The position numbers and the translations under genes were made by a program. Positions 1 to 64,000 of a DNA stretch of 64,000 nt are shown piece by piece. Each line of letters begins with the position of its first letter. Within the stretch, counting starts at the first letter, position 1. The notes under the pieces were generated by a model. That model searched no databases. It was not told the origin of the DNA and saw only the letters and a list, made by a program, of their open reading frames with translations. Origin of the DNA: Halopelagius inordinatus (GTDB taxonomy: Archaea; Halobacteriota; Halobacteria; Halobacteriales; Haloferacaceae); contig NZ_FOOQ01000001.1 of assembly GCF_900113245.1 (NCBI RefSeq), positions 558,001 through 622,000 on the forward strand. Reading direction: 5' to 3'.

Positions 1-608
1 GTGTAGTTCGGGTCGGTCGGCACCTCGCCCTCCTGTTCGTATATCATCTTGTTCTCGAAGAAGAACACCGGGTCGTCCGAGCGAATGGCCGACTTCAGAA
101 GGCCCTTCGCCGCCCGCGGCGTGCCCGGTGCGACGGCGAGGAGGCCCGGGAAGTGCGCGAACCACGTGTGGAGGGTGCCCGAGTGTTGACTCGCCGCACC
201 CATCCCGCCGCCCTCCGTGGTGCGGACGGTGATGGGCATCTCCGTCTTCCCGCCGAACATGTACCGCATCTTCGCCATCTGGTTGATTATCTGCTCGGAG
301 GCGACGCCGAGGAAATCGGAGAACATTATCTCGACGACGGGGCGCATCCCCGTCGCCGCCGCGCCGATGCCCGCGCCGGTGAACCCGGCCTCGCTTATCG
401 GCGTGTCGCGGATGCGTTTCTCGCCGAACTCGTCGACGAGGCCGTCCGTCACGTTGAACACGCCGCCGAACGTGCCGACGTCCTCGCCCATGACGAAGAC
501 GTTCTCGTCGTCTTGCATCTCCTCGCGGAGTGCCGCCCTGATGGCCTCCCGCATCGTCATCGTCTCCGTCTGGTCTATGCTGTCGCCGGGTCGTGATTCA
601 GTGCTCAT
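1..608 (-). CDS. 2-oxoacid dehydrogenase E1 component, beta subunit (3' part outside the window)
   Basis: About 202 N-terminal residues are visible; the rest lies beyond the window start. The protein reads as the beta half of a thiamine-diphosphate E1 heterotetramer (pyruvate, branched-chain 2-oxoacid or acetoin dehydrogenase), cytoplasmic. Family stretches seen include MTMREAIRAALREEM, GEDVGTFGG and ISEAGFTGAGIGAA. The ATG overlaps the stop codon of the E1 alpha gene as ATGA, so the two are translationally coupled. The substrate cannot be read from sequence; haloarchaea carry several such complexes, some of unknown substrate. Confidence 0.93.
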   Translation of the reverse strand, partial: MSTESRPGDSIDQTETMTMREAIRAALREEMQDDENVFVMGEDVGTFGGVFNVTDGLVDEFGEKRIRDTPISEAGFTGAGIGAAATGMRPVVEIMFSDFLGVASEQIINQMAKMRYMFGGKTEMPITVRTTEGGGMGAASQHSGTLHTWFAHFPGLLAVAPGTPRAAKGLLKSAIRSDDPVFFFENKMIYEQEGEVPTDPNY

Positions 609-1663
609 CGGTTCTCACCTTCCTCGGACCGCGTCCGTCCGCCGTCCGTGGCGGTCGTCCGCGCAAATCGGTCGATATCCGGTACGTGCATCGAGAACAT
701 GTCGTCGTACGCCTCGTGGGGGGCCGGGTCGTCGGCCGCTTGGGCCGCCTCGGTGGCCGCCTCTATACGGTCGTGAGCGTCCTCGCGCATCGACTCGAAC
801 TCGTCTTGGTCGAGGGTGCCCGCTTCGAGGAGTCGGTTCTTGAAGTTCTGTATCGGGTCGCGGCCCTCGCGCCACTCGCCGATGTCGTCTTCGTCGCGGT
901 ACGGTTGGTGGTCGCCTTCGAAGTGGCCGCGGTAGCGGTAGGTGTCGGCTTCGATGAACGTCGGACCGCCTCCGTCTGCGGCGCGTTCGCGGGCCTCTCT
1001 GACCGCCTCGTTCACCGCGACTACGTCCATCCCGTCGACGGTGAACCCGGGGATGTTGTACGCCTCGGCCGTCTCGCTCAGGTTTTCGACGTTGTGTTGC
1101 TTCTCGACGGGCGTCCCCTCGCCGAACTTGTTGTTCTCGACGAGGAAGACGGCCGGCAGGTCCCACGTCGCCGCGATGTTGATGGCCTCGTGTACCTGTC
1201 CTTGCGCCACCGCGCCGTCGCCGAAGAACGCGAGTGCGACCTGTCCGCTGTCGCGCATCTGCGCCGAGAGCGCGGCACCCGTCGCCAACGGCGGACCGGC
1301 GCCGACGATACCGTTCGCGCCGAGCATCCCGGCGTCGACGTCGGCGATGTGCATCGACCCGCCCTTGCCGTTGCAGTAGCCCTTTCGCTTGCCGTGGACT
1401 TCGGCCATCATCCCCTCCGGGTCGAGTCCCTTGGCGATGCAGTGACCGTGACCTCGGTGCGTGGAGGTGATGAGGTCGTCTTCCTCCAGGGCCGCCGCCG
1501 CGCCGACGCCGACCGCCTCCTCTCCGATGTAGAGGTGGACGAACCCCGGCACCTCGCCGTCCTCGAACAGTTCCCCGACCCTCTCGTCGAACGCCCGGAT
1601 GGTGAGCATGCGCTCGAGTATCTCGCGCTGCCCGTCCTCTGTGTCTATGTCTATAGATACCAT
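605..1663 (-). CDS. 2-oxoacid dehydrogenase E1 component, alpha subunit
   Basis: A 352-residue cytoplasmic protein, full length for the family. It holds the thiamine-diphosphate motif: GDG at residues 148-150 and NN at 177-178, with the usual spacing. The stretch GHGHCIAKG and the GGSMH loop are also typical of E1 alpha. With the E1 beta encoded just downstream (4-nt overlap) it would decarboxylate a 2-oxoacid and pass the acyl group to a lipoyl E2. E2 and E3 are not in the window and may lie past position 1. The start follows a TATA-like GTTTATGG on the minus strand about 30-37 nt upstream. The substrate (pyruvate, branched-chain 2-oxoacid or acetoin) is undecided. Confidence 0.93.
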   Translation of the reverse strand: MVSIDIDTEDGQREILERMLTIRAFDERVGELFEDGEVPGFVHLYIGEEAVGVGAAAALEEDDLITSTHRGHGHCIAKGLDPEGMMAEVHGKRKGYCNGKGGSMHIADVDAGMLGANGIVGAGPPLATGAALSAQMRDSGQVALAFFGDGAVAQGQVHEAINIAATWDLPAVFLVENNKFGEGTPVEKQHNVENLSETAEAYNIPGFTVDGMDVVAVNEAVREARERAADGGGPTFIEADTYRYRGHFEGDHQPYRDEDDIGEWREGRDPIQNFKNRLLEAGTLDQDEFESMREDAHDRIEAATEAAQAADDPAPHEAYDDMFSMHVPDIDRFARTTATDGGRTRSEEGENR

Positions 1664-1848
1664 GACCCACGGATCTATTCATCAGGATCGACCATAAACG
1701 TCACTGAACTAATCGTATTTCGAGACTGTGGTCCTTGGTAACTATTTCGCGCCCCTGTGTCGCCGCCGCCCGACCGGCGAACGGTTTAGCCCGTCGGGCG
1801 CCAAGGTAGGCGCGTGAGACGACAGTTACTCCGCGGCGGTGAGCGCCG

Positions 1849-2850
1849 ATGAACATGCTCGTAGACGGCCAGTGGCGCACCGACGCGTACGAGTCGACGA
1901 ACGAAGAGGGCGAGTTCGACCGCCAAGAGACGTCGTTCCGCGACCGAGTCCGTTCCGACGCCGACGCCGAGTTCCCCGCCGAATCGGGTCGCTACCACCT
2001 GTACATCTCTCGCGCGTGCCCGTGGGCGCACCGCGCCGCGATGACGCGCCGACTCAAGGGTCTCGAAGACGCGATTTCGCTCTCGGTCGTCGAACCCGTC
2101 CGCATCGACGACGGCTGGGAGTTCTCCGAGACGCATCCGGACCCCCTCTACGGCGAACCGTACCTGCGCGACATCTACACCCGCGCGGACGACGAGTTCA
2201 CCGGGCGCGTCACCGTGCCCGTCCTCTGGGACAAAGAGACGGAGACCATCGTGAACAACGAGTCCCGCGAGATAATGCGGATGCTGAACACGCAGTTCGA
2301 CGAGTACGCCACGCGCGACGTGGACCTCTGGCCGGAGGGCCACCGCGAGGAGGTTGACGCCGCCTTAGACGACATCTACGAACCCATCAACAACGGCGTC
2401 TACCGCGCCGGGTTCGCCGAGACGCAGAAAGCGTACGACGAGGCCGTGGGAGACCTGTTCGACGCTCTCGACCGCTGGGAGTCGGTTCTGTCGGAGCAGC
2501 GATATCTCGTCGGCGACGTGTTGACGGAGGCGGACATCGCGATGTTCGCGACGCTGATCCGGTTCGACCACGTCTACCACACTCACTTCAAGTGCAACCG
2601 CCGGGCCATCCACGAGTATCCGAACCTCTGGAACTACACGAAGGAACTCTACCAACTCCCCGGCGTCGCGGAGACGGTCAACGTGGACCACATCACCCGA
2701 CACTACTACCGCAGTCACGGCGACGTGAACCCGAAGCGACTCGTCCCCGTCGGCCCCGACGTCGACTTCGACGCGCCGCACGACAGGGACCGACTGGACG
2801 CGAACCTCCCCTCGGACCTCGCGGGCGACGCCGCACCCGCGGACGACTAA
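1849..2850 (+). CDS. Glutathione S-transferase family protein, glutathionyl-hydroquinone reductase-like
   Basis: A 333-residue cytoplasmic protein of the YqjG/ECM4 (Xi-class) type. The N-terminal thioredoxin-fold half contains the catalytic Cys-Pro-Trp-Ala motif at residues 57-60. The C-terminal half is all-helical and includes the family stretch LTEADIAMFATLIRFD. Characterised relatives reduce glutathionyl-hydroquinones through the motif cysteine. Haloarchaea are reported to use gamma-glutamylcysteine rather than glutathione, so the thiol partner here is probably different; that is inference. The start at ATG 1849 follows a purine-rich GGCGGTGAG that can act as a ribosome binding site. A second in-frame ATG lies 6 nt downstream. 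Confidence 0.9.
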   Translation: MNMLVDGQWRTDAYESTNEEGEFDRQETSFRDRVRSDADAEFPAESGRYHLYISRACPWAHRAAMTRRLKGLEDAISLSVVEPVRIDDGWEFSETHPDPLYGEPYLRDIYTRADDEFTGRVTVPVLWDKETETIVNNESREIMRMLNTQFDEYATRDVDLWPEGHREEVDAALDDIYEPINNGVYRAGFAETQKAYDEAVGDLFDALDRWESVLSEQRYLVGDVLTEADIAMFATLIRFDHVYHTHFKCNRRAIHEYPNLWNYTKELYQLPGVAETVNVDHITRHYYRSHGDVNPKRLVPVGPDVDFDAPHDRDRLDANLPSDLAGDAAPADD

Positions 2851-3246
2851 CCACCTTTTTGCAGATTCGGGTGCGCCTGCGGCGCACCACTCATCGCAAA
2901 ACGCTGGACCAAAAACTCTCCGCGACTCGCTGCGCTCGTCGCGGTACGACTGCTCGTAACGGGCGCTTTGGTCGCCGTTTGTCGGAGAGAGATCCGTCTC
3001 GTTCGCTTCGTCGAAGCGTTCGGTTTGCGATAAACCAGTGAGGCCCAGTTGAATGTACCGCGCGTGTCGGCTACCGGCCGGTCGTAGGCGGATTCATCGG
3101 TTACTAGAGAACATAGTATCTACCGACCAGTAACATCGTATCGAACCGTCATATCGACTATCGTCTACTGAGTACGCCTTTTGGGTTTCCAACTCCGAAG
3201 CACCGCGCGGCGACGCCTTCTTTCTCTCCGACTCCCTAGCGCCGGT
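2851..3246. other. 396-nt spacer holding a dispersed repeat and hairpins
   Basis: No convincing gene is seen. A T-run at 2855-2859 just after the preceding stop could end transcription. A perfect hairpin (GTGCGCC, TGC loop, GGCGCAC) lies at 2871-2887, followed by the repeat annotated separately. The part from about 3080 to 3180 is less GC-rich and probably holds the promoter of the molybdopterin oxidoreductase gene, but I could not place a TATA box with confidence. Confidence 0.6.
2893..2944 (+). repeat. Dispersed intergenic repeat, copy 1
   Basis: The stretch beginning ATCGCAAAACGCTGGACCAA and running through an ACTCTCCGCGACTCGCTGC-like segment matches, with a few differences, the reverse complement of 15241-15285. 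Both copies sit at gene ends beside short perfect hairpins. Here CGCGAC (2921-2926) pairs with GTCGCG (2938-2943). Similar elements are common between haloarchaeal genes; the function is unknown. Confidence 0.6.
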
Positions 3247-4359
3247 ATGACCGGCCCGAGCCTCCGTGAACGCCTCGCGTCGGTCGAACCGCCGCCGCGA
3301 TTAGTGGACTGGTCGCTTCTCGTCTGCGTCCTCGTCGAGTTCGGAAGCGGCGTCCTCAGCCTCGGTGCGGGCTATCCGGGCAACTGGCCGGTGTTCTACG
3401 TCCACTCCGTCGTGGGCGTCGCGTTCGTGTTCCTTCTGTTTTTCAAACTCCGCCGAGTCCGAACCCGCGTCACCGACTCGCGCCTCTGGGACCGCGCGAC
3501 TGCGCTCTCCGTTCTCACCGCGACTGTCGCCGTCACCGCACTCGCCACCGGCGCGTGGTGGGTTCTCGGCGGCAACGCCCGCGTCCTCACCTACTGGAAC
3601 CTCATGAATCTCCACGTCGGCCTCGGACTCGTCTTGTTGCCTCTCGTCGTCGCCCACCTCGCGACGCGCTTTCGCCCGCCCCGCCGCACCGACTTCGAGG
3701 GGCGCAGAACCGCACTCCGGTACGGGGCGCTTCTCCTCGGCGGCGCACTCCTGTTTCGCGCGCAGGAACTTCTCGCCGCGGCGGCGGAGACGCCGGGTCA
3801 GCGACGGTTCACCGGGTCGAAACCCGTCGAAGCCGACGGTCTCTCCCCCGAGGGCGAAGTCGGCGACGGTAACGCCTCGTTCCCGGTGACGAGTTGGGTC
3901 GCCGACGACCCGGACCCCGTAGACCGAGAGAACTGGCGTCTGCGCGTCGGCGGTCTGACCGACTCGACGCTGGAACTCTCTGCGGACGAACTCGCGCCCG
4001 ACGCCGAGCGGCGCGTCCTCCTCGACTGCACCAGCGGATGGTACGCCGAACGCGACTGGCGGGGCATCCGACTCGACGCTCTCCTCGAGGCCGTCGGACC
4101 CGACGACGACGCCCGGTGGGTGACCGTCCACTCCGTCACGGGCTATCGGTGGTCGTTCCCCATCGAGGAGGCCCGCGAGATGCTACTCGCGACGCACGTC
4201 GGCGGCGAACGACTCGCCCACGGCCACGGCTTTCCCCTCCGTCTCGTCGCGCCGAACCGGCGCGGCTTCCAGTGGATAAAGTGGGTCGACGGAGTCGAAG
4301 TCCGCCGCCGCCGCGACGCCGCGCAGTGGACGGCGGTTCTCGTGAGCGGTCTCGGATAA
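3247..4359 (+). CDS. Membrane-anchored molybdopterin-dependent oxidoreductase (sulfite oxidase/YedY-like)
   Basis: A 370-residue protein in two parts. Residues about 20-172 hold four or five hydrophobic segments, with histidines at about 53, 123 and 137 that could bind haem as in cytochrome b-type anchors. Residues about 190-360 form an oxidoreductase molybdopterin-binding domain with the Moco-ligand cysteine in DCTSGW (Cys261), then SVTGYRWSFP and APNRRGFQWIKWVDG. The Moco domain probably faces outside, with electrons passed through the membrane part, but no Tat signal is visible. ATG 3247 was chosen over an upstream TTG in the same frame because it begins a normal cytoplasmic N-terminus. 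The substrate is unknown. Confidence 0.85.
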   Translation: MTGPSLRERLASVEPPPRLVDWSLLVCVLVEFGSGVLSLGAGYPGNWPVFYVHSVVGVAFVFLLFFKLRRVRTRVTDSRLWDRATALSVLTATVAVTALATGAWWVLGGNARVLTYWNLMNLHVGLGLVLLPLVVAHLATRFRPPRRTDFEGRRTALRYGALLLGGALLFRAQELLAAAAETPGQRRFTGSKPVEADGLSPEGEVGDGNASFPVTSWVADDPDPVDRENWRLRVGGLTDSTLELSADELAPDAERRVLLDCTSGWYAERDWRGIRLDALLEAVGPDDDARWVTVHSVTGYRWSFPIEEAREMLLATHVGGERLAHGHGFPLRLVAPNRRGFQWIKWVDGVEVRRRRDAAQWTAVLVSGLG

Positions 4360-4377
4360 GCGGCGTCTTCGCCGGTC

Positions 4378-5160
4378 TCAGTCCTCCGTCCGCGCCGCGT
4401 CGGCCTCCGCGTCGCCCATCGGCCCCGACCGAATCGCCGTCTCCGCGTCCGCGAGGACGCGTTCGGGGTCGAACTCGGCGACGATTCGCGCTAACTCCTC
4501 GCGGGGGGCGTCTCGCAGGTCCTCCGCGTGGGCGGTGACGTTCGGAATCGCGCGCATGATGTTGTCTACTATCGGCACCGCGGCCGACTGCGCGGACCGA
4601 GAGAGCGGATTCAGGTCTATCACTATCTCCGTTTTACCCATCGCCGCGAGGGCTTCGGCCCTGTCGCCGTCCTCCAACGGGACGAGAACCACGTCCGCGT
4701 CGCCGATACCGTCGGCGTCCACCTTCGCGCGTTCGTGGTCGAGCCCCGGGATTCGGCCGTCCGCGGTGAGTCCCTTCACCTCCCCCGCCCCGTGGTCGCG
4801 GAGGTGGTCGGCGATGGCTTCGAGTCGCTCTTCGGTCCGGTTGAACAGATTCACCTCCAGGTCCGCGCCCACCGCCTCGGCGAGTTCGACCATCTCTCCG
4901 GGGACGAGTGCGGCGACGTTGCCGTTCACCGAGAGGACCGGACGCTCCGCGAGGAGGAGATGCGCCGCGGCGGCGCGTTCCGCCTCGTCTACGGCGGGGA
5001 GGGTTCTCTCTCCGAGGAGGTAGTCGAACGCCTCGCCTCGGCCCTCGGCGATGAGGCCCTGTTTACTCGTGATGCCCTTGTCCACCCCTTCCTCGATGCG
5101 GTGTCGCGTGAGGAGCGACCGGTATCGGGGGTGGCTCTCGGGAATCTCGATGTCGCTCAT
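4378..5160 (-). CDS. 4-phosphopantoate--beta-alanine ligase
   Basis: A 260-residue cytoplasmic enzyme of the archaeal phosphopantothenate synthetase family (DUF137). It joins 4-phosphopantoate to beta-alanine with ATP, making 4'-phosphopantothenate for coenzyme A; it replaces the bacterial PanC/PanK order. Family stretches include SHPRYRSLLTRHRIEEGV at the N-terminus, LLLAERPVLSVNGNVAAL, NLFNRTEER and DLNPLSRSAQSA. The gene lies 83 nt downstream of pantoate kinase, the preceding enzyme, on the same strand. The frame is open far upstream, but ATG 5160 (MSDIEIPESH) begins the homologous part. Confidence 0.94.
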   Translation of the reverse strand: MSDIEIPESHPRYRSLLTRHRIEEGVDKGITSKQGLIAEGRGEAFDYLLGERTLPAVDEAERAAAAHLLLAERPVLSVNGNVAALVPGEMVELAEAVGADLEVNLFNRTEERLEAIADHLRDHGAGEVKGLTADGRIPGLDHERAKVDADGIGDADVVLVPLEDGDRAEALAAMGKTEIVIDLNPLSRSAQSAAVPIVDNIMRAIPNVTAHAEDLRDAPREELARIVAEFDPERVLADAETAIRSGPMGDAEADAARTED

Positions 5161-5243
5161 TGTCGGAGATGGGTCCGACGACGTGAAAAACGAGGCGATG
5201 CGTCGCCGCCGGTGCGGTCGGTTCGCGCCGACGTGCGAGGCGT

Positions 5244-6137
5244 TCAGTCCTCTCGGACCAGTCCCGCACCCGCGGTGTGGACGTCGCAGACGGACGGGTC
5301 GTACCCGGCGTCCGAGAGGCCGGTTCCGAACGCGAACACCGTCTCGCCGAGCATCGCCATCGACGCGTCGCCGCCCGCGGCCCGAACGTCGTCTACGGCG
5401 TCTTCGACGCGGTCGGTGAGCAATCCGGCTTCGCGGGCGAACCGACGCGAGAGAGCGACCATCCGCGAGGCGGTGGGTTTCTCGCGGAGGTCCGCGAGTG
5501 CGGACTCGCCCGCGGCGGTGAGCGCTCTCGTATCGCCCGAGAGGACCGCCGCCGTCGAGAGTTCGCCGAACGTGACGTACTCCACGGAAGGACGTTCGGG
5601 GACGCCGTCCAACGCGCCGCGTCCCGGCGCGCCGGGTTCGAGGCGGATGGGCAGGCCGCCGCGCGCCTGCGCCACCACGTCCCCGAGGCCGGTTCCGGCG
5701 TTCACCTCCGCGCGGTGGGCGACGGTGACGAGTTCGTTCTCCGACCGCCCCAACGCCAACAGGTCGTTCACGCCGAACGCGAGACCCAACGCGACGGCAC
5801 CGCTGACGCCGAACCCCGCGCCGACCGGAAGCGGCGTCTCGGCCGTGATTTCGACGCGGTCGGCTCGGACGCCGAACTCGGCGAGGACGCTCTCGACGGG
5901 GTCGACCGTCACCCGGTCGCCGTTCAACGTCACGCGCGACGCCCGCCTCTCGTCGTCTCTCCGTGCGTGGTCGTCTCTCCGTGCGCCGTCTTCTCTCCGC
6001 CGAACGGTCACGCGAACGCCGTCTGTGAGTGTCACGCCCGCGCCGCGAGAACCGGCACTCGCCGGGTCGTCGTTCGGGTGCGCGCTGAAGAACCCCGTCA
6101 CGTGCCCGGGGACGAACGCCGTCGCCTCGTCGGTCAT
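5244..6137 (-). CDS. Pantoate kinase (GHMP kinase family)
   Basis: A 297-residue cytoplasmic kinase that phosphorylates pantoate, the step before phosphopantoate-beta-alanine ligase in the archaeal CoA pathway. The GHMP ATP-binding motif PLPVGAGFGVSGA is at residues 102-114, with the N-terminal stretch FVPGHVTGFF and AGTGLGDVVAQ also typical. Residues about 49-66 (EDGARR, DDHARR, DDERRA) form a charged insert made by an 18-bp tandem repeat in the DNA. The neighbouring ligase gene supports the assignment. Confidence 0.93.
   Translation of the reverse strand: MTDEATAFVPGHVTGFFSAHPNDDPASAGSRGAGVTLTDGVRVTVRRREDGARRDDHARRDDERRASRVTLNGDRVTVDPVESVLAEFGVRADRVEITAETPLPVGAGFGVSGAVALGLAFGVNDLLALGRSENELVTVAHRAEVNAGTGLGDVVAQARGGLPIRLEPGAPGRGALDGVPERPSVEYVTFGELSTAAVLSGDTRALTAAGESALADLREKPTASRMVALSRRFAREAGLLTDRVEDAVDDVRAAGGDASMAMLGETVFAFGTGLSDAGYDPSVCDVHTAGAGLVRED
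5953..6006 (-). repeat. Three tandem 18-bp units inside the pantoate kinase gene
   Basis: TCGTCTCTCCGTGCG occurs at 5953-5967 and again at 5971-5985. A degenerate third unit starts at 5989 with the same 18-nt period. The repeat keeps the reading frame and codes for six-residue Arg/Asp-rich units in a loop of the kinase. Confidence 0.8.
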
Positions 6138-6252
6138 CGTCTGCTATTGATTCCCCGACCGTTATGTCTGACACGCTTCGAAGTCGCCGCGGGCGACGGC
6201 AGTTCGGCGGACTCTCATCGCCGCGAACAGCCCCTCGCTCCGTTTCGCTCCC

Positions 6253-6867
6253 TTACCGGCCGCTCACGTCGTCTTCGTCGCCCTGTCCGGCCAACCGAAC
6301 CCGTGCATCGGGATGTTGGTCCGTGTCCTCTTCGAACACCCCCTCGTCGCGGAGGCGATTGATCTCGCTCGATATCTGCTCTCGGCTCAAGTCGGTCATC
6401 GCGTTGACCGCGTTCACCAAGTCCGGGACGGGGATGCCGCTTCCCGCGCCGCCGTGGTCGAACGCGGATTCGGAGTCGTCTATGTCGTCGAGCATCACCT
6501 CGACGTACCGAACGAGGTCAGTCTCGCCGTCGAGTTCCTCGTGCCACCGCGCCGGGAACGCGCTGACGCGGTCCTCGCCGACCCAGTACAGCGCGTCCGT
6601 CCCGGCGAAAGAGCGGGAGTCGACCGCCTTCCGGTCGAGTCCCTCACGGACGCCGTCGGGATCCAGCGAGTAGCCGTTCCGCGCTAACTCTTCGACGTAC
6701 GCGACGAGGCGGTCCGCGGGAACTCCCGTCTCGCGGGCGTAGGCCTCGTCGTACTGTTCCGCGAGGACGACGATGTCGCCGACGAGAATCGTCTCTCTGT
6801 GTCCCGCTATCTCGTCGAGAACGGTGTCCGAGAGGTCCGAGTCCGACGGCGGCGGTGCGTTGCTCAT
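6253..6867 (-). CDS. Conserved haloarchaeal hypothetical protein
   Basis: A 204-residue acidic, soluble protein that I cannot assign to a characterised family. The start at MSNAPPP is chosen because the upstream frame is basic and unlike a halophilic protein. It has no signal peptide or membrane segment. The central part is predicted helical, and the region around LVNAVNAMTDLSREQISSEI and NRLRDEGVFEED resembles a helix-turn-helix followed by a wing, so a DNA-binding role is possible. It is divergent from the toxin-antitoxin pair at 6998, with 130 nt between the starts. Confidence 0.75.
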   Translation of the reverse strand: MSNAPPPSDSDLSDTVLDEIAGHRETILVGDIVVLAEQYDEAYARETGVPADRLVAYVEELARNGYSLDPDGVREGLDRKAVDSRSFAGTDALYWVGEDRVSAFPARWHEELDGETDLVRYVEVMLDDIDDSESAFDHGGAGSGIPVPDLVNAVNAMTDLSREQISSEINRLRDEGVFEEDTDQHPDARVRLAGQGDEDDVSGR

Positions 6868-6997
6868 GGTAGAAGAGAGTGGTCGCTTCGGCCAAGAGTG
6901 ACACGGCCGTCGAAGTGCGGTGAGAGCGGACTCGGATCGGAGAGACGAATCGAGGCGTAGATTCAAATGCGAATACGCTGTAGTACAACGTATACAA

Positions 6998-7300
6998 ATG
7001 CCGTCCATCAGCGCTCGCATTCCGGACGACGAACGAGAGGAACTGGAACAGGTCGCGGAACTCCTCGGTGAAGACCGGAGTACGACGATTCGAAAGGCAC
7101 TCGACGAGGGGTTGACGCAGATTCGCGTCCGCATCGCCGCGGAACGCTACCAATCGGGCGAGATATCGGTCAACCAAGCGGCCCGAGTAGCGGGCGTCCC
7201 TCTCGCGGAGTGGTTGGAGATATGCCGCGAGCGAAACCTGACGACGCAGTTGAAGCCGGACGATTTGGAACAGGACGCGGACGCGGCGCTGGACCTGTAG
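6998..7300 (+). CDS. UPF0175-family antitoxin
   Basis: A 100-residue protein. The first 50 residues (SISARIPDDEREELEQVAEL onward, then STTIRKALDEGL) resemble a ribbon-helix-helix DNA-binding segment. Residues about 58-85 contain ISVNQAARVAGVPLAEWLEI, the UPF0175 hallmark. Its stop codon directly abuts the ATG of the PIN-like gene, which is the standard layout of UPF0175/DUF3368 toxin-antitoxin modules. The antitoxin would bind the toxin and repress the shared promoter; this role follows from the family and is not shown here. ATG 6998 is preferred because the upstream frame lacks homology. Confidence 0.85.
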   Translation: MPSISARIPDDEREELEQVAELLGEDRSTTIRKALDEGLTQIRVRIAAERYQSGEISVNQAARVAGVPLAEWLEICRERNLTTQLKPDDLEQDADAALDL

Positions 7301-7840
7301 ATGGATATCTACGTGGACGCGACGACGTTGATTGCATTGGGGAACGTCGGGGAGTTGGAGTTGCTGACGAACTTCGACGGTCAGATTGCCGTACTCGATT
7401 CAGTCTTCGAGGAGGTGACGACTGAACCGGCGAGACAGCGACTCGGACGAATCTGCGAAGGAACACACGTACAACGGTCCTCTGATTTAGACGAGCACAA
7501 CCCTAACATCCGCAGATCGAAGCCGATACTATCTGACGACAGTAATGCGGGCGATGTTCAAATCATTGCCCGGGTGCTATTCACAACGAGGAACAGGAAG
7601 CAGCCGGTCGCCGTCGTCTCCGACGACCGGCGCGTCCGAACCGTCGCTGAGAGTCTCGGGGCGACCGTCACCGGAACCATCGGCGTCGTCGTCCGTGCAG
7701 TCCACGAGGGGATGGATACCGACGAAGCCAAAGAACTCGTGCGTCGTCTCGACTCGCAGGGCCTCCACATGACCGGCGAACTCCGCGAGAAAGCGTATCG
7801 ACTCGTGGAGGAACCGGCAGAAAAACGCGAAGACGGATAA
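7301..7840 (+). CDS. PIN-like (DUF3368-type) toxin, putative ribonuclease
   Basis: A 179-residue protein that starts on the base after the antitoxin stop codon. PIN-domain acidic residues can be placed: Asp6 in YVDATTLIALG, Glu37/38 in DSVFEEV, Asp85 in NAGDVQII, and Asp108/109 in VVSDDRRVRTVAESLG. PIN toxins cleave RNA, often tRNA or rRNA, with Mg2+ bound by these acids. The C-terminal 40 residues are helical and may bind the antitoxin. All key acids are present, so the toxin looks intact. The target is unknown. Confidence 0.85.
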   Translation: MDIYVDATTLIALGNVGELELLTNFDGQIAVLDSVFEEVTTEPARQRLGRICEGTHVQRSSDLDEHNPNIRRSKPILSDDSNAGDVQIIARVLFTTRNRKQPVAVVSDDRRVRTVAESLGATVTGTIGVVVRAVHEGMDTDEAKELVRRLDSQGLHMTGELREKAYRLVEEPAEKREDG

Positions 7841-7855
7841 CCGCTGGTGTGTCGC

Positions 7856-9160
7856 TTAGGGCGACAGACGTTGGCGATCCCGCGGGAACAGAACGGCTTC
7901 GCGGATGTTCTCCAGACCGAGCATCGTCATGACGAGGCGTTCGCCGCCGAGGCCCCATCCGGCGTGCGGGGGCATGCCGTATCTGAACATCTTCGTGTAG
8001 TAGTCGAACGCTTCGGGGTCGAGACCCTGCTGTTCGAAGCCCTCGACGAGGTGGTCGTAGCGGTGTTCACGCTGGCCGCCCGAGACCAGTTCCATGCGCG
8101 GGTGCATCATGTCGAACCCGGTCGACAACTGCTCGTCGTCGTCGTGGTCCTTGATGTAGAACGGCTTTATCTCGGAGGGCCAGTCGGTGATGAAGTAATG
8201 CTCGCCGACGTCGTCGCCGAGTGCGCGTTCGCCCTCGGTCGGCAGGTCGTCGCCCCAGACGAGTTGCTCGTCGAGTTCGCCCGTCGCGTTGATTCGCTCT
8301 ATGGCCTCCTCGTAGGTGAGACGCGGGAATTCGCCCTCGGGCACCTCGAACTCGTCTTCGAGACCGAGCGCTTCGAGTTCCTTCCGGCAGTTCTCGGCGA
8401 CCCCCTCGTAGGCGGCTTTCACGACGTGTTCGCAGGCGTCCATCGCCTCGGTGTGGTCGAAGAAGGCCGACTCGAAGTCGATGGACGTGGCCTCGTTCAG
8501 ATGCCTCGGGGTGTTGTGCTCTTCGGCGCGGAAGATCGGACCGATCTCGAAGACGCGTTCGAGACCCGACCCGATCATCAGTTGCTTGAACAACTGCGGC
8601 GACTGGTTCATGAACGCCTCCTCGCCGAAGTACGTGATGGGGAACAGTTCCGTCCCGCCCTCCGTCCCGGTGGCGACTATCTTCGGCGTGTTTATCTCCG
8701 TGCTTCCGAGGTCGCGGAACGCCTCGCGGACCGAGCGGAGGACCTCCGCGCGAATCTCGAAGACGGCTTTGACCTCCTCTTTGCGCAGGTCGAGCGTTCG
8801 GTTGTCGAGTCGGGTCGAAAGCTCGGCATCGACCTTTCCGGATGGGTCTAAGGGCAGTTCCGTGTCGGCCTCCGCGAGCACGTCGATGGAGTCGGGGACG
8901 ACTTCCACGTCCGTCGGCGCGCGCGGTTCCTCTTTCACGTCGCCCGAGACGCTGATGACGCTCTCGCGGTGGACGCCGAGTCCGGTCTCGACGAGTTCCT
9001 CGTCCATCTCGTCTTTCTCGAACTTGATCTGAATCTTCCCGCTCTTGTCGCGCAGGATGAGGAATGCGATGCCGCCGAGGTCACGAACCTCGTGGACCCA
9101 CCCCGCGACGGTCACCGTGTCGCCGGGTTCGGCGTCTGCCGTGTACGTTCGGTTCTGCAT
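7856..9160 (-). CDS. aspS: Aspartyl-tRNA synthetase
   Basis: A 434-residue class II synthetase of archaeal length that charges tRNA-Asp with aspartate. The N-terminal OB fold ([20 protein letters not shown]) binds the anticodon. Motif 2 appears as [20 protein letters not shown] and motif 3 as [23 protein letters not shown] 9160 ([10 protein letters not shown]) is chosen; the open frame upstream is basic and not homologous. gatB lies about 10 kb away, so this AspRS may be non-discriminating and also make Asp-tRNA-Asn for amidation, but sequence inspection alone does not settle that. Confidence 0.97.
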
Positions 9161-9264
9161 GTGTGCGGATTTCCGCCGACGAGCCTTAAAAACGGCCGTT
9201 TCGCCTCGCCGTGAGACTGCTGTGCACACGGCGGCGGTCCTGACCCCTGACGAGTCGCGCGGAG

Positions 9265-9271
9265 GTTTATC
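9265..9271 (+). promoter_or_regulatory. TATA-like box of the DUF4013 gene
   Basis: GTTTATC is centred 32 nt before ATG 9300, which is consistent with a leaderless or nearly leaderless transcript. Confidence 0.45.
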
Positions 9272-9299
9272 TGCGAAGACGAGGCCACTCCGCCTCACG

Positions 9300-10049
9300 A
9301 TGAGACACCACCTCGGCGCCGCGGTACGGTCGCTCTCGACCGCAGAACACAGACTCGACACCGTAATCACGGGAACGCTGCTCGCCCTCGGTTCTACCGT
9401 CGCACCCGTTCTCGTCGTGGCTCTCCTCGGGTACGTCGTCCGCGTCGTTCGCGGCGCAAGCGGCGTCGATGCCGAACTCCCGGCGTTCGACGAGTGGACG
9501 GGCGTCCTCCTCGACGGCGGGCGCGCCGCCCTCGCGACGGGTCCGCTTCACCTCCCCGGAGCGGCCGTCTTCGCGTTCGTCGTCGGGTTCGACCGCACGC
9601 ACCTCGTCGCGCCGTCTCTGTTCTTCGGGCTTCGACGCGGCGCTCTCCCCTCCCTCGACCTGTTCGTCGGCGTTCTTTCGATTGTCGTCCTCGAAATCGT
9701 GGCGGGCTATCTCTCGGCCGCCGCCCTCGTCGCCGTCGCGCGCGGCGAGTCGGTCGGAGTCGAAGTCGCCGAGGCGGCCCTCGACATCGCTCGCGACGGG
9801 ACGTTCGCCCGCGCGCTCTCGGTCGCACTCGCGGTGGGTACTGTCGGACGCGTGCTTTCGGGCGTCGCCGCCGCCGTACCGTTGTTCGGACTTCCGGCAG
9901 GGGCGGCCGTCTCGTTCGCCGCACTCGTCGTCGGCGCGTCGGTCGTCGGCCGAACGACTCCGTCGGTCGGCGGAGTCGGCGGGCGGACGGACGGTATCCC
10001 GTTCGACGCGTCCGCGGCTAACGCGTCCGCCGACGGCGTTCGCGAGTGA
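9300..10049 (+). CDS. DUF4013-type integral membrane protein
   Basis: A 249-residue membrane protein with five or six hydrophobic segments. The loop after the first segment, [12 protein letters not shown] followed by [14 protein letters not shown], matches the DUF4013 pattern (GYLVRVLR, then PEFDDW and a DG pair). The family is widespread in haloarchaea and methanogens and its function is unknown. The gene is divergent from aspS. The last 30 residues are a polar Gly/Ser/Ala-rich tail. Confidence 0.8.
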
Positions 10050-10093
10050 CGGTCGGAGTCGAAACGCGCGTCCGTCGAGTTACAGAAGGGAGT

Positions 10094-10819
10094 TCATTCG
10101 GCTTCGAGTTGTTCGGCGTGGGCGTCGTTGACGCCTTCGACCGTCTCGCGGACGGCGTCTACCCCCTCGTCGTGGAGAAGGTCACCGACGACGATGGTGT
10201 CTGCGTGTTTGCCCATCTCGTAGGCCGACTCGTAGTCGTGGATGCCGCCGCCGTAGAACAGCGTCGATTCCTCGAGGGCGTCTTTAGCAGCGGCGACTTT
10301 CTCCGTGTCGCCGAACGTGCCGGAGTACTCGACGTAGATTATCTCTTGGCCGAACATCTTCTCTGCGACGGCCGCGAAGGAGGCGACGTCGTCTGCGCTC
10401 TGTTCCGTGTCGGCCTCCGTTAGTTCGGCGACGGACGCCTCGGGGTTCAACACGATGTACGCCTCGGTGGTCGTTCGGTCCCAGTCGAGTGGCCCGTCGA
10501 TTCGGACCCACTCTTTGTGCGCGCCGGTGACCCAAAACGAGGATTCGGCGTTGAACACCGTCGGGATGAGGTAGCCGTCGAGAGCGTCGGAGTCGATGAC
10601 GACGCCCGGGTTCGACGGTTCCTGATACAGGGGCGTGTCGTACTTCGAACAGGCGTCTATGACGCGTTGCATCTTCTCTTCTGTGATGTCCAGCGTGCCG
10701 CCGATTTCGATGGCGTCCGTGCCGGTCGCACAGACGTCCTCGAACGTCTCGCCGTCTTTCAGTTCCTTGTCTGGGTCCACTTTCAAGACGTGGTCCCATT
10801 CGGTCCAGGGCCCGGTCAT
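10094..10819 (-). CDS. Phosphoglycerol geranylgeranyltransferase (GGGP synthase)
   Basis: A 241-residue cytoplasmic TIM-barrel prenyltransferase of the PcrB/GGGPS family. It makes the first ether bond of archaeal lipids, from sn-glycerol-1-phosphate and geranylgeranyl diphosphate. Phosphate-binding and family stretches are visible: [40 protein letters not shown] and [13 protein letters not shown]. The gene is convergent with the DUF4013 gene and appears monocistronic. A homologous heptaprenyl transferase function is restricted to bacteria, so the archaeal role is likely. Confidence 0.93.
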
Positions 10820-10930
10820 TGGCCCTACTTCTCCCGGGAAGCGTTAAAAATGGCGCGGATGAGTGAGTCGGTCAGTTGTTAGATTCAATACCTTCATAGT
10901 GGTCGGAAACACCTCTGTCGGATATCACGG

Positions 10931-13900
10931 ATGAGCCAGGCCACCCTCTCTTCTAGCCCGTATCTCAACTCGAATCTCTTCTCCGGCCACTATCTCGACG
11001 AGCGAGTGTATGATCTGGCCGAGTGGGAGTGCGAAGACGAAGCGGAGGCCGTCTTCGAATCGCTTCAGGACCTCTGGGAGAAAGAACGTCACCTCGTCGA
11101 ATCGTACAACGAAGACCCCTTGTTGGATTCCTGGATAGATCCCGTTTTGAAGACGCTCGGATACGACACTATCTCCGAACAGACCCTCCCCGACGGGGGC
11201 GGATTCGTGGACCGACTCCTGTACGAGTCCGAGGAGGAACGGCGGGATGCGGCGGAACGGAAACTACACGGCGACGACGAGGGGATGTTCGCTCGCTCCT
11301 GCGCCCTGGTAGAGGCTAAACAGTGGGACGCGGACTTTAGTCGCCAGTTCGGCGAACAACGCTCGTATCGCGACGCGTCCCACCAGATCAAATACTACCT
11401 CGAACGCACGCCTTCGAGTGTCGATTGGGGTATCCTGACCAACGGTCGAAAGTGGCGGCTGTACGGAACGAAGGACTACGAGACGCAAACGTACTACGAA
11501 GTCGACCTCCCCGAACTACTCGACAGTGGAAACGTGGAGGCGTTCAAATACTTCTACGTCTTCTTCCGGCCGGAGGCGTTCCGCCGGTCGGGCGAGACGA
11601 CGTTCCTCGACACCGTCTGGAACGAGAGCGAAACCGCGGCACAGAAACTCGGCGAAGACTTGCAAGACAACGTCTTCACCGCGCTTCGAGTCCTCGGCGA
11701 AGGATTCGTCGCCGAGAACGAGTTAGCCCTCGATCCCGGCGACGAGGACGCGCTAAACGAACTGAAAGAACAGTCGCTCGTCCTTCTGTACCGGTTGATG
11801 TTTACTCTCTACGCCGAGTCGCGAGACCTCATAAACCCGGACGACCCGGCGAAGAGACGGGAGTACGACCAGAATTTCAGCCTCGACGAACTCCGCCGGG
11901 AGATACTGGACGATATCGGTAAACACGGGCGCGAAGCGGATTTCGAGGACGCGTTCAGCGAGCACTCGACGACGATGTGGAACCGGTTAGAGAACCTCTT
12001 TTCGCTCATCGATTCCGGCGAGGAATCCCTCGGTATTCCGCCGTACAACGGCGGTCTCTTCGACGCCGAGGAACATGGATTTCTGACGGAAAACGACGTT
12101 TCGGACCGGCACGTCGCAGAGGTCATCTATCGCCTCTCCACCACCGAGACAGACGACGGGTTCGTCCCCGCGGACTACGCCGACCTAGACACCAGGCACC
12201 TCGGCTCTATCTACGAGGGTCTTCTCGAACACGAGTTCCGCATCGCACCCACCCACTACGCGGCCGTCTCCGAGGACGGCGGCCAGGTGTGGAAAGACGC
12301 CTCGGAGGTGAGCGTCGCCGACGCGGTGGAGGAAGTCGAATCCGGGGAGTTGTACGTCGTCAACGACGACGGCGAACGGAAAGCCACGGGGGCGTACTAC
12401 ACCCCGGACTACGTGGTCACCTACATCGTCGAGGAGACGGTAGACCCACTCGTCGAGGAAATCGAATCCGACCTCTCGGAGTCGGACCTCACTCCCGGTA
12501 CCCAAGAGTACGTCGTCGAGTTCTGGAATCGAGTCACCGACCTCAAGATACTCGACCCGGCGATGGGAAGCGGCCACTTCCTCACGAAGGCGACGGGGTA
12601 CCTCGCGGAGACGGTGATGGAACACGTCCGCGAACTGGAGACGGCGACGCTGTTCGACGAACAGCAGATTCGCCGCGAGATATCGCGGGAGTGCATCTAC
12701 GGCGTCGACCTCAACGGAATGGCCGTCGAACTGGCCAAACTGTCGATGTGGTTGGAGACGCTGGCGACGGACCAACCGCTTGCGTTCTTGGACCACCACC
12801 TCAAGGCGGGGAATTCGTTGGTCGGATCGGACATCACCGACGTTCTCGCGGAGGACGACGAGAGCGACGACGGCCAACTCACCCTCACGCAGGCACTCGC
12901 GCACGTCCGCCAACGAACGCTCGAACACGTGATGGAACTCATGCAGGATTTGCTGGCCATCGACAACGAGTCCTACGAGGACGTCAAATCGATGGAGGAC
13001 ATCTACGCGGAGATTCGCGCCGACCCCCTCTATCAGCGTCTGTTCGAGATGGCCAACGTCCACACCGCCGAACGATTCGGCGTGGACGTGCCTTCGGACG
13101 CCTACGAGGAGATGGCGCAGGCTATCGAAGACTCCGAGACGTGGGACGCTCTCGCCGAGAACGACTGGTTCGCGTCGGCGCAGACGGTTGCGGACGACGA
13201 GGAGTTCTTCCACTGGGAACTGGAGTACCCCGAGGTGTTCTTTTCCGCGGACGGAGAGAAGGCGGTGGACGCGGGGTTCGATGCGGTTGTGGGTAATCCG
13301 CCGTGGCTTCGATTTCAGCGAATTCCAGAGAATCACCGCAATTATCAGCGAGCAAATTATCACTCAGCCGCAGCGAAGTATGACATATACGGACCATTTA
13401 TTGAGTCGTCGTTAGACCGCATACATCGTACTGGACTCCTTGGATTTGTAGTGCAGAACCGATTCTTATCTAGCGGCTACGGAGAGGAACTCAGAGAGGT
13501 CATCTGTCGGAGATCGAATGTGCGAGCGCTCTTAGATTTCGAAGATGCACCTATCTTTGGAGATACAACCACTTATCCCGCGATAATTATCTTAGACAAT
13601 TCTTCCAGATGCTCATTCAATTATCTTCATCTTTCTGACGCTACAGTACCGGATGTACGGGAATCTTTAGCCGAAAATAACGAGAGAGCGAACAAAATAG
13701 ATGCTAATGAATTAGACCCGTCTAATATATGGATATTCCCAGATATAAAGGAGCGAAATGTCATCCAGAAGATCGAGTCCAATGCTCAAGCCTGCTTCGG
13801 AGATCTGATTGAGATATCAAAGAGTGTCTCAACAAATCTTAAAGAAGCATTTCTCTTTGAAGGTGAAAAAAACGAACTACCTGTCGAGGACGAGTTATTA

Positions 13901-15148
13901 ACCCCCGCAGTCGATGGGAAAGATATCAAAAAATATTCTGATGCGCATATCGATAAATATCTGCTTTTCCCGTATACCTGGTCTACTAGTGGACCAAATC
14001 TTGTGGATATATCGTCATATCCTCGCGCAGAGAACCATCTTCGACAATATGAAGAAGAACTTCGTAGCCGTCGATATTATAATAAGACAATTGAAGAAGC
14101 AGGTGTTGAATGGTATGAGTACCCACACGTAAAAGAGAACCACAACAAGGAGAAAATATTATTCCCGGACATTTCTACGGAACCACGTTGTACGTTTGAC
14201 GAGATTGGTGATGTTCTCACTCTCACAACGGCATATGGGGGAGTTCGACAGAATTCTCCGATTGATGTCCGATATCTCTGTGCGATATTTAACTCTTCAC
14301 CAGTATCGATGGTGTTCAAACACAGTAGCCCTCAGATGTCTGGCGGCTATTATCGATACCAACCCCAGTATATTGAGAAACTACCCTTGTACTTGCCCGA
14401 GGTCCCTGAAGGTGAACTGAATGTAACTGATATTGAAATTAGCGCTGATGATTACATAGAATCGGACAAGACTTCCGAGTATGACTGTTATAAAGCCATT
14501 ATCAAGGCTGCTGAAAACGCACGTTCGTATCGTTCAAGCAGAGACAACCTCAACCTCTCCCTCCCTGACCACCTCGGCAACTACGCAGAAGGCCAAACCC
14601 TCGGTGAAATCGGTTTCCGCCAACCCGTCTCGGATACCGCAAACGGGGTGTTCAACGACACCACCGAAGACAGGGAGAAACTCGGCGTCACCGAAGTCGA
14701 GTTCGAACGCGAGAACGCGAACACGCTCACCGTCAGCGTCGGCGTCCGCTACAAGCCCGAGAACCCAGACGACTACGAGACGGACACCTACGGCTACTAC
14801 TACGAAGACCCGGAACCGGCGTTCCGCATCACCGACCTCACCGAGACGGAAGCCGACCTGATAGAGGCGTTCGTCCCGCACGCCGTCGAGGAGGCGGGGG
14901 GCTACGCGAACTTCCGGACGAACGCGACGAAGACGAACTCTCCGCTGGACCGCCTGAAGAAACTCACTCTGCCGGAGGTGGACGACGTGCGCGACGGCTT
15001 AGCGAACTACGTCGAGACGGTCGAACGCGCAGAAGAGTTAGACGAGAAGATAGAACGCACGGACGAACTCATCGACGAAATCGTCTACGAACTGTACGGC
15101 CTCACCGAGGAGGAAATCGAAATCGTCGAGGAGTCGGTCAAGGAGTAA
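10931..15148 (+). CDS. Type IIG-like restriction-modification protein (nuclease, N6-adenine methylase and specificity in one chain)
   Basis: A 1405-residue protein. The N-terminal part carries a PD-(D/E)XK-like signature: Asp94 in FVDRLL and Glu128-x-Lys130 in VEAK. SAM-binding motif I is DPAMGSGHF starting at Asp542, and the catalytic NPPW is at residues 789-792. Residues about 797-1196 are the probable target-recognition part, encoded by markedly AT-rich DNA. The C-terminus is helical (DELIDEIVYELYGLTEEEIE). A single chain would both methylate and cut. No other defence gene adjoins it, so the type IIG reading fits better than BREX PglX. The frame is intact throughout. The target sequence is unknown. 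Confidence 0.88.
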   Translation: MSQATLSSSPYLNSNLFSGHYLDERVYDLAEWECEDEAEAVFESLQDLWEKERHLVESYNEDPLLDSWIDPVLKTLGYDTISEQTLPDGGGFVDRLLYESEEERRDAAERKLHGDDEGMFARSCALVEAKQWDADFSRQFGEQRSYRDASHQIKYYLERTPSSVDWGILTNGRKWRLYGTKDYETQTYYEVDLPELLDSGNVEAFKYFYVFFRPEAFRRSGETTFLDTVWNESETAAQKLGEDLQDNVFTALRVLGEGFVAENELALDPGDEDALNELKEQSLVLLYRLMFTLYAESRDLINPDDPAKRREYDQNFSLDELRREILDDIGKHGREADFEDAFSEHSTTMWNRLENLFSLIDSGEESLGIPPYNGGLFDAEEHGFLTENDVSDRHVAEVIYRLSTTETDDGFVPADYADLDTRHLGSIYEGLLEHEFRIAPTHYAAVSEDGGQVWKDASEVSVADAVEEVESGELYVVNDDGERKATGAYYTPDYVVTYIVEETVDPLVEEIESDLSESDLTPGTQEYVVEFWNRVTDLKILDPAMGSGHFLTKATGYLAETVMEHVRELETATLFDEQQIRREISRECIYGVDLNGMAVELAKLSMWLETLATDQPLAFLDHHLKAGNSLVGSDITDVLAEDDESDDGQLTLTQALAHVRQRTLEHVMELMQDLLAIDNESYEDVKSMEDIYAEIRADPLYQRLFEMANVHTAERFGVDVPSDAYEEMAQAIEDSETWDALAENDWFASAQTVADDEEFFHWELEYPEVFFSADGEKAVDAGFDAVVGNPPWLRFQRIPENHRNYQRANYHSAAAKYDIYGPFIESSLDRIHRTGLLGFVVQNRFLSSGYGEELREVICRRSNVRALLDFEDAPIFGDTTTYPAIIILDNSSRCSFNYLHLSDATVPDVRESLAENNERANKIDANELDPSNIWIFPDIKERNVIQKIESNAQACFGDLIEISKSVSTNLKEAFLFEGEKNELPVEDELLTPAVDGKDIKKYSDAHIDKYLLFPYTWSTSGPNLVDISSYPRAENHLRQYEEELRSRRYYNKTIEEAGVEWYEYPHVKENHNKEKILFPDISTEPRCTFDEIGDVLTLTTAYGGVRQNSPIDVRYLCAIFNSSPVSMVFKHSSPQMSGGYYRYQPQYIEKLPLYLPEVPEGELNVTDIEISADDYIESDKTSEYDCYKAIIKAAENARSYRSSRDNLNLSLPDHLGNYAEGQTLGEIGFRQPVSDTANGVFNDTTEDREKLGVTEVEFERENANTLTVSVGVRYKPENPDDYETDTYGYYYEDPEPAFRITDLTETEADLIEAFVPHAVEEAGGYANFRTNATKTNSPLDRLKKLTLPEVDDVRDGLANYVETVERAEELDEKIERTDELIDEIVYELYGLTEEEIEIVEESVKE
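13320..14520 (+). other. AT-rich block inside the restriction-modification gene
   Basis: By hand count, 13621-13740 has 46 G+C in 120 bases (38%), against 34 of 60 (57%) at 12961-13020 in the same gene. The low-GC stretch begins soon after the NPPW codons and ends near residue 1196, and the reading frame continues across it. The boundaries are by eye. This is the expected place of the target-recognition domain and suggests acquisition of that part by recombination. Confidence 0.8.
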
Positions 15149-15194
15149 CCGTCGGACGACGATAGCTCACCGTTTTCGAGGACACCGTACTGTA

Positions 15195-15301
15195 CGAAAA
15201 TCGCGAAGCGATTTTCGGCCGACGAACGAGCGGAGGCGCGAAGCGCCGAAGCGAGTGAGGAGCGCTTTTGGTCGAGCTTTTGCCGAGGGCCGGCGAAGCC
15301 G
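15195..15301 (-). repeat. Dispersed intergenic repeat, copy 2, with three GAA-loop hairpins
   Basis: The reverse complement of 15241-15285 (GGCAAAAGCTCGACCAAAAG and on) matches copy 1 at 2893-2944. The spacer also holds three perfect inverted repeats, each with GAA between the arms: 15195-15204/15208-15217 (10 bp), 15235-15239/15243-15247 (5 bp) and 15291-15294/15298-15301 (4 bp). It lies between the convergent restriction-modification and topA genes, so the hairpins may serve as a bidirectional terminator. Confidence 0.6.
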
Positions 15302-15324
15302 ACCCGCAGAGCAAAAGGTCGTAG

Positions 15325-17871
15325 TTAATCCGCGTTCGTCTGCCACTTCCGAACCGTGTCCGGCCCGATACCGTCCACCACGTCCGCCAGAGCGTCGGGT
15401 TCGGCTTCCTTCAGCGCGCTCACGTCGCCGATACCGGCGTCTTGGAGCTTCTGTGCCGTCTTCTCGCCGATACCCTTCACGGCCTCCAGTTCGGAGCCGT
15501 TCTGTTCGGCCTGGTACTCGCGGTAGTTGCAGATGGGGCACCCGAGATCCCACGGTTCGCTGTCGCCGTCGTAGGTGATCCGTATCTTCGGCAGGTCGTG
15601 TTCCTCGCAGGAGTCGTCCGTGACCTCGACGTCGCCCCGCCGCGGGAGGGGAAGCGAGTAGTCGCAGTCGGGGTAGCGCGTACACCCGACGAGTCGCGAC
15701 CCCGAACGGAGGCGTTTGATGGCGAGTTCGCCGCCCTCGGCGGTTCCTTCGTCACCGCCTTCCTGCGGCGTCTCCGACGCCGCACCCTCCCCGCACTCGG
15801 GACACGTTCCGATCACCAAGTCCTCCTGTTCGTCGGCCTCTTCGGCCTTACAGAGCGGACAGCCGTGGACGAACGTCTTCCGCCCGGCGAGCATCTTCAC
15901 GTGGTGGAGTTCGTGTTCGTCGCACGAGTCCTCCATGATGAGGGGCTTGCCGGTGGACGGAAGCGGAAGCGTGTACGTACAGTCGGGGTAGGAGTCACAC
16001 CCGATGAAGTACGACCCGTGTCTGCTCTTTCGGATGACCAAGTCGCCGCCGCACTCCGGACAGGTACCGACCGTCTTGTCGGCCTTCAGCGACTCTTGGA
16101 GGTGTTTACCGACCTCTTCGCCCGAGGACATCAGCCCCTCGAACACGTCTTCGAGGATGTCGCGGGATTCGTCCGTCACCTCCTCTAAGGTGGCTTCCCC
16201 GCGCGTGATGGCCTGCATGTCCTGTTCGAGTTGGGCGGTCATCTCCTCGCTCACGATGAGTTCGGCGAACTCCTCGCCCGCCTCGACGACGGACCGAGCG
16301 AGTCGCGTCGGTTTCGGCGGGTCGCTCTCGATGTAGCCGCGGTCGTACAGTTTCTGGATGACGTCGTGGCGCGTCGCCTTCGTCCCGATACCCATCTTCT
16401 CCATCGTCTCGATGAGGCGCGACTGGCCGTACCGCCGCGGCGGTTGGGTCTGTTTGGCCTCGATTCGGGTGTCCGTCACCGAGAGTTCCTCGCCCTCCTC
16501 TACGTCGGGGACGAAGGACTCGCTGGAGTTGAAGTACGGGTAGACGGCGTGGTAGCCCTCCGTCACGAGGCGTTTGCCGTTGGCCTTCAGAGAGAGGCCG
16601 GCCGCGTCCGCGACGACGCGGAGATGTTCCCACTCGGCGGACTCGGCCACCGTCGCGAAGAAACGCCGGACGACGAGTTCGTACACCTCCCACTCGTCCT
16701 CAGAGAGGTCCGAGGGAGAGGGGAGTTCGCCCGTCGGGTGAATCGGCGGGTGGTCCGTCGTCTCGTTGTCGCCAGCAGTCGGTTCTATCTCGTCTTGGTC
16801 GAGCAACGACTCTGCGTCGTCGCCGAACGTGCGGTGACCGCTGAACTCCGAGAGGAGTTCTTCGGGGTCTAAATCCTCCGGGTAGACGGTGTTGTCCGTC
16901 CGGGGGTACGTCATGTACCCCGCGGTGTAGAGGTCTTCCGCGATGCTCATCGCGCGTTGAGCGGAGTATCCGATAGACCCCGCCGCGCGGATGAACTGCG
17001 TGGTGTTGAACGGCGCGGGCGGGTCGTCCGTTCGCGTCCGGCGGCGGACCGACTCCACCGTCGCGCTCGACGCGTTTTCGAGCGTCTCGTACGCCGTCTC
17101 GGCGTCGTCGCCGTCCCAGACGCGTTCGGCTTCGTTGCCGTCCTCGTCCAGATAGAAGTACTGCGACTCGAACCCCTCGCGTCCCTGCTCGAGGTCGGCG
17201 AACAGTTCCCAGTAGTCCTCGGGGTCGAACGCGTCTATCTCTCGTTCCCGGTCGACGATGAGTTTCAGCGTCGGCCCCTGCACCCGGCCGACGGAGATGA
17301 AGTCGTCGCCGAGTTGGCGGGCCGAAAGCGAGAGAAAGCGCGTCAGCGCCGCCCCCCACACCAGGTCGATTATCTGTCGCGCTTCGCCCGCGGCGGCGAG
17401 GTCGAAGTCGAGTTCGTCGGGGTTCTCGAACGCCTCCGTCACCTCTCTGTCGGTGATAGAGGAGAACCGGACCCGGTCTACGGGCACGTCCTCGTTCACG
17501 TCGCGGACGATTTCGTACGCCTCCTTGCCGATGAGTTCGCCCTCGCGGTCGTAGTCCGTCGCGATGACGACGCGACGGGCGCGGCGGGCGAGTCGGCGCA
17601 TGGCGGCGACGATGTTCTCTTGGGTCGGGTGTTTGTCGACGGGAGCGTCGATGAGTTCGACCGGTTCGACGTCCCGCCAGTCGTTGTACTCGGGCGGGAA
17701 GTCAACGCCGACGACGTGGCCCGACAAGCCGATGCAGCGTTTGCCACCCCACTTGTAGACGTTCACCCCGTTGACCCGCTCGGCCTCTGCGGACTCGCCG
17801 CTCAGTATGTCGGCGATACGCCGAGCGGCGTTGTCCTTCTCCGTGATTATCAGTTCCGGGCCGTTGCTCAT
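15325..17871 (-). CDS. topA: DNA topoisomerase I (type IA)
   Basis: An 848-residue protein that relaxes negative supercoils. The N-terminal TOPRIM domain contains ITEKDNAARRIADIL and the acidic motif ATDYDREGELIG. The catalytic tyrosine is in GYMTYPRTDN. Three cysteine-rich zinc modules follow (CPECGGDLVIRK, CPECGEGAAS, and the C-terminal CPIC). The C-terminus is a helix-hairpin-helix unit with LEAVKGIGEKTAQKLQDAGI. ATG 17871 (MSNGPELIITEKD) places the TOPRIM domain at the start; the open frame upstream is not homologous. The gene is convergent with the restriction-modification gene. Confidence 0.96.
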   Translation of the reverse strand: MSNGPELIITEKDNAARRIADILSGESAEAERVNGVNVYKWGGKRCIGLSGHVVGVDFPPEYNDWRDVEPVELIDAPVDKHPTQENIVAAMRRLARRARRVVIATDYDREGELIGKEAYEIVRDVNEDVPVDRVRFSSITDREVTEAFENPDELDFDLAAAGEARQIIDLVWGAALTRFLSLSARQLGDDFISVGRVQGPTLKLIVDREREIDAFDPEDYWELFADLEQGREGFESQYFYLDEDGNEAERVWDGDDAETAYETLENASSATVESVRRRTRTDDPPAPFNTTQFIRAAGSIGYSAQRAMSIAEDLYTAGYMTYPRTDNTVYPEDLDPEELLSEFSGHRTFGDDAESLLDQDEIEPTAGDNETTDHPPIHPTGELPSPSDLSEDEWEVYELVVRRFFATVAESAEWEHLRVVADAAGLSLKANGKRLVTEGYHAVYPYFNSSESFVPDVEEGEELSVTDTRIEAKQTQPPRRYGQSRLIETMEKMGIGTKATRHDVIQKLYDRGYIESDPPKPTRLARSVVEAGEEFAELIVSEEMTAQLEQDMQAITRGEATLEEVTDESRDILEDVFEGLMSSGEEVGKHLQESLKADKTVGTCPECGGDLVIRKSRHGSYFIGCDSYPDCTYTLPLPSTGKPLIMEDSCDEHELHHVKMLAGRKTFVHGCPLCKAEEADEQEDLVIGTCPECGEGAASETPQEGGDEGTAEGGELAIKRLRSGSRLVGCTRYPDCDYSLPLPRRGDVEVTDDSCEEHDLPKIRITYDGDSEPWDLGCPICNYREYQAEQNGSELEAVKGIGEKTAQKLQDAGIGDVSALKEAEPDALADVVDGIGPDTVRKWQTNAD

Positions 17872-18190
17872 CGGGCGGCGATATGTGAGGGGGCGGCCTA
17901 AACCTTTCGCGCCGACCTCGACGAAACCGGCCGACAGCGCGGACGTGCGCGCGAGAACGCGTGTGCATACGCCACCGGTCGCGCGGGCGCACGCGAGACG
18001 ACCACTCGTAGAGTGCGTCGGCCCGGAAGCCGTCGCCGCAGTCGCTCCTGTTCTCGACGCTCTCGCAGACGCCGCCATCGAACGAGGGCCTCGGACCGTC
18101 GCCGACGGACGAGCGCGAGACGTTCACGTATTCACGACTCTCGACCGCACCGTGCAAAAACGTCAACCTCCGTCTGCTGGATGTTATCGT
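17872..18190. other. 319-nt spacer between topA and a small zinc-protein gene
   Basis: I see no gene. Open frames crossing it are of skewed, basic composition and look like chance. GCAAAAAC at about 18154-18161 lies roughly 30 nt before the ATG of the small zinc protein and may be its TATA element. The topA promoter should lie just above 17871 but no clear box stands out. Confidence 0.5.
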
Positions 18191-18379
18191 ATGGCTCACA
18201 CGCCGGACATTCCGGAGCGGTTCGTCTGTCAGAACTGTCAGGCTATCTTCGCGGGAACGCCCGACCACGGGAGCGACACGACCGATTTTCATCCGCCGAC
18301 GTCCTGTTCGGCCTGCGGACACGCCGAGTTCGTCAGTATCGAACAGTACATCCACTTCCACAGAAACCACGACGTCTGA
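18191..18379 (+). CDS. Small zinc-ribbon protein
   Basis: A 62-residue protein with two CxxC knuckles, CQNC near residue 13 and CSAC near residue 39, then HFHRNHDV at the end. The pair spacing fits one zinc ribbon; the terminal histidines could add a second metal site or contact nucleic acid. The function is not known. Acidic composition and both CxxC pairs argue that it is real. It is convergent with gatB. Confidence 0.75.
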   Translation: MAHTPDIPERFVCQNCQAIFAGTPDHGSDTTDFHPPTSCSACGHAEFVSIEQYIHFHRNHDV

Positions 18380-18433
18380 GCGAGGGCATTCGCGTTCGAC
18401 CGGCGCGGAGACGGAGCACCGGCGTCTGCGGCG

Positions 18434-19924
18434 TTACTCGTCCAGTCGGTCGCGGAGCAACTGATTCACCGCGCCGGGGTCTGCGCTCCCGCCGGTCTTC
18501 TGCATCACCTGTCCGACGAGGAAATTGAGCGCGCCGCCCTCGCCGTCGTAGTAGTCCTCCACGGCGTCGGGGTTCTCGTCTATCGCCTCGCCGACGGCGA
18601 CTTCGACTTCGTCGTCGTCGGCCTTCCCGAGACCCTCCGATTCGATGACTGCGTCGGGGTCCGCTCCCTCGTCGAGCATCTTTCGGAGGACTATCTCCTC
18701 TGCGTTCTTCGTCGTGATGTCGCCCGCGTCCACGAGTTCGACGAGGCGAGTGAACTCGTCGAGTCTGTCGTCCACGTCGGTTATCTCCATGTCGCGGTAG
18801 TTGAGTTCGCCGAGTAGGTTGTCAGCCACCCACGTCGCGGCCAACTCCGCGTCGTACGCCTCCGCGACTTCCTCGAAGAAGTCGGCCACCTCCTTCGTGG
18901 AGGTGAGTTTCGACGCCGACTCCCCGTCTACGCCGTACTCGTCTTCGAACCTGTCGCGGCGCGCGTCCGGGAGTTCCGGAATCGGAATCTTCTCTTTCCA
19001 GTCTGCGACTTCGAGCGGCGGCAGGTCCGCCTCCCGGAAGTAGCGGTAGTCTTTCTCCTCTTCTTTCGACCGCATCGAGACGGTGATGCCGCGCGTCTCG
19101 TCCCAGTGGCGCGTCTCCTGTTCGACGGCGCGCCCGCGTTCGATGGCGTTCTTCTGTCGGGTCACCTCGTAGGCGAGGGCCTTCTCTGCGCCCTTGTGAC
19201 TGGAGATGTTCTTCACTTCGGTGCGGTTCGCCGACTGGAGCGTCTCCGCCGTCAGAGAGCCGTCGTCGGCCATCTCCTCTGCGGGCACCATCGAGATGTT
19301 GGCGTCGATGCGGAGCGACCCGTCGCGCGTCGCGTCGAAGACGCCGAGATACTCGAGTACCTCTTCGAGTTTCGCGAGGAAGCCGCGGACCTCCTTCGGA
19401 CTCCGGAAGTCGGGCTTCGTCACTATCTCCATCAGGGGCGTCCCCGCGCGGTTGTAGTTGACGAGCGTGTAGTCCGCGGTGTCGATGCTCCCGCCTTTGT
19501 GCTGGAGGCTTCCGGGGTCCTCTTCGAGGTGGGCGCGTTCGACGCCGATTTCGCGGCGCGTCCCCTCGACGGACACTTCGAGGTGACCGTCGGCGCAGAT
19601 CGGCGCGTCGTACTGCGTTATCTGGAAGTTCTTCGGCAGGTCGGGGTAGTAGTAGTTCTTCCGGTGAAAGCGGGTGTGTTCCGCAACCTCGGCGTCGAGC
19701 GCTTTGCCCACTTTCACGGCCGCCTCCACGGCGCCTTCGTTCAGTACGGGAAGCGCGCCCGGCAGTCCCAGACAGACGGGGCACGTCCGCGTGTTCGGTT
19801 CTTCGTCCTCGTCGGCGTCGGTCGAACACCCGCAGAATATCTTGGTGTCCGTTTCGAGCTGGACGTGGACCTCCAGCCCGATGACGGTGGCGAGTTCGCG
19901 CTGTTGGAGCGCCTTCGCGGTCAT
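18434..19924 (-). CDS. gatB: Asp-tRNA(Asn)/Glu-tRNA(Gln) amidotransferase subunit B
   Basis: A 496-residue protein of normal GatB length. It binds the mischarged tRNA and catalyses the kinase/transamidase step of the GatCAB complex. Hallmarks include IGLEVHVQLETDTKIFCGCS, CPVCLGLPGALPVLN, KNYYYPDLPKNFQITQYD, AHLEEDPGSLQH, NYNRAGTPLMEIVT and the YqeY-like C-terminal helical domain ending in LNFLVGQVMQKTGG. The first and second Cys pairs form the zinc site. GatA and GatC are not in the window. Confidence 0.97.
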   Translation of the reverse strand: MTAKALQQRELATVIGLEVHVQLETDTKIFCGCSTDADEDEEPNTRTCPVCLGLPGALPVLNEGAVEAAVKVGKALDAEVAEHTRFHRKNYYYPDLPKNFQITQYDAPICADGHLEVSVEGTRREIGVERAHLEEDPGSLQHKGGSIDTADYTLVNYNRAGTPLMEIVTKPDFRSPKEVRGFLAKLEEVLEYLGVFDATRDGSLRIDANISMVPAEEMADDGSLTAETLQSANRTEVKNISSHKGAEKALAYEVTRQKNAIERGRAVEQETRHWDETRGITVSMRSKEEEKDYRYFREADLPPLEVADWKEKIPIPELPDARRDRFEDEYGVDGESASKLTSTKEVADFFEEVAEAYDAELAATWVADNLLGELNYRDMEITDVDDRLDEFTRLVELVDAGDITTKNAEEIVLRKMLDEGADPDAVIESEGLGKADDDEVEVAVGEAIDENPDAVEDYYDGEGGALNFLVGQVMQKTGGSADPGAVNQLLRDRLDE

Positions 19925-20072
19925 TACGCGGGATTTGACGGCGCACGGCTAAAGACTAACGGGACTCGTCGCAGACTCGCCGACTCCCCCGCGCTCTGCA
20001 CGCATCGACCGCTCGCGCCGACCTGCGCCGAAGCGCAAGCTAGTTGTTTCGGGGGTCACGATTCGCGTCCCG

Positions 20073-20939
20073 ATGCGCGACTCTCTCGGTGCCGGTGCCA
20101 CGGTCGAGGTACTCCGGGACGTCCCGTTTTCGTCGCCGCCGGAGCGAACGCTCCACCTCGACCTGTTTCGTCCGGTACCGCCGCGGGGCGACGCCGCCGA
20201 CGCCCGCCGCGCGGTGGTCGTTCTCGTCCACGGCGGCGAGTGGCGCGGCGGCGACAAAGACGACCTGTCGCGCTTCGGGCTCGCACTCGCCGAACGGGGG
20301 TTCTCCTGCGCCGCGATCGACTACCGCGGCAGCGACGACGCCACCTTCCCGGCGCAGATTCGCGACGTGAAAGCGGCGGTTCGGTGGCTCCGAGCGAACG
20401 CCGCCCGCGCGGGCCTCGACCCGGAGCGAGTCGGCGCGTTCGGCCACGCCGGCGGAGCCCATCTCGCCGTCCTCGCGGCCCTCACGCCCGATAACCCCGA
20501 GTTCGCCCCGAACCCCGACCACCTCGTCGGCGACGCGGCGAAGGGTGGCGGCGGTGCGGACGCGTCGCACCCCTCGGACGCACTCGCCGCCGCCGTCGGC
20601 GTCGCGGGTCTGTACAACTTCGAACACACCCCGGAACGGGAGTCGATTCGGTCGCTCCTCGGGGGGACGCGGTCGGAGATGTCCGAGGCGTACGAACGGG
20701 CCTCTCCCTCGACGTACCTCGGAAACGCGGCCGACGCCGCGCCGGTTCTCCTCTTGCACGGCGCCGAGGACGAGGTGACGCCCTCGATGGCGTCGGAACT
20801 GTTCTACGACGGCCTCGAAGACGCCGGCGGAACCGCCGAATGCGTCGTCGCGGAGGGCGCTGGCCACGACGTCCACCGCGAACAGTTCGGGTGGACGCTC
20901 GCGTGGACCGAGGCGTTCCTCGACCGTCACCTCCGCTGA
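20073..20939 (+). CDS. Alpha/beta-hydrolase-fold protein lacking the nucleophile serine
   Basis: A 288-residue protein of the esterase/lipase type (BD-FAE/aes-like). The oxyanion-hole region VVLVHGGEWRGGDKDD, the acid in LLLHGAEDEVTP and the histidine in GAGHDVHREQFGW are all present. The nucleophile elbow, normally G-x-S-A-G-G-H, reads G-H-A-G-G-A-H, with Ala126 (codon GCC at 20448-20450) in the serine position. The protein is therefore probably not a serine hydrolase; it may be a pseudoenzyme or use another residue. No signal peptide is seen. Confidence 0.85.
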   Translation: MRDSLGAGATVEVLRDVPFSSPPERTLHLDLFRPVPPRGDAADARRAVVVLVHGGEWRGGDKDDLSRFGLALAERGFSCAAIDYRGSDDATFPAQIRDVKAAVRWLRANAARAGLDPERVGAFGHAGGAHLAVLAALTPDNPEFAPNPDHLVGDAAKGGGGADASHPSDALAAAVGVAGLYNFEHTPERESIRSLLGGTRSEMSEAYERASPSTYLGNAADAAPVLLLHGAEDEVTPSMASELFYDGLEDAGGTAECVVAEGAGHDVHREQFGWTLAWTEAFLDRHLR

Positions 20940-20992
20940 CTCGTCGCCGGGCCGACAGAACTGTCAAGTTGCGTCTACGTGTCTGACGTACG

Positions 20993-21000
20993 TTTATGTA
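20993..21000 (+). promoter_or_regulatory. TATA-like box of the smc operon
   Basis: TTTATGTA is centred about 26 nt before ATG 21023, which fits a leaderless transcript covering the coiled-coil gene, smc and scpA. Confidence 0.55.
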
Positions 21001-21022
21001 ACCTCCGCCGGGGTATGCACAC

Positions 21023-21475
21023 ATGAGTAACAGGGTGGAGGAACTCGAATCGAAGGTCGCGGAACTTCAGGCCGCCGTCAACGGCCTGACCGAGGAGTTG
21101 GTGGAGACGAAAGAGCGCGTCCGACTGCTCGAAGACCAAGTCGAAGTCGACCTGAGCACGGGAACCCGCCCCGTCGGTCACGAGTCGCCGTCCGAGGAGA
21201 CGGCCGACCCCGAACCGACGGCCGCGTCCGACTCGCAGTCGGAGCCACAGACCGAACGGAAGGTGAAACCCGGCGAGTCGCCCGCGCAGACGGAGTCTCG
21301 GTCGGAGACGTCGGACAACCCGGGGACCGACGCCGACCTGATAGACGCGGACGCCGAGGCGTTCGGCACCGACGACACCGCCGACACCGCCGCAGACGAC
21401 GGGGATAAGTCCGAGGAGGGCGAGAGTGAAGACGAGGCGGACACCACCGACGATTCGGACATCATCGTCGCGTAA
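21023..21475 (+). CDS. Acidic coiled-coil protein upstream of smc
   Basis: A 150-residue protein. Residues 1-40 form a heptad-like coiled coil (RVEELESKVAELQAAVNGL), followed by a long disordered, very acidic Ser/Thr/Asp/Glu tail that ends in SDIIVA. It has no enzyme motif. The gene is followed 29 nt later by smc on the same strand, so it is probably co-expressed with the condensin genes. A structural or regulatory role in chromosome organisation is guesswork from position only. Confidence 0.75.
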   Translation: MSNRVEELESKVAELQAAVNGLTEELVETKERVRLLEDQVEVDLSTGTRPVGHESPSEETADPEPTAASDSQSEPQTERKVKPGESPAQTESRSETSDNPGTDADLIDADAEAFGTDDTADTAADDGDKSEEGESEDEADTTDDSDIIVA

Positions 21476-21504
21476 CTGGGTGCTCCGTCCCTCGCGAGCA
21501 ACCC

Positions 21505-24500
21505 ATGCATATCAAAGAGCTCGTCCTTGACGGTTTCAAGAGTTTCGGGCGGAAGACCCGAATCCCGTTCTACGAGGACTTCACCGTAGTCACCGGTCCG
21601 AACGGGTCCGGCAAGTCGAACATCATAGACGGCGTCTTGTTCGCCCTCGGCCTCGCGCGGACGCGGGGCATCAGGGCAGAGAAACTCACCGACCTCATCT
21701 ACAACCCCGGCCACGCCGACGGGAGCGACGGCGAGTCGGCCGGACCGAGAGAAGCGAGCGTCACCGTCGTCCTCGACAACGGAGACGGGAAACTCGACCG
21801 CTCGCAGATAGTAAACGCCGCCGGGAGCGACGACGTCGGCGACGCCTCCGAGATACGCGTCAAGCGGCGCGTCAAGGAGACGGACGACAACTACTACTCC
21901 TACTACTACCTCAACGGGCGGTCCTGCAACCTCTCGGACATCCAGGACCTCCTCGCGCAGGCGGGTATCACCCCCGAGGGGTACAACGTCGTCATGCAGG
22001 GCGACGTGACCGAGATTATCAACATGACCGCCTACCAACGGCGGGGGATAATCGACGAGATAGCGGGCGTCTCCGAGTTCGACGCGAAAAAGGAGGACGC
22101 CTTCGGGGAACTGGAGGCCGTCGAAGAGCGAATCGACGAGGCGGACCTCAGAATCGAGGAGAAACACACTCGCCTCGACCAACTCGAAGACGAACGCGAG
22201 ACGGCGCTGGAGTACAAATCGCTCCGCGACGAACGAGAAGAGTACGAGGGCCATCTGAAAGCCGCCGAACTCGAAGACAAACGCGCCGACCTCGAACGCA
22301 CGGAGACGCGCGCCGAGACCAAAGAGTCGACCCTCGCGGACCTCCGCGAGGAACTCGACCGAAGGCAGGGCCGCGTCACACGGTTCGAGAGCGAACTCGA
22401 AGAGCTCACCCGGGAGATAGAGCGGAAAGGCGAGGACGAACAACTCCGCATCAAATCCGAGATAGAGGAGGTCAAAGGCGAGATAACTCGCTTGGAGACC
22501 GCAATCGAAAGCGCCGAAGACCGAATCGAAGACGCCGAAAACGAGCGTCGAAAGGCGTTCGTCCAACTCGACCGCAAGCAAGAGAAGATAGCCAATTTGG
22601 CGGACGACATCCGCTCTGTCAAAGTCGAGCAGGCGTCGGTCAAATCCGACATCCAGTCGAAGGAGACGGAACTCGCCGAGGTGAAATCCGAGATAGCGAG
22701 CGTCGACACCGAGTTCGACGAACTCAAAGCCGAGCTAGAGGACAGAAAAGAGCGGCTGGAGGAACTGAAGACGGCGAAAAACGACCTCCAACGCGAGAAA
22801 GACCGCCTGCTCGACGACACGCGCCGCCGCGCCAACGAAATCGCAGAGACAGAAGAGAAAGTCGAGGAGGCCAGAGGACGCCTCCCCGACCTGAAGGCGA
22901 CGCTGTCCGACCTCCACTCGGAACTCGACAAAGCGGAGAAAAACCGCGACAAGATACGCGGCGTCGTCGACGGCCTCAAAGAGGAGAAATCCGATCTGAA
23001 AGCGGAACTCGACGAGGTTGCCGACGACCTGCGGCGCAAGCAATCGCAGTACGCCGAACTGGAGACCAAAGCCGGGCGCGACGGCGACAACTCGTGGCCG
23101 CGGTCGGTCACGACGATACTGAACGCCGGACTCTCCGGCGTCCACGGCACCGTGGGCCAACTCGGTTCCGTCACCGGCGAGTACGCCACGGCCTGTGAGA
23201 CGGCCGCGGGCGGGCGACTCGCGCACGTCGTCGTCGACGACGACGGCGTCGGGTCGTCGTGTATCGACTACCTGAAATCTCGGAACGCGGGTCGCGCGAC
23301 GTTCCTCCCCATCACGAAGATGGACGACCGGGGCCTGCCTCGAAAGCCGAACACCGACGGCGTGGTAGACTTCGCCCGGAATCTGGTCGAGTACGACTCG
23401 GAGTACGAGACCGTCTTCTCGTACGTCCTCGGGTCGACGCTCGTCGTAGAGGACATGCAGACGGCGCGAGAGTTGATGGGCGACTTCCGCATGGTGACGC
23501 TCGACGGCGACTTAGTCGAACGGTCCGGCGCGATGACCGGCGGGTCCGGCGGCGGGTCTCGGTACTCCTTTTCGAAGTCCGGAAACGGGCGTCTCGAACG
23601 CCTCGCAGAGGAGATTGCCTCTCTTGAGGACGACCGACAGAGACTCCAAGACGAACTCCGCGACGTCGAGAGCGACATCGACGACGCCCGCGAGAAGATG
23701 GCCGACGCCAACGACCGGATTCGGTCGGTCGAGGCCGACATCGAACGGGCCGAATCGGACGTCGACGACGCGGAGACGACAGTCTCGGAACTGACCGACC
23801 GCGTCGAGGAACTCCGTGAGGAACGCGAATCCGTCGACGAGGAGATGCGCGACATCGACGAGGAGATAGCGGACCGCGACGAGGAGATAGCGGCGGTCCG
23901 AGCCGAGAGAGAGGAACTCGAAGGCGAACTCGAAGACTCGGAGATTCCGGAACTGACCTCGCGGGCCGACGAGATTCGCGCCGACATCTCCGACCTCGAA
24001 GACCGGATGGACGAGTTGGACGGGCGTCTGAACGAACTCCAACTGGAGAAGGAGTACGCCGAAGACGCCGTCGACGACCTGAACGAGACGGTCGAATCGG
24101 CCCAAGAGAAGAAGGCGGACGCTCGGGACGCCATCGCCGAGAAGAAATCCGAAATCGAGGACCGAGAGGACGTCCTCGAAGACAAGCGGGCGGCGGTCGA
24201 GGAACTCGAAGCGGAACTGGCCGAACTGAAGGAGGACCGCAGCGAACTCCACGAGGACCTCCGCGAGGCCAAAGCCGAACGCGACGAACAGAAAGAGAAC
24301 GTCGAGCGCGTCGAGTCCACCGTCGAGAGCCTGCGCGAGAGCGCAGAGCGTCTCGAGTGGGAGATAGACGAACTCGCCGCCGAAGTCGGCGACTACGACC
24401 CGGAGGCGATACCCGACCACGACGAGGTGGAGTCGAACATCGAGCGTCTGACCGCGGAGATGGAAGCGCTCGAACCGGTCAACATGCTCGCCATCGACGA

Positions 24501-25158
24501 GTACGACGAGGTGAAAGCGGACCTCGAAGAGTTACAGGACCGGCGCGACGTCCTCGTCGACGAACGCGACGCCATCGAGGAGCGAATCGACCGCTTCGAG
24601 TCCCAGAAGAAACGGACGTTCATGGAAGCGTTCGACGCGATAAACGAGAACTTCACCGACATCTTCGAACGTCTCTCCGACGGGACGGGCGAACTCCACC
24701 TCGAAAACCCGGAGGACCCCTTCGAGGACGGACTGACGATGAAGGCGCAACCGGGCGATAAACCCATCCAGCGTCTCAACGCCATGTCCGGCGGCGAGAA
24801 ATCCCTGACCGCGCTGGCGTTCATCTTCGCCATCCAGCGACACAACCCCGCGCCGTTCTACGCGCTAGACGAGGTTGACGCGTTCCTCGACGCCGCAAAC
24901 GCCGAACGCGTCGGCGAGATGGTCGACGACTTGGCGGGACGCGCGCAGTTCGTCGTCGTCTCGCACCGCTCTGCGCTGTTGGAACGCTCCGAACGCGCAA
25001 TCGGCGTGACGATGCAGGGCGACAACGTCAGCGCCGTCACCGGCATCCAACTCGGAGAGGGTCGCGACGGACGCGACGGCGGCGACGACGACAGCGACGA
25101 CGGCACCCCCGGCGACGCAGAAAACGCAGAAGAAGAGGAGGTCCCGGCGGATGACTGA
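21505..25158 (+). CDS. smc: Chromosome segregation protein SMC
   Basis: A 1217-residue condensin ATPase. Walker A is GPNGSGKSNIIDG near residue 33. Two long coiled coils flank a hinge at about residues 535-660 (GVHGTVGQLGSVTGEYATAC onward). The C-terminal head has the ABC signature LNAMSGGEKSLTALAF and Walker B FYALDEVDAFLD. The C-terminal 40 residues are an acidic Asp/Gly/Glu tail. The stop overlaps the scpA start by 8 nt, so the kleisin partner is translationally coupled. The complex would compact and help segregate chromosomes. Confidence 0.97.
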   Translation: MHIKELVLDGFKSFGRKTRIPFYEDFTVVTGPNGSGKSNIIDGVLFALGLARTRGIRAEKLTDLIYNPGHADGSDGESAGPREASVTVVLDNGDGKLDRSQIVNAAGSDDVGDASEIRVKRRVKETDDNYYSYYYLNGRSCNLSDIQDLLAQAGITPEGYNVVMQGDVTEIINMTAYQRRGIIDEIAGVSEFDAKKEDAFGELEAVEERIDEADLRIEEKHTRLDQLEDERETALEYKSLRDEREEYEGHLKAAELEDKRADLERTETRAETKESTLADLREELDRRQGRVTRFESELEELTREIERKGEDEQLRIKSEIEEVKGEITRLETAIESAEDRIEDAENERRKAFVQLDRKQEKIANLADDIRSVKVEQASVKSDIQSKETELAEVKSEIASVDTEFDELKAELEDRKERLEELKTAKNDLQREKDRLLDDTRRRANEIAETEEKVEEARGRLPDLKATLSDLHSELDKAEKNRDKIRGVVDGLKEEKSDLKAELDEVADDLRRKQSQYAELETKAGRDGDNSWPRSVTTILNAGLSGVHGTVGQLGSVTGEYATACETAAGGRLAHVVVDDDGVGSSCIDYLKSRNAGRATFLPITKMDDRGLPRKPNTDGVVDFARNLVEYDSEYETVFSYVLGSTLVVEDMQTARELMGDFRMVTLDGDLVERSGAMTGGSGGGSRYSFSKSGNGRLERLAEEIASLEDDRQRLQDELRDVESDIDDAREKMADANDRIRSVEADIERAESDVDDAETTVSELTDRVEELREERESVDEEMRDIDEEIADRDEEIAAVRAEREELEGELEDSEIPELTSRADEIRADISDLEDRMDELDGRLNELQLEKEYAEDAVDDLNETVESAQEKKADARDAIAEKKSEIEDREDVLEDKRAAVEELEAELAELKEDRSELHEDLREAKAERDEQKENVERVESTVESLRESAERLEWEIDELAAEVGDYDPEAIPDHDEVESNIERLTAEMEALEPVNMLAIDEYDEVKADLEELQDRRDVLVDERDAIEERIDRFESQKKRTFMEAFDAINENFTDIFERLSDGTGELHLENPEDPFEDGLTMKAQPGDKPIQRLNAMSGGEKSLTALAFIFAIQRHNPAPFYALDEVDAFLDAANAERVGEMVDDLAGRAQFVVVSHRSALLERSERAIGVTMQGDNVSAVTGIQLGEGRDGRDGGDDDSDDGTPGDAENAEEEEVPADD

Positions 25159-26056
25159 CCGGCGCGAGGAGGTGATGCCGGACGGAATCGACGCGCCCGA
25201 GGCGGACGACGACGAGGTCGAACCCGTCGAACTGCTCGTCAAACTCGCCGAGGAGGGCGAGATAGATCCGTGGGACATCGACGTGGTGGACGTGACCGAC
25301 GCGTTCCTCGACCACCTCGATTCGACCGACCTCCGGACGTCCGGGCGAGCGCTGTTTTACGCGGCGGTCCTCCTGCGGATGAAGAGCGACGCGTTGCTCG
25401 AACCCGACGAGGAGCCCGAGGAGGAACTCGAACCGTGGGAGGCGGCCTTGGAGGGTCCCGACGGCGCGATGGCCGGCGGCGACGGCGACGCACCGGGGTT
25501 CGACCCGGTGGACGCCTTAGAGGAAGAGATGGACCGACGACTCGATAGAAAGCAGGCGCGCGGGTCGCCCGAGACGCTGGACGAACTCGTCCGCGAACTC
25601 CGCGACGCCGAACGCGGGTCGTGGTGGAAGCGCCGCCGCGAGTACGACACCTCGGAGTCGCCGCGGGGGTACCAACGCGGCACGCAGACGCTCGATTACC
25701 GGAGCGACGACGACTTCCGCGACGACGACGAACCGACGGCGGCGGACGTCACCGGCACCGCCCACACCGAAGACATCGAGTCGTCCATCCGGACGGTCGA
25801 GGCAGCGCTCCGCGAGCAGTACGACAACGGCCGCGCGGAGGTACTCTACCGGGAGGTTCGGACGGTCACCGAGACGCCGGTGACGACCTATCTCTCGCTT
25901 CTGTTCCTCTCGCACCGAGGGACGGTACGCCTCCGACAGGACGACCTGTTCGGCGACCTGTGGGTGCAGGACCCCGAGGCCGTGGACGGAGAAGACGACA
26001 GCGAGGACGAGGGAGACGAAGCGGTCGAAGCCGAGGCCGAGGCCATCGCGGACTGA
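25151..26056 (+). CDS. scpA: Segregation and condensation protein A (kleisin)
   Basis: A 301-residue kleisin that bridges the SMC heads. The N-terminal pattern PVELLVKLAEEGEIDPWDID, then VVDVTDAFLDHL, is classic ScpA. The C-terminal winged-helix part contains TYLSLLFLSHRGTVRLRQDD. The middle is a low-complexity acidic linker. The start ATG overlaps the end of smc by 8 nt. No scpB is seen next to it, which is usual in haloarchaea. Confidence 0.95.
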   Translation: MTDRREEVMPDGIDAPEADDDEVEPVELLVKLAEEGEIDPWDIDVVDVTDAFLDHLDSTDLRTSGRALFYAAVLLRMKSDALLEPDEEPEEELEPWEAALEGPDGAMAGGDGDAPGFDPVDALEEEMDRRLDRKQARGSPETLDELVRELRDAERGSWWKRRREYDTSESPRGYQRGTQTLDYRSDDDFRDDDEPTAADVTGTAHTEDIESSIRTVEAALREQYDNGRAEVLYREVRTVTETPVTTYLSLLFLSHRGTVRLRQDDLFGDLWVQDPEAVDGEDDSEDEGDEAVEAEAEAIAD

Positions 26057-26074
26057 CCGCGGGACTCCGTCCGT

Positions 26075-27301
26075 TCAGATATCGCCGCGTATCGCGTCGG
26101 CGACGCGTTGCCGGTCGAACAACTGCTCTTCGTCGGGCACCTCCGGATAGGGCTGGCCGTTCTCGTAGCCCGGCCACTCGCCGAACTGCTCGGGGTAGAG
26201 CTGTTTTGCGCCCATCTCCAGTTGGAACAGGTTCATGATGGGGCCCTGATAGCGCATCCCGGCGGGGTACACCCGGTCGTTTTGCACCGCGGTCAGTTGA
26301 CTCCCGACGGGGTGGTCTTTCAGCGAGGCTATCGTGTCTTCCATGTTGTAGTTGGGCGTCGTGCCCCACAGGTGGAGGATGACGTCGGGGTCGGCTTCGA
26401 GCATCGTCTCGTAGTCCACCGTCCCCCAGAGACTGCTCCAGTCTTTCTCGGCGAACGCGTCGTTCGCGCCGAGTGGGCGCGTGTCGGCGAGCCAGTAGCC
26501 GGGTTTGTTGAGGTGGTAGGTGTAAAACGAGTCGCTGTTGGACGCCAACGTGACGCGGACGGCGGTCGGGCGGTCCTCTTTCGGCGGGAGCGAGTCTCGA
26601 ATCGAGGAGACGAGTTCCTCGTGGACGTCCGCGAGCGCTTCGTACTTCTCTCGCTCTCCGAACACGTCCGCGACGTTGCCGAACATCTCCCAGAGCGTGT
26701 AGTAGTCGTACTCGAACCCCTCGGGCGGGGCCGCGTGCGTACCGCTGTAGAAGTTTCCGAACCACGGACCGATTTGGGAGGACACCTCGTCTACGTCGCC
26801 CTCGTCCCAGTTGTCCTGCGTCGACGCCCACGCCGGGTCGGCCAGGTGGACGTCGCTGTCGAGTTCGAAGAGCAGTTCCTTGCGGAGTCCCTCGGCCAAC
26901 GGGTCCGAGAGTCCCTCCCACTCGAAGGAGACGCCCTCTAAGTGGTGATAGTAGTGATTCATCGTCGTCCCGGACATCTCCGGAACGTACACCGAGTTGA
27001 CGGCGTCGCCGTGGCCGAGTGCCACCGCCATATCGGCGTACTGGGGGAAGACGGTGAAGACGCGTTCGGGGACGCCGTCGAACTCGACTGTCCCCATCGG
27101 CTTCATCGACGCCGAGTGGGACGACTCGCCCGCCTCCGTCTTCGCTTCAGTCGTCTCCGTCGCCGCGTTCGCCTCTCCGGGTTCCGACTCCGTCTCTGGC
27201 CCGTCGCCCGACCCGTCGCCGGTACAACCGGCAACGAGGCCAGCACCGGCGAGTGCGGCGGTTCGTCGCAGATAGGTCCGTCGCGTAGGCGCGTCTCTCA
27301 T
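26075..27301 (-). CDS. Iron-siderophore/cobalamin-type ABC transporter substrate-binding lipoprotein
   Basis: A 408-residue secreted lipoprotein. The N-terminus has twin arginines (Arg7-Arg8, RRTYLRR), a hydrophobic run and a lipobox ending at Cys26, which indicates Tat export and lipid anchoring. A Thr/Glu/Gly-rich linker follows, then a periplasmic-binding domain of the FepB/BtuF type (PERVFTVFPQYADMAVALGH; the C-terminal part reads YPEQFGEWPGYENGQPYPEV). No permease or ATPase genes adjoin it. The 16-bp palindrome 4 nt before the start resembles DtxR-family metal-repressor sites, so iron control is likely. The ligand, an iron chelate or cobalamin, is undecided. Confidence 0.88.
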   Translation of the reverse strand: MRDAPTRRTYLRRTAALAGAGLVAGCTGDGSGDGPETESEPGEANAATETTEAKTEAGESSHSASMKPMGTVEFDGVPERVFTVFPQYADMAVALGHGDAVNSVYVPEMSGTTMNHYYHHLEGVSFEWEGLSDPLAEGLRKELLFELDSDVHLADPAWASTQDNWDEGDVDEVSSQIGPWFGNFYSGTHAAPPEGFEYDYYTLWEMFGNVADVFGEREKYEALADVHEELVSSIRDSLPPKEDRPTAVRVTLASNSDSFYTYHLNKPGYWLADTRPLGANDAFAEKDWSSLWGTVDYETMLEADPDVILHLWGTTPNYNMEDTIASLKDHPVGSQLTAVQNDRVYPAGMRYQGPIMNLFQLEMGAKQLYPEQFGEWPGYENGQPYPEVPDEEQLFDRQRVADAIRGDI

Positions 27302-27305
27302 TCAT

Positions 27306-27321
27306 TTTAGGCATGCCTAAA
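27306..27321. promoter_or_regulatory. Perfect palindrome TTTAGGCATGCCTAAA, DtxR-family operator candidate
   Basis: This 16-bp sequence is its own reverse complement. It sits between the TATA-like box and the start codon of the binding-protein gene. The TTAGGC half-site resembles the TTAGG/CCTAA half-sites of DtxR/IdeR-type metalloregulators, including those known in haloarchaea. A repressor bound here would block the transcription start. Confidence 0.75.
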
Positions 27322-27326
27322 CAATC

Positions 27327-27333
27327 GTATATC
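27327..27333 (-). promoter_or_regulatory. TATA-like box of the binding-protein gene
   Basis: Read on the minus strand this is GATATAC, centred 29 nt before ATG 27301. That spacing predicts a leaderless transcript that starts inside or just past the palindrome. Confidence 0.55.
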
Positions 27334-27388
27334 AGTTTTGGTTCGGAGAAGGACCCGGCTCGCGGGAGCGGTTCGCCCCGAGAGCCGT

Positions 27389-28249
27389 CTACTCGACGTA
27401 CTCGCCGATGAGGGGGTCGAGGTCCGCCTTCGTCTCCTCGTCGATCGCGTCGTCGGGCGTGTTTATGGTGCCTTCGAGCGAGGAGTGACAGTCGCACTCG
27501 TGGTCCTCGGGGAGGGCGCGGATGGCCGCCTCCACCGTCTCTTTGATGGCCGTCTCGTTTTCGGCGGCGTTCTCCAGAACCTCGTCGAGAGTGACCTCCG
27601 AATCCTGCTTCCAGACGTCGTAGTCGGTGACGCCCGTCACCGTCGCGTACGACATCTCCGCCTCGCGGGCGAGTTTCGCCTCCGGGATGGTCGTCATCCC
27701 GATGACGTCCCATCCTTGGTCGCGGTAGAACTCGCTTTCTGCGCGGGTGGAGTACTGCGGCCCCTCGATGCAGACGTACGTCCCGCCGCGGACGACGTCG
27801 GCGTCCGCGGCCTCCTCTGCGGCGTCTACGACGATTTCCGACAGTTCCGGGCAGTACGGCTCCGCGAACGGTTGGTGGACGACGACGCCCTCGTCGAAGA
27901 ACGTCAGGTCGCGGTGTTTCGTCCGGTCGTATATCTGGTCGGGAACGACGAGCGTCTGCGGCGGCAGGTCCTCGCGGAGACTGCCGACGGCGTTGCTCGC
28001 GATGACGTGCGTCACGCCCAGTTTCTTCAGCGCGTAGATGTTCGCGCGGTACGGGAGCGTCGTCGGCGAGTGTTGGTGGTCCGGCCCGTGGCGGGGCAGA
28101 AAGACGATTTCGCGTCCGGTGTCGCCGAACTCGCCGACGACGGCGGGCGCGGAGGGACTGCCGTACGGCGTCTCGACGTCGATTTCGCTCGTCTCCGTCA
28201 GCGGCAGGGCGTCGTAGATTCCGCTTCCGCCGATGAATCCGATGGTCAT
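27389..28249 (-). CDS. mtnP: S-methyl-5'-thioadenosine phosphorylase
   Basis: A 286-residue cytoplasmic enzyme that splits methylthioadenosine with phosphate to adenine and methylthioribose-1-phosphate in methionine salvage. Visible motifs include IGFIGGSGIYDA, FLPRHGPDHQHSPTTLPYRA, ASNAVGSL, CIEGPQYSTRAES and GMTTIPEAKLAREAEM. The TTIPEAKL pattern favours MTA phosphorylase over purine nucleoside phosphorylase, though archaeal members can accept other nucleosides. The C-terminal 50 residues include a CDC motif. It appears monocistronic. Confidence 0.92.
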   Translation of the reverse strand: MTIGFIGGSGIYDALPLTETSEIDVETPYGSPSAPAVVGEFGDTGREIVFLPRHGPDHQHSPTTLPYRANIYALKKLGVTHVIASNAVGSLREDLPPQTLVVPDQIYDRTKHRDLTFFDEGVVVHQPFAEPYCPELSEIVVDAAEEAADADVVRGGTYVCIEGPQYSTRAESEFYRDQGWDVIGMTTIPEAKLAREAEMSYATVTGVTDYDVWKQDSEVTLDEVLENAAENETAIKETVEAAIRALPEDHECDCHSSLEGTINTPDDAIDEETKADLDPLIGEYVE

Positions 28250-28330
28250 ACGTCCGAGTCGGAGCGCCGGAACAAAACCGTGGCGAGTCTCGGCCGGGCC
28301 GCCGTTCGGACGCGCGGATGGTCGCCGCGA

Positions 28331-29284
28331 CTAGAGGACGACGCCCGATTCGAGGAGTGCGATAGTGACCGTCAGCGTCGGAACGCTGACGAGCGTCGTC
28401 ACGAAGACGGCGGTGGAGACGAACTCGGCGACGGGGACGCCCGCCACGTCGCCCTCGGCGAACTCGCCGACGAGGATGAGAGGCGTCACCGCGGCGGGCA
28501 TGGCGCACTCCAGTACGAACGTCCGCCCGACGCTCGGGTCGGAGAACCCGACGACGAGGGCGATACCGACGCCGACGACCGGTGCGACTGCCATCTTCAA
28601 CACCGTCACGACGCCGACTTCGGACAGCGTAGACCCCACGTCCGTCTTCGAAAGCTGGATGCCGAGGATGAGCAACATCAGCGGAATCGACGAGTCGCCG
28701 ACGAGTTTCAGCGTCTCCATCGCCGTCGACCCCGCGGGCGGGACGACGCCTACGGCGCGGGCGAGGAGTGCGGCGACGACGGCGTAGACGAGCGGAATCT
28801 GGAACACGCGCTTTACGCCTTCGAGCCCGCTGTCCCCGCCGCCGCGGGAGGCGATGTAGACGCCCACGGTGTAGATGAGGACGCTCTGCACCGAGAGAAA
28901 GAGCACCGCCGTCGAACGCCCGGTGCTCCCGAACGCGAAGTTCGAGACGGGGATGCCGTAGTTGCCGGAGTTCGGGAACGCGGCGACGAGGACGAGTGCG
29001 CTGAGAAACGGGTCGCGTTGACCGAACAGGCGGCCGGCCCCCTCCGCGAGCACGATCATCACGAGGTGGTAGACGGTGACGGCGACGGCGACTTCGACGA
29101 GCGTAGACCGCGCGAGGGAGGTGCTCGCGAGACTGTGAAAGACGAGTGCCGGCGCGAGGACGTAGACGACGACGGTGTTCAGCGGGTCCGTCCGGACGTC
29201 CGTCGCGCGTCCGAGTGCGAATCCGACCGCGCCCACCGCGACGATCGGTAAAATCGCCGTCGCGAAGATGGAGACCAGCGACAC
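28331..29284 (-). CDS. Auxin efflux carrier (AEC) family transporter
   Basis: A 317-residue membrane protein with about ten hydrophobic segments in two five-helix halves. The AEC signature FPNSGNYGIPV lies in the first half and CAMPAAVTPLILV in the second, at the broken helices of the family. Members export organic anions or amino acids; the substrate here is unknown. The start is GTG 29284, the first codon of the hydrophobic N-terminus. Confidence 0.88.
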   Translation of the reverse strand: MSLVSIFATAILPIVAVGAVGFALGRATDVRTDPLNTVVVYVLAPALVFHSLASTSLARSTLVEVAVAVTVYHLVMIVLAEGAGRLFGQRDPFLSALVLVAAFPNSGNYGIPVSNFAFGSTGRSTAVLFLSVQSVLIYTVGVYIASRGGGDSGLEGVKRVFQIPLVYAVVAALLARAVGVVPPAGSTAMETLKLVGDSSIPLMLLILGIQLSKTDVGSTLSEVGVVTVLKMAVAPVVGVGIALVVGFSDPSVGRTFVLECAMPAAVTPLILVGEFAEGDVAGVPVAEFVSTAVFVTTLVSVPTLTVTIALLESGVVL

Positions 29285-29353
29285 GTCACACTCGACACCC
29301 CCCGCCCCTTCAAACGCTTCGGAGACGGCGCGGCTTACCGCCTCACGGGGCGG

Positions 29354-29989
29354 TCACCGAGACGATTTCTCGTCAGCGTCGGCGTCGGTCTTTGCGGCCT
29401 CGTACCGCGCGCGAACCGTCTCGAACAGGTCGCGCCCGACGGGCGTCCGCAGTCTCGGCTCCGCGGTGGCGAAAAACTCGTCTAACCGGTCGTACGCCCC
29501 GAAGTTCGGGTTATCGGCGTCGGGGTCGTATCGCCCCTCTCTCTCGTAGACGAGCGCTTGCAGGCACATATCCACGAGGTCCATGTCCTTGACGAACCGA
29601 GCGGTGTCGGTCTCTCTGGTCTCGTACTCCTCCCACGACTCGCGGAGGTCCGCAGCGAACGGCGAGAGGAGGTCCTCGATGGCGTCTCGTTCCCGACGCT
29701 CCTTCTCTGCGGGGTCGATAGTCTCCGCGTCGGGGTCGGCGCGGGTCGCCTCGTCGCCGGTGCGGGCCTCCGCGATATCGTGGAGGAGGGCCAGACGCAC
29801 CGCTCTGTCGGGGTCTACGCCGGCGCGGTCCGCGAAACAGAGACAGAGGTGAGCGACGCCCCACGAGTGGGCGGCGACCGATTCGGGGTCGGAGATGCCG
29901 CGGAGTTGCCACCCCGTGCGGCGTTCGTCCTTCAGGTCGTACGTCTCGATGAGGGCGTCGAACGTCTCGCCCGAGTTCGTCGGGGGCAC
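29354..29989 (-). CDS. HD-domain hydrolase (YfbR/HDDC2-like, probable 5'-deoxynucleotidase)
   Basis: A 211-residue cytoplasmic protein. The metal-binding set of the HD domain is visible: VAAHSWGVAHL, LLHDIAEARTGD, and a later aspartate in VKDMDLVDM. This layout matches the YfbR/HDDC2 group that removes phosphate from deoxynucleoside monophosphates. It begins with GTG 29989, 3 nt after the stop of the phosphoribosyltransferase gene, so the two probably form a nucleotide-salvage operon. The specificity is inferred from the family only. Confidence 0.87.
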   Translation of the reverse strand: MPPTNSGETFDALIETYDLKDERRTGWQLRGISDPESVAAHSWGVAHLCLCFADRAGVDPDRAVRLALLHDIAEARTGDEATRADPDAETIDPAEKERRERDAIEDLLSPFAADLRESWEEYETRETDTARFVKDMDLVDMCLQALVYEREGRYDPDADNPNFGAYDRLDEFFATAEPRLRTPVGRDLFETVRARYEAAKTDADADEKSSR

Positions 29990-29992
29990 GTG

Positions 29993-30703
29993 TCAGGAAT
30001 CGGCCGGGTCTTCGACGAGTCGCCACGCGCCGTCGCTCGCCGCCTCGACGTATCCGCGGCGTTCCATCTCGTTCATCACTTCGTCCATGCGGTTCGGTTG
30101 CGCTATCTCCATCTCGATTCGGTCGACGTTGTGGAACTCAGAGAGGTAGTGACGGACGTCCTCTCCCTCGAACGTCTCCTCGTCGGCCTTCTCCATGACG
30201 CCGGAGACGAGGTCTATCATGTCTTCGATGAAGTTCCACGGGTAGACGACCCACGCCCACTCTTCGAGGCGTTCGCCGACGTAGTGGGGTTCGAACTCGC
30301 TCGTCTGCAGGAGTTGGAGCGTCGCCGTCCGAACCTCGTCTGCGTCCCGGTCGGTCACGTACTCGTGGGCGTGGCGTATCGACCCGCCGGTGTCCGCGAT
30401 GTCGTCGATGATGAGCACGTCTTTGCCCTTCACGCTGCCCTCCGGCATCGGGTAGCGAACCTCGGGTTCGCCCGACTTCTGGGCGGTCCCGACGTAATGT
30501 TCCATCTTCAGGCTCGTCAGGTCGTCCATCCCGAGGAAGTCACAGATGCACCGCCCCGCGAACCACCCGCCGCGCGCCAACGCCACGATGACGTCGGGCT
30601 CGAAATCGGACGCCTTCACGGCGTTGCTCACGTCCCGACAGAGGCCGTAGATGTACTCCCAGTTCGTGATAGTGCAGTTAAAATCGTCGGGGAGGTCGCC
30701 CAT
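29993..30703 (-). CDS. Phosphoribosyltransferase family protein
   Basis: A 236-residue cytoplasmic protein. The PRPP-binding motif is VLIIDDIADTGGS near residues 105-117, and the N-terminal substrate part contains DVIVALARGGWFAG. The C-terminal 90 residues (from WAWVVYPWNFIEDMID) are typical of the archaeal hypoxanthine/xanthine-guanine type rather than of PyrE. It may salvage a purine base or act as a regulator; the substrate is not proven. Its stop is 3 nt from the start of the HD hydrolase. Confidence 0.9.
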   Translation of the reverse strand: MGDLPDDFNCTITNWEYIYGLCRDVSNAVKASDFEPDVIVALARGGWFAGRCICDFLGMDDLTSLKMEHYVGTAQKSGEPEVRYPMPEGSVKGKDVLIIDDIADTGGSIRHAHEYVTDRDADEVRTATLQLLQTSEFEPHYVGERLEEWAWVVYPWNFIEDMIDLVSGVMEKADEETFEGEDVRHYLSEFHNVDRIEMEIAQPNRMDEVMNEMERRGYVEAASDGAWRLVEDPADS

Positions 30704-30870
30704 GGACTTCGTTCACCAGTTCGTACAGGGCGCGTGTCCCCCTTTAACGTATTCGTCTCGGCACGCGTTCGGTACGCGAGCGCACGGACGGCCCGCCGCA
30801 CCGGCCGACGTCGAGCGCGCCGATACGCTTATATCAATGTGGTGTGCTAACACTTATCGAGGAATTCACG

Positions 30871-31038
30871 ATGCACACCTGCCACAACTGCGAGGAGTTC
30901 GTCACCCGCGACTTCGTTCGAGTGTTCGGCGACGAGGAGGGGCGCGTGTTCGGGTGCCCGTCCTGTCTGACCACCCGCGACTTGCAGAACGGAACGGCGT
31001 CGAACTCGGCGGCGTCCGCCGGACCACCGTCGCCCTGA
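30871..31038 (+). CDS. Small CxxC zinc protein
   Basis: A 55-residue protein with CHNC at residues 4-7, FVTRDFVRVFGDEEG, and CPSC near residue 31, forming one zinc-ribbon knuckle pair. It belongs to a class of very small conserved haloarchaeal zinc proteins with no known role. ATG 30871 was chosen because the zinc motif starts at once. An in-frame GTG at 30844 would add nine residues. A TATA-like CTTATATC lies near 30828-30836. Confidence 0.78.
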   Translation: MHTCHNCEEFVTRDFVRVFGDEEGRVFGCPSCLTTRDLQNGTASNSAASAGPPSP

Positions 31039-31137
31039 GACGACGCCGTCGGACGCTTCGGTACCGTCCGGCCGTCACCGTCCGCCGCCGAACGACGACC
31101 GCGGGGATTGATGAGAGGGAGGTCCGTCTACCCCGCC

Positions 31138-32037
31138 ATGCAGACGCGTCGCACCCTTCTCGTGGACGCCTTCACAGACGAACCGCTCTCGGGCAACGCC
31201 GCCGGCGTCGTCCCCGAGGGGCCGGACCTGACGGAGTCGCAGATGCGTGCCGTCGCCCGCGAACTCGCGGTTAGCGAGACGGCGTTCGTCCTCCCGTCGG
31301 GGTCGGCAGACCGCCGCCTCCGCTATTTCTCGCCGACGCAGGAGGTGGACCTCTGCGGACACGCCACTATCGCCACCCACGCGCACCTGTACGACGCGGG
31401 CGTCCTCGACGCCGGAGACCACACCGTCGAGACGAACGTGGGCGTCCTCGACGTCGAACTGGAGTCGGACGGGACCGTCTGGATGACGCAGGACGCTCCG
31501 AGCGTCACCCCCGTCGAGGTGGAGTACGACCGTCTCGGCGCGGCACTCGGCATCGACCCGGAGGCCCTCCGCGACATCGGACAGGACGCCTCCGTCGCCG
31601 TCGCCTCGACGGGACTTCCCTTCCTCGTCGTTCCGGTCAACTTCCTCGAACACCTCGGAAACGCCGACCCGAACTTCGCCGCCGTCGAGGAACTCGCGGC
31701 GGAACACGACGCCGCGGGCGTCTACGCGTTCACCTTCGACGTCCTCGACGCCGACTCGACGATTCACGCCCGCGCGTTCGCGCCGGGAATCGGCGTTCCG
31801 GAAGACCCCGTCACCGGTACCGCCGCCGGCGCGTGCGGCGCGTACCTCCGCCAGTCGAACGCCTTCGACGAGACGCCCGAGGAGATAGTCGTCGAACAGG
31901 GGCACTTCGTCGACAGACCGGGGCGCGTCCGCGTCCGCGCCGGGACGGCGATTCGCGTCGGCGGACGGGCGGTCACGTCGCTCGACGGGACGCTCACCGT
32001 TCCGCCGTCCGACGACGACGACATCGTCGTCGCTTGA
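31138..32037 (+). CDS. PhzF family isomerase/epimerase
   Basis: A 299-residue cytoplasmic protein of the PhzF/DAP-epimerase fold. Visible family patterns are VDAFTDEPLSGNAAGVV, SETAFV with the catalytic glutamate, YFSPTQEVDLCGHATIATH and EDPVTGTAAGACGAYL. The substrate is unknown; PhzF relatives act on aromatic and other small acids. ATG 31138 (MQTRRTLLVDAF) is preferred over an in-frame ATG at 31108 because it begins the conserved strand. Confidence 0.92.
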   Translation: MQTRRTLLVDAFTDEPLSGNAAGVVPEGPDLTESQMRAVARELAVSETAFVLPSGSADRRLRYFSPTQEVDLCGHATIATHAHLYDAGVLDAGDHTVETNVGVLDVELESDGTVWMTQDAPSVTPVEVEYDRLGAALGIDPEALRDIGQDASVAVASTGLPFLVVPVNFLEHLGNADPNFAAVEELAAEHDAAGVYAFTFDVLDADSTIHARAFAPGIGVPEDPVTGTAAGACGAYLRQSNAFDETPEEIVVEQGHFVDRPGRVRVRAGTAIRVGGRAVTSLDGTLTVPPSDDDDIVVA

Positions 32038-32109
32038 ATATTTAGACTCTCGGTCGCATCGACTGCGTCGTAGAGTGAGATTTATGTGGATTCAGTTCAA
32101 CTTGCCAAC

Positions 32110-32478
32110 ATGAACTCCGGCTCCTCGCAACCCGTCGACGAGAGGTTCACAGCGTTCGCGGACGCCTCCCGGCGAACTATCCTCTCTACGCTCTGTGAAC
32201 GGTCGTCGGGGGACGGTGCTCCCGCCGTCAGCATCGAGACGCTGACGACGGAACTCGCCTCCGACGGCGGACGCGACGACCCCGACGGACGGGCGGACGG
32301 CGGCCGCGTCCCGGGCGGCCGAAGTCCGTCCGCGGACGCGAAGGTGGAACTCGTCCACGTCCACCTCCCGGCTCTCGAACGCGCGGGACTCGCGGAGAGA
32401 GACGACGGGCGGGTGCGTCTCGTCGAAGACCCCGCCGTCGTCGAACGCGGACTCGAACTCGCAGAGACCTTCCGATAA
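32110..32478 (+). CDS. Winged-helix DNA-binding protein
   Basis: A 122-residue protein of the ArsR-like haloarchaeal wHTH type: RFTAFADASRRTILSTLCER, a recognition-helix region VSIETLTTELASD, then VHVHLPALERAGLAERDDGR. Between the recognition helix and the last helix lies an unusual run rich in Gly, Asp and Arg of about 25 residues. No effector domain is present. It probably regulates nearby or distant genes, targets unknown. Confidence 0.82.
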   Translation: MNSGSSQPVDERFTAFADASRRTILSTLCERSSGDGAPAVSIETLTTELASDGGRDDPDGRADGGRVPGGRSPSADAKVELVHVHLPALERAGLAERDDGRVRLVEDPAVVERGLELAETFR

Positions 32479-32560
32479 CCCCGTCGGGTCGGTATCGTCG
32501 CTCCGAGGCTCTCGGCGTTTCTCGACGCGAAAAACAGACTCGTTAGCCGTCCGGCGGTCG

Positions 32561-33319
32561 TCAGCCGATGTACCGCAGGTCGTCGTCGGTCGGCATCCCC
32601 TGTTGTTGGTTCTGCATCTCCTGTATCTTCCCGACGACTTCCTTCATCTCCTCTGCGCGTTCTTCGAGCGACTCGTAGCCGACTTCGAATCCGGCCGCCT
32701 CTTCGAGGACTTCGAGGACCGCCTGCGCGCTCGTGGGGTCGACGAGATATCCGCTCGTCTCGCCCATGAGGCAGGCGACGTCGAGTCCGCGCCGACCGCC
32801 GAGACCGAGGAGCAGACCGCTGACGCCGACGATTCCGCCCGCGGGTTCGTCCTCGCGGAACTCGACGCCCGCTTCTGTCAGGTCGTCGATGGCCGCCTCG
32901 TCGGTCACCGCCGCGAGAACCGCGGGGTCGTCGACCAGTTCGCCGGTCGGCACGCCGCCGAGTGCGAACCCGCGTTCGACGCCGAACTCTTCTGCGATAT
33001 CGAGGAAGGTGTCGGTGAGGTGGTAGTGGCCCGCGTTCGACTGGGCCTGGTGGTCGCCGGTGAGAACGAGAAGGTCGCGGTCACCGGCGTCGACGGCGTA
33101 GAACTCGGCGTTGGCCAGTTCCGCGACGCCGTCGTCGCCGATAGACACCTGCGGGGGGAACTCGTCGGCGAACACCCGGCGAACGAGTTCGCTGTCCAGT
33201 TCTTCGAGCAGATGCTCGACGGCGAGTTTGCCGACGTGTCCCACCCCGGGAAGCCCCTCGACGAGTACGGGGTCCCGGAGTTCCGGGTCCGCAACCGTCT
33301 CGACTTCGATTTCGTCCAT
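32561..33319 (-). CDS. PAC2 family protein (proteasome assembly chaperone-like)
   Basis: A 252-residue protein with the PAC2 hallmark VLVEGLPGVGHVGKLAVEHL, then QVSIGDDGVAELANAEFYAV, LVLTGDHQAQSN, FALGGVPTGEL and GLLLGLGGRRGLDVACLMGET. It ends in a helical Gln/Met-rich tail. It resembles chaperones that aid proteasome assembly, but a direct role has not been shown for the archaeal group as far as I know. It is the last gene of the L44e-S27e-aIF2alpha-Nop10 operon. Confidence 0.9.
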   Translation of the reverse strand: MDEIEVETVADPELRDPVLVEGLPGVGHVGKLAVEHLLEELDSELVRRVFADEFPPQVSIGDDGVAELANAEFYAVDAGDRDLLVLTGDHQAQSNAGHYHLTDTFLDIAEEFGVERGFALGGVPTGELVDDPAVLAAVTDEAAIDDLTEAGVEFREDEPAGGIVGVSGLLLGLGGRRGLDVACLMGETSGYLVDPTSAQAVLEVLEEAAGFEVGYESLEERAEEMKEVVGKIQEMQNQQQGMPTDDDLRYIG

Positions 33320-33326
33320 AGCCGTG

Positions 33327-33506
33327 TTACCGGTCGCTTCGCTTAAAGGACCGTCGGTACTCTCCGTAGGGGTCTTCGGGGTTGAACGGCGCGGGCGCGC
33401 TGTTTTCGGTGTCGGCACCGCAGTCCGGACAGGTCGCAGAAAGCGTGTACACCGGGCGGTCGTGACGGGCGCGCCACGCGCCGCAGACCCGGATATCCGA
33501 CTTCAT
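33327..33506 (-). CDS. nop10: Ribosome biogenesis protein Nop10
   Basis: A 59-residue protein of the H/ACA ribonucleoprotein that guides pseudouridylation of rRNA, with Cbf5, Gar1 and L7Ae. The sequence begins MKSDIRVCGAWRARHDRP, has YTLSATCPDCG, and ends with the conserved FNPEDPYGEYRRSFK region. The zinc cysteines are CPDC plus the first cysteine (VCG). It starts 1 nt after the aIF2alpha stop and precedes PAC2, the standard archaeal order. It falls just under a 60-residue cutoff and is easily missed. Confidence 0.96.
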   Translation of the reverse strand: MKSDIRVCGAWRARHDRPVYTLSATCPDCGADTENSAPAPFNPEDPYGEYRRSFKRSDR

Positions 33507-33507
33507 C

Positions 33508-34305
33508 CTACTCGTCGTCTTCGTTGCGTTCGCGGTGGAACTCCGACGTCCCGCCGGCCGCCTCGATGGAGTCGGCCGCGCGGGCGGCGGCGTCTTCGAG
33601 CGCCGTCTCCGCCGTCTTGTAGTCGGGCGCGCGCACCTTGATTCGGTACTCGGGAGACCCGACGTACGTGACAGAGAGCTCTATCTCGTCGGAGATATCC
33701 TCCCCTTCGGCGGCCTTCAGCGCCTCCTTGATATCGTCGACGCCGTTTCCGGCGGGGCATCGAAGGTCGACGTAGCCGGAGACGGTGACGTAGGGAACGG
33801 AGACGTTCTGTCGGGCCGTATCGACTATCGCTTCGATTTCGTCGTCCGCTAAGTCGACGTCTTCGAGCGCTTCCGTGCCGTGGATGGCGGCCTGCTCGAA
33901 CCCGTCGTAGAGCGACTCGTACTCGGCGAGCAGCGCGTTCGCGACCGAACTGTACTGCTCGTCTGCGACGTCCTCGCCGAAGGCGATGTTCATCCACTTG
34001 TCCGCCTTCTGCTCGTTTTTCCACTCCTGAATCTTCTCTTTGCGCTGGTGCTCGTTGACGTCCTTGATAGAGAGGTCTATCTGCTGGGAGTCGGTGTCGA
34101 CGTCGAGCACCTTCGCGACCACCGTCTGTCCCTCGCGCACGTGGTCGCGGACGTTCTTGATCCAGCCGCTGGCGACCTCGCTTATGTGCGTGAGGCCGCG
34201 TTTGTTCTCGTACTCTTCGAGGTCGACGAAGACCCCGAAGTCGGCGATTTCGTCGACTTTACCGACGACGAGCTCACCTTTGTCGGGCCAGCCGCTGTAC
34301 TTCAT
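33508..34305 (-). CDS. Translation initiation factor aIF2, alpha subunit
   Basis: A 265-residue protein of normal length. Residues 1-85 form an S1 RNA-binding domain ([40 protein letters not shown]). A helical middle domain and a C-terminal alpha-beta domain ([19 protein letters not shown]) follow. With the beta and gamma subunits it delivers initiator tRNA-Met to the small ribosomal subunit. It lies between S27e and nop10 in the operon. Confidence 0.97.
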
Positions 34306-34329
34306 ATGTAAATACCTCCGAAGGGGAGC

Positions 34330-34515
34330 TTACGCCTCGGTCGTGCGGCGTTCGACCGTCTCGACAACTTCGCCGCGGATGTCGGCTTTCCCGCCGGTCG
34401 GCGTGGCGAGCGTGGTGCCGCAGACGGCGCAGTTGACGACGGACGATGCCTTTCCGAAGACGACCTGTTCGTTGTCGCAGTCGGTACACTGAACGCGGTA
34501 GTAGTTTCCAGCCAT
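34330..34515 (-). CDS. rps27e: 30S ribosomal protein S27e
   Basis: A 61-residue protein with the two zinc knuckles CTDC near residue 10 and CAVC near residue 29 and the family stretch NEQVVFGKASSVVNCAVCGT. It starts 2 nt after the L44e stop and is followed by aIF2alpha. Confidence 0.97.
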   Translation of the reverse strand: MAGNYYRVQCTDCDNEQVVFGKASSVVNCAVCGTTLATPTGGKADIRGEVVETVERRTTEA

Positions 34516-34517
34516 GA

Positions 34518-34799
34518 TTACTCCTGGAACTGCAGGCGGCCTGCGCGCCATCCCTCTCGCATGTGGGCCTTCCCACACTCCGAGCAGATGTACTTCAGGT
34601 GCGTCTTCTTCGTCGGCTTGTCGCCACCGGGCACCTTCGAGAACTTACCGGCGTTCCCGATGGTGGACTTTCCGCGTTTCTGCTGACGAGCGGCCCACTT
34701 CATTCCGGTCTGGCGACCCGAGCGGACTTTCTCGACTTCGTGCTCCTCGTGTGCTCTACAGTGAGGACAGTACGTGTTGAATCGGCGTGGCATCTCCAT
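34518..34799 (-). CDS. rpl44e: 50S ribosomal protein L44e
   Basis: A 93-residue basic zinc protein of the large subunit near the E site. It shows the CPHC and CSEC knuckles, [20 protein letters not shown] and a C-terminal [16 protein letters not shown]. It is the first gene of the operon. A TTTTAAC element on the minus strand near 34835-34840 could be the operon's TATA box. Two in-frame ATGs lie 6 nt apart at the start. Confidence 0.97.
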
Positions 34800-35033
34800 A
34801 GATATCGACCTTACGCGAAGTTCGGCACGGCCCGTTAAAACCCGTTTGGTTCGCGTCGGGCGTCCGACGGCTCCGTGCGGGCGGGTGACGTGAGAGACGT
34901 TACCTGGGGTCGGAACGGGGAGTCGAATCGGCGGCGCGACGGCTCTCGCGTTCGTCGCCCGGTCGGCCCGACAGACGACGTTCGCGAGACATCTCCGAAG
35001 CCGTTAAGCCCCGACTGGGCAAAACGTCGCCGT

Positions 35034-35300
35034 ATGAAGAAGCTCATCATCCGCGGTGACCCCGGCATCGGGCGCGGCGCGACCATCGAGGTGGGCGGGG
35101 AAGAAGTGGTCTGTTTCTCCATCGATAGACAGGGCGACTGGCACGGCCCGGACCGTGTCCAACTGTGGTGCACCGTCGGTACCGAAGCGGAGAGAGAGAC
35201 GTTCGACCGCCGCGAGTACGTTCCGCACTTCCTCGACGTGGAAGCCGTGGACGCCGAGGCCATCGACGTCATCAACAAGCGCGGACAGCGCGGCACCTGA
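35034..35300 (+). CDS. HAH_0734-type conserved haloarchaeal protein
   Basis: An 88-residue protein, MKKLIIRGDPGIGRGATIEV, then VVCFSIDRQGDWHGPDRVQ, the recognisable pattern of this small haloarchaeal family. It is mainly beta strands and soluble. Its function is unknown. A TATA-like GTTAAGCC at about 35002-35009 lies 28 nt before the ATG. Confidence 0.85.
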   Translation: MKKLIIRGDPGIGRGATIEVGGEEVVCFSIDRQGDWHGPDRVQLWCTVGTEAERETFDRREYVPHFLDVEAVDAEAIDVINKRGQRGT

Positions 35301-35335
35301 ACGCTCCGCAACCCGCGGGGCCGCCGCCGCGACTC

Positions 35336-37741
35336 TCAGACGGACTCGCTTTCGTCCGCAGACCCGCCGGACTCGCTCGGTAGTTCGTCGGGGTTCACCT
35401 CGTAGACGGTGACCGACCCCGACTCGTGGGCTACCGACACGCCCTCCATCTCGAACGACACCGCTCCGTAGCGGTGTCTCTCGCTCGGACCGACCCAGAT
35501 ATACCGCACGTCGTACTCGCGAAACAGGTCGGTTCGAGTCTCCGCGTCGCCCGTGAACATCGCGTCCACGTCGCGCACCCGGTCGTAGTACGCTTCGTCG
35601 CCGCGATATCCGACTTCGTGCGCCCACCCCGCGACGGAGGGCACGCCCGTGAGCGTCGACGCCGCGCTCGCGTTCCAGTTGTACATCACGTTCGTCCGTC
35701 CGTCGTCGCCGCCGGGGTAGTGTCTCGTTCCGGGCGCTTCCAACAGCGTGGGCGTCCCCTCGCGTTCGTCCAGCCAGTCGATGGCCTCCGCCTCGTCGGG
35801 GTGGTACGACTCGACGAACTGCGTCGCGTCCAGCGTCGTCCCGCCGGGCGGCCCTCGCTCGAAGTGGTTGCCGACCGCCATCATCCCGTAGAGGGAGGTG
35901 GACGCGACGAGGACGACGACGAACGCGACGGCGGCGAACCGGCGCCAGGGGACGCGCCCGCCGTCGGTGAGAGCCGACCCCGCTCGCGTCCGGACATCGC
36001 CCGCCGACTCGGCGACGGCGGCGGGGATACCGACGACGAGAGCGGGGAGAACGACGCCCATTGCCGTCGCCCAGAGCATCCACACCTGCATGTACGTCTT
36101 GAACACGGTGTTCATGCGCCCCGGTCCCGCCTGTTCGCTCACGTAGACGAGTTCGACCAGCGTGACGATGCCCGCCCCGCCGACGATCAGTACCGTCTCG
36201 TAGCCGACGGGTCGGTCCGTCCGGAGGGCGACCCACCCGAAGACGAGGAGGGGGACGACGACGGCAAGCGCCGCGAACCCGATTTCGACGGCGACGAACG
36301 CGACGGCGGCGAGTGCGACGACGACGAAGAGGCGGCGTTCGACGCGGAGACGAGAGAGGAGGTACGCGCCGAAGGCGGCGACGAACGCGCCGTGGACGAA
36401 CAGCAGTCCGCCGAATCCGCTCCGCATCTCCGGACCGAGCAACTCGACCGAACGTCCGCCCGCGCCCGTCGCCGCGCCGAGGAGGAACGGCGACGCGAGG
36501 ACGACGGTGACGACTGCGGCGACGCCGACGGCGGCGAACGCCGACGCGACGCGCGTCGCCTCCGCGGCGAGGCGAGACCGAGACGCGCCGCGGCGGCCGA
36601 GCGAATCGACGCCGGGGAGGAGCGACCACGGGGCGGCGGGCGCGAAGGCGACGGCCAACCACGCCAGACCGAGGACGCTCGGGAAACTCCACGTGTTGTG
36701 GACGGCCTGCCACGCCGCGATGACCGGCACCGCGCCGAAGACGAGTGCGCGACGTCGGCGGCGTTCGCCGTCGGGGGTTCGGTAGTAGGCGAACCCGACT
36801 GCCGCCGCGAGGAGGAGAAACGGCGTCCCCGTCATGTGGGCGTGCAAGTCGCCGTTCAGCCACGCGAACAGGGGGAACTCGTTTATCGTCCCCGGGATGA
36901 CGCGACTCGCGCTCCAGTACGAGAACGTCTCCGCGCCCGCGAGGATGTCGCCCACCGCGTACTCGGTCCGTGCTGCGACCAGTTCGGCGGCGGTTCGCCG
37001 GACTCCGTTCGGCAACGCCTGTAGCGCGAAGCGCCCCACCGTGACGAGGTTGCTCGCGAACCCGACGAAGAAGGCCGCGAACAGTCCGGCGACGCGGCGC
37101 GGGACGCCGCGTTCCGCGCCTATCGCACCGGCGAGTTCGTACGCCGCGGTGACGGCCATGCCGTAGAACCCCGCGAGAGCGAGGTTGTACGCGAATCTGG
37201 GGTCGGTTCCGCCGAGCCACGACAGAAGCGTCGTCATCAGGTGGCCGCCGTAGTAGTACTTCACCGGTTCGCCCGCGAACCAGAAGTCCTCGGGCGGGAG
37301 CGTCGTCGAGCGTTGGAGGCTCTTCAGGAGGCCGAAGTCGAGGAACTTCTCGCCGCCCGCGGCGAACACCGCGGGGTCGAACCCCCTGACGGCGACGACG
37401 AAGAGAAACGCGGCGACGAACACGGCGAAGGCGTCTGCCGCCGCCCTGTAGTCCATCTCGGCGGCGAGTTCGACGCGTCTCTCGCGGAGTGCGCCGACGT
37501 CGAACGCCGCGAGGGCGGCGGCGACGAGGAGGACGAGGACGCCCGCAGCGAGCGCGAACGGACCGAACGACACCTGTCCGACCCAGTAGGCGGGCACCGT
37601 CAAGACGAGGAGGGCCGCGGGGAGAGCGAGTCCGGACCCTCGTCCGGCGGCGTCCGGCAGGAGGCGGGCGACGAGGGGGAGTCCCGCCGCGAACAGTGCG
37701 GCGTAGAGAACCAACCAGCGAATGACGAGAGCGTACTCCAT
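35336..37741 (-). CDS. DUF2298 polytopic membrane protein
   Basis: An 801-residue membrane protein with about 17 hydrophobic segments and a C-terminal external domain from about residue 640. DUF2298 hallmarks are GEKFLDFGLLKSL, PPEDFWFAGEPVKYYYGGHL, INEFPLFAWLNGDLHAHM, VHNTWSFP and RMNTVFKTYMQVWML. The pattern resembles mannosyltransferase-like GT-C proteins, so transfer of a sugar from a lipid carrier is a reasonable guess but unproven. It is divergent from the glycosyltransferase and GtrA genes, which fits a glycan-assembly module. Confidence 0.88.
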   Translation of the reverse strand: MEYALVIRWLVLYAALFAAGLPLVARLLPDAAGRGSGLALPAALLVLTVPAYWVGQVSFGPFALAAGVLVLLVAAALAAFDVGALRERRVELAAEMDYRAAADAFAVFVAAFLFVVAVRGFDPAVFAAGGEKFLDFGLLKSLQRSTTLPPEDFWFAGEPVKYYYGGHLMTTLLSWLGGTDPRFAYNLALAGFYGMAVTAAYELAGAIGAERGVPRRVAGLFAAFFVGFASNLVTVGRFALQALPNGVRRTAAELVAARTEYAVGDILAGAETFSYWSASRVIPGTINEFPLFAWLNGDLHAHMTGTPFLLLAAAVGFAYYRTPDGERRRRRALVFGAVPVIAAWQAVHNTWSFPSVLGLAWLAVAFAPAAPWSLLPGVDSLGRRGASRSRLAAEATRVASAFAAVGVAAVVTVVLASPFLLGAATGAGGRSVELLGPEMRSGFGGLLFVHGAFVAAFGAYLLSRLRVERRLFVVVALAAVAFVAVEIGFAALAVVVPLLVFGWVALRTDRPVGYETVLIVGGAGIVTLVELVYVSEQAGPGRMNTVFKTYMQVWMLWATAMGVVLPALVVGIPAAVAESAGDVRTRAGSALTDGGRVPWRRFAAVAFVVVLVASTSLYGMMAVGNHFERGPPGGTTLDATQFVESYHPDEAEAIDWLDEREGTPTLLEAPGTRHYPGGDDGRTNVMYNWNASAASTLTGVPSVAGWAHEVGYRGDEAYYDRVRDVDAMFTGDAETRTDLFREYDVRYIWVGPSERHRYGAVSFEMEGVSVAHESGSVTVYEVNPDELPSESGGSADESESV

Positions 37742-37919
37742 CGCGTTCTCTAGGTCAGACGGCGGCCACGGGGCATACCTTTTATGATGCGTTCGAGAGG
37801 CGTGGTACCGATAGACGAGAGAGCGGCCCGCTTGCCGGGGTGAGGGTGCCTCTCGATACCGTCGAACGCGTCGGGCGTACCCCGTTCGTTTTTTACCCCG
37901 AGGCCGGTATGGGTCTCCA

Positions 37920-38726
37920 ATGACTCGCACCGTCGGGGTCGTAGTGCCCGCGTACCGGCCCGACCCGGAGCGTCTCCTCTCGTACGTTCTCTCTCTTCGC
38001 GACGAGTTGGACCCCGAACTCGTCCGCATCGAACTGGACGACCCGCGCCCGGAGGTTCTCGAACGCCTCCGCGACGCGCCCGACGTCGTGGACGTGCACG
38101 CCGTCTCGAACCGCCGCGGGAAGGGCGCGGCCATCACCGCGGGCTTCGAATCGCTCGCGCCGCAGGTGGACGTCCTCGCCTTCGCGGACGCGGACGGGAG
38201 CACGCCCGCCGCGTCGCTCTCGGACGTCGTCGCCCCCGTCCGAGACGGCGACGCCGGCCTCTCCGTCGGGTCGCGCCGACATCCCGAGTCGGACGTCGTC
38301 TCCCACCAGACGTTCGCTCGCCGACGCCTCGGCGACGGGTTCGCGTGGTTGGCGCGGCGACTGTTGGACGTCGGCCTGTACGACTACCAGTGCGGCGCGA
38401 AAGCGCTCACGTCCGTCGCGTGGGAGGACGTCCGCGACCACCTCTACGACCCCGGGTTCGCGTGGGACATCGAACTCATCGCCGTCTCGGACGCCCTCGG
38501 CTACCGCGTCGTCGAGGTTCCCGTCCGCTGGGAGGACCGCCCCGGTTCGACCGTCTCGCCCGTCGAGACGACGCTTCGACTCGGCCGCGGCCTCGTCGTC
38601 TCGCGGCACCGCGCCCGCATCGTCGGCGACGACCGCCTCCACGAACTGCTGGAGACGACGCGGACGGACCGCCCGACGCTCGTGGACCGTCTGACCGAGT
38701 CGGTGGAGGCGACAGAGGCCGACTGA
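37920..38726 (+). CDS. Family 2 glycosyltransferase, dolichyl-phosphate sugar synthase type
   Basis: A 268-residue cytoplasmic GT-A enzyme. Motifs: VGVVVPAYRPD at the N-terminus, then RRGKGAAITAGFESL, the ADADGS metal site, VGSRRHPESD, and CGAKALTSVAWEDV. It resembles DPM/AglJ-type enzymes that load a sugar on a dolichyl phosphate. A T-run box GTTTTTTACC at 37888-37897 lies about 27 nt before the ATG. It is followed 2 nt later by a GtrA gene, a frequent partner that moves the lipid-linked sugar. Confidence 0.9.
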   Translation: MTRTVGVVVPAYRPDPERLLSYVLSLRDELDPELVRIELDDPRPEVLERLRDAPDVVDVHAVSNRRGKGAAITAGFESLAPQVDVLAFADADGSTPAASLSDVVAPVRDGDAGLSVGSRRHPESDVVSHQTFARRRLGDGFAWLARRLLDVGLYDYQCGAKALTSVAWEDVRDHLYDPGFAWDIELIAVSDALGYRVVEVPVRWEDRPGSTVSPVETTLRLGRGLVVSRHRARIVGDDRLHELLETTRTDRPTLVDRLTESVEATEAD

Positions 38727-38728
38727 GA

Positions 38729-39178
38729 ATGAGCAACAGTTCGTTAGACGCCCTCCTCTCGGGGGTTCGATTCGGGAAGTTCGTCTCCGTCGGGGCCGTC
38801 GGTGCCGTCTTCGATATGGCGACGACGACGGCGCTCATCGTCCTCTTCGGCGTCCTCGGCGAGTACGCGAAACTCGCCGGCGCGGAAGTCGCCATCGTCG
38901 TCATGTTCCTGATAAACGAACACTGGACGTTCGCGGAGGAGGGCGCGGTCGGACTGCTCCCGACGGTTCGGCGCTTTCTCACCTCGAACCTCGTCCGAAG
39001 CGGCGGACTCGCTCTCCAGTTTCTGGTCGTCCGGGCGCTTCGGCAACTCGACGTCTCCGTCGTCGCCTTCGGGTTCGACTTCTGGCAGGTCATCCCGATT
39101 CCGATCGCGATAGCCGCCTCGATGCTCGTCAACTACGTCGCAGAGAGCACGCTCACGTGGCGCATCGCGCGGCCGTGA
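38729..39178 (+). CDS. GtrA family membrane protein
   Basis: A 149-residue protein with four hydrophobic segments. The GtrA start FGKFVSVGAVGAVFDMATTT and the NEHWTFAEEG loop are characteristic. GtrA proteins probably flip polyprenyl-phosphate sugars across the membrane. The start is 2 nt past the stop of the glycosyltransferase gene. Confidence 0.9.
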   Translation: MSNSSLDALLSGVRFGKFVSVGAVGAVFDMATTTALIVLFGVLGEYAKLAGAEVAIVVMFLINEHWTFAEEGAVGLLPTVRRFLTSNLVRSGGLALQFLVVRALRQLDVSVVAFGFDFWQVIPIPIAIAASMLVNYVAESTLTWRIARP

Positions 39179-39218
39179 CGGACGGTGGAAATTAGCATAC
39201 GGCGGTCGAAACATAACC

Positions 39219-39224
39219 CTTAAC
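39219..39224 (+). promoter_or_regulatory. TATA-like element of the initiator tRNA gene
   Basis: CTTAAC within ACCCTTAACC is centred about 27 nt before the first base of the tRNA, so transcription would start close to the tRNA 5' end. Confidence 0.4.
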
Positions 39225-39248
39225 CGTCAGCCGGCGTTCGACTCATGT

Positions 39249-39323
39249 AGCGGGATGGGATAGCCAGGAGATTCCGCCGGGCTCATAACCCGGAGACCGG
39301 TAGTTCAAATCTACCTCCCGCTA
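39249..39323 (+). tRNA. Initiator tRNA-Met (anticodon CAT)
   Basis: 75 nt fold as a tRNA. The acceptor stem AGCGGGA pairs with TCCCGCT, giving the A1:U72 pair of archaeal initiators. The anticodon stem is CCGGG/CCCGG with loop CTCATAA and anticodon CAT at 39284-39286; three consecutive G:C pairs also mark initiators. The T arm is GGTAG-TTCAAAT-CTACC. The discriminator is A39323 and the CCA is not encoded. Its 3' end recurs twice downstream. Confidence 0.97.
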
Positions 39324-39355
39324 CTTCTCCTGACACTCACTGTCCAAGCGGCGCG
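39303..39355 (+). repeat. 53-bp direct repeat, copy A (tRNA 3' end plus flank)
   Basis: The last 21 nt of the tRNA and the next 32 nt recur without a mismatch at 39586-39638, 283 bp downstream. Confidence 0.95.
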
Positions 39356-39443
39356 TCTCGGCGCGCCGCGACACCGACTTCGGTGAGTCGCTTACGGTAG
39401 TTTGAACGACGGAACGAGCGAGCAGGGCGAGCGAAGTTCCGGC

Positions 39444-39465
39444 AGTTCAAATCTACCTCCCGCTA
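39444..39465 (+). repeat. Second copy of the tRNA-Met 3' end (22 nt)
   Basis: AGTTCAAATCTACCTCCCGC-TA is identical to 39302-39323. It forms the 3' arm of a nested inverted repeat: TTTGAAC (39401-39407) pairs with GTTCAAA (39445-39451), with CGGAAC pairing GTTCCG inside. Confidence 0.95.
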
Positions 39466-39547
39466 TGGTTTTGCCGAACACGACATCTCCGAGCGAGGAG
39501 TCTTGGCTCGTCGCAGTACTCGTGTCCGGCATCCGTCGCACCGGGAA

Positions 39548-39594
39548 GATTTGAACCGGGGAGCGAACGTAAGTGAGCGACCGAGGTTCAAATC
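39548..39594 (+). repeat. Hairpin with tRNA T-arm sequence on both arms
   Basis: GATTTGAACC (39548-39557) is the perfect reverse complement of GGTTCAAATC (39585-39594). The right arm is also part of the third copy of the tRNA end. Confidence 0.9.
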
Positions 39595-39638
39595 TACCTC
39601 CCGCTACTTCTCCTGACACTCACTGTCCAAGCGGCGCG
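39586..39638 (+). repeat. 53-bp direct repeat, copy C (tRNA 3' end plus flank)
   Basis: Identical over 53 nt to 39303-39355. Its left edge overlaps the right arm of the 39548-39594 hairpin. Confidence 0.95.
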
Positions 39639-39691
39639 GTCTGCGGTGCACCCACGCAAGGGTTATCTCGCCGCTGGCCGCTATTTCCAGC

Positions 39692-40021
39692 ATGTCCACC
39701 ACCGAATTAGACGCGTCGAGCGGGCCGTTCGTCGCCGGAGTCGTCTCGGCCACCCTCGTCGGGGCGGCGGTGTTCGGCTACGGCCTTCTGCTCGTCCCCG
39801 CGTCGGTACTCGGAGGCGTCTGGGTCGCGTCAATCGGTCTCTCGTTGGTTCTGTCGGCTCTGTTCGCCACCGAACGGGTCGGCGACCGTCTCGGTCTCTC
39901 GGCGGCGGACCGACGGACGCTGTCGCTCTCGTTTGCCGTCCTCGCGGTGGTCTTACTCGTCGCGTTCGTCGTCGTCAACTTCGCGTCGGTCGAACCCGGC
40001 GTGACGGAGACGAGCGGATGA
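39692..40021 (+). CDS. Hypothetical membrane protein
   Basis: A 109-residue protein with three hydrophobic segments (about residues 12-35, 38-58 and 78-97) and a polar N-terminus (MSTTELDASSGPF). I do not recognise a family. The acidic and polar ends and haloarchaeal codon use support a real gene. It is convergent with the Rieske gene. Confidence 0.7.
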   Translation: MSTTELDASSGPFVAGVVSATLVGAAVFGYGLLLVPASVLGGVWVASIGLSLVLSALFATERVGDRLGLSAADRRTLSLSFAVLAVVLLVAFVVVNFASVEPGVTETSG

Positions 40022-40045
40022 CGGCGGAGAGTCTCAGCGCGTCGT

Positions 40046-40456
40046 TCAGAATCCGATCTGGTTGCCCGAAGAGCGGTCGTACTCCTGCGACGCGCCGAGA
40101 CTCTCGAACGCGTAGTCGTCGTCGGTGAGGAGTACCGACCCGTTCTCCGCTACGACGTCGATCGTCTCCAGCATCGCGCCTTCGCAGGGGCCGAAGTTAC
40201 AGACGCCGGAGTCGCGTTCGAACGTCGCCCCGTGTTTCTGACAGACGAGTTCGCCGTCTCTGACCAGCGCGCTCGACCCCTTGTCGAGTCGAACGTCGGT
40301 CCAGTGGGGGCAGTAGTTCGCGAAGGCGACGATGGTTCCGTCGTCGAGGCGGGTGAGGATGGCTTCCGTCTTCTCGTCGCCGCCCGAGAGCGTACAGAGC
40401 AGTGTGCCGTCGTCGGGCACGTCGTCGGTGGCGGCGATGCGGCGCGAGTCGTCCAT
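40046..40456 (-). CDS. Rieske [2Fe-2S] protein
   Basis: A 136-residue soluble ferredoxin-type Rieske protein. Cluster ligands are CPH near residues 49-51 and CQKH near residues 73-76. No membrane anchor or oxygenase domain is present, so it is probably an electron carrier or a small subunit of an oxygenase/nitrite reductase-like system. No partner gene is adjacent. Confidence 0.88.
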   Translation of the reverse strand: MDDSRRIAATDDVPDDGTLLCTLSGGDEKTEAILTRLDDGTIVAFANYCPHWTDVRLDKGSSALVRDGELVCQKHGATFERDSGVCNFGPCEGAMLETIDVVAENGSVLLTDDDYAFESLGASQEYDRSSGNQIGF

Positions 40457-40586
40457 GCTCCGTCTTCTGCGTGGGTCTGTTCAAAAGCTGACGATGTCCG
40501 AGCCGCGACTGCCGTCGCCGTCACCGCGGCGAGCAACGCGTTCGGAGCGTAGACTCATGTCTCCGTGGGTCCAACCGACACACGTC

Positions 40587-40970
40587 ATGTTGCGTCAGAT
40601 ACTGACGGCAGTCGGCGTCGTCGAACTCCTCTCGCCGGATGCGTTCGTCGGTGCCGCGGAACGAATCGCGCTCGACAACCCCGAGGACTGCGAGTTAGAG
40701 TCGTGGGTCGCCCCCGTCGCGCGTCTCGAAGGGCTTCTGTTCTTGCTTCTCGTCCGGCGGAGCGACGCCTCGTACTCGGGGTTCAAACAGATGCTCGGCG
40801 TCGTCGGAATCGTCGCGCTCCTGCACCCCCGCACGTACGTCGACTACGGGGCCGAGATAGCGTACACCGACGGCACCAGATGCGAGTGGAAGCCGTGGGT
40901 GTACTCGGGAACTCGGCTCGTCGGACTCGCGTACGTGCTGGTCGCCCTCGACGAACTACGGAAACGCTGA
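40587..40970 (+). CDS. Hypothetical membrane protein
   Basis: A 127-residue protein. Hydrophobic stretches lie around residues 1-15, 45-58, 68-82 and 108-122 and may be re-entrant or short. It contains two similar halves, each with an acidic strand then a W-containing motif (CELESWVAPVARL; CEWKPWVYSGTRL), suggesting an old duplication. No family recognised. An in-frame ATG at 40557 would add ten residues. Confidence 0.68.
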   Translation: MLRQILTAVGVVELLSPDAFVGAAERIALDNPEDCELESWVAPVARLEGLLFLLLVRRSDASYSGFKQMLGVVGIVALLHPRTYVDYGAEIAYTDGTRCEWKPWVYSGTRLVGLAYVLVALDELRKR

Positions 40971-40981
40971 CGGGCCCCGAC

Positions 40982-41965
40982 CTATCGTCCGTTCGGTTCC
41001 GAACCGCCCTCGGCGTAGTGCTCCCGTTCGACGCGGGCGTCGAACACCGTCGAGAGAAGCGTCGTCACCGGGCCGCCGCCGACGTCGATGCCGTCGACCG
41101 ACTCGACGGGGCGAATCTCCCACGTCGTGTTCGTGACGAACGCCTCCGACGCGTCGCGCAGGTCGTCGGGGGTGAACGACCCCTCTCGAACCGGGATTTC
41201 CTCCGCGGCGGCGACGTCGACGACTTCCGCGCGCGTCACGCCCGGCAGGACCGGCCCGTCGAGCGAGGGGGTACAGAGGGCGTCGTCGCGGACGAAAAAC
41301 AGGTTGCTCGTCGCGCCCTCCGCGAGGTGCCCGTCGGAGTCGAGCATCACCGCCTCGTCGGCGTCGCCGAGGGAACCTCGGCGGCCCGCCGGACTCTGTC
41401 CGGCGACGTCCGTCACGCGGAGTTCGAGGCGCGCGAGGATGCCGTTGAGGTAGTTGTGCGTCTTCGCCCGCGCGGGAATCGACCGGTCGGGGACGCGCCG
41501 CGTCTTCACCGTCTGCAACGACGCCGGGCCGTCCCAAACGGGGTCGCTTCCGCGCCCGCCCCGGGGGAGGGGCGTCGCGACGACGACGACGGTGGGGTCC
41601 ACCGCCTCCTCGGGCGTGAGTTTGCCGGGTTGAACGCCCCTCGTCACGGACAGTCGGACGTAGGCGTCTTCGAGTTCGTTCGCCCGGAGCGTCTCGTCCA
41701 CGCGAGCTTTCAGGTCGTCCGCGGCGACGCCGTGGTCCAAAGAGAGCACGTCGCACGTCTCCCGCAGTCTGTCGGCGTGCGCCCCCCATCGGAATACGTC
41801 GCCCCCGTAGGCGCGGAGCGTCTCGAACGCCGCGTCGCCGTACATAAATCCCCTGTCGCGGACGCTCACCGTCGCCTCGTCTGCGGGCACGAGTTCGCCG
41901 TCGACGTGGTACAGGAGGTCCGATTCGTCGTCGCCCTCGTCGCCCCCGTCGCTTCTCTCAGACAT
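40982..41965 (-). CDS. pabC: Aminotransferase class IV, probable aminodeoxychorismate lyase
   Basis: A 327-residue fold-type IV PLP enzyme. The N-terminal start LLYHVDGELVPADEATVSVR, then RGFMYGDAAFETLRAY, the lysine region RAKTHNYLNGILARLE, and LAEGATSNLFFVRDD are typical. It overlaps the pabA stop by 8 nt. That position next to pabA and pabB favours release of pyruvate from 4-amino-4-deoxychorismate to give p-aminobenzoate over a branched-chain or D-amino-acid transaminase. The first 15 residues are a low-complexity acidic leader. Confidence 0.88.
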   Translation of the reverse strand: MSERSDGGDEGDDESDLLYHVDGELVPADEATVSVRDRGFMYGDAAFETLRAYGGDVFRWGAHADRLRETCDVLSLDHGVAADDLKARVDETLRANELEDAYVRLSVTRGVQPGKLTPEEAVDPTVVVVATPLPRGGRGSDPVWDGPASLQTVKTRRVPDRSIPARAKTHNYLNGILARLELRVTDVAGQSPAGRRGSLGDADEAVMLDSDGHLAEGATSNLFFVRDDALCTPSLDGPVLPGVTRAEVVDVAAAEEIPVREGSFTPDDLRDASEAFVTNTTWEIRPVESVDGIDVGGGPVTTLLSTVFDARVEREHYAEGGSEPNGR

Positions 41966-42554
41966 CGGCGCCCTCCCCGTCTCCGCAGGCGGCGACGAAG
42001 TTCTCGACGAGTCGTTTCCCCTCGGCGGTGAGGATGCTCTCGGGGTGGAACTGCACGCCGACGTGCGGTCTGTCGTCTCGCCGGACGCCCATCACGACTT
42101 CGCGTTCGTCGTCGGTTCGAGCCGTCTCGGTGAGTCCGTCCGGCAGGTCACCGCGTTCGACCGCGAGCGAGTGGTAGCGGCCCGCCTCGAAGCGGTCGGG
42201 CATCCCGCGGAAGATGCCCCGTCCGTCGTGAGAGACGAGCGAGGACTTGCCGTGGACCACGTCGGGCGCGTGGACGACGGGCGCGCCGAGTGCGGCACAG
42301 AGCGCCTGATGGCCGAGACAGACGCCCATCGTCGGATACCGCAGGTCGCGGAAGACCGGTACCGAGACGCCCGCCTCCGAGGGCCGTCCGGGACCGGGCG
42401 AGACGACGATTCCGTCCGGGTCCATCTCGCGAATGCCGCCGACGTCGACGGCGTCGTTCCGGCGGACGACCACCTCGGCCGCGAACTCGCCGACGTACTG
42501 GACGAGGTTGTACGCGAAGGAGTCGTAGTTGTCCACGACGAGAACGCGCGTCAC
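41958..42554 (-). CDS. pabA: Aminodeoxychorismate/anthranilate synthase glutamine amidotransferase component
   Basis: A 198-residue class I glutamine amidotransferase. It shows [29 protein letters not shown], the nucleophile in [10 protein letters not shown] and the histidine and glutamate in [10 protein letters not shown]. It supplies ammonia to the chorismate-binding subunit. The start is GTG 42554; GTGA overlaps the pabB stop. No trp genes are present, which favours p-aminobenzoate over anthranilate. Confidence 0.92.
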
Positions 42555-44164
42555 GTCGACCCCCCCTCCTCTCCGTCGGCCGTCGAGTCGGCGAGACTCA
42601 TTCTGCGCCCCTCGGCGGCGAGTGCCTCGTCGATGGCGGCGACGAGTGCCTTCCCCTTCGCCAGCGTCTCGTCGTACTCGGCGTCGGGGTCCGAATCGTG
42701 GACGATGCCGGCGCCCACGCGGAGGTGGTACTCGTCGTCGTGGCGGACCAGCGTCCGGATGACGATGTTGAGCGTCGCCCGGTCGTCGAAGCCGAACGCC
42801 GCCACGCTCCCGGTGTACGGCCCACGACGGGTGGTCTCCACCTCGTCGATTATCTCCATCGTCCGAGGCTTTGGCGCGCCCGTGATGGTGCCGCCGGGGA
42901 AGACGGCGGCCACCGCGTCGGCTATCGACACGTCCGGCCGTCTGGTGCCGTCGACCACGGAGACGAGATGCATCACCTCGGAGTACCGGTCCACGCGCCG
43001 GTACTCCGAGACTTCGACGCTCCCGTACTCCGAGACTTTCCCGAGGTCGTTGCGTTCGAGGTCGACGAGCATCGCGTGTTCGGCCCGTTCCTTCTCGTCG
43101 GACGTCAAGTCGCGTTCGAGTTCCTCGTCTGCCTCGGCAGTCGCGCCGCGGGGTCGCGTCCCCGCTATCGGTTCGGTGCGGAGTCTGTCGCCCTCTACGT
43201 CCAAGAGGAGTTCCGGGCTGGCGCCGACGAGGTCGGCCTCGCGGAACTCCACGAGCGCGGAGTACGGCGCGGGGTTGACTCTGCGAAGCGCGTCGTACGC
43301 CGCGACGGGGTGGACCGCCGCCGGCGCGACGAGTCGCTGGGAGACGTTCGCTTGGAAGGTATCGCCCTCGCGGATATGCCGCTTTACCGTCCGCACTCGC
43401 TCTGCGAACGCCTCGCGGCCGCAGTCGCTCTCGAATCGAGCGTGGTCGCTCTCGACGGGCGGGTCGCCCAGAGGTTCCTCGGCCGAGAGCGCCGCCTCCG
43501 CGAGGTCACTCGCGCGGGCGACGGCGCGGTCGAACAGGTCGTCTACCGCGTCGGCGTCCGCCTCGCCGGGAACGCGCGGGCACGCGGTGATTCGCAGGGT
43601 ACAGTCGCCCTCGGTCCGCGGTTCGGTCCACGTGGCGACTCGGTCGAACAGGCCGAATCGAAGACGCGGGACGCTCCGGTCGTCGGTCGTCTCTCCGGGT
43701 AGCGATTCGAGTTCTCGGGCCACGTCGTACGAGAGCCAGCCGAACAGTCCGCAGGGGTACGGCACGTCGCATCCGGTGTCGCCGCGGACGAGCGTCTCGG
43801 ACCCGAGAGCGGCGTCGAGCGCCGACAGCGACGGCGACGTGGCCGCCGGCCCCTCGCCGGGGCGTCGGACGCCGTCCGGCGACGGCCGAGAGTCGGGGTC
43901 GGATTCGGCGAGGGAGACTGCCTCCGACCCGACGCGGAGGCGTTCGACGGGGTCCGTCCCGAACGCGCCCCATCCGGGCTGTCCGCCCGTCGTCTCGTAG
44001 AAGAACCCCTCTCGACCCTCGCTCCGAGCGCGGCGGTACGCGGTGAACGGGTCCGAGACGGTGACGCGGAGTTCGACCGGGACGCGCGCGCCGTCCGGTG
44101 CTCCCTCGGCCGTCGAGCGAAACGCCGCCCGCGGCGTCGCGACGGCGATGTCCGGTGCGGTCAT
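42551..44164 (-). CDS. pabB: Aminodeoxychorismate synthase component I
   Basis: A 537-residue chorismate-utilising enzyme. The C-terminal domain has [34 protein letters not shown], the PIAGTRPRG loop, [33 protein letters not shown] and [10 protein letters not shown]. In E. coli-type PabB the loop carries lysine (PIKGT); here it is alanine, as in TrpE and some lysine-independent PabB. The pabA and pabC neighbours argue for p-aminobenzoate synthesis. It is the first gene of the three. Confidence 0.88.
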
Positions 44165-44250
44165 ATCCTGTGAGTTCGGCGGCGTCGGGTAAACGGTTTC
44201 GCGACGCCGCGAGACGGGTTCGCGGACCGAGAACGACGCGTCCGGTCGCG

Positions 44251-44988
44251 TTAGGAGTCGAGACGCTCCTTCGCTCGGTCTATCCAGCGCGCGATTCGTT
44301 TCTCCGAGACGCCGATGTCGTCGGCGAGCGATTCGGGGTCGGCGGCGACGAGTTCCCCGACGGTGCTGACGCCGGCGTCGGCCAGTCGCTCCGCGTAGGC
44401 CGGCCCGATGCCTTTGACGTTGTCGACGGACTCGTTTGCGGCCTCCGTGTCGGGGACGTCGCCGTCGCCCGCATCGTCGTCGACGTACGACTCGTTTTCG
44501 GGCTCCGCCTCCTCGACCACGTCCGCACCCGCGGCCTCGCCCGTTATCGGGTCGGCCTCGTCGGTCGGTTGGGCCGCCTCCGCGGGTTCGGCCGCCTCCG
44601 CGGGGTCGTCCGTCGTTCCGTCGTCTACGACCGACCCGGTGGACGCCGCCGCCTCGGTGTCGGCGGCGACGCTCTCATCTGCGTCCTCGTCCACCTCGTC
44701 GGACGTTACCTCGCTCCCGTCGTCGGCGACGTCGACCGCCTCGGACGGTTCCGCGGCCTCTTCGGGTTCGTCTGTCGTCTCCTCGTCCACGACCGACCCG
44801 GTAGAGGCCGCCGCGTCCGTCTCCGCGGCGACCGGTTCCTCGTTCTCGGCTCCGTCGTCGTCGGAGTCCGTTCGCGTGTCGCGTTCGACCGAGACGCGCG
44901 TCTCTCGCGTCGTGGATTCGTCGCCCGAAGGCTCGTCGCGGCCGAAAATCGACCCGATCGACGACATAATCCTGTCAAATATGCCCAT
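44251..44988 (-). CDS. Acidic helix-hairpin-helix protein with an internal duplication
   Basis: A 245-residue protein. The N-terminus [20 protein letters not shown] may be an amphipathic helix. Residues 53-86 and 107-140 are near-copies ([20 protein letters not shown] against [20 protein letters not shown]), both very acidic. The last 58 residues are a DUF4332-like helix-hairpin-helix domain, [20 protein letters not shown] and on. HhH domains of this type bind DNA non-specifically, but the role of this protein is unknown. Confidence 0.8.
44569..44832 (-). repeat. Two in-frame near-copies of about 100 bp in the HhH gene
   Basis: The copies correspond to residues 53-86 (44731-44832) and 107-140 (44569-44670), separated by 60 nt of acidic linker. 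The protein identity is high but not complete. Confidence 0.75.
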
Positions 44989-45051
44989 TGTATTTCAGTA
45001 TGTCCCGCGCTTATTTAAAAATCGTTACCCCACGCCGCTCCGCGACGCTCA

Positions 45052-45858
45052 TCAGAGAGCCGAACGGAGCGCTTCGTTCATCGCGTCCACCGGCGCGTCG
45101 CGGCCGGTCCACTGCTCGAAGGCTTCGACGCCCTGATACAGGAGCATCCACGCGCCGTCTACGGTCGTCGCGCCCGCGGCGGCGGCGTCGCGGAGCAATC
45201 GCGTCTCGACGGGCGTGTAGACGGCGTCCAACACCGCGAGGTCCGCGTGCAGGCGGTCCTCGGGGACGGGCGTCTCGTCGGACTCCATCCCGACGCTCGT
45301 CGCGTTGACGAGGACGCTGGCGTCGGCGAGGCGTTCGAGCGAATCCAGACCGCCCGCCGTCGCGCCCGGTACGTCCTCCGCGAGTGAGGCCGCGCGCTCG
45401 ACGGTTCGGTTCGCGACGTGAACCGACGCCCCGGCGTCGGCGAGAGCGAACGACGCGGCGCGCCCCGCCCCGCCCGCGCCGACGACCACCGCTTTGCGGC
45501 CGTCGAGCGAAACGCCGTGGTGTTCGAACGCGCGGCGGACGCCCGCCGCGTCGGTGTTGTAGCCTCGCGGCCGCCCGTCACCCTCGAAATCGACGGTGTT
45601 GACCGCGCCGATTCGCTCCGCGAGTTCGTCCGGTTCGACGAGAGCGAGGGCGTCCTCTTTGAACGGGATGGTGACGTTGAGTCCCGCTATCCCGAGAGCC
45701 TCCGCCCCGTCCAGCGCCGCCTCGACGTCGCCGGGGTCGGGTTCGAAGGTGACGTACCGCGCGTCCATCCCGAGAGCGTCGTACGCCGCCTCGTGCATCG
45801 GCGGCGAAAGCGAGTGGCCCACCGGGTTTCCGACCAGTCCGAACACCTGCATGCTCAT
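45052..45858 (-). CDS. aroE: Shikimate dehydrogenase
   Basis: A 268-residue NADP enzyme of aromatic amino acid synthesis. The substrate domain has [32 protein letters not shown] with the catalytic lysine, and GAVNTVDF then [12 protein letters not shown]. The nucleotide domain has [16 protein letters not shown] and ANRTVERA. The C-terminal [18 protein letters not shown] is conserved. It makes the shikimate that leads to chorismate, the substrate of the pab products 1 kb away, though on a separate transcript. Confidence 0.95.
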
Positions 45859-46039
45859 GCGTAGCAGTCGAACCGGCGGCGAGTTAAAAGGCTCCGAGAC
45901 GGCCCGTCTTGCGACCCGAGTTCGGTCGTCGTCTCGCGCGTAGTCGTCCGTTGGGCCCCTCAGGCGCGCCGTACGCCGTTATTCTGCCCGCTTGGTCGAA
46001 GCATAAAAGATAGGCACGAGGGGCTCGGAGACCTTCACG

Positions 46040-47362
46040 ATGAGTTCACGCCTCCGCCATCCGCTCGTCGCCGTCGCGGTGACGTTTCTACTGACGCTCC
46101 CGTGGATCGCCCTCTGGGCGACGGGGTCCACGGGAAGCGTCTCCACGATTGCCAGAGTCGCCATCAGCGGCATCGCCGTCCTCGGCGCGTCGTTCCTCCT
46201 CGCGTGGGGGGCCGAAACCGCCGAGAAGGACGTCCCCCGGGCGTTCGCACTCGCCGTCCTCGCCGTCCTCGCCGTCGCGCCCGAGTACGCCGTCGACGCG
46301 TTGTACGCCTGGCAGGCAGCGAGCGACCCCGAAGCGGCTAACCTCGCCGTCGCCAACATGACCGGCGCGAACCGCATCCTCATCGGTCTCGGCTGGTCGG
46401 GTATCGCCCTCTTTTCCATCTACAAGGCCTCGCAACTCCCCGATTCGTCCGACGGCGTCCTGGACCGGAAGGGGACGCTCCGCGACGCGGTCCAACTCGA
46501 CCCGAGCATCTCCACGGAGATTCTCTTTCTGTTCGCCGCGACGGTGTTCGCCTTCTTCGTCCCCCTCCACGGCGGCATCGACTGGTTCGACACCGTCGTC
46601 CTCGTGGGCCTCTACTTCGCGTACATCGGCATCATCATCCGCGGCGACGCGGGCGGACACGAAGAACAGGTCGGCGTCCCGGCGTACTTCCAAGCGCGCA
46701 CGAAGGGCGTTCGCGTCCCCATCGTGTTGGGGCTGTTCGTCTACTCGGGCTTTCTCATCTTCACCGCCGTCGAACCGTTCGCACACGGCCTAGAGGAGAT
46801 CGGTCTCCAGTTCGGTATCCCCGAGTTCTTCATGATCCAGTGGTTCGCGCCGTTGGCGAGCGAGAGTCCCGAACTCATCGTCACGGCCTACCTCGTCAAC
46901 AAAGCCAGAGCCACCGCCGCGTTCAACGCCCTCATCTCCTCGAAGTTGAATCAGTGGACGCTTCTCATCGGGACGCTTGTCGTCGTCTACAGCATCGCGT
47001 TGGGTCGGTACGGCATGCTCCCGTTCGAGTTCAAGCAGGCCGCCGAGATATGGCTCACCGCTGCACAGAGCTTCTTCGCGCTGGCTATCCTGATGAACTT
47101 CCAGATAAGCGTCCGCGAGGCAGTCGCCTTGCTCGTCCTGTTCGTCTCGCAGGTCGCAGCGGAGTTCGTCATCATCCGGACGGTCGCCGAACCGTTGGCC
47201 GAGACGTACTCCATCTACCTCCTCGTCGGCTACTCGGTGGTGTACATGGTTCTCGGAATCGGACTCGTCGCGACGCGACTCGACGACTTCCGCCGACTCA
47301 CCCGAATCACCGCCGCGAACATCCGCGGCGACCCCGTCCCGACGGACGCAGAGGCCGACTGA
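46040..47362 (+). CDS. Ca2+:cation antiporter (CaCA) superfamily membrane protein
   Basis: A 440-residue membrane protein with ten or eleven hydrophobic segments. The two alpha-repeats are readable: VLAVAPEYAVDALYAWQ then ANMTGANRILIGLGW, and SESPELIVTAYLVNKA then FNALISSKLNQWTLL. The repeated acidic residues (VAPEY, SESPE) are the expected cation-binding glutamates. It may exchange Ca2+ or another cation against Na+. It has its own promoter region and is followed by dtdA after 44 nt. Confidence 0.87.
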   Translation: MSSRLRHPLVAVAVTFLLTLPWIALWATGSTGSVSTIARVAISGIAVLGASFLLAWGAETAEKDVPRAFALAVLAVLAVAPEYAVDALYAWQAASDPEAANLAVANMTGANRILIGLGWSGIALFSIYKASQLPDSSDGVLDRKGTLRDAVQLDPSISTEILFLFAATVFAFFVPLHGGIDWFDTVVLVGLYFAYIGIIIRGDAGGHEEQVGVPAYFQARTKGVRVPIVLGLFVYSGFLIFTAVEPFAHGLEEIGLQFGIPEFFMIQWFAPLASESPELIVTAYLVNKARATAAFNALISSKLNQWTLLIGTLVVVYSIALGRYGMLPFEFKQAAEIWLTAAQSFFALAILMNFQISVREAVALLVLFVSQVAAEFVIIRTVAEPLAETYSIYLLVGYSVVYMVLGIGLVATRLDDFRRLTRITAANIRGDPVPTDAEAD

Positions 47363-47406
47363 CCGCCTTCGACGCGTTTTATACTCCGGCGCGGTGAGTT
47401 CTCGAC

Positions 47407-48771
47407 GTGATTGCCGTAGTCGTCAGTCGCGCCGACAGCGCATCGGTCCACATCGGCGACCGCCTGTTGGAACTCGCCGACTGGGACGAACTGACGGACG
47501 ACTCGCGCGCGGACGCCGACGGCGGCGGGACGTACTACCGCCACGGCGAGTTCGAACTCCGCGAGTTCGACGAACTCCACATCGAACTCGGCCACACCGA
47601 CGCGCGAAGCTCGTCGAGCGGTCAGGCGACGCCTGACAACGTGGCCGACGCCTTCTCGGAGACTCCTTCGTTCGTGGCGTTCGTCTCCAGACACTCCGGC
47701 GAAACCGGACCGCTCCTCACCGCCCATTTCACCGGTAACTTCGGCCCGGCGGAGTACGGCGGCGACCCGAGCGAACTCGCTCGCACCTGCCCGAACGCGC
47801 AGAAACGCGTCGTCGACGCCCTCGCCGAACACGCGCCCGAGGAGTACGACGTGGGCATCGAGTGCACCCACCACGGTCCTACGGACACCGGCGCGCCGTC
47901 GATGTTCGTCGAACTCGGAAGCGGCGAGTCCGAGTGGGACGACCCCGCAGGCGCACGCGCCGTCGCGTCGGCGGTTCTCGACCTCTCGGGCGTCGCCGCC
48001 GACAGAGAGCGACAACTCGTCGGGTTCGGCGGCGGCCACTACGCCCCGCGGTTCACGCGCATCGTCCGCGAGACGGACTGGGCCGTCGGTCACGTCGGCG
48101 CGGACTGGCAGCTAGAAGCGATGGGTGACCCGGCGGCGAACCGCGACGTGATTCGCCGCGCCTTCGAGATGTCCGACGCCGAGTACGCCGTCGTGGACCG
48201 CGACCACCCCGAACTCGAAGCCGTCCTCGACGAACTCGGCTACCGCGTCGTCGGCGAGTCGTGGGTCCGCGAGGCGACGGGCGTCTCGCTGTCTCTTCTC
48301 GACCGCCTGGAGTCCGACCTCTCGCCGGTCGAAGACGGCCTGCGCCTCGGCGAGAGGGAGGGTCCCGAGTACGACGTGGTCTCTCTGCCGGACGACCTGC
48401 TCTCGGAGGCGGGCGGCGTGGACGCGGAGTCGGCCCTCGCGGCGGTCCACGACCGGTCCGTCGCTTACGAGACCGTAGACGGCGGGACGAAGGCGCGAGG
48501 GCGCGCCGCACTCCCCGAGGAGGGTGCGTACGACGGAGTCGTCGCGGCACTCGCGGACGTCCTCCGGGGGAAGTACGACTCGGTCGAACGGACGGAACGG
48601 GCGGTCGTCGGGCGCAGGGAGGCGTTCGACCCGTCGGCCGCCGCGGAACTCGGCGTTCCGGAGGGTCCGGCGTTCGGGAAACTATCGGCCGGCCGACCTG
48701 TCGAGGTGGCGGGGAAAACGGTCGAGCCAGAGGACGTACGGACCGAACAGCGCGTCGTATTCAAGGTCTGA
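47407..48771 (+). CDS. dtdA: D-aminoacyl-tRNA deacylase (archaeal DTD2 type)
   Basis: A 454-residue protein that hydrolyses D-aminoacyl-tRNA. Features include FVAFVSRHSG, LTAHFTGNFGPAEYGG, the ECTHHGPTDTGAPSMFVELG stretch with metal or catalytic histidines, and FGGGHYAPRFTRIV. The C-terminal 160 residues are an extra domain seen in haloarchaeal members. The start is GTG 47407. It lies 102 nt upstream of ftsZ but ftsZ has its own promoter. Confidence 0.93.
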   Translation: MIAVVVSRADSASVHIGDRLLELADWDELTDDSRADADGGGTYYRHGEFELREFDELHIELGHTDARSSSSGQATPDNVADAFSETPSFVAFVSRHSGETGPLLTAHFTGNFGPAEYGGDPSELARTCPNAQKRVVDALAEHAPEEYDVGIECTHHGPTDTGAPSMFVELGSGESEWDDPAGARAVASAVLDLSGVAADRERQLVGFGGGHYAPRFTRIVRETDWAVGHVGADWQLEAMGDPAANRDVIRRAFEMSDAEYAVVDRDHPELEAVLDELGYRVVGESWVREATGVSLSLLDRLESDLSPVEDGLRLGEREGPEYDVVSLPDDLLSEAGGVDAESALAAVHDRSVAYETVDGGTKARGRAALPEEGAYDGVVAALADVLRGKYDSVERTERAVVGRREAFDPSAAAELGVPEGPAFGKLSAGRPVEVAGKTVEPEDVRTEQRVVFKV

Positions 48772-48835
48772 CCGCTCGCTCCCGCGGGACGCCGTCTCGC
48801 GTCGAGTCGGACGGCCGTCTGACGCGAGGGGGAAA

Positions 48836-48844
48836 GATAATAAT
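48836..48844 (+). promoter_or_regulatory. TATA-like box of ftsZ
   Basis: GATAATAAT is centred about 34 nt before ATG 48874, allowing a leader of only a few nucleotides. Confidence 0.55.
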
Positions 48845-48873
48845 GCTCCATTCGGTAAGAACGGCCATATAGT

Positions 48874-50031
48874 ATGGACTCTATCGTCGACGAAGCAATT
48901 GACGAGGCCGAAGAGACGGGGGATGGGACTCCTGACGTCGGCGCTTCCGAGGGTGAAGAGATTCGCCGCACGGGAACGATGACCGACGACGAACTCAAAG
49001 ACGTCCTCCAAGACCTCCAAACGAACATCACCGTCGTCGGCTGCGGCGGCGCGGGCGGGAACACGGTAAACCGGATGTTCGAGGAAGGAATCAAGGGAGC
49101 GAAACTGGTCGCCGCGAACACCGACGTGCAGCATCTCGTCGAGATAGACGCGGACACGAAGATTCTGATGGGGGAACAGAAGACGCAGGGGCGCGGTGCC
49201 GGGTCGCTTCCGCAGGTGGGTGAGGAGGCGGCAATCGAGTCCCAAGACGAGATTTACGACGCCATCGAGGGCTCCGACATGGTGTTCGTCACCGCCGGAC
49301 TCGGCGGCGGCACCGGAACGGGCTCTGCGCCCGTCGTCGCGAAGGCGGCCCGCGAGTCGGGCGCGTTGACCATCGCCATCGTGACGACGCCGTTCACCGC
49401 GGAGGGCGAAGTCCGGCGCACGAACGCCGAGGCCGGACTCGAACGCCTCCGCGACGTAGCCGACACCGTCATCGTCGTCCCGAACGACCGTCTGTTAGAC
49501 GCCGTCGGCAAACTCCCCGTCCGGCAGGCGTTCAAAGTCTCCGACGAAGTCCTCATGCGTTCGGTGAAGGGAATCACCGAACTCATCACCAAACCCGGCC
49601 TCGTCAACCTCGACTTCGCCGACGTGAAGACGGTCATGGAACGCGGCGGCGTCGCCATGATCGGTCTCGGCGAGTCCGACACCGAGAAGAAGGCCCAAGA
49701 CTCCGTCAAGAGCGCGCTTCGCTCGCCGCTTCTCGACGTGGACATCTCGGGGGCGAACTCCGCGCTCGTCAACGTCACGGGCGGGTCCGACATGAGCATC
49801 GAAGAGGCGGAAGGCGTCGTAGAGGAGATTTACGACCGCATCGACCCCGACGCGCGCATCATCTGGGGTACCTCCGTCGACGAGGAGCTAGAGGGCCAGA
49901 TGCGGACGATGATAGTCGTCACGGGCGTCGAGTCGCCGCAGATATACGGCCGAAGCGACGAGGACGCAGAGGTCGAAGAGCCCCAAGCGGCGCCCGCGAA
50001 CCCGGAACAGGACATCGACTACGTCGACTGA
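48874..50031 (+). CDS. ftsZ: Cell division protein FtsZ (FtsZ1-type)
   Basis: A 385-residue tubulin-like GTPase. It has [17 protein letters not shown], the GTP signature [23 protein letters not shown] and [12 protein letters not shown] 45-residue acidic N-terminal extension and an acidic C-terminal tail ending in DIDYVD flank the core. Haloarchaea often have FtsZ1 and FtsZ2; the position directly before secE-spt5 is that known for FtsZ1. It polymerises at the division site. The extension may tune assembly; I cannot say how. Confidence 0.96.
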
Positions 50032-50156
50032 CTCCCCACTCTCGTCCGCCGGACGCGTTTTTGCGGCCGACGAGCCTCGGCCACCCGTCTCTTCTCGGCT
50101 GACGCTCCCGTTCGCATCAATAGATAGAAAAAGCCCGCCGCACAAACCCCGGTAAC

Positions 50157-50330
50157 ATGGACGTCAAGTACGACCTGAACAGTTACGTGCGGGTGTTGAA
50201 ACTGGCGAGCACCCCGTCGTGGGAGGAGTTCTCCCAGATCGGTCTCATCGCCGGTGCCGGCATCTTCCTCGTCGGATTCATGGGCTTTGTCATCTTCGCG
50301 ATAATGAGTTTCCTCCCCGGAGGTGTCTGA
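50157..50330 (+). CDS. secE: Protein translocase SecE/Sec61 gamma subunit
   Basis: A 57-residue protein with one membrane segment ([20 protein letters not shown]) after an amphipathic region with [14 protein letters not shown], the conserved SecE/Sec61-gamma pattern. It is part of the SecY channel. It lies 125 nt after ftsZ and overlaps or abuts spt5 by a few bases. Confidence 0.95.
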
Positions 50331-50331
50331 G

Positions 50332-50787
50332 GTGCCACCAATCTTCGCCGTAAAGACGACTGCGAGACAGGAACGCACCGTCGCGGACATGATAGCGAAC
50401 CGCGAGGAACCGGAAGTACACGCCGTTTTGGCCCCCGACTCGCTGACGAGCTACGTGATGGTCGAAGCGGACAACGACGCCGTGATAAAGCGCGTCTTAG
50501 ACGAGATTCCGCACGCCCGCGGACTCGTATCCAGCGGCGGCAACACCGGGAAATCGACCATGGCGGAGGTCGAACACTTCCTCTCGCCGACGCCGGACGT
50601 CGAGGGTATCGCCGAGGGAGACATCGTCGAACTCATCGCCGGGCCGTTCAAAGGCGAGAAGGCGCGCGTCCAGCGAATCGACGAGACCAAAGACCAGGTG
50701 ACGGTCGAACTGTACGAGGCGACGGTTCCGATTCCGGTGACGGTCCGCGGCGACCAGATCCGGGTCCTCGACAGTGATGAGCGCTGA
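50332..50787 (+). CDS. spt5: Transcription elongation factor Spt5
   Basis: A 151-residue protein of the NusG/Spt5 family. The NGN domain begins [20 protein letters not shown] and the KOW domain has [19 protein letters not shown]. With Spt4 it binds RNA polymerase and supports elongation. I chose GTG 50332, one base after the secE stop, because PPIFAVKTT is the usual beginning. An in-frame GTG at 50323 would add three residues and overlap secE. Confidence 0.94.
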
Positions 50788-50893
50788 CGCGCTCATCTAG
50801 CTCCCGTTCGTTTCACTCACGGGAATAGCGACGAACGCCGACGCCTCCCTCTATGCTCGTTTCTTCGGTCCCGCGACGCGTCGCGTTCGGCGG

Positions 50894-51196
50894 TTACAGC
50901 GCACCCTGTTCTTTGAGGTCACTCACCATCCGTTCGAGGTCGACCTGTTCTTCGATTGCGGCCTTGACCTCCTCTCTCTCGCGCACCGCAGAGGAGTCGG
51001 CGTCGTACGCCCGGACGAACTCCGCCCGCGAGTGCTCCTCGAACGTGTGTCGGATGGCGAAGTACCCCTCCGGAACGATGGCGCCGCAGACCTTGCACTC
51101 GTGTCGTTCGTGTTCGGTCGTCTGGTGAATGACGGCGGATTCGGCGTCCTCGAACCGCCCCTCGCAGCCCTCGATGCCGCATTTCCACAGAGTCAT
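50894..51196 (-). CDS. Small protein with two C2H2-like zinc fingers
   Basis: A 100-residue protein. The first finger is CGIEGC (Cys6, Cys11) with IHQTTEH, the second CKVC followed by IRHTFEEH. A helical C-terminus follows. C2H2-like fingers recur in haloarchaeal small proteins of unknown function and might bind RNA, DNA or proteins. It is divergent from the PHP-domain gene. Confidence 0.8.
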   Translation of the reverse strand: MTLWKCGIEGCEGRFEDAESAVIHQTTEHERHECKVCGAIVPEGYFAIRHTFEEHSRAEFVRAYDADSSAVREREEVKAAIEEQVDLERMVSDLKEQGAL

Positions 51197-51295
51197 ATCC
51201 GCGAGACGAACACCGGAGACAAAATCGTTCCGCAGACTCCCTCGATGGGTTGGTAAATAGTAATCTCTAACTCCGGTGTCCACGCACGGAGAGAC

Positions 51296-52078
51296 GTGAC
51301 CGCGCCCACGTCCGCGTCCGCCTCGGAAGCGACTCGGGTCGACATGCACGTGAAGATTCTCGACGAACGCGTCGCAGACCGTGCGAAGGCACGCGGCATC
51401 GACGTGTTGGTGTACGCGCCGCACTTCGTTCGCCTGCCCGACATCCGCGCCCGCGCCGAGGAGTTCTCCGACGACGACCTTCTCGTGGTCCCCGCCCGCG
51501 AGGTGTTCACCGGTTCGTGGCGTCGCCGCCGCCACCTCCTCGCGGTCGGTCTCTCCGACCCGGTTCCGGACTTCATCTCGATGGAGGCGGCGTTCGCCAC
51601 CTTCGCCCGACAGGAGGCGGCCGTCCTCGTCCCGCATCCGACGCTTCTGACCGTGAGTCTGGACCGCGACGAAATCGACGCCCACCGCGACGAGATTCAC
51701 GCGGTGGAGACGTACAACACGAAGTCGCTCCCCTCTCACAACCGGGCGGCCCGCGCCATCGCGCGCGAACTCGGACTTCCGGGGTTCGGGTCGTCGTACG
51801 CGCACCTGCGGGGAACCGTCGGCGAGGCGTGGACGGAGTTCGACCGCGACATCGAGTCCGAGGCCGACCTGGTCTCCGCACTCCGAGAGGGCGCGTCCCG
51901 CCGCGTCGTCCGCCGGTCCGGCCTCCGCCACCGGGGTCGGGCGGCCGCGGAGTTCGCTCACCTCGGATTCGAGAACTCGTGGGGGAAGATAGACCGCCTC
52001 TTTCTCTCGGGGATGGAACCGACCCACCCCGGCCACATCGCCTACGACGGACGGTTCGACGACGTGCGCGAGTACTGA
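51296..52078 (+). CDS. PHP-domain protein of haloarchaeal type
   Basis: A 260-residue protein resembling PHP phosphoesterases. It has DVLVYAPHFVRLPD, a metal-type HP pair in AVLVPHPTLLTVS and HAVETYNTKSLPSHNR. The first motif, usually HxH, reads DMHVKIL, with only one histidine. Metal binding may therefore be reduced or different. The start is GTG 51296. The substrate is unknown. Confidence 0.82.
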   Translation: MTAPTSASASEATRVDMHVKILDERVADRAKARGIDVLVYAPHFVRLPDIRARAEEFSDDDLLVVPAREVFTGSWRRRRHLLAVGLSDPVPDFISMEAAFATFARQEAAVLVPHPTLLTVSLDRDEIDAHRDEIHAVETYNTKSLPSHNRAARAIARELGLPGFGSSYAHLRGTVGEAWTEFDRDIESEADLVSALREGASRRVVRRSGLRHRGRAAAEFAHLGFENSWGKIDRLFLSGMEPTHPGHIAYDGRFDDVREY

Positions 52079-52081
52079 CGC

Positions 52082-52612
52082 TCAGACGCCGACCATCGCC
52101 ATCATCTCGACGATAGTCGTGTCGAGAGCGAAGACGAAGTAGTGGACGAGAGCCAACGCGACCAGTTCGAAGGCGGTCACGACGACGGTGACCACAGTCG
52201 CCCACTTGCTCGACGTGGCCACGCCCGTCGGAAGGTCGTACTCGGTCGGCGAGAAGGGGTAAAACAGGGCGATGCCGCGCTTCGACCCGACCATATCCAA
52301 CAGGTAGTGCGTCGCCACGCCTATCCAGACGTACTCTAAGTTCCCGAACACCAGCGGAAAGCCGACGAAAAGTGCCAACACCGGGAGGTTGTGCAGCGTC
52401 TTTCGGTGTCGTCCGAACGCCGTGTCCACGTCGGGAAAGAGAGCGCCCAAGACGACCGGTAAGGAGAGTTCGACGACCATCCGCCCCGCGCCGAGGAGGG
52501 TGTCCGCGACGGAGTCGTCGAGGATGGGGCCCGCAGTCGGGTCGACGCTGAGGACGACGCCGAGACCGACCGCAAGCAACGCCGCGTTCAGCACGTGACC
52601 GTCTTTGTTCAT
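52082..52612 (-). CDS. DUF457-like membrane-bound metal-dependent hydrolase
   Basis: A 176-residue membrane protein with four or five hydrophobic segments. The metal-site patterns are KDGHVLNAALLAVGLG, ALFPDVDTAFGRHRKTLHNL and HYLLDMVGSKRGIALFYPFS, typical of the YdjM/DUF457 group. The substrate is unknown. ATG 52612 was chosen over 52654 because the conserved pattern begins there. Confidence 0.83.
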   Translation of the reverse strand: MNKDGHVLNAALLAVGLGVVLSVDPTAGPILDDSVADTLLGAGRMVVELSLPVVLGALFPDVDTAFGRHRKTLHNLPVLALFVGFPLVFGNLEYVWIGVATHYLLDMVGSKRGIALFYPFSPTEYDLPTGVATSSKWATVVTVVVTAFELVALALVHYFVFALDTTIVEMMAMVGV

Positions 52613-52679
52613 GACTGACCAGTCTACGGCGCTGTGATACAAACGTTTTGTCACGAGCGCGGAACGTCGGCGCGCCGCC

Positions 52680-53129
52680 TCACTCGTCGTCCGGCAGTCG
52701 GACGATGGAGAACCACATCTCCTCGAACGTCCCCACCGTCTCCATGAACTCGAAGGGGTCGACCGGTTTGGTGAGGTAGGCGTTGGCGTGGTGTTCGTAG
52801 GAGTGCAGAATGTCCTCGTCGCTCTCCGAACTCGTGAGGACGATGACCGGAATCCGCCGGAGGTCGGGGTCGTCTTTCACCTCCGCGAGCACTTCGTCGC
52901 CGTTCTTCCGCGGGAGGTTCAAATCGAGTAAGACGACGTCCGGCCGGGGTGCGTCCGAGTACTCCCCGCGTCGGTGCAGGAAGTCGAGGGCTTCGACGCC
53001 GTCGGTGGCGACGTGGAGGGTGTTGTCTATCTTCCCGTCGTCGAACGCCTCTCTCGTCAGGCGGACGTCACCGGGGTTGTCCTCGACGAGGAGGACGTCG
53101 ACCGGTTCGGGTTCGGTCGAACCGTTCAT
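52680..53129 (-). CDS. Response regulator receiver protein (Rcp1-like)
   Basis: A 149-residue single-domain response regulator. Acidic pocket [18 protein letters not shown], phospho-acceptor in [28 protein letters not shown] and [13 protein letters not shown] with the conserved lysine. No output domain. It overlaps the stop of the collapsed sensor gene as ATGA, so the pair descends from a kinase-regulator operon. Whether a different kinase now feeds it is unknown. Confidence 0.93.
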
Positions 53130-53476
53130 CGCTCTCGCCTCGCCTCCGGGAGCGTAACGAAGAACGTCGAACCCTCGTTCGGTTCCGACTCGACCCGGAT
53201 TCTCCCGCCGTGACGCTCGACGATGCGTTCGCAAAGCGCGAAGCCGATTCCCTCGTCCCAGCCGATACCGTGTCTGGGAAGGAGGCCTCCGTCGCCCGGC
53301 AACAGTTCGAGAACGTTGCGGTAGTCGCTGTCCAACGCCTCGGCGACTGCCGCAGACGCGTCGTGCACGAGTCGGTCGATATCGTCACCCTCTAACGCTT
53401 TTTCGCCGAGTTCGGCGGGAACCTCCTGTCGGCGGATACGTTGGAGTTCTGCGTCCACGGGCGGTGACGGGGTCAT
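53126..53476 (-). pseudogene. Remnant sensor histidine kinase with an internal deletion
   Basis: A 116-residue open frame. Residues about 10-75 resemble the start of a GAF domain ([42 protein letters not shown]). They run directly into [20 protein letters not shown], the last part of a HATPase domain. The rest of GAF, the phospho-accepting histidine helix and the ATP lid are missing. No histidine kinase activity is possible. The frame is intact and still coupled to the response regulator, so the product may be made. Confidence 0.75.
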
Positions 53477-53565
53477 CAGTCACCCTATGCCGTCGGCGTA
53501 GTAAATACTTCTTAGTGTCTGAGATTTGATTTGTCGGCGGCCTCCGTCCGGAGGGTTCGCTCAGA

Positions 53566-54081
53566 TTACTCGGTTTCGACGGCGTCAGTCACCGTCTCTA
53601 AGGCCCGCCGTGCGATTTGCTCTTTGACCGCCCGTCTGTCGCCGTCGAAGACGTGGCGTTCGACCGTCGTCGTCGAGTCGCCGGTGCCCCACTCGCCGGC
53701 GTACGCGAGGCCGATGTACACCGTTCCGACGGGTTTCTCTTCCGTGCCGCCGTCGGGCCCGGCGATACCGGTGGTGGCGACGCCCCAGTCGGTGCCCGCG
53801 GTGTCGCGGACGCCCGCGGCCATCTGGCGGGCGACCGGTTCCGAGACGGCCCCGTGTTCGTCCAGCGACTCCCGCGAGACGGCCAGTTCGGTCAACTTCG
53901 CGTCGTAGGAGTAGGTGACGACAGACCGGTCGAAGTAGTCCGAAGAGCCCGGTACGTCGGTGAGAAACGACCCGACGAGGCCGCCCGTACACGACTCTGC
54001 GACGGCGAGCGTCTCGCCCCTCTCGCGGAGGGCGTCTCCGACGCGTTCTTCCACCGGGGGGTCCGCGGCGAACTCGCGCAT
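53566..54081 (-). CDS. pncC: CinA-family nicotinamide-nucleotide amidohydrolase
   Basis: A 171-residue CinA C-terminal-type protein. Conserved stretches: [53 protein letters not shown]. PncC converts nicotinamide mononucleotide to nicotinate mononucleotide, recycling the pyridine ring. The start ATG 54081 is divergent from the aminotransferase gene. NMN activity is inferred from family. Confidence 0.9.
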
Positions 54082-54165
54082 ACCGGGGCGACGCGGGCGG
54101 CGGTCAAAAATACCCCGCCGCGGAGCGAAAGACCCACGGCCCTCGGCGGCCATCCGACTGACGAC

Positions 54166-55296
54166 ATGACCGCAAAGGAGGGCGACGCGTACGACTCGCC
54201 CCTGTTCTATCTCGTGATGCAGTACGCCCACCGCGCCGACCGGGACGTGGTTGGCATGGTGTCGGGGAGTCCCGACTGGGACCCGCCCGCGGCCGTCAGA
54301 GATGGACTCCGCGAGTACGCCGACGGCGAACCCGCCGACTTCCAGTACGCCCCGAGCGAGGGTCTCCGGGAACTCCGCGAGGAGATAGCCGCCCGCCGGA
54401 ACGTCGACTCCGACCGCGTCGTCGTGACGAACGGCGCGGGCGAGGCGAACTACCTCGCGATGGCGCGCGCGATGGAACGCGACGCCGGCGACGAGATGGT
54501 CCTGACGGACCCCGTCTACCCGTACTACCCGGGGAAAGCGCAGATGCTCGACGCGGAGACGGTCACCGTCCCCGTCGCCACCGACGGGTCCTTGAACCTC
54601 GACTCGATGCGTGCGGCCGTCTCCGAAGACACCGCCTGCGTCGTCGTCAACACGCCGAACAACCCGACCGGCGCGGTGTACGACCGCGAGTCGGTGGCCG
54701 AACTGGCCGCCCTCGCCGAGGCGAACGACGCTCTCCTCCTCGTCGACGAGGTGTACGACCACTTCGACTTCTCCGGGCGGTTCGAGAGCGCACTCACCCT
54801 CGACTCCGAGAACGTCGTCGTCACGTCGGCGTACTCGAAGACGATGGCGATAACGGGCTTTCGCGTCGGGTACGCCGTCTTCCCCGACGCTCTGGTCGAG
54901 GCGGCGAAGACGCGACACATGCTCGTCAACGTCGCCACCAGCAGACCGGCGCAGGCGGCGGTTCTGCGGTCGCTACGGGAGACGCCGCCGGAGTACTACG
55001 AGGCGGCGCGCGACAGACTCCGCGACCGAATCGACGCGTTCACCGACGCTCTCGACGCCGCGGGCGCGTCGTACACCGAACCCGACGGCGGGTTCTACGT
55101 CTTGGCTCGGTTCGACGACTTCCCCGGCACCCTCGACAACGTGAAGACGCTGATAGACGAGGCGGGCGTGGCGGGGATGCCCGGCGAGGCGTTCGGCGAG
55201 GCGTACGACGACTGGATTCGCTTCGCGCTCTGTACCCCGCGGGCCGACGACGCCGCCGCCCGACTGGCCGACTACTTCTCGGCGTCGGACGACTGA
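54166..55296 (+). CDS. PLP-dependent aminotransferase, class I/II
   Basis: A 376-residue fold-type I enzyme. It shows [26 protein letters not shown] and the lysine in [17 protein letters not shown], with a C-terminal IRFALCTPR. It probably moves amino groups between an amino acid such as aspartate or an aromatic and 2-oxoglutarate, but the substrate is not defined. It is followed 46 nt later by the ArsA ATPase gene. Confidence 0.9.
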
Positions 55297-55342
55297 ACCC
55301 GAGACCGACGGGTACACAAGTCCGCGACTCGTCTCTCCGCGC

Positions 55343-56599
55343 ATGGCCGATATCGACGTCGAACCCGTCGAACGCGTCGAAGACGACGCCGACGCGGACG
55401 AGTCGAGAGACGACGCGCCGGACGGCGACAGCACCGGCGTTCCCGTCGACACGGAGACGCGCACCGACGAGACGAATCTCCCGTCGGGCGTGGACGCCCC
55501 CGACTACGTCCTCTACGGCGGGAAAGGCGGCGTCGGAAAGACGACGATGGCCGCGGCGACGGCGCTCGCCTCGGCCGCAGACGGCACCTCGACGCTCGTC
55601 GTCTCGACGGACCCCGCGCACTCGCTTTCGGATACGCTCGGGACGGACGTCCCCGCCGAACCCGCGCGCGTCCGGGAGGACATCCCCCTGTACGCCGCCG
55701 AAATCGACCCCGACGCGGCGATGGAGGGACCGTTCGCCGGGGGAGAAAGCGGTCCCGGCGGCGACGGCGGGTTCGACCCCGAGGGCGACGAGAACCCGTT
55801 TCAGTCCTCCGACGACGACAACCCCTTCGAGGAGTCGGGCGACGACCCGTTCAGCGGCGACGCGGGCGGGCAGAACCCCTTCGGGATGGATATGGGCGGA
55901 ATGGAGAGTCTCCTCGGACCCGACGGCCCGATGGGGATGTCGCCCGGGTCGATGCCCGGCGCGGACGAGGCGGCGGCGATGCAGCAACTACTCGCGTACC
56001 TCGACGACCCCCGGTTCGACCGCGTCGTCGTCGACACCGCACCGACGGGACACACTCTCCGATTGCTCGAACTCCCCGAGGTGATGGACTCGATGCTCGG
56101 ACGCATCGCGAAGATGAAACAGCAGTTCTCCGGCATGATGGACAACATAAAGGGGATGTTCGGTGCCGGGACGGGTCAGTCGGGCGTCGGCGACTTGGAC
56201 GAACTCCGCGAGCGAATCGAGCGACTCCGTCGCGTCCTCAGGGACCCGACGAAGACGGACTTCCGCGTCGTGATGATTCCCGAGGAGATGAGCGTCGTCG
56301 AGTCGAAGCGACTCGTGGACAGACTCGACGGCTACGAGATTCCGGTGCAGACGCTCGTCGTCAACCGCGTCATGGAGAACCTCGCGGACGTGACGGACGC
56401 CCCGGTGGACTCGAAGTGGGTCGTCACGCCGGACTTAGAGAACTGCGAGTTCTGTCAGCGACGCTGGCAGGTCCAACAGGACGCCCTCCAGACGGCGACG
56501 GACCTCTTCCGCGGGCGGGACGTAAAGCGCGTTCCGCTTCTCGCAGACGAGGTGCGAGGCGAGGACGCACTCCGCGTCGTCGCCGCCTGTCTGGCGTAG
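55343..56599 (+). CDS. ArsA/Get3 family ATPase with a Gly/Met-rich NPF insert
   Basis: A 418-residue ATPase with the deviant P-loop YGGKGGVGKTTMAAATAL, switch STDPAHSLSDTLGTD and VDTAPTGHTLRLLELP. After the catalytic start an insert at about residues 130-210 is low-complexity, Gly/Asp/Met-rich, with ENPF, DNPF, DDPF and QNPF units. CEFC near residue 371 can bind zinc as in Get3. It may target tail-anchored proteins or support metalloid export; no arsB gene adjoins. Confidence 0.9.
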   Translation: MADIDVEPVERVEDDADADESRDDAPDGDSTGVPVDTETRTDETNLPSGVDAPDYVLYGGKGGVGKTTMAAATALASAADGTSTLVVSTDPAHSLSDTLGTDVPAEPARVREDIPLYAAEIDPDAAMEGPFAGGESGPGGDGGFDPEGDENPFQSSDDDNPFEESGDDPFSGDAGGQNPFGMDMGGMESLLGPDGPMGMSPGSMPGADEAAAMQQLLAYLDDPRFDRVVVDTAPTGHTLRLLELPEVMDSMLGRIAKMKQQFSGMMDNIKGMFGAGTGQSGVGDLDELRERIERLRRVLRDPTKTDFRVVMIPEEMSVVESKRLVDRLDGYEIPVQTLVVNRVMENLADVTDAPVDSKWVVTPDLENCEFCQRRWQVQQDALQTATDLFRGRDVKRVPLLADEVRGEDALRVVAACLA

Positions 56600-56650
56600 C
56601 AGTCTCGTTCGCGGAGACGACGCGAAACCGGTTGGCGGACCGGCGGGCGG

Positions 56651-57496
56651 TCAGACGAGTTTTCGGAGGAGCCGATACGTCGTGTCGAACCACGCGTCCG
56701 GGAGGAACCGCGCCAGCGTCGAGACGCGCGCCACCGTCCCGGGTTGGTAGCGAGCCTTCGGTTTCGTCGAGGAGGCGGCGTCGAGGATATCCTCTGCGAC
56801 GCGTTCGGGCGGAATCGCGCCCGGACCGTCGCTGCCGCCGATGGCTCTCGTGTCCTCGAACAGGTCGTAGAACGACTCGTACGCTCCCGAACGCTCGATA
56901 CCGGGGATGTCGTCGTCGCCTTCCACCTCGTCTTCGACCCGGTCGGCGAAGTTCGTCTTCACCGGGCCGGGTTCGACGACGACGGCGTCGACGTCGTACT
57001 CGGCCACCTCGTTGCGGAGGGCGTCGGTCATCGCCTCGACGGCGAACTTCGACCCCGCGTAGACGCCGCCGCCGGGGAACGAGACGCGCCCGGCGACGCT
57101 GGAGACGTTGACGATGGTTCCGTCGCCCTGCTTTCGCATGTGGGGGAGGACCGCGCGGGTGAGTCGGTGCGGGCCGTAGACGTTCACGTCGAACTGGCGG
57201 TGGACCTGTTCGGTCGGAACGTCCTCTATGGGCCCGAACTGGCCGAACCCGGCGTTGTTGACCAACGCGGAGACGTGCCCTTCCTCCTCTACGATTCTGT
57301 CGACCACGCGGTCCACGTCGTCCTGTTCGGTCACGTCCAGCGTGGCTATCTCGCAGCCGTCGTCGCCGAGCGTCTGGATGTCGGCGGGGTTGCGCGCCGT
57401 CGCGTAGACGCGCCAGTCTTCCTCCAGAAACGCGCGGGCGGTGGCGCGGCCGATGCCGGACGAACAGCCGGTGATGAGGACCGTCTTCGGATGCAC
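56651..57496 (-). CDS. Short-chain dehydrogenase/reductase
   Basis: A 281-residue classical SDR. Cofactor motif VLITGCSSGIG, LVNNAG, the serine in VNVSSVAGRV, and YAGSKFAVEAM with the catalytic Tyr and Lys. The substrate is unknown; C-terminal half resembles retinol- or steroid-type SDRs. GTG 57496 (MHPKTVLITG) was chosen as the start, since upstream the frame is basic and unlike a halophile protein. Confidence 0.9.
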   Translation of the reverse strand: MHPKTVLITGCSSGIGRATARAFLEEDWRVYATARNPADIQTLGDDGCEIATLDVTEQDDVDRVVDRIVEEEGHVSALVNNAGFGQFGPIEDVPTEQVHRQFDVNVYGPHRLTRAVLPHMRKQGDGTIVNVSSVAGRVSFPGGGVYAGSKFAVEAMTDALRNEVAEYDVDAVVVEPGPVKTNFADRVEDEVEGDDDIPGIERSGAYESFYDLFEDTRAIGGSDGPGAIPPERVAEDILDAASSTKPKARYQPGTVARVSTLARFLPDAWFDTTYRLLRKLV

Positions 57497-57537
57497 GTCA
57501 CCGCCATCGGCCCCCGGTGAGTTAATTGTAGGCGGTC

Positions 57538-58302
57538 TTATCCCCGGACGGACGACTTCACCTCGTCGGCGTATTTGTCCGCCGTGCGCGTCGGTTCCGG
57601 GAGTTTGTAGTCGCCGCAGAGTCGCGCGACGAGGTCCGTCGCCGTCGGCACCGAGACGCGGTGCCCGGGACTGACGTACAGCGGGTTCACGATGGGTTCG
57701 TTCGCGTACTGCCGCGACTGGTAGGCGTGGCCGATGACCTCCTCCGAGGCGGCGTTTTCGACCCTCCCGTCGGCGATAATATCCGTCTGCCACCCGGCGG
57801 GTCTGCCGTCTACAGACTCGCGGGGCGTCCCGCAGAGGAGGCTCTTTGCGACGCCGACGCTCGGCACGTCGAGGACGACGCCGAGATGCGTCGCCAGCCC
57901 CGCCTGTCGGAAGTGGATGCGACCGCTCCCGTCGAAGACGACGAGGTCCGGCGTCACCTCTACTTCCTCGAACGCGGCGAGAATCGGGTTCCCCTCGCGG
58001 AAGGAGAGAAGCCCCGGAACGTACGGGATTTCGAGGTCCACGACGGCGGACGCGCGTTCGATTACGCGGCCTCCGCGCATGACGACGACGACGCTCACCG
58101 CGCTCTCGTCGAGGAACGCCTGGTCCACCCCGGCGACGAGAGGGGCGTCGTCGGGGGCCCAGTCGGCGAGTCCGACGGCCTCGGCGTCGAACGGGAAGTC
58201 GTCTTCCCACGTCGCGGCGTCCGCGACGTCGAACTGCATCGACTCCATCTCCGCGCGCGACTGCGAGGCGTCGGGGACGAACTCGGGACGGGTCGGGAGC
58301 AT
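57538..58302 (-). CDS. nfi: Endonuclease V
   Basis: A 254-residue DNA repair nuclease that cuts beside deoxyinosine from adenine deamination. The active-site acids are in VAGVDQAFLD, LLSFREGNPI and VVFDGSGRIHFRQAGLATH, and GVAKSLLCG carries the lysine. The first 50 residues extend the usual N-terminus. It is 1 nt after the rhomboid stop codon region: the rhomboid gene ends at 58304, so they are closely packed on the same strand. Confidence 0.92.
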   Translation of the reverse strand: MLPTRPEFVPDASQSRAEMESMQFDVADAATWEDDFPFDAEAVGLADWAPDDAPLVAGVDQAFLDESAVSVVVVMRGGRVIERASAVVDLEIPYVPGLLSFREGNPILAAFEEVEVTPDLVVFDGSGRIHFRQAGLATHLGVVLDVPSVGVAKSLLCGTPRESVDGRPAGWQTDIIADGRVENAASEEVIGHAYQSRQYANEPIVNPLYVSPGHRVSVPTATDLVARLCGDYKLPEPTRTADKYADEVKSSVRG

Positions 58303-58303
58303 C

Positions 58304-59224
58304 TCAGAACCGCCTGCCGGGGCCTCCTGGGCCGCCGGGACCGCCGCCGCTTCCGAACTGGAGGCTGTTGGGGACCCGCTGTTTGCCTTTCACCCGGCGA
58401 CCGTACGCCAGACCGATGACGAGGCCGACGAGGTGTGCGAAGTGTGCGACGTTGCCCTGTCCGACCGCTCCGGCGGTGCCCGGCGAGAGGAAAAACACCG
58501 TAGAGAGAAGCGCGAACCCGACGGTGAAGAGCCAAAGCGGGACCGGAATGAGGAAGTACAGATAGATCTTCAGGCTCGGGTTCAACACCGTCAGGACGCC
58601 GAGGATGGCGAACACCGCGCCCGACGCGCCGAGGACGGCCGTCGGAACCCCGGGGTTCAGGAGCATCCCCGACCCGACGTGCGCGAGGCCCGCGGCCATT
58701 CCGCTGACGACGAACAGCGCGGCGAACTTCTTGGACCCGACGTACCGTTCGACGAGGGGACCGAAGAAGTACAGGACGATGCTGTTACCGACGATGTGGA
58801 AAAACGAGGCGGGACTGTGCGCGAAGATGGACGTGACCCACGTCCAGACGTACAGCGGGTTTCGGGAACTGAGCGTGAACAGCGCGTCGAACGCCTGCCC
58901 GCCGAGCGTAAAGAGGACGAGAAACTCCAACGCGAACGTGATCCACATCAGGCCGAGGAAGGTGTACGCCATGTTGCCGCGGAAGTAACCGAGCGGGCCG
59001 CCCGTCCCGGTGAGGCGGTCGACGACGTTCGAGGCGCGACTCCCCTCGCTCTCGACCGAGTCGTCGAAACCGCTGTCGAACACTCCCGATGGGTCGTTCC
59101 ACTCGGACAGCCCCGGACAGTCGTGATTCTCCGGGAGGCGGTGCTCCGCACAGAACGAGTTCCCACACCGTCGGCACTGGTACGGGAGGTTCTCGTGCTT
59201 CCCGCACTCGTCGCAGGTAGCCAT
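58304..59224 (-). CDS. Rhomboid-family intramembrane serine protease with N-terminal AN1-type zinc finger
   Basis: A 306-residue protein. Residues 1-37 contain an AN1-like zinc finger (CDEC, CRRC, CAEH, HDC). A linker leads to six membrane segments. The catalytic serine is in LGASGAVFAILG and the histidine in HFAHLVGLVIGLAYG. A Gly/Pro-rich tail follows. The zinc finger in front of a rhomboid is common in haloarchaea. It may cut membrane proteins; no substrate is known. The nfi start lies just after its stop. Confidence 0.92.
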   Translation of the reverse strand: MATCDECGKHENLPYQCRRCGNSFCAEHRLPENHDCPGLSEWNDPSGVFDSGFDDSVESEGSRASNVVDRLTGTGGPLGYFRGNMAYTFLGLMWITFALEFLVLFTLGGQAFDALFTLSSRNPLYVWTWVTSIFAHSPASFFHIVGNSIVLYFFGPLVERYVGSKKFAALFVVSGMAAGLAHVGSGMLLNPGVPTAVLGASGAVFAILGVLTVLNPSLKIYLYFLIPVPLWLFTVGFALLSTVFFLSPGTAGAVGQGNVAHFAHLVGLVIGLAYGRRVKGKQRVPNSLQFGSGGGPGGPGGPGRRF

Positions 59225-59331
59225 TACCGAGAGTTACTTCCGGCGCGATAAAAGGGGTTCCCCTCGCGCGCGAAGACGAAGTAACGACTGCCCAGAGATG
59301 CTCTGGGCGGCGGAGGCCGTCCGACCCGGAG

Positions 59332-59508
59332 TCACCGTCGGTCTGTCGCCGGCGTCTCTCCGGAGTCGGTCTCTCTCTCGCCGTCGCCCTCGGAGTCGTC
59401 CGGCCGGTAGTTCGTCGGAACGACCGTCACGTGGTCTATGCCGGGGAACGCGCTATCGACGCTCATCTCGGTTTCGACTACCGGCTTCACGCAGAAATAA
59501 TTACCCAT
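59332..59508 (-). CDS. Possible small hypothetical protein
   Basis: A 58-residue frame starting MGNYFCVKPVVETEMSVDS and ending in an acidic Asp/Glu/Gly tail typical of haloarchaea. An alternative in-frame ATG lies 6 nt upstream. It has no recognised domain. The composition supports a real gene, but the call is weak. Confidence 0.4.
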   Translation of the reverse strand: MGNYFCVKPVVETEMSVDSAFPGIDHVTVVPTNYRPDDSEGDGERETDSGETPATDRR

Positions 59509-59640
59509 GCGCATAACACATCGTTTCGGACGGAGAGATAACCGCAGCGAATCGCCCTCGCGGCGTCGGGCGACGAGACTCGATGCTCGCGGGTTCGACG
59601 GGGGCAAAAAACGGCGGTCGTCCGTCTCTCGGCGGCGCGG

Positions 59641-60174
59641 TTACGCGAAGTTCTCTTCGTAGAGGTCCATCGCGTGTTCGACGGCGTCTTTCGCCGCTTG
59701 GGCGTCTTCCCAGCCGAGAACCTCCGTCTCCTTGTCCGCTTCGAGGTTCTTGTACGTCTCGAAGAACTCCGTAATCTCCTCTTTCTGTTGGTCGGTCAGG
59801 TCGTCGACGTCCTGCACGTGGTCGTAGCGGGGGTCTTCGACGGGGACGGCGATGACTTTGTCGTCTTTCTCGCCGTCGTCGTCCATCTCCATGAGAGCGA
59901 CCGGACGCGCCTCGATGACGCACCCGGGGAACGTCTGGTCTTCGACGAGGACGAGAACGTCGAACGGGTCCTCGTCGTCGTAGTACGTCTGCGGCATGAA
60001 TCCGTAGTCCGAGGGGTAGTGGACGTTCGAGTGGAGGACTCGGTCGAGTACGACGCCCGGGATGTCCTTGTCGTACTCGTATTTGTTGCGTTCGCCCTTC
60101 AGACACTCGACGACGGCGTAGATTTCGTCGGGAGCGTCCGGACCGGTCTCCATGTCTTCCCAGAGATTCGCCAT
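59641..60174 (-). CDS. ppa: Inorganic pyrophosphatase (family I)
   Basis: A 177-residue soluble enzyme. ERNKYEYDKDIPGVVLDRVL, YPSDYGFMPQTYYDDEDPFD and VPVEDPRYDHV hold the Mg2+- and pyrophosphate-binding residues. It splits pyrophosphate released in biosynthesis. ATG 60174 (MANLWEDME) matches the family start. A minus-strand TATA-like AAAATACTT near 60203-60211 may drive it. Confidence 0.97.
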   Translation of the reverse strand: MANLWEDMETGPDAPDEIYAVVECLKGERNKYEYDKDIPGVVLDRVLHSNVHYPSDYGFMPQTYYDDEDPFDVLVLVEDQTFPGCVIEARPVALMEMDDDGEKDDKVIAVPVEDPRYDHVQDVDDLTDQQKEEITEFFETYKNLEADKETEVLGWEDAQAAKDAVEHAMDLYEENFA

Positions 60175-60474
60175 GAGGGCAAGCACACCCAACTCGGGCA
60201 AAGTATTTTCGCATCGCCCTCGGCGACCCGAAGACTCTTCGCGTCGTTCGTTCTCGACTCCGAGTAATAACGTATTTCAGATAAACACCCACAGATATTA
60301 CTGGGAGATTATCGAATGACGAACATTTTTTGACATAACCGTCCAAAAATGGCCCCCGGCGTCGAAAGATATACACATCGTAACCCGGGTGAGGCACCCG
60401 GTTTCGACGGACGAGCGGTGGAAACCCGACAGGAGTTGAGAAGTGTTAAATAGCTTGATGACATTTTTCCTACC
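60175..60474. other. 300-nt spacer between divergent ppa and PadR-type genes
   Basis: This is the least GC-rich intergenic stretch, especially about 60262-60350. It should hold both promoters: one near 60203-60211 for ppa and one at 60445-60452 for the regulator. A perfect inverted repeat, CCGGGTG-AGG-CACCCGG, lies at about 60384-60402. I see no ORF of merit; a small RNA is possible but unsupported. Confidence 0.5.
60445..60452 (+). promoter_or_regulatory. TATA-like box of the PadR-type gene
   Basis: GTTAAATA is centred about 27 nt before ATG 60475, consistent with a leaderless transcript. Confidence 0.5.
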
Positions 60475-60834
60475 ATGTCAGAGGCACAAACGGTTACCGA
60501 CATCTCCGGCATCGCGCGGGACCTCACCGCGTTCCAACAGAATATCCTCGTCATACTCGCCGAGGAACCCATGTACGGGCTCGCTATCAAGCGACATCTC
60601 GAAGAGTACTACGGCACGGAAGTCAATCACGGCCGTCTGTACCCCAACCTCGACGACTTAGTCGAGATGGAACTCGTCGAGAAGAGCGAACTCGACAAGC
60701 GGACCAACCAGTACGAACTGACCGAGAAGGGCCACGACGCCGTTCTCGACCGGTTCGACTGGATGTTCGGCAAGTTCGTCACCGACGAGACGCGCGCCGA
60801 CGAAGTTCGCGAACTCGTCGACTCGTACCTGTAG
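60475..60834 (+). CDS. PadR-family transcriptional regulator
   Basis: A 119-residue winged-helix regulator. AFQQNILVILAEEPMYGLAI then KRHLEEYYGTEVNHGRLYPN and LDDLVEMELVEKSELDKRTN followed by YELTEKG are the PadR pattern, with a short dimerisation helix at the end. It resembles haloarchaeal PhiH1-repressor-like proteins. It may act at its own upstream repeat. It is convergent with the rnhA operon. Confidence 0.9.
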   Translation: MSEAQTVTDISGIARDLTAFQQNILVILAEEPMYGLAIKRHLEEYYGTEVNHGRLYPNLDDLVEMELVEKSELDKRTNQYELTEKGHDAVLDRFDWMFGKFVTDETRADEVRELVDSYL

Positions 60835-60853
60835 AGGCGTCCGCCGGCGGAAC

Positions 60854-61432
60854 TCAGAATCCGGGCACGTCCGTTCCGGCGACGTCGAACGTCAGTTCGA
60901 GACTCTCGTCGACGACGGACGACTGGTCTTCCGACGGCCACGCGTTTCGAAGGTAGTACTCGTCGAGAAACTCCTGTACTTCTTTCCGCGACGCCGACTC
61001 GATACGCCGAACGTAGTGGTTACTCATGAAGTCCGCGAAGACGCGGGCGTTCGCCGCGTGCACCGGGCCGTGGGCGTCTTCGACCGCATCGACGATAGCG
61101 GAGTTGTGGCTCTCCACCGCGGCGAACTCGCCTTCGTCGCCGGCGTCTGTTCGGAGGGGACGCTCTATCCCCCGGTCTACGTCGTCGATACGGTCTATCT
61201 GTACGACCCCGTCTTCGACCCATTCGGTGGGGTACAGAACCAGCGTCTCGTCGTCTTCGCGGACCCGCGGGGTGAACGCGAACTCGTCGAGAATCGTCTC
61301 TCGGCGGTCCTCGTAGGCGGCCCTCTCGTTTTCGTCCGCCGCGCCCCGGGCGAGTCGCGTCAGGCGCTCTATCTCGTCTACGGCGTCCTCGGGCGGGTCC
61401 TCTCTCTCCGCCGCCGAATCGTCCTCACGCAT
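60854..61432 (-). CDS. RnhA-operon conserved haloarchaeal protein
   Basis: A 192-residue acidic protein, no enzyme motif. It consists of a helical N-terminus and a mixed domain containing LVLYPTEWVEDGVVQIDRID, then HGPVHAANARVFADFMSNHY and EVQEFLDEYYLRNAWPSEDQ. It overlaps the rnhA stop by 8 nt, so it is co-translated with ribonuclease H. The function is unknown. Confidence 0.85.
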   Translation of the reverse strand: MREDDSAAEREDPPEDAVDEIERLTRLARGAADENERAAYEDRRETILDEFAFTPRVREDDETLVLYPTEWVEDGVVQIDRIDDVDRGIERPLRTDAGDEGEFAAVESHNSAIVDAVEDAHGPVHAANARVFADFMSNHYVRRIESASRKEVQEFLDEYYLRNAWPSEDQSSVVDESLELTFDVAGTDVPGF

Positions 61433-62018
61433 GGTCGAGTGCCTCGTTTGCGAGTGAGTCGGCGCGGTCGTTTATCTCCCGCGGCACGTGTTCGAGCGAC
61501 CACCTGTCGAACCGTTCGAGAAGTTCGCGCACGCGGACGCGACGCTCTCTGAGTTCGGGGTTGTTCGTGTCGTACTCGCCGCGGACCTGCTTTACGATCA
61601 GTTCGGAGTCGCCGCGAACGTCCACCTCGTCGAAGCCGAACTCCGAGGCGGCGTCCACCGCCCGAATCAACGCCTCGTACTCCGCGCGGTTGTTCGTCGT
61701 CTCCCCGATAGTCTCGGAGCCCTCTCCGACGATTCCGTCCGAGGAGACGATGACCCACCCGATGGCCCCCGGCCCGGGGTTGCCGCGACTCGCGCCGTCG
61801 AAGTAGACGTGCGCTCGGCCCCCGCGAGACTCCAGTCGGGCGAGGAGGTCGGTCGGTCGCGCGCCCTGTACGACGACTTTTCCGTCGTAGGCGACGGCGG
61901 TGGCGTCACCCTGCGTCGCCCGCCATCGCTCGTGTTCCGTGTTCCCCGGTTCGACTTCGACGCCGGACTCTTCGAGTCGCCGCCGGGCCTCCTCTGGGTC
62001 GCAGTCGACAGTCGGCAT
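61425..62018 (-). CDS. rnhA: Ribonuclease HI, archaeal type
   Basis: A 197-residue enzyme. A 65-residue N-terminal domain precedes the catalytic part: VYFDGASRGNPGPGAIGWV, NNRAEYEALIRA, VRGDSELIVKQV and REINDRADSLANEAL with the catalytic acids Asp, Glu, Asp and a last Asp. It removes RNA from RNA-DNA hybrids. The N-terminal domain could add hybrid binding. It is followed by the RnhA-operon protein. Confidence 0.94.
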   Translation of the reverse strand: MPTVDCDPEEARRRLEESGVEVEPGNTEHERWRATQGDATAVAYDGKVVVQGARPTDLLARLESRGGRAHVYFDGASRGNPGPGAIGWVIVSSDGIVGEGSETIGETTNNRAEYEALIRAVDAASEFGFDEVDVRGDSELIVKQVRGEYDTNNPELRERRVRVRELLERFDRWSLEHVPREINDRADSLANEALDHA

Positions 62019-62136
62019 ACGTGTACGTTTGCGAGCGTCCCTAAATCGCGTTCGCTCCGGAGTTCGCCGCCGCCGAACGTTCTGTTTCGTGCGCCCCAGA
62101 GTTTAAGTGTCAGCCACCGTGGACTATATAAATGCG

Positions 62137-63120
62137 ATGACACGGCCCACCCGCCAGCGGGAGCGAGATGTTGAACGGACGCGATGGCAGGGCGAAAACG
62201 AGAACGTCGACGACGAAGAGGAGGACGAGATCGACTTAGACGAGGTCGACGACGAGGACCTCGTTCGCACGGGCGACGGTGAACTCATCCACGAACCGAC
62301 CGGCATCATAATCGAAGAAGAACAGATAGACCCCGGACCGGAGTGGCGCGCGTTCAACCACTCCGAGCGTCAAGAGAAGTCCCGCGTCGGCGCGCCGACG
62401 ACCCAGACGATGCACGACAAGGGACTGACGACGACCATCGACTGGAAGGACAAAGACGCCTACGGACGGTCTATCTCCTCGCGGAAACGCTCGCAGATGC
62501 ACCGCCTCCGCAAGTGGCAAGAGCGAATCCGCACGAAGGACGCGGGCGAACGCAACCTCCAGTTTGCGCTCTCCGAAATCGACCGGATGGCCTCCGCACT
62601 CGGCGTCCCGCGGTCGGTCCGAGAAGTCGCGTCCGTCATCTACCGCCGCGCGTTGAGCGAGGATCTCATCCGCGGGCGGTCTATCGAGGGCGTCGCCACC
62701 TCCGCGCTGTACGCCGCCTGTCGAAAGGAGGGCATCCCCCGGTCGCTCGAAGAGATATCCGAGGTTTCTCGTGTCGAACGGAAGGAAATCGGCCGAACGT
62801 ACCGCTACATCTCCCAGGAACTCGGCTTGGAGATGAAACCGGTCGACCCCAAGAAGTACGTCCCGCGCTTCTGTTCGGAACTCGACCTCTCGAAGGAGGT
62901 CCAATCGAAGGCGAACGAGATAATCGAAACGACCGCCGAGAAGGGACTGCTCTCGGGGAAATCGCCGACCGGGTACGCGGCCGCGGCCATCTACGCCGCG
63001 TCGCTTCTGTGCAACGAGAAGAAGACCCAACGCGAAGTCGCCGACGTCGCGCAGGTGACCGAGGTCACCATCCGCAACCGCTACCAAGAGCAGATCGAAG
63101 CGATGGGCATCCACGGCTGA
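62137..63120 (+). CDS. Transcription initiation factor TFB (TFIIB) paralogue lacking the zinc ribbon cysteines
   Basis: A 327-residue TFB. The two cyclin repeats are normal ([77 protein letters not shown]), as is the B-reader/linker [20 protein letters not shown]. The N-terminal ribbon position reads [20 protein letters not shown] with no cysteine where CxxC pairs stand in other TFBs. Recruitment of RNA polymerase may differ. TTTAAG at 62102-62107, about 32 nt before the ATG, is a likely TATA box. An in-frame GTG at 62107 would add ten residues. Confidence 0.92.
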
Positions 63121-63288
63121 GGCCCCGACTCGCTTCCGCTTTCGACCCCGCGACGCCGCCCCGTCCGGCCGAACGCTTCGACGCGACGCGACTCCGTTTT
63201 CGCCCGCGACCCCGTCGCCGCGCCGTCGGCTAGCGCGTGCGCGCGCGACAGGTTCAAACGACTGGCCGACGTAGCTTCGGCGACTAGG

Positions 63289-64000
63289 ATGCGCCTCGAC
63301 GAGTACATGGACCTCGAAGCCGAGGGCGAACGCGCGAAGCGTCGCCGCCTCGCCCAAGAGAAGTCCTACGACATCCTCGACCACCTCGAACAGTTCCAAC
63401 ACCGGTTCGAGGAGACGGTGCAGGGCGACTCGCTGTTCGGGAGCGTCTCGCCCTCCATCTTCGTCGGCACCTCGAACTACCCGAACGTCTCGACGGGCAT
63501 CCTCTCGCCGGTCGGTCACGAGGAAGACGCCGCGCAGTTCGAGACGTCCGCCGGGTGGTACGACGAGGGCGTCAGCATCGACGACGTGTTCCAACGGCGG
63601 ACGAGTCTGTTGAACTCGAATCAGACGACGAACTCGGTCGAGGTACACGACGCGTGGGACGGCTTTCTCGGCGTCCAACGCGAGGTGGCCATCGCCGACC
63701 GGCCGGTGAGCGTCGAAATCGGCCTCGACGGGACGCCGGACATCGACTTCGACGTGACCGAAAACGACATCGCGACGCCGACCGGCCCCCGCGCCAGAGC
63801 GCAGTCGGCCGACCTCGCGGAGAACCCCCACGTCCCCCGCCCGGTCGAGAAGACGCTCGAAGACGACGACTGGAACGCCGAAGGCGCGATGAACTACCTC
63901 TACCGCCGCGGATTCGACGTTTACGAGATAAACACCATCCTTTCTGCGGGCGCTCTCGGACAGGGGAAAAACAGGAAACTCGTCCCGACGCGGTGGTCGA
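63289..64000 (+). CDS. NreA-type DNA repair protein (5' part)
   Basis: The first 237 residues, cut by the window end. MRLDEYMDLEAEGERAKRRR, then SLFGSVSPSIFVGTSNYPNV, STGILSPVG, NSVEVHDAWDGFLGVQREVA and FDVYEINTILSAGALGQGKN match archaeal Nre proteins. Nre proteins bind PCNA through a C-terminal motif beyond this window and help repair damaged DNA. ATG 63289 follows a TATA-free GC-rich stretch. Confidence 0.88.
   Translation, partial: MRLDEYMDLEAEGERAKRRRLAQEKSYDILDHLEQFQHRFEETVQGDSLFGSVSPSIFVGTSNYPNVSTGILSPVGHEEDAAQFETSAGWYDEGVSIDDVFQRRTSLLNSNQTTNSVEVHDAWDGFLGVQREVAIADRPVSVEIGLDGTPDIDFDVTENDIATPTGPRARAQSADLAENPHVPRPVEKTLEDDDWNAEGAMNYLYRRGFDVYEINTILSAGALGQGKNRKLVPTRWS

What the first reader, a model, noticed from the sequence alone, without database searches (positions are those of the whole stretch)
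39249..39638. Initiator tRNA-Met is followed by two further copies of its 3' end
22 nt of the tRNA tail recur at 39444-39465, and a 53-nt block (21 nt tRNA tail plus 32 nt flank) recurs exactly at 39586-39638. The three copies are spaced 142 and 141 nt apart. The tRNA 3' end is the classic attachment core of archaeal integrative elements, so this looks like a scar of repeated integration, excision or unequal recombination. No integrase gene remains in the window. The reuse of the flank after copy C shows that a 283-bp unit was duplicated or that an element carried the flank.
Basis: partly seen in the sequence, partly recalled or inferred. Interest (0 to 1): 0.72.

Follow-up and report, generated by a model that had tools for sequence, protein, structure and literature searches.

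The report
tRNA-tail hairpin repeats across haloarchaea
The three tRNA-end copies are not a lone viral scar but one array of a previously unnoticed (as far as I could find) family of 90-150-letter hairpin units. These units sit behind many different tRNA genes throughout the salt-loving archaea and are gained, lost and swapped between close relatives.

Summary
Initiator tRNA-Met (39249-39323) is followed by two exact copies of its last 21 nt and a 53-nt repeat. The scar reading is only partly right. The layout is tRNA - unit X (39324-39465) - unit Y (39466-39606) - truncated X' (39607-39638). X and Y belong to a family of ~90-150 nt units found behind 20-52% of tRNA genes in six genomes of four haloarchaeal families. 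A covariance model found the unit in 40 of 41 sampled haloarchaeal genomes and only weakly outside the class. Each unit carries its own tRNA's nt 52-73. Just upstream lies an inverted copy of the T arm, so the duplicate tail folds into a hairpin; the arm co-varies with the tRNA it follows. Units are gained, lost and exchanged whole: two Haloferax gibbonsii plasmids carry different units at the same tRNA. Integrase-bearing elements at these tRNAs use other att lengths, so the units are not their scars. E. coli tyrT/tyrV RtT repeats have the same plan but a different sequence. Most likely these are non-coding, modular units exchanged by recombination at the tRNA tail, with the inverted arm kept to sequester the duplicate tail. 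The enzyme and any RNA function are unknown.

The parts
39249..39323 (+). initiator tRNA-Met (CAT); its nt 52-73 (about 39302-39323) are the sequence that the units repeat
39324..39465 (+). unit X (142 nt): T-rich start, spacer hairpin, inverted T arm, hairpin 2, tail copy B
   Evidence: 72% identical to the X unit of Haloferax gibbonsii pHGLR2 over gapped alignment
39348..39369 (+). spacer hairpin of unit X (GCGGCGCG...CGCGCCGC)
   Evidence: fold
39396..39407 (+). inverted T arm of unit X (GGTAGTTTGAAC), pairs with tail B
   Evidence: fold; model hit 39396-39465, E=0.0005
39445..39465 (+). tail copy B (21 nt exact)
39466..39606 (+). unit Y (141 nt)
   Evidence: its start TGGTTTTGCCGAACACGACA follows the tRNA directly in the same-genus genome G001
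39544..39557 (+). inverted T arm of unit Y (GGAAGATTTGAACC), pairs with tail C
   Evidence: I7; model hit 39544-39606, 63.4 bits, E=3.8e-15
39558..39584 (+). hairpin 2 of unit Y, GGGGAGCGAACGTAAGTGAGCGACCGA: pairs interleaved with tandem G.A mismatches
39586..39606 (+). tail copy C (21 nt exact)
39607..39638 (+). truncated third unit X' (first 32 nt of an X unit); with tail C this is the 53-nt repeat
   Evidence: same terminal truncated X'/Y' units in Haloferax

Best explanation
The array is a local case of a haloarchaea-wide family of short non-coding 'tRNA-tail hairpin units'. Each unit is spacer (T-rich start plus hairpin), inverted T arm, a second hairpin, then a copy of nt 52-73 of the tRNA it follows. 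Shown: units sit in tandem directly behind tRNA genes; whole units are present, absent or exchanged at the same tRNA between close relatives with breakpoints at the tail; spacers and second hairpins are modular; and the inverted arm matches the T arm of the tRNA concerned. Inferred: whole units are added, removed and swapped by recombination between identical tRNA tails, either by a tyrosine recombinase acting in trans on the tRNA 3' end or by short-homology recombination and gene conversion in these polyploid cells. Also inferred: the arm is kept complementary, by repair across the hairpin and/or by selection, because a free second tail in the same transcript would compete with the real one for folding and 3' processing of the tRNA. 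In the window: tRNA - X - Y - remnant of X.
For: Prevalence: cognate tails at 17/45, 23/44, 8/22, 9/45, 7/27 and 13/26 tRNAs in six genomes of four families, against 0.6-7.8% for non-cognate tails, Fisher p from 8e-3 to 3e-31; an outgroup genome has 1/26. Copy limits are sharp at nt 52 and 73. Arm: 79% of 80 units sampled without selection have a cognate arm (at most 3 mismatches in 12) against 4.5% after shuffling; permuting tails among units gives p<=0.001; 72/80 pair in the predicted fold. Covariation: 43 cells changed on both sides against 16.9 in shuffles, 0/500. Turnover: filled/empty pairs at two tRNA-Tyr genes, Met-i and Pro between congeners; X versus Y at the same plasmid locus in two H. 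gibbonsii strains; arrays Y-X-Y', Y-X-X', Y-X', X-Y' and X/Y hybrids in Haloferax. Spread between tRNAs: Val-gac here and Val-cac in Haloferax share a 96% identical spacer while tail and arm both differ.
Against: No mobilising enzyme was identified, and no unit was found in IMG/VR viral contigs (exact patterns only). Presence/absence at a tail cannot separate insertion from tail-tail deletion. Simple site-specific recombination does not explain how a unit new to a tRNA acquires both a cognate tail and a cognate arm. Acceptor-stem nucleotides of the arm are not cognate (p=0.26), which weakens the idea that the arm exists purely to mask the whole tail. No transcript data were available.
Confidence: 0.6

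Rival explanations
1. Scar of integrase-bearing elements: each tail copy is an attR left by a virus or plasmid that integrated at the tRNA 3' end and then decayed.
For: Archaeal elements do target tRNA 3' ends (PMC8371274). Five elements with integrases lie behind the tRNAs Glu-ttc, Leu-tag, Ala-cgc, Thr-cgt and Thr-ggt, and one of ~28 kb behind Arg-ccg.
Against: Those elements have att repeats of ~13, ~31 or ~55 nt, not nt 52-73, and their attR shows no inverted arm or hairpin. At Glu, Leu and Arg the element sits between the tRNA and a separate hairpin unit. Units share a conserved architecture and length at dozens of tRNAs, and tandem units at one tRNA share spacers, none of which is expected of random decay.
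Confidence: 0.12
2. The units are functional RNA or transcription signals (terminator, processing or small-RNA modules) that each tRNA gene keeps by selection; repeats arise by ordinary tandem duplication.
For: Strong predicted folds (mean z -3.4), T-rich starts after tails, covariation, class-wide spread, and the E. coli analogue is annotated as a small RNA, rttR.
Against: About half or more of tRNA genes lack a unit, orthologous tRNAs differ in having one, and unrelated spacers replace each other at one locus within a species.
Confidence: 0.22
3. Neutral by-product of replication slippage and hairpin template switching at tRNA genes, with no dedicated function or mobility.
For: Tandem identical units (His 107 nt, G039 111-nt series), arm correction expected of quasi-palindromes, generic GA-rich hairpins also found away from tRNAs.
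Against: Spacers shared between different tRNAs and genera, and X/Y exchange between strains, need movement of units and not only local slippage.
Confidence: 0.2

Closest known systems
E. coli tyrT/tyrV RtT (rttR/tpr) repeats, Rfam RF00391
   Same: 178-nt tandem repeats directly behind a tRNA gene, each ending in a copy of the tRNA 3' tail, with an inverted T-stem segment (GGGGAAGGAT) and hairpins upstream of the tail
   Different: No sequence or model similarity (RF00391 does not hit the window; R1 does not hit E. coli). To my knowledge restricted to tRNA-Tyr loci in enterics; here many tRNAs, many units, high turnover
Integrated elements of archaeal tyrosine recombinases at tRNA 3' ends (SNJ2, SSV, pT26-2 types; PMC8371274)
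   Same: Use the tRNA 3' end as boundary and restore the tRNA; direct repeats of the tail
   Different: Units are ~90-150 nt, code for nothing, repeat nt 52-73, carry an inverted arm, and coexist with such elements as separate structures
Integron cassette arrays (attI/attC; archaeal integrons, PMC9668308)
   Same: Tandem cassettes behind one anchor site, each ending in a folding recombination-like site; cassettes are swapped
   Different: No genes in the units, no GTTRRRY core (here GTTCRAA), anchor is a tRNA tail; no IntI shown

Membership tests
RtT repeats (RF00391) | match to the RF00391 covariance model | tested here: not met
   window region scanned at E up to 10: no RtT; E. coli control gives four hits
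RtT repeats (RF00391) | tandem repeats beginning right after a tRNA gene, each ending in the tRNA 3' tail | tested here: met
tRNA-integrated element of a tyrosine recombinase | integrase gene inside the tail-bounded segment | tested here: not met
   segments are 142 and 141 nt; no PF00589 hit in the window
tRNA-integrated element of a tyrosine recombinase | att repeat equal to that of nearby integrase-bearing elements | tested here: not met
   element att ~13/31/55 nt against nt 52-73 for units
tRNA-integrated element of a tyrosine recombinase | empty and filled sites between relatives with exact tail boundaries | tested here: met
   Tyr (two genes), Met-i, Pro; H. gibbonsii plasmids
Integron cassette array | attC core GTTRRRY / RYYYAAC in the folding site | tested here: not met
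   core is GTTCRAAT / ATTYGAAC by direct reading
Integron cassette array | IntI integrase with its extra domain in the genome | not tested
   PF00589 hits listed but not typed
New haloarchaeal tRNA-tail unit family (model R1) | inverted T arm + hairpin + cognate tail nt 52-73 downstream of a tRNA | tested here: met
   window 39544-39606 E=3.8e-15 and 39396-39465 E=5e-4, neither used to build the model

The most novel reading that the evidence does not exclude
A class-wide, gene-free cassette system: tRNA tails act as anchor sites, and the arm-hairpin-tail palindrome is a folding recombination site used in trans by a resident recombinase, which inserts, removes and swaps 90-150 nt cassettes behind tRNA genes, with the cassettes' ends rewritten to match each new tRNA.
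Probability: 0.2. Interest if true: 0.85.

Novelty: new variant of a known kind. Interest (0 to 1): 0.7.

Why it matters
If right, tRNA gene ends in a whole archaeal class are decorated by a fast-turning-over family of small palindromic units that annotation pipelines miss. It gives a testable system for how repeats are born and moved at tRNA genes, how cells cope with a second tRNA 3' end in the same transcript, and why an unrelated bacterium (E. coli tyrT) shows the same plan. It also warns against reading short tail copies in haloarchaea as evidence of past viral integration.

Tried and rejected
Integrase scar: rejected as the main account (att lengths, hairpin, position of real elements). 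At first the Arg-ccg 28-kb element seemed to end in a hairpin unit; closer reading shows a 13-nt tail (CCCGTCGGGTCCG) before a separate unit. Duplication of one 283-bp unit: rejected, since X and Y are different units (66% identical overall) with separate histories. Full-length pairing of the arm with the acceptor strand: looked for, not supported (p=0.26). 'Arm matches another tRNA better' as a sign of recent immigrants: 46/127 units, but with ~35 alternatives per unit this is not a fair test and was not used. Viral carriers: exact patterns in IMG/VR found nothing. Known RNA family: none besides tRNA. Literature: searches for haloarchaeal tRNA-tail repeats returned nothing describing them; PMC9897764 treats archaeal tRNA fragments as products of integration or CRISPR only. 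The library is open-access only, so absence is not proof.

Full report
OBSERVATION. The window is a haloarchaeal chromosome stretch (G000:C1:558001-622000). The family is Haloferacaceae by inference: genome G264 carries the Haloferax profundi contig seen by name, which puts Haloferax in the same family. Initiator tRNA-Met lies at 39249-39323. Its last 21 nt recur exactly at 39445-39465 and 39586-39606, and the 53-nt block 39303-39355 recurs at 39586-39638. These are the only three copies in the genome.

A whole-genome search with the region found that the stretch 39548-39594 recurs at other tRNA genes of the same genome and of the congener G001, each time with that tRNA's own tail. Reading all tRNA neighbourhoods of both genomes showed the same plan again and again: tail | T-rich start and a spacer hairpin | inverted T arm (GGGATTTGAAYC type) | a second hairpin | tail. 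Cognate tail copies (20 nt, at most 4 mismatches, within 600 nt) follow 17 of 45 tRNA genes here and 23 of 44 in G001, against 0.6-0.8% for non-cognate tails and 1-2 cases upstream. Tested with the same rule, genomes of three other families and another genus gave 8/22, 9/45, 7/27 and 13/26 (Fisher p 8e-3 to 1e-11; the weakest, G017, has a high control rate, probably because some non-cognate tails fall in clustered tRNAs). A genome of the same phylum outside the class gave 1/26.

ANATOMY. Identity between tRNA and copy is 0.89-1.00 from nt 52 to nt 73 and drops to background upstream, and to about 0.5-0.65 and then lower downstream (the 20 conditioned positions are inflated by the search rule, the edges are not). 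In 79% of 80 units sampled without regard to the hairpin, an inverted copy of the cognate T arm (at most 3 mismatches in 12) lies upstream of the tail, most often 28-30 nt away; shuffled units give 4.5%. Reassigning tails among units makes the fit worse in every one of 1000 permutations. In 72 of 80 the tail T arm pairs with that arm in the predicted fold. An alignment of 30 units with one hairpin type shows 90% paired cells and 43 cells changed on both sides against 16.9 in shuffles; the T-loop purine pair alone is C-G in 15 and U-A in 12 (some of these units were found by a hairpin pattern, and relatedness inflates such counts). The commonest second hairpin, GGGAGCGAACGNAGTGAGCGACC, alternates standard pairs with tandem G.A mismatches around a GNA loop; this motif also occurs away from tRNAs, so units seem to recruit a generic hairpin. 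A covariance model of the alignment hits window 39544-39606 at E=3.8e-15 and 39396-39465 at 5e-4, neither of which was used to build it. It hits 40 of 41 genomes of the class sampled (2 to 22 hits each, 22 being the scoring cap), and 13 of the remaining genomes of the phylum, mostly with one weak hit. All 11 hits listed for this genome lie within about 220 nt downstream of a tRNA gene, once the intron-bearing tRNA-Trp is counted.

THE WINDOW ARRAY. Read with this grammar the window is tRNA - X (39324-39465) - Y (39466-39606) - X' (39607-39638, a 32-nt remnant). X and Y each resemble the X and Y units of Haloferax gibbonsii (72% and 73% over gapped alignment, against 65-69% for the crossed pairs), and their starts (TTCTCCTGA and TGGTTTTGCC types) recur throughout the genus Haloferax. 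The 53-nt repeat is therefore tail + start of X, twice. In the congener G001 the tRNA is followed directly by the start of Y. Among 29 other initiator loci of the family, 9 have one or two extra tails 135-150 nt apart and 20 have none within the stretch searched.

TURNOVER. Between congeners, tRNA-Tyr (two genes), Met-i and Pro give filled/empty pairs in which the homology resumes after the second tail, with shifts of 103, 118, 142 and 137. Two complete plasmids of H. gibbonsii (pHG2, pHGLR2) have near-identical flanks at the same tRNA-Met gene but a Y unit in one and an X unit in the other. Across Haloferax the arrays read Y-X-Y', Y-X-X', Y-X', X-Y', Y or X alone, with hybrids that join a Y spacer to an X hairpin. 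Spacers are shared between units at different tRNAs (43 pairs at E<=1e-6); the clearest is Val-gac here and Val-cac in Haloferax, 96% identical spacer, with both tail and arm switched to the local tRNA. Some of the other pairs may reflect generic hairpins.

RELATION TO INTEGRATED ELEMENTS. Genuine elements with integrases lie behind tRNA-Glu, Leu, Ala, Thr-cgt and Thr-ggt; their repeats are about 31 or 55 nt and their distal ends lack the arm and hairpin. At Glu and Leu in G001 one or more units follow the element's attR, so the element entered between the tRNA and an older array. At Arg-ccg a ~28-kb element ends in a 13-nt tail, again followed by a separate unit.

MECHANISM. Shown: units exist, their boundaries, the cognate arm, tandem arrays, whole-unit differences between relatives, modular spacers and hairpins. 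Inferred: exchange happens by recombination between identical tails. A site-specific tyrosine recombinase acting in trans and plain short-homology recombination would give the same junctions; my data do not choose. Spread to a new tRNA needs the tail and arm to be rewritten, for which gene conversion in polyploid cells and repair across the hairpin are plausible (own knowledge) but untested. That E. coli tyrT/tyrV repeats, unrelated in sequence, also place an inverted T-stem segment and hairpins before each tail copy points to a shared constraint, most simply that a second tail in a tRNA transcript must be masked. Against a pure masking role, the acceptor part of the arm is not cognate.

NOVELTY. 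I found no description in the open library; tRNA fragments in archaea are usually put down to integration or CRISPR. The kind (tail-bounded repeats behind a tRNA) is known from E. coli; the class-wide, many-tRNA, fast-changing family with a cognate inverted arm appears new.

Noticed in passing
L166 2502-2578, L167 2502-2578: Haloferax gibbonsii megaplasmids pHG2 and pHGLR2 carry their own initiator tRNA-Met gene, absent from the plasmid gene table (which lists no RNA genes), with hairpin units behind it. Plasmids of several other haloarchaeal genera also match this tRNA.
   Followed up: partly
L158 10700-19999 to L298 (G001:C1 about 40.7-68.5 kb): A ~28-kb element at tRNA-Arg-ccg with two tyrosine-recombinase genes and a 13-nt att repeat, inserted between the tRNA and an older hairpin unit.
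   Followed up: partly
L111, L112, L115, L063 and others: A second, shorter unit type (about 64-85 nt): a hairpin such as GTTCACCTCGC...GGTGAAC followed by only the T-stem 3' strand and acceptor end of the tail (about nt 61-73).
   Followed up: no
L156 972-1100: The GA-rich GNA-loop hairpin (GAGCGAACGNAGTGAGCGA) also occurs away from tRNA genes, suggesting a general dispersed hairpin in haloarchaea that tRNA units recruit.
   Followed up: partly
G039:C1:2656895-2657419: A tandem series of at least five units, the first four spaced exactly 111 nt, in a same-family genome.
   Followed up: no
window 38729-39178: ORF directly upstream of the tRNA with a hydrophobic sequence resembling GtrA-like membrane proteins; homologous DNA lies next to the initiator tRNA in the congener G001, by reading only.
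   Followed up: no
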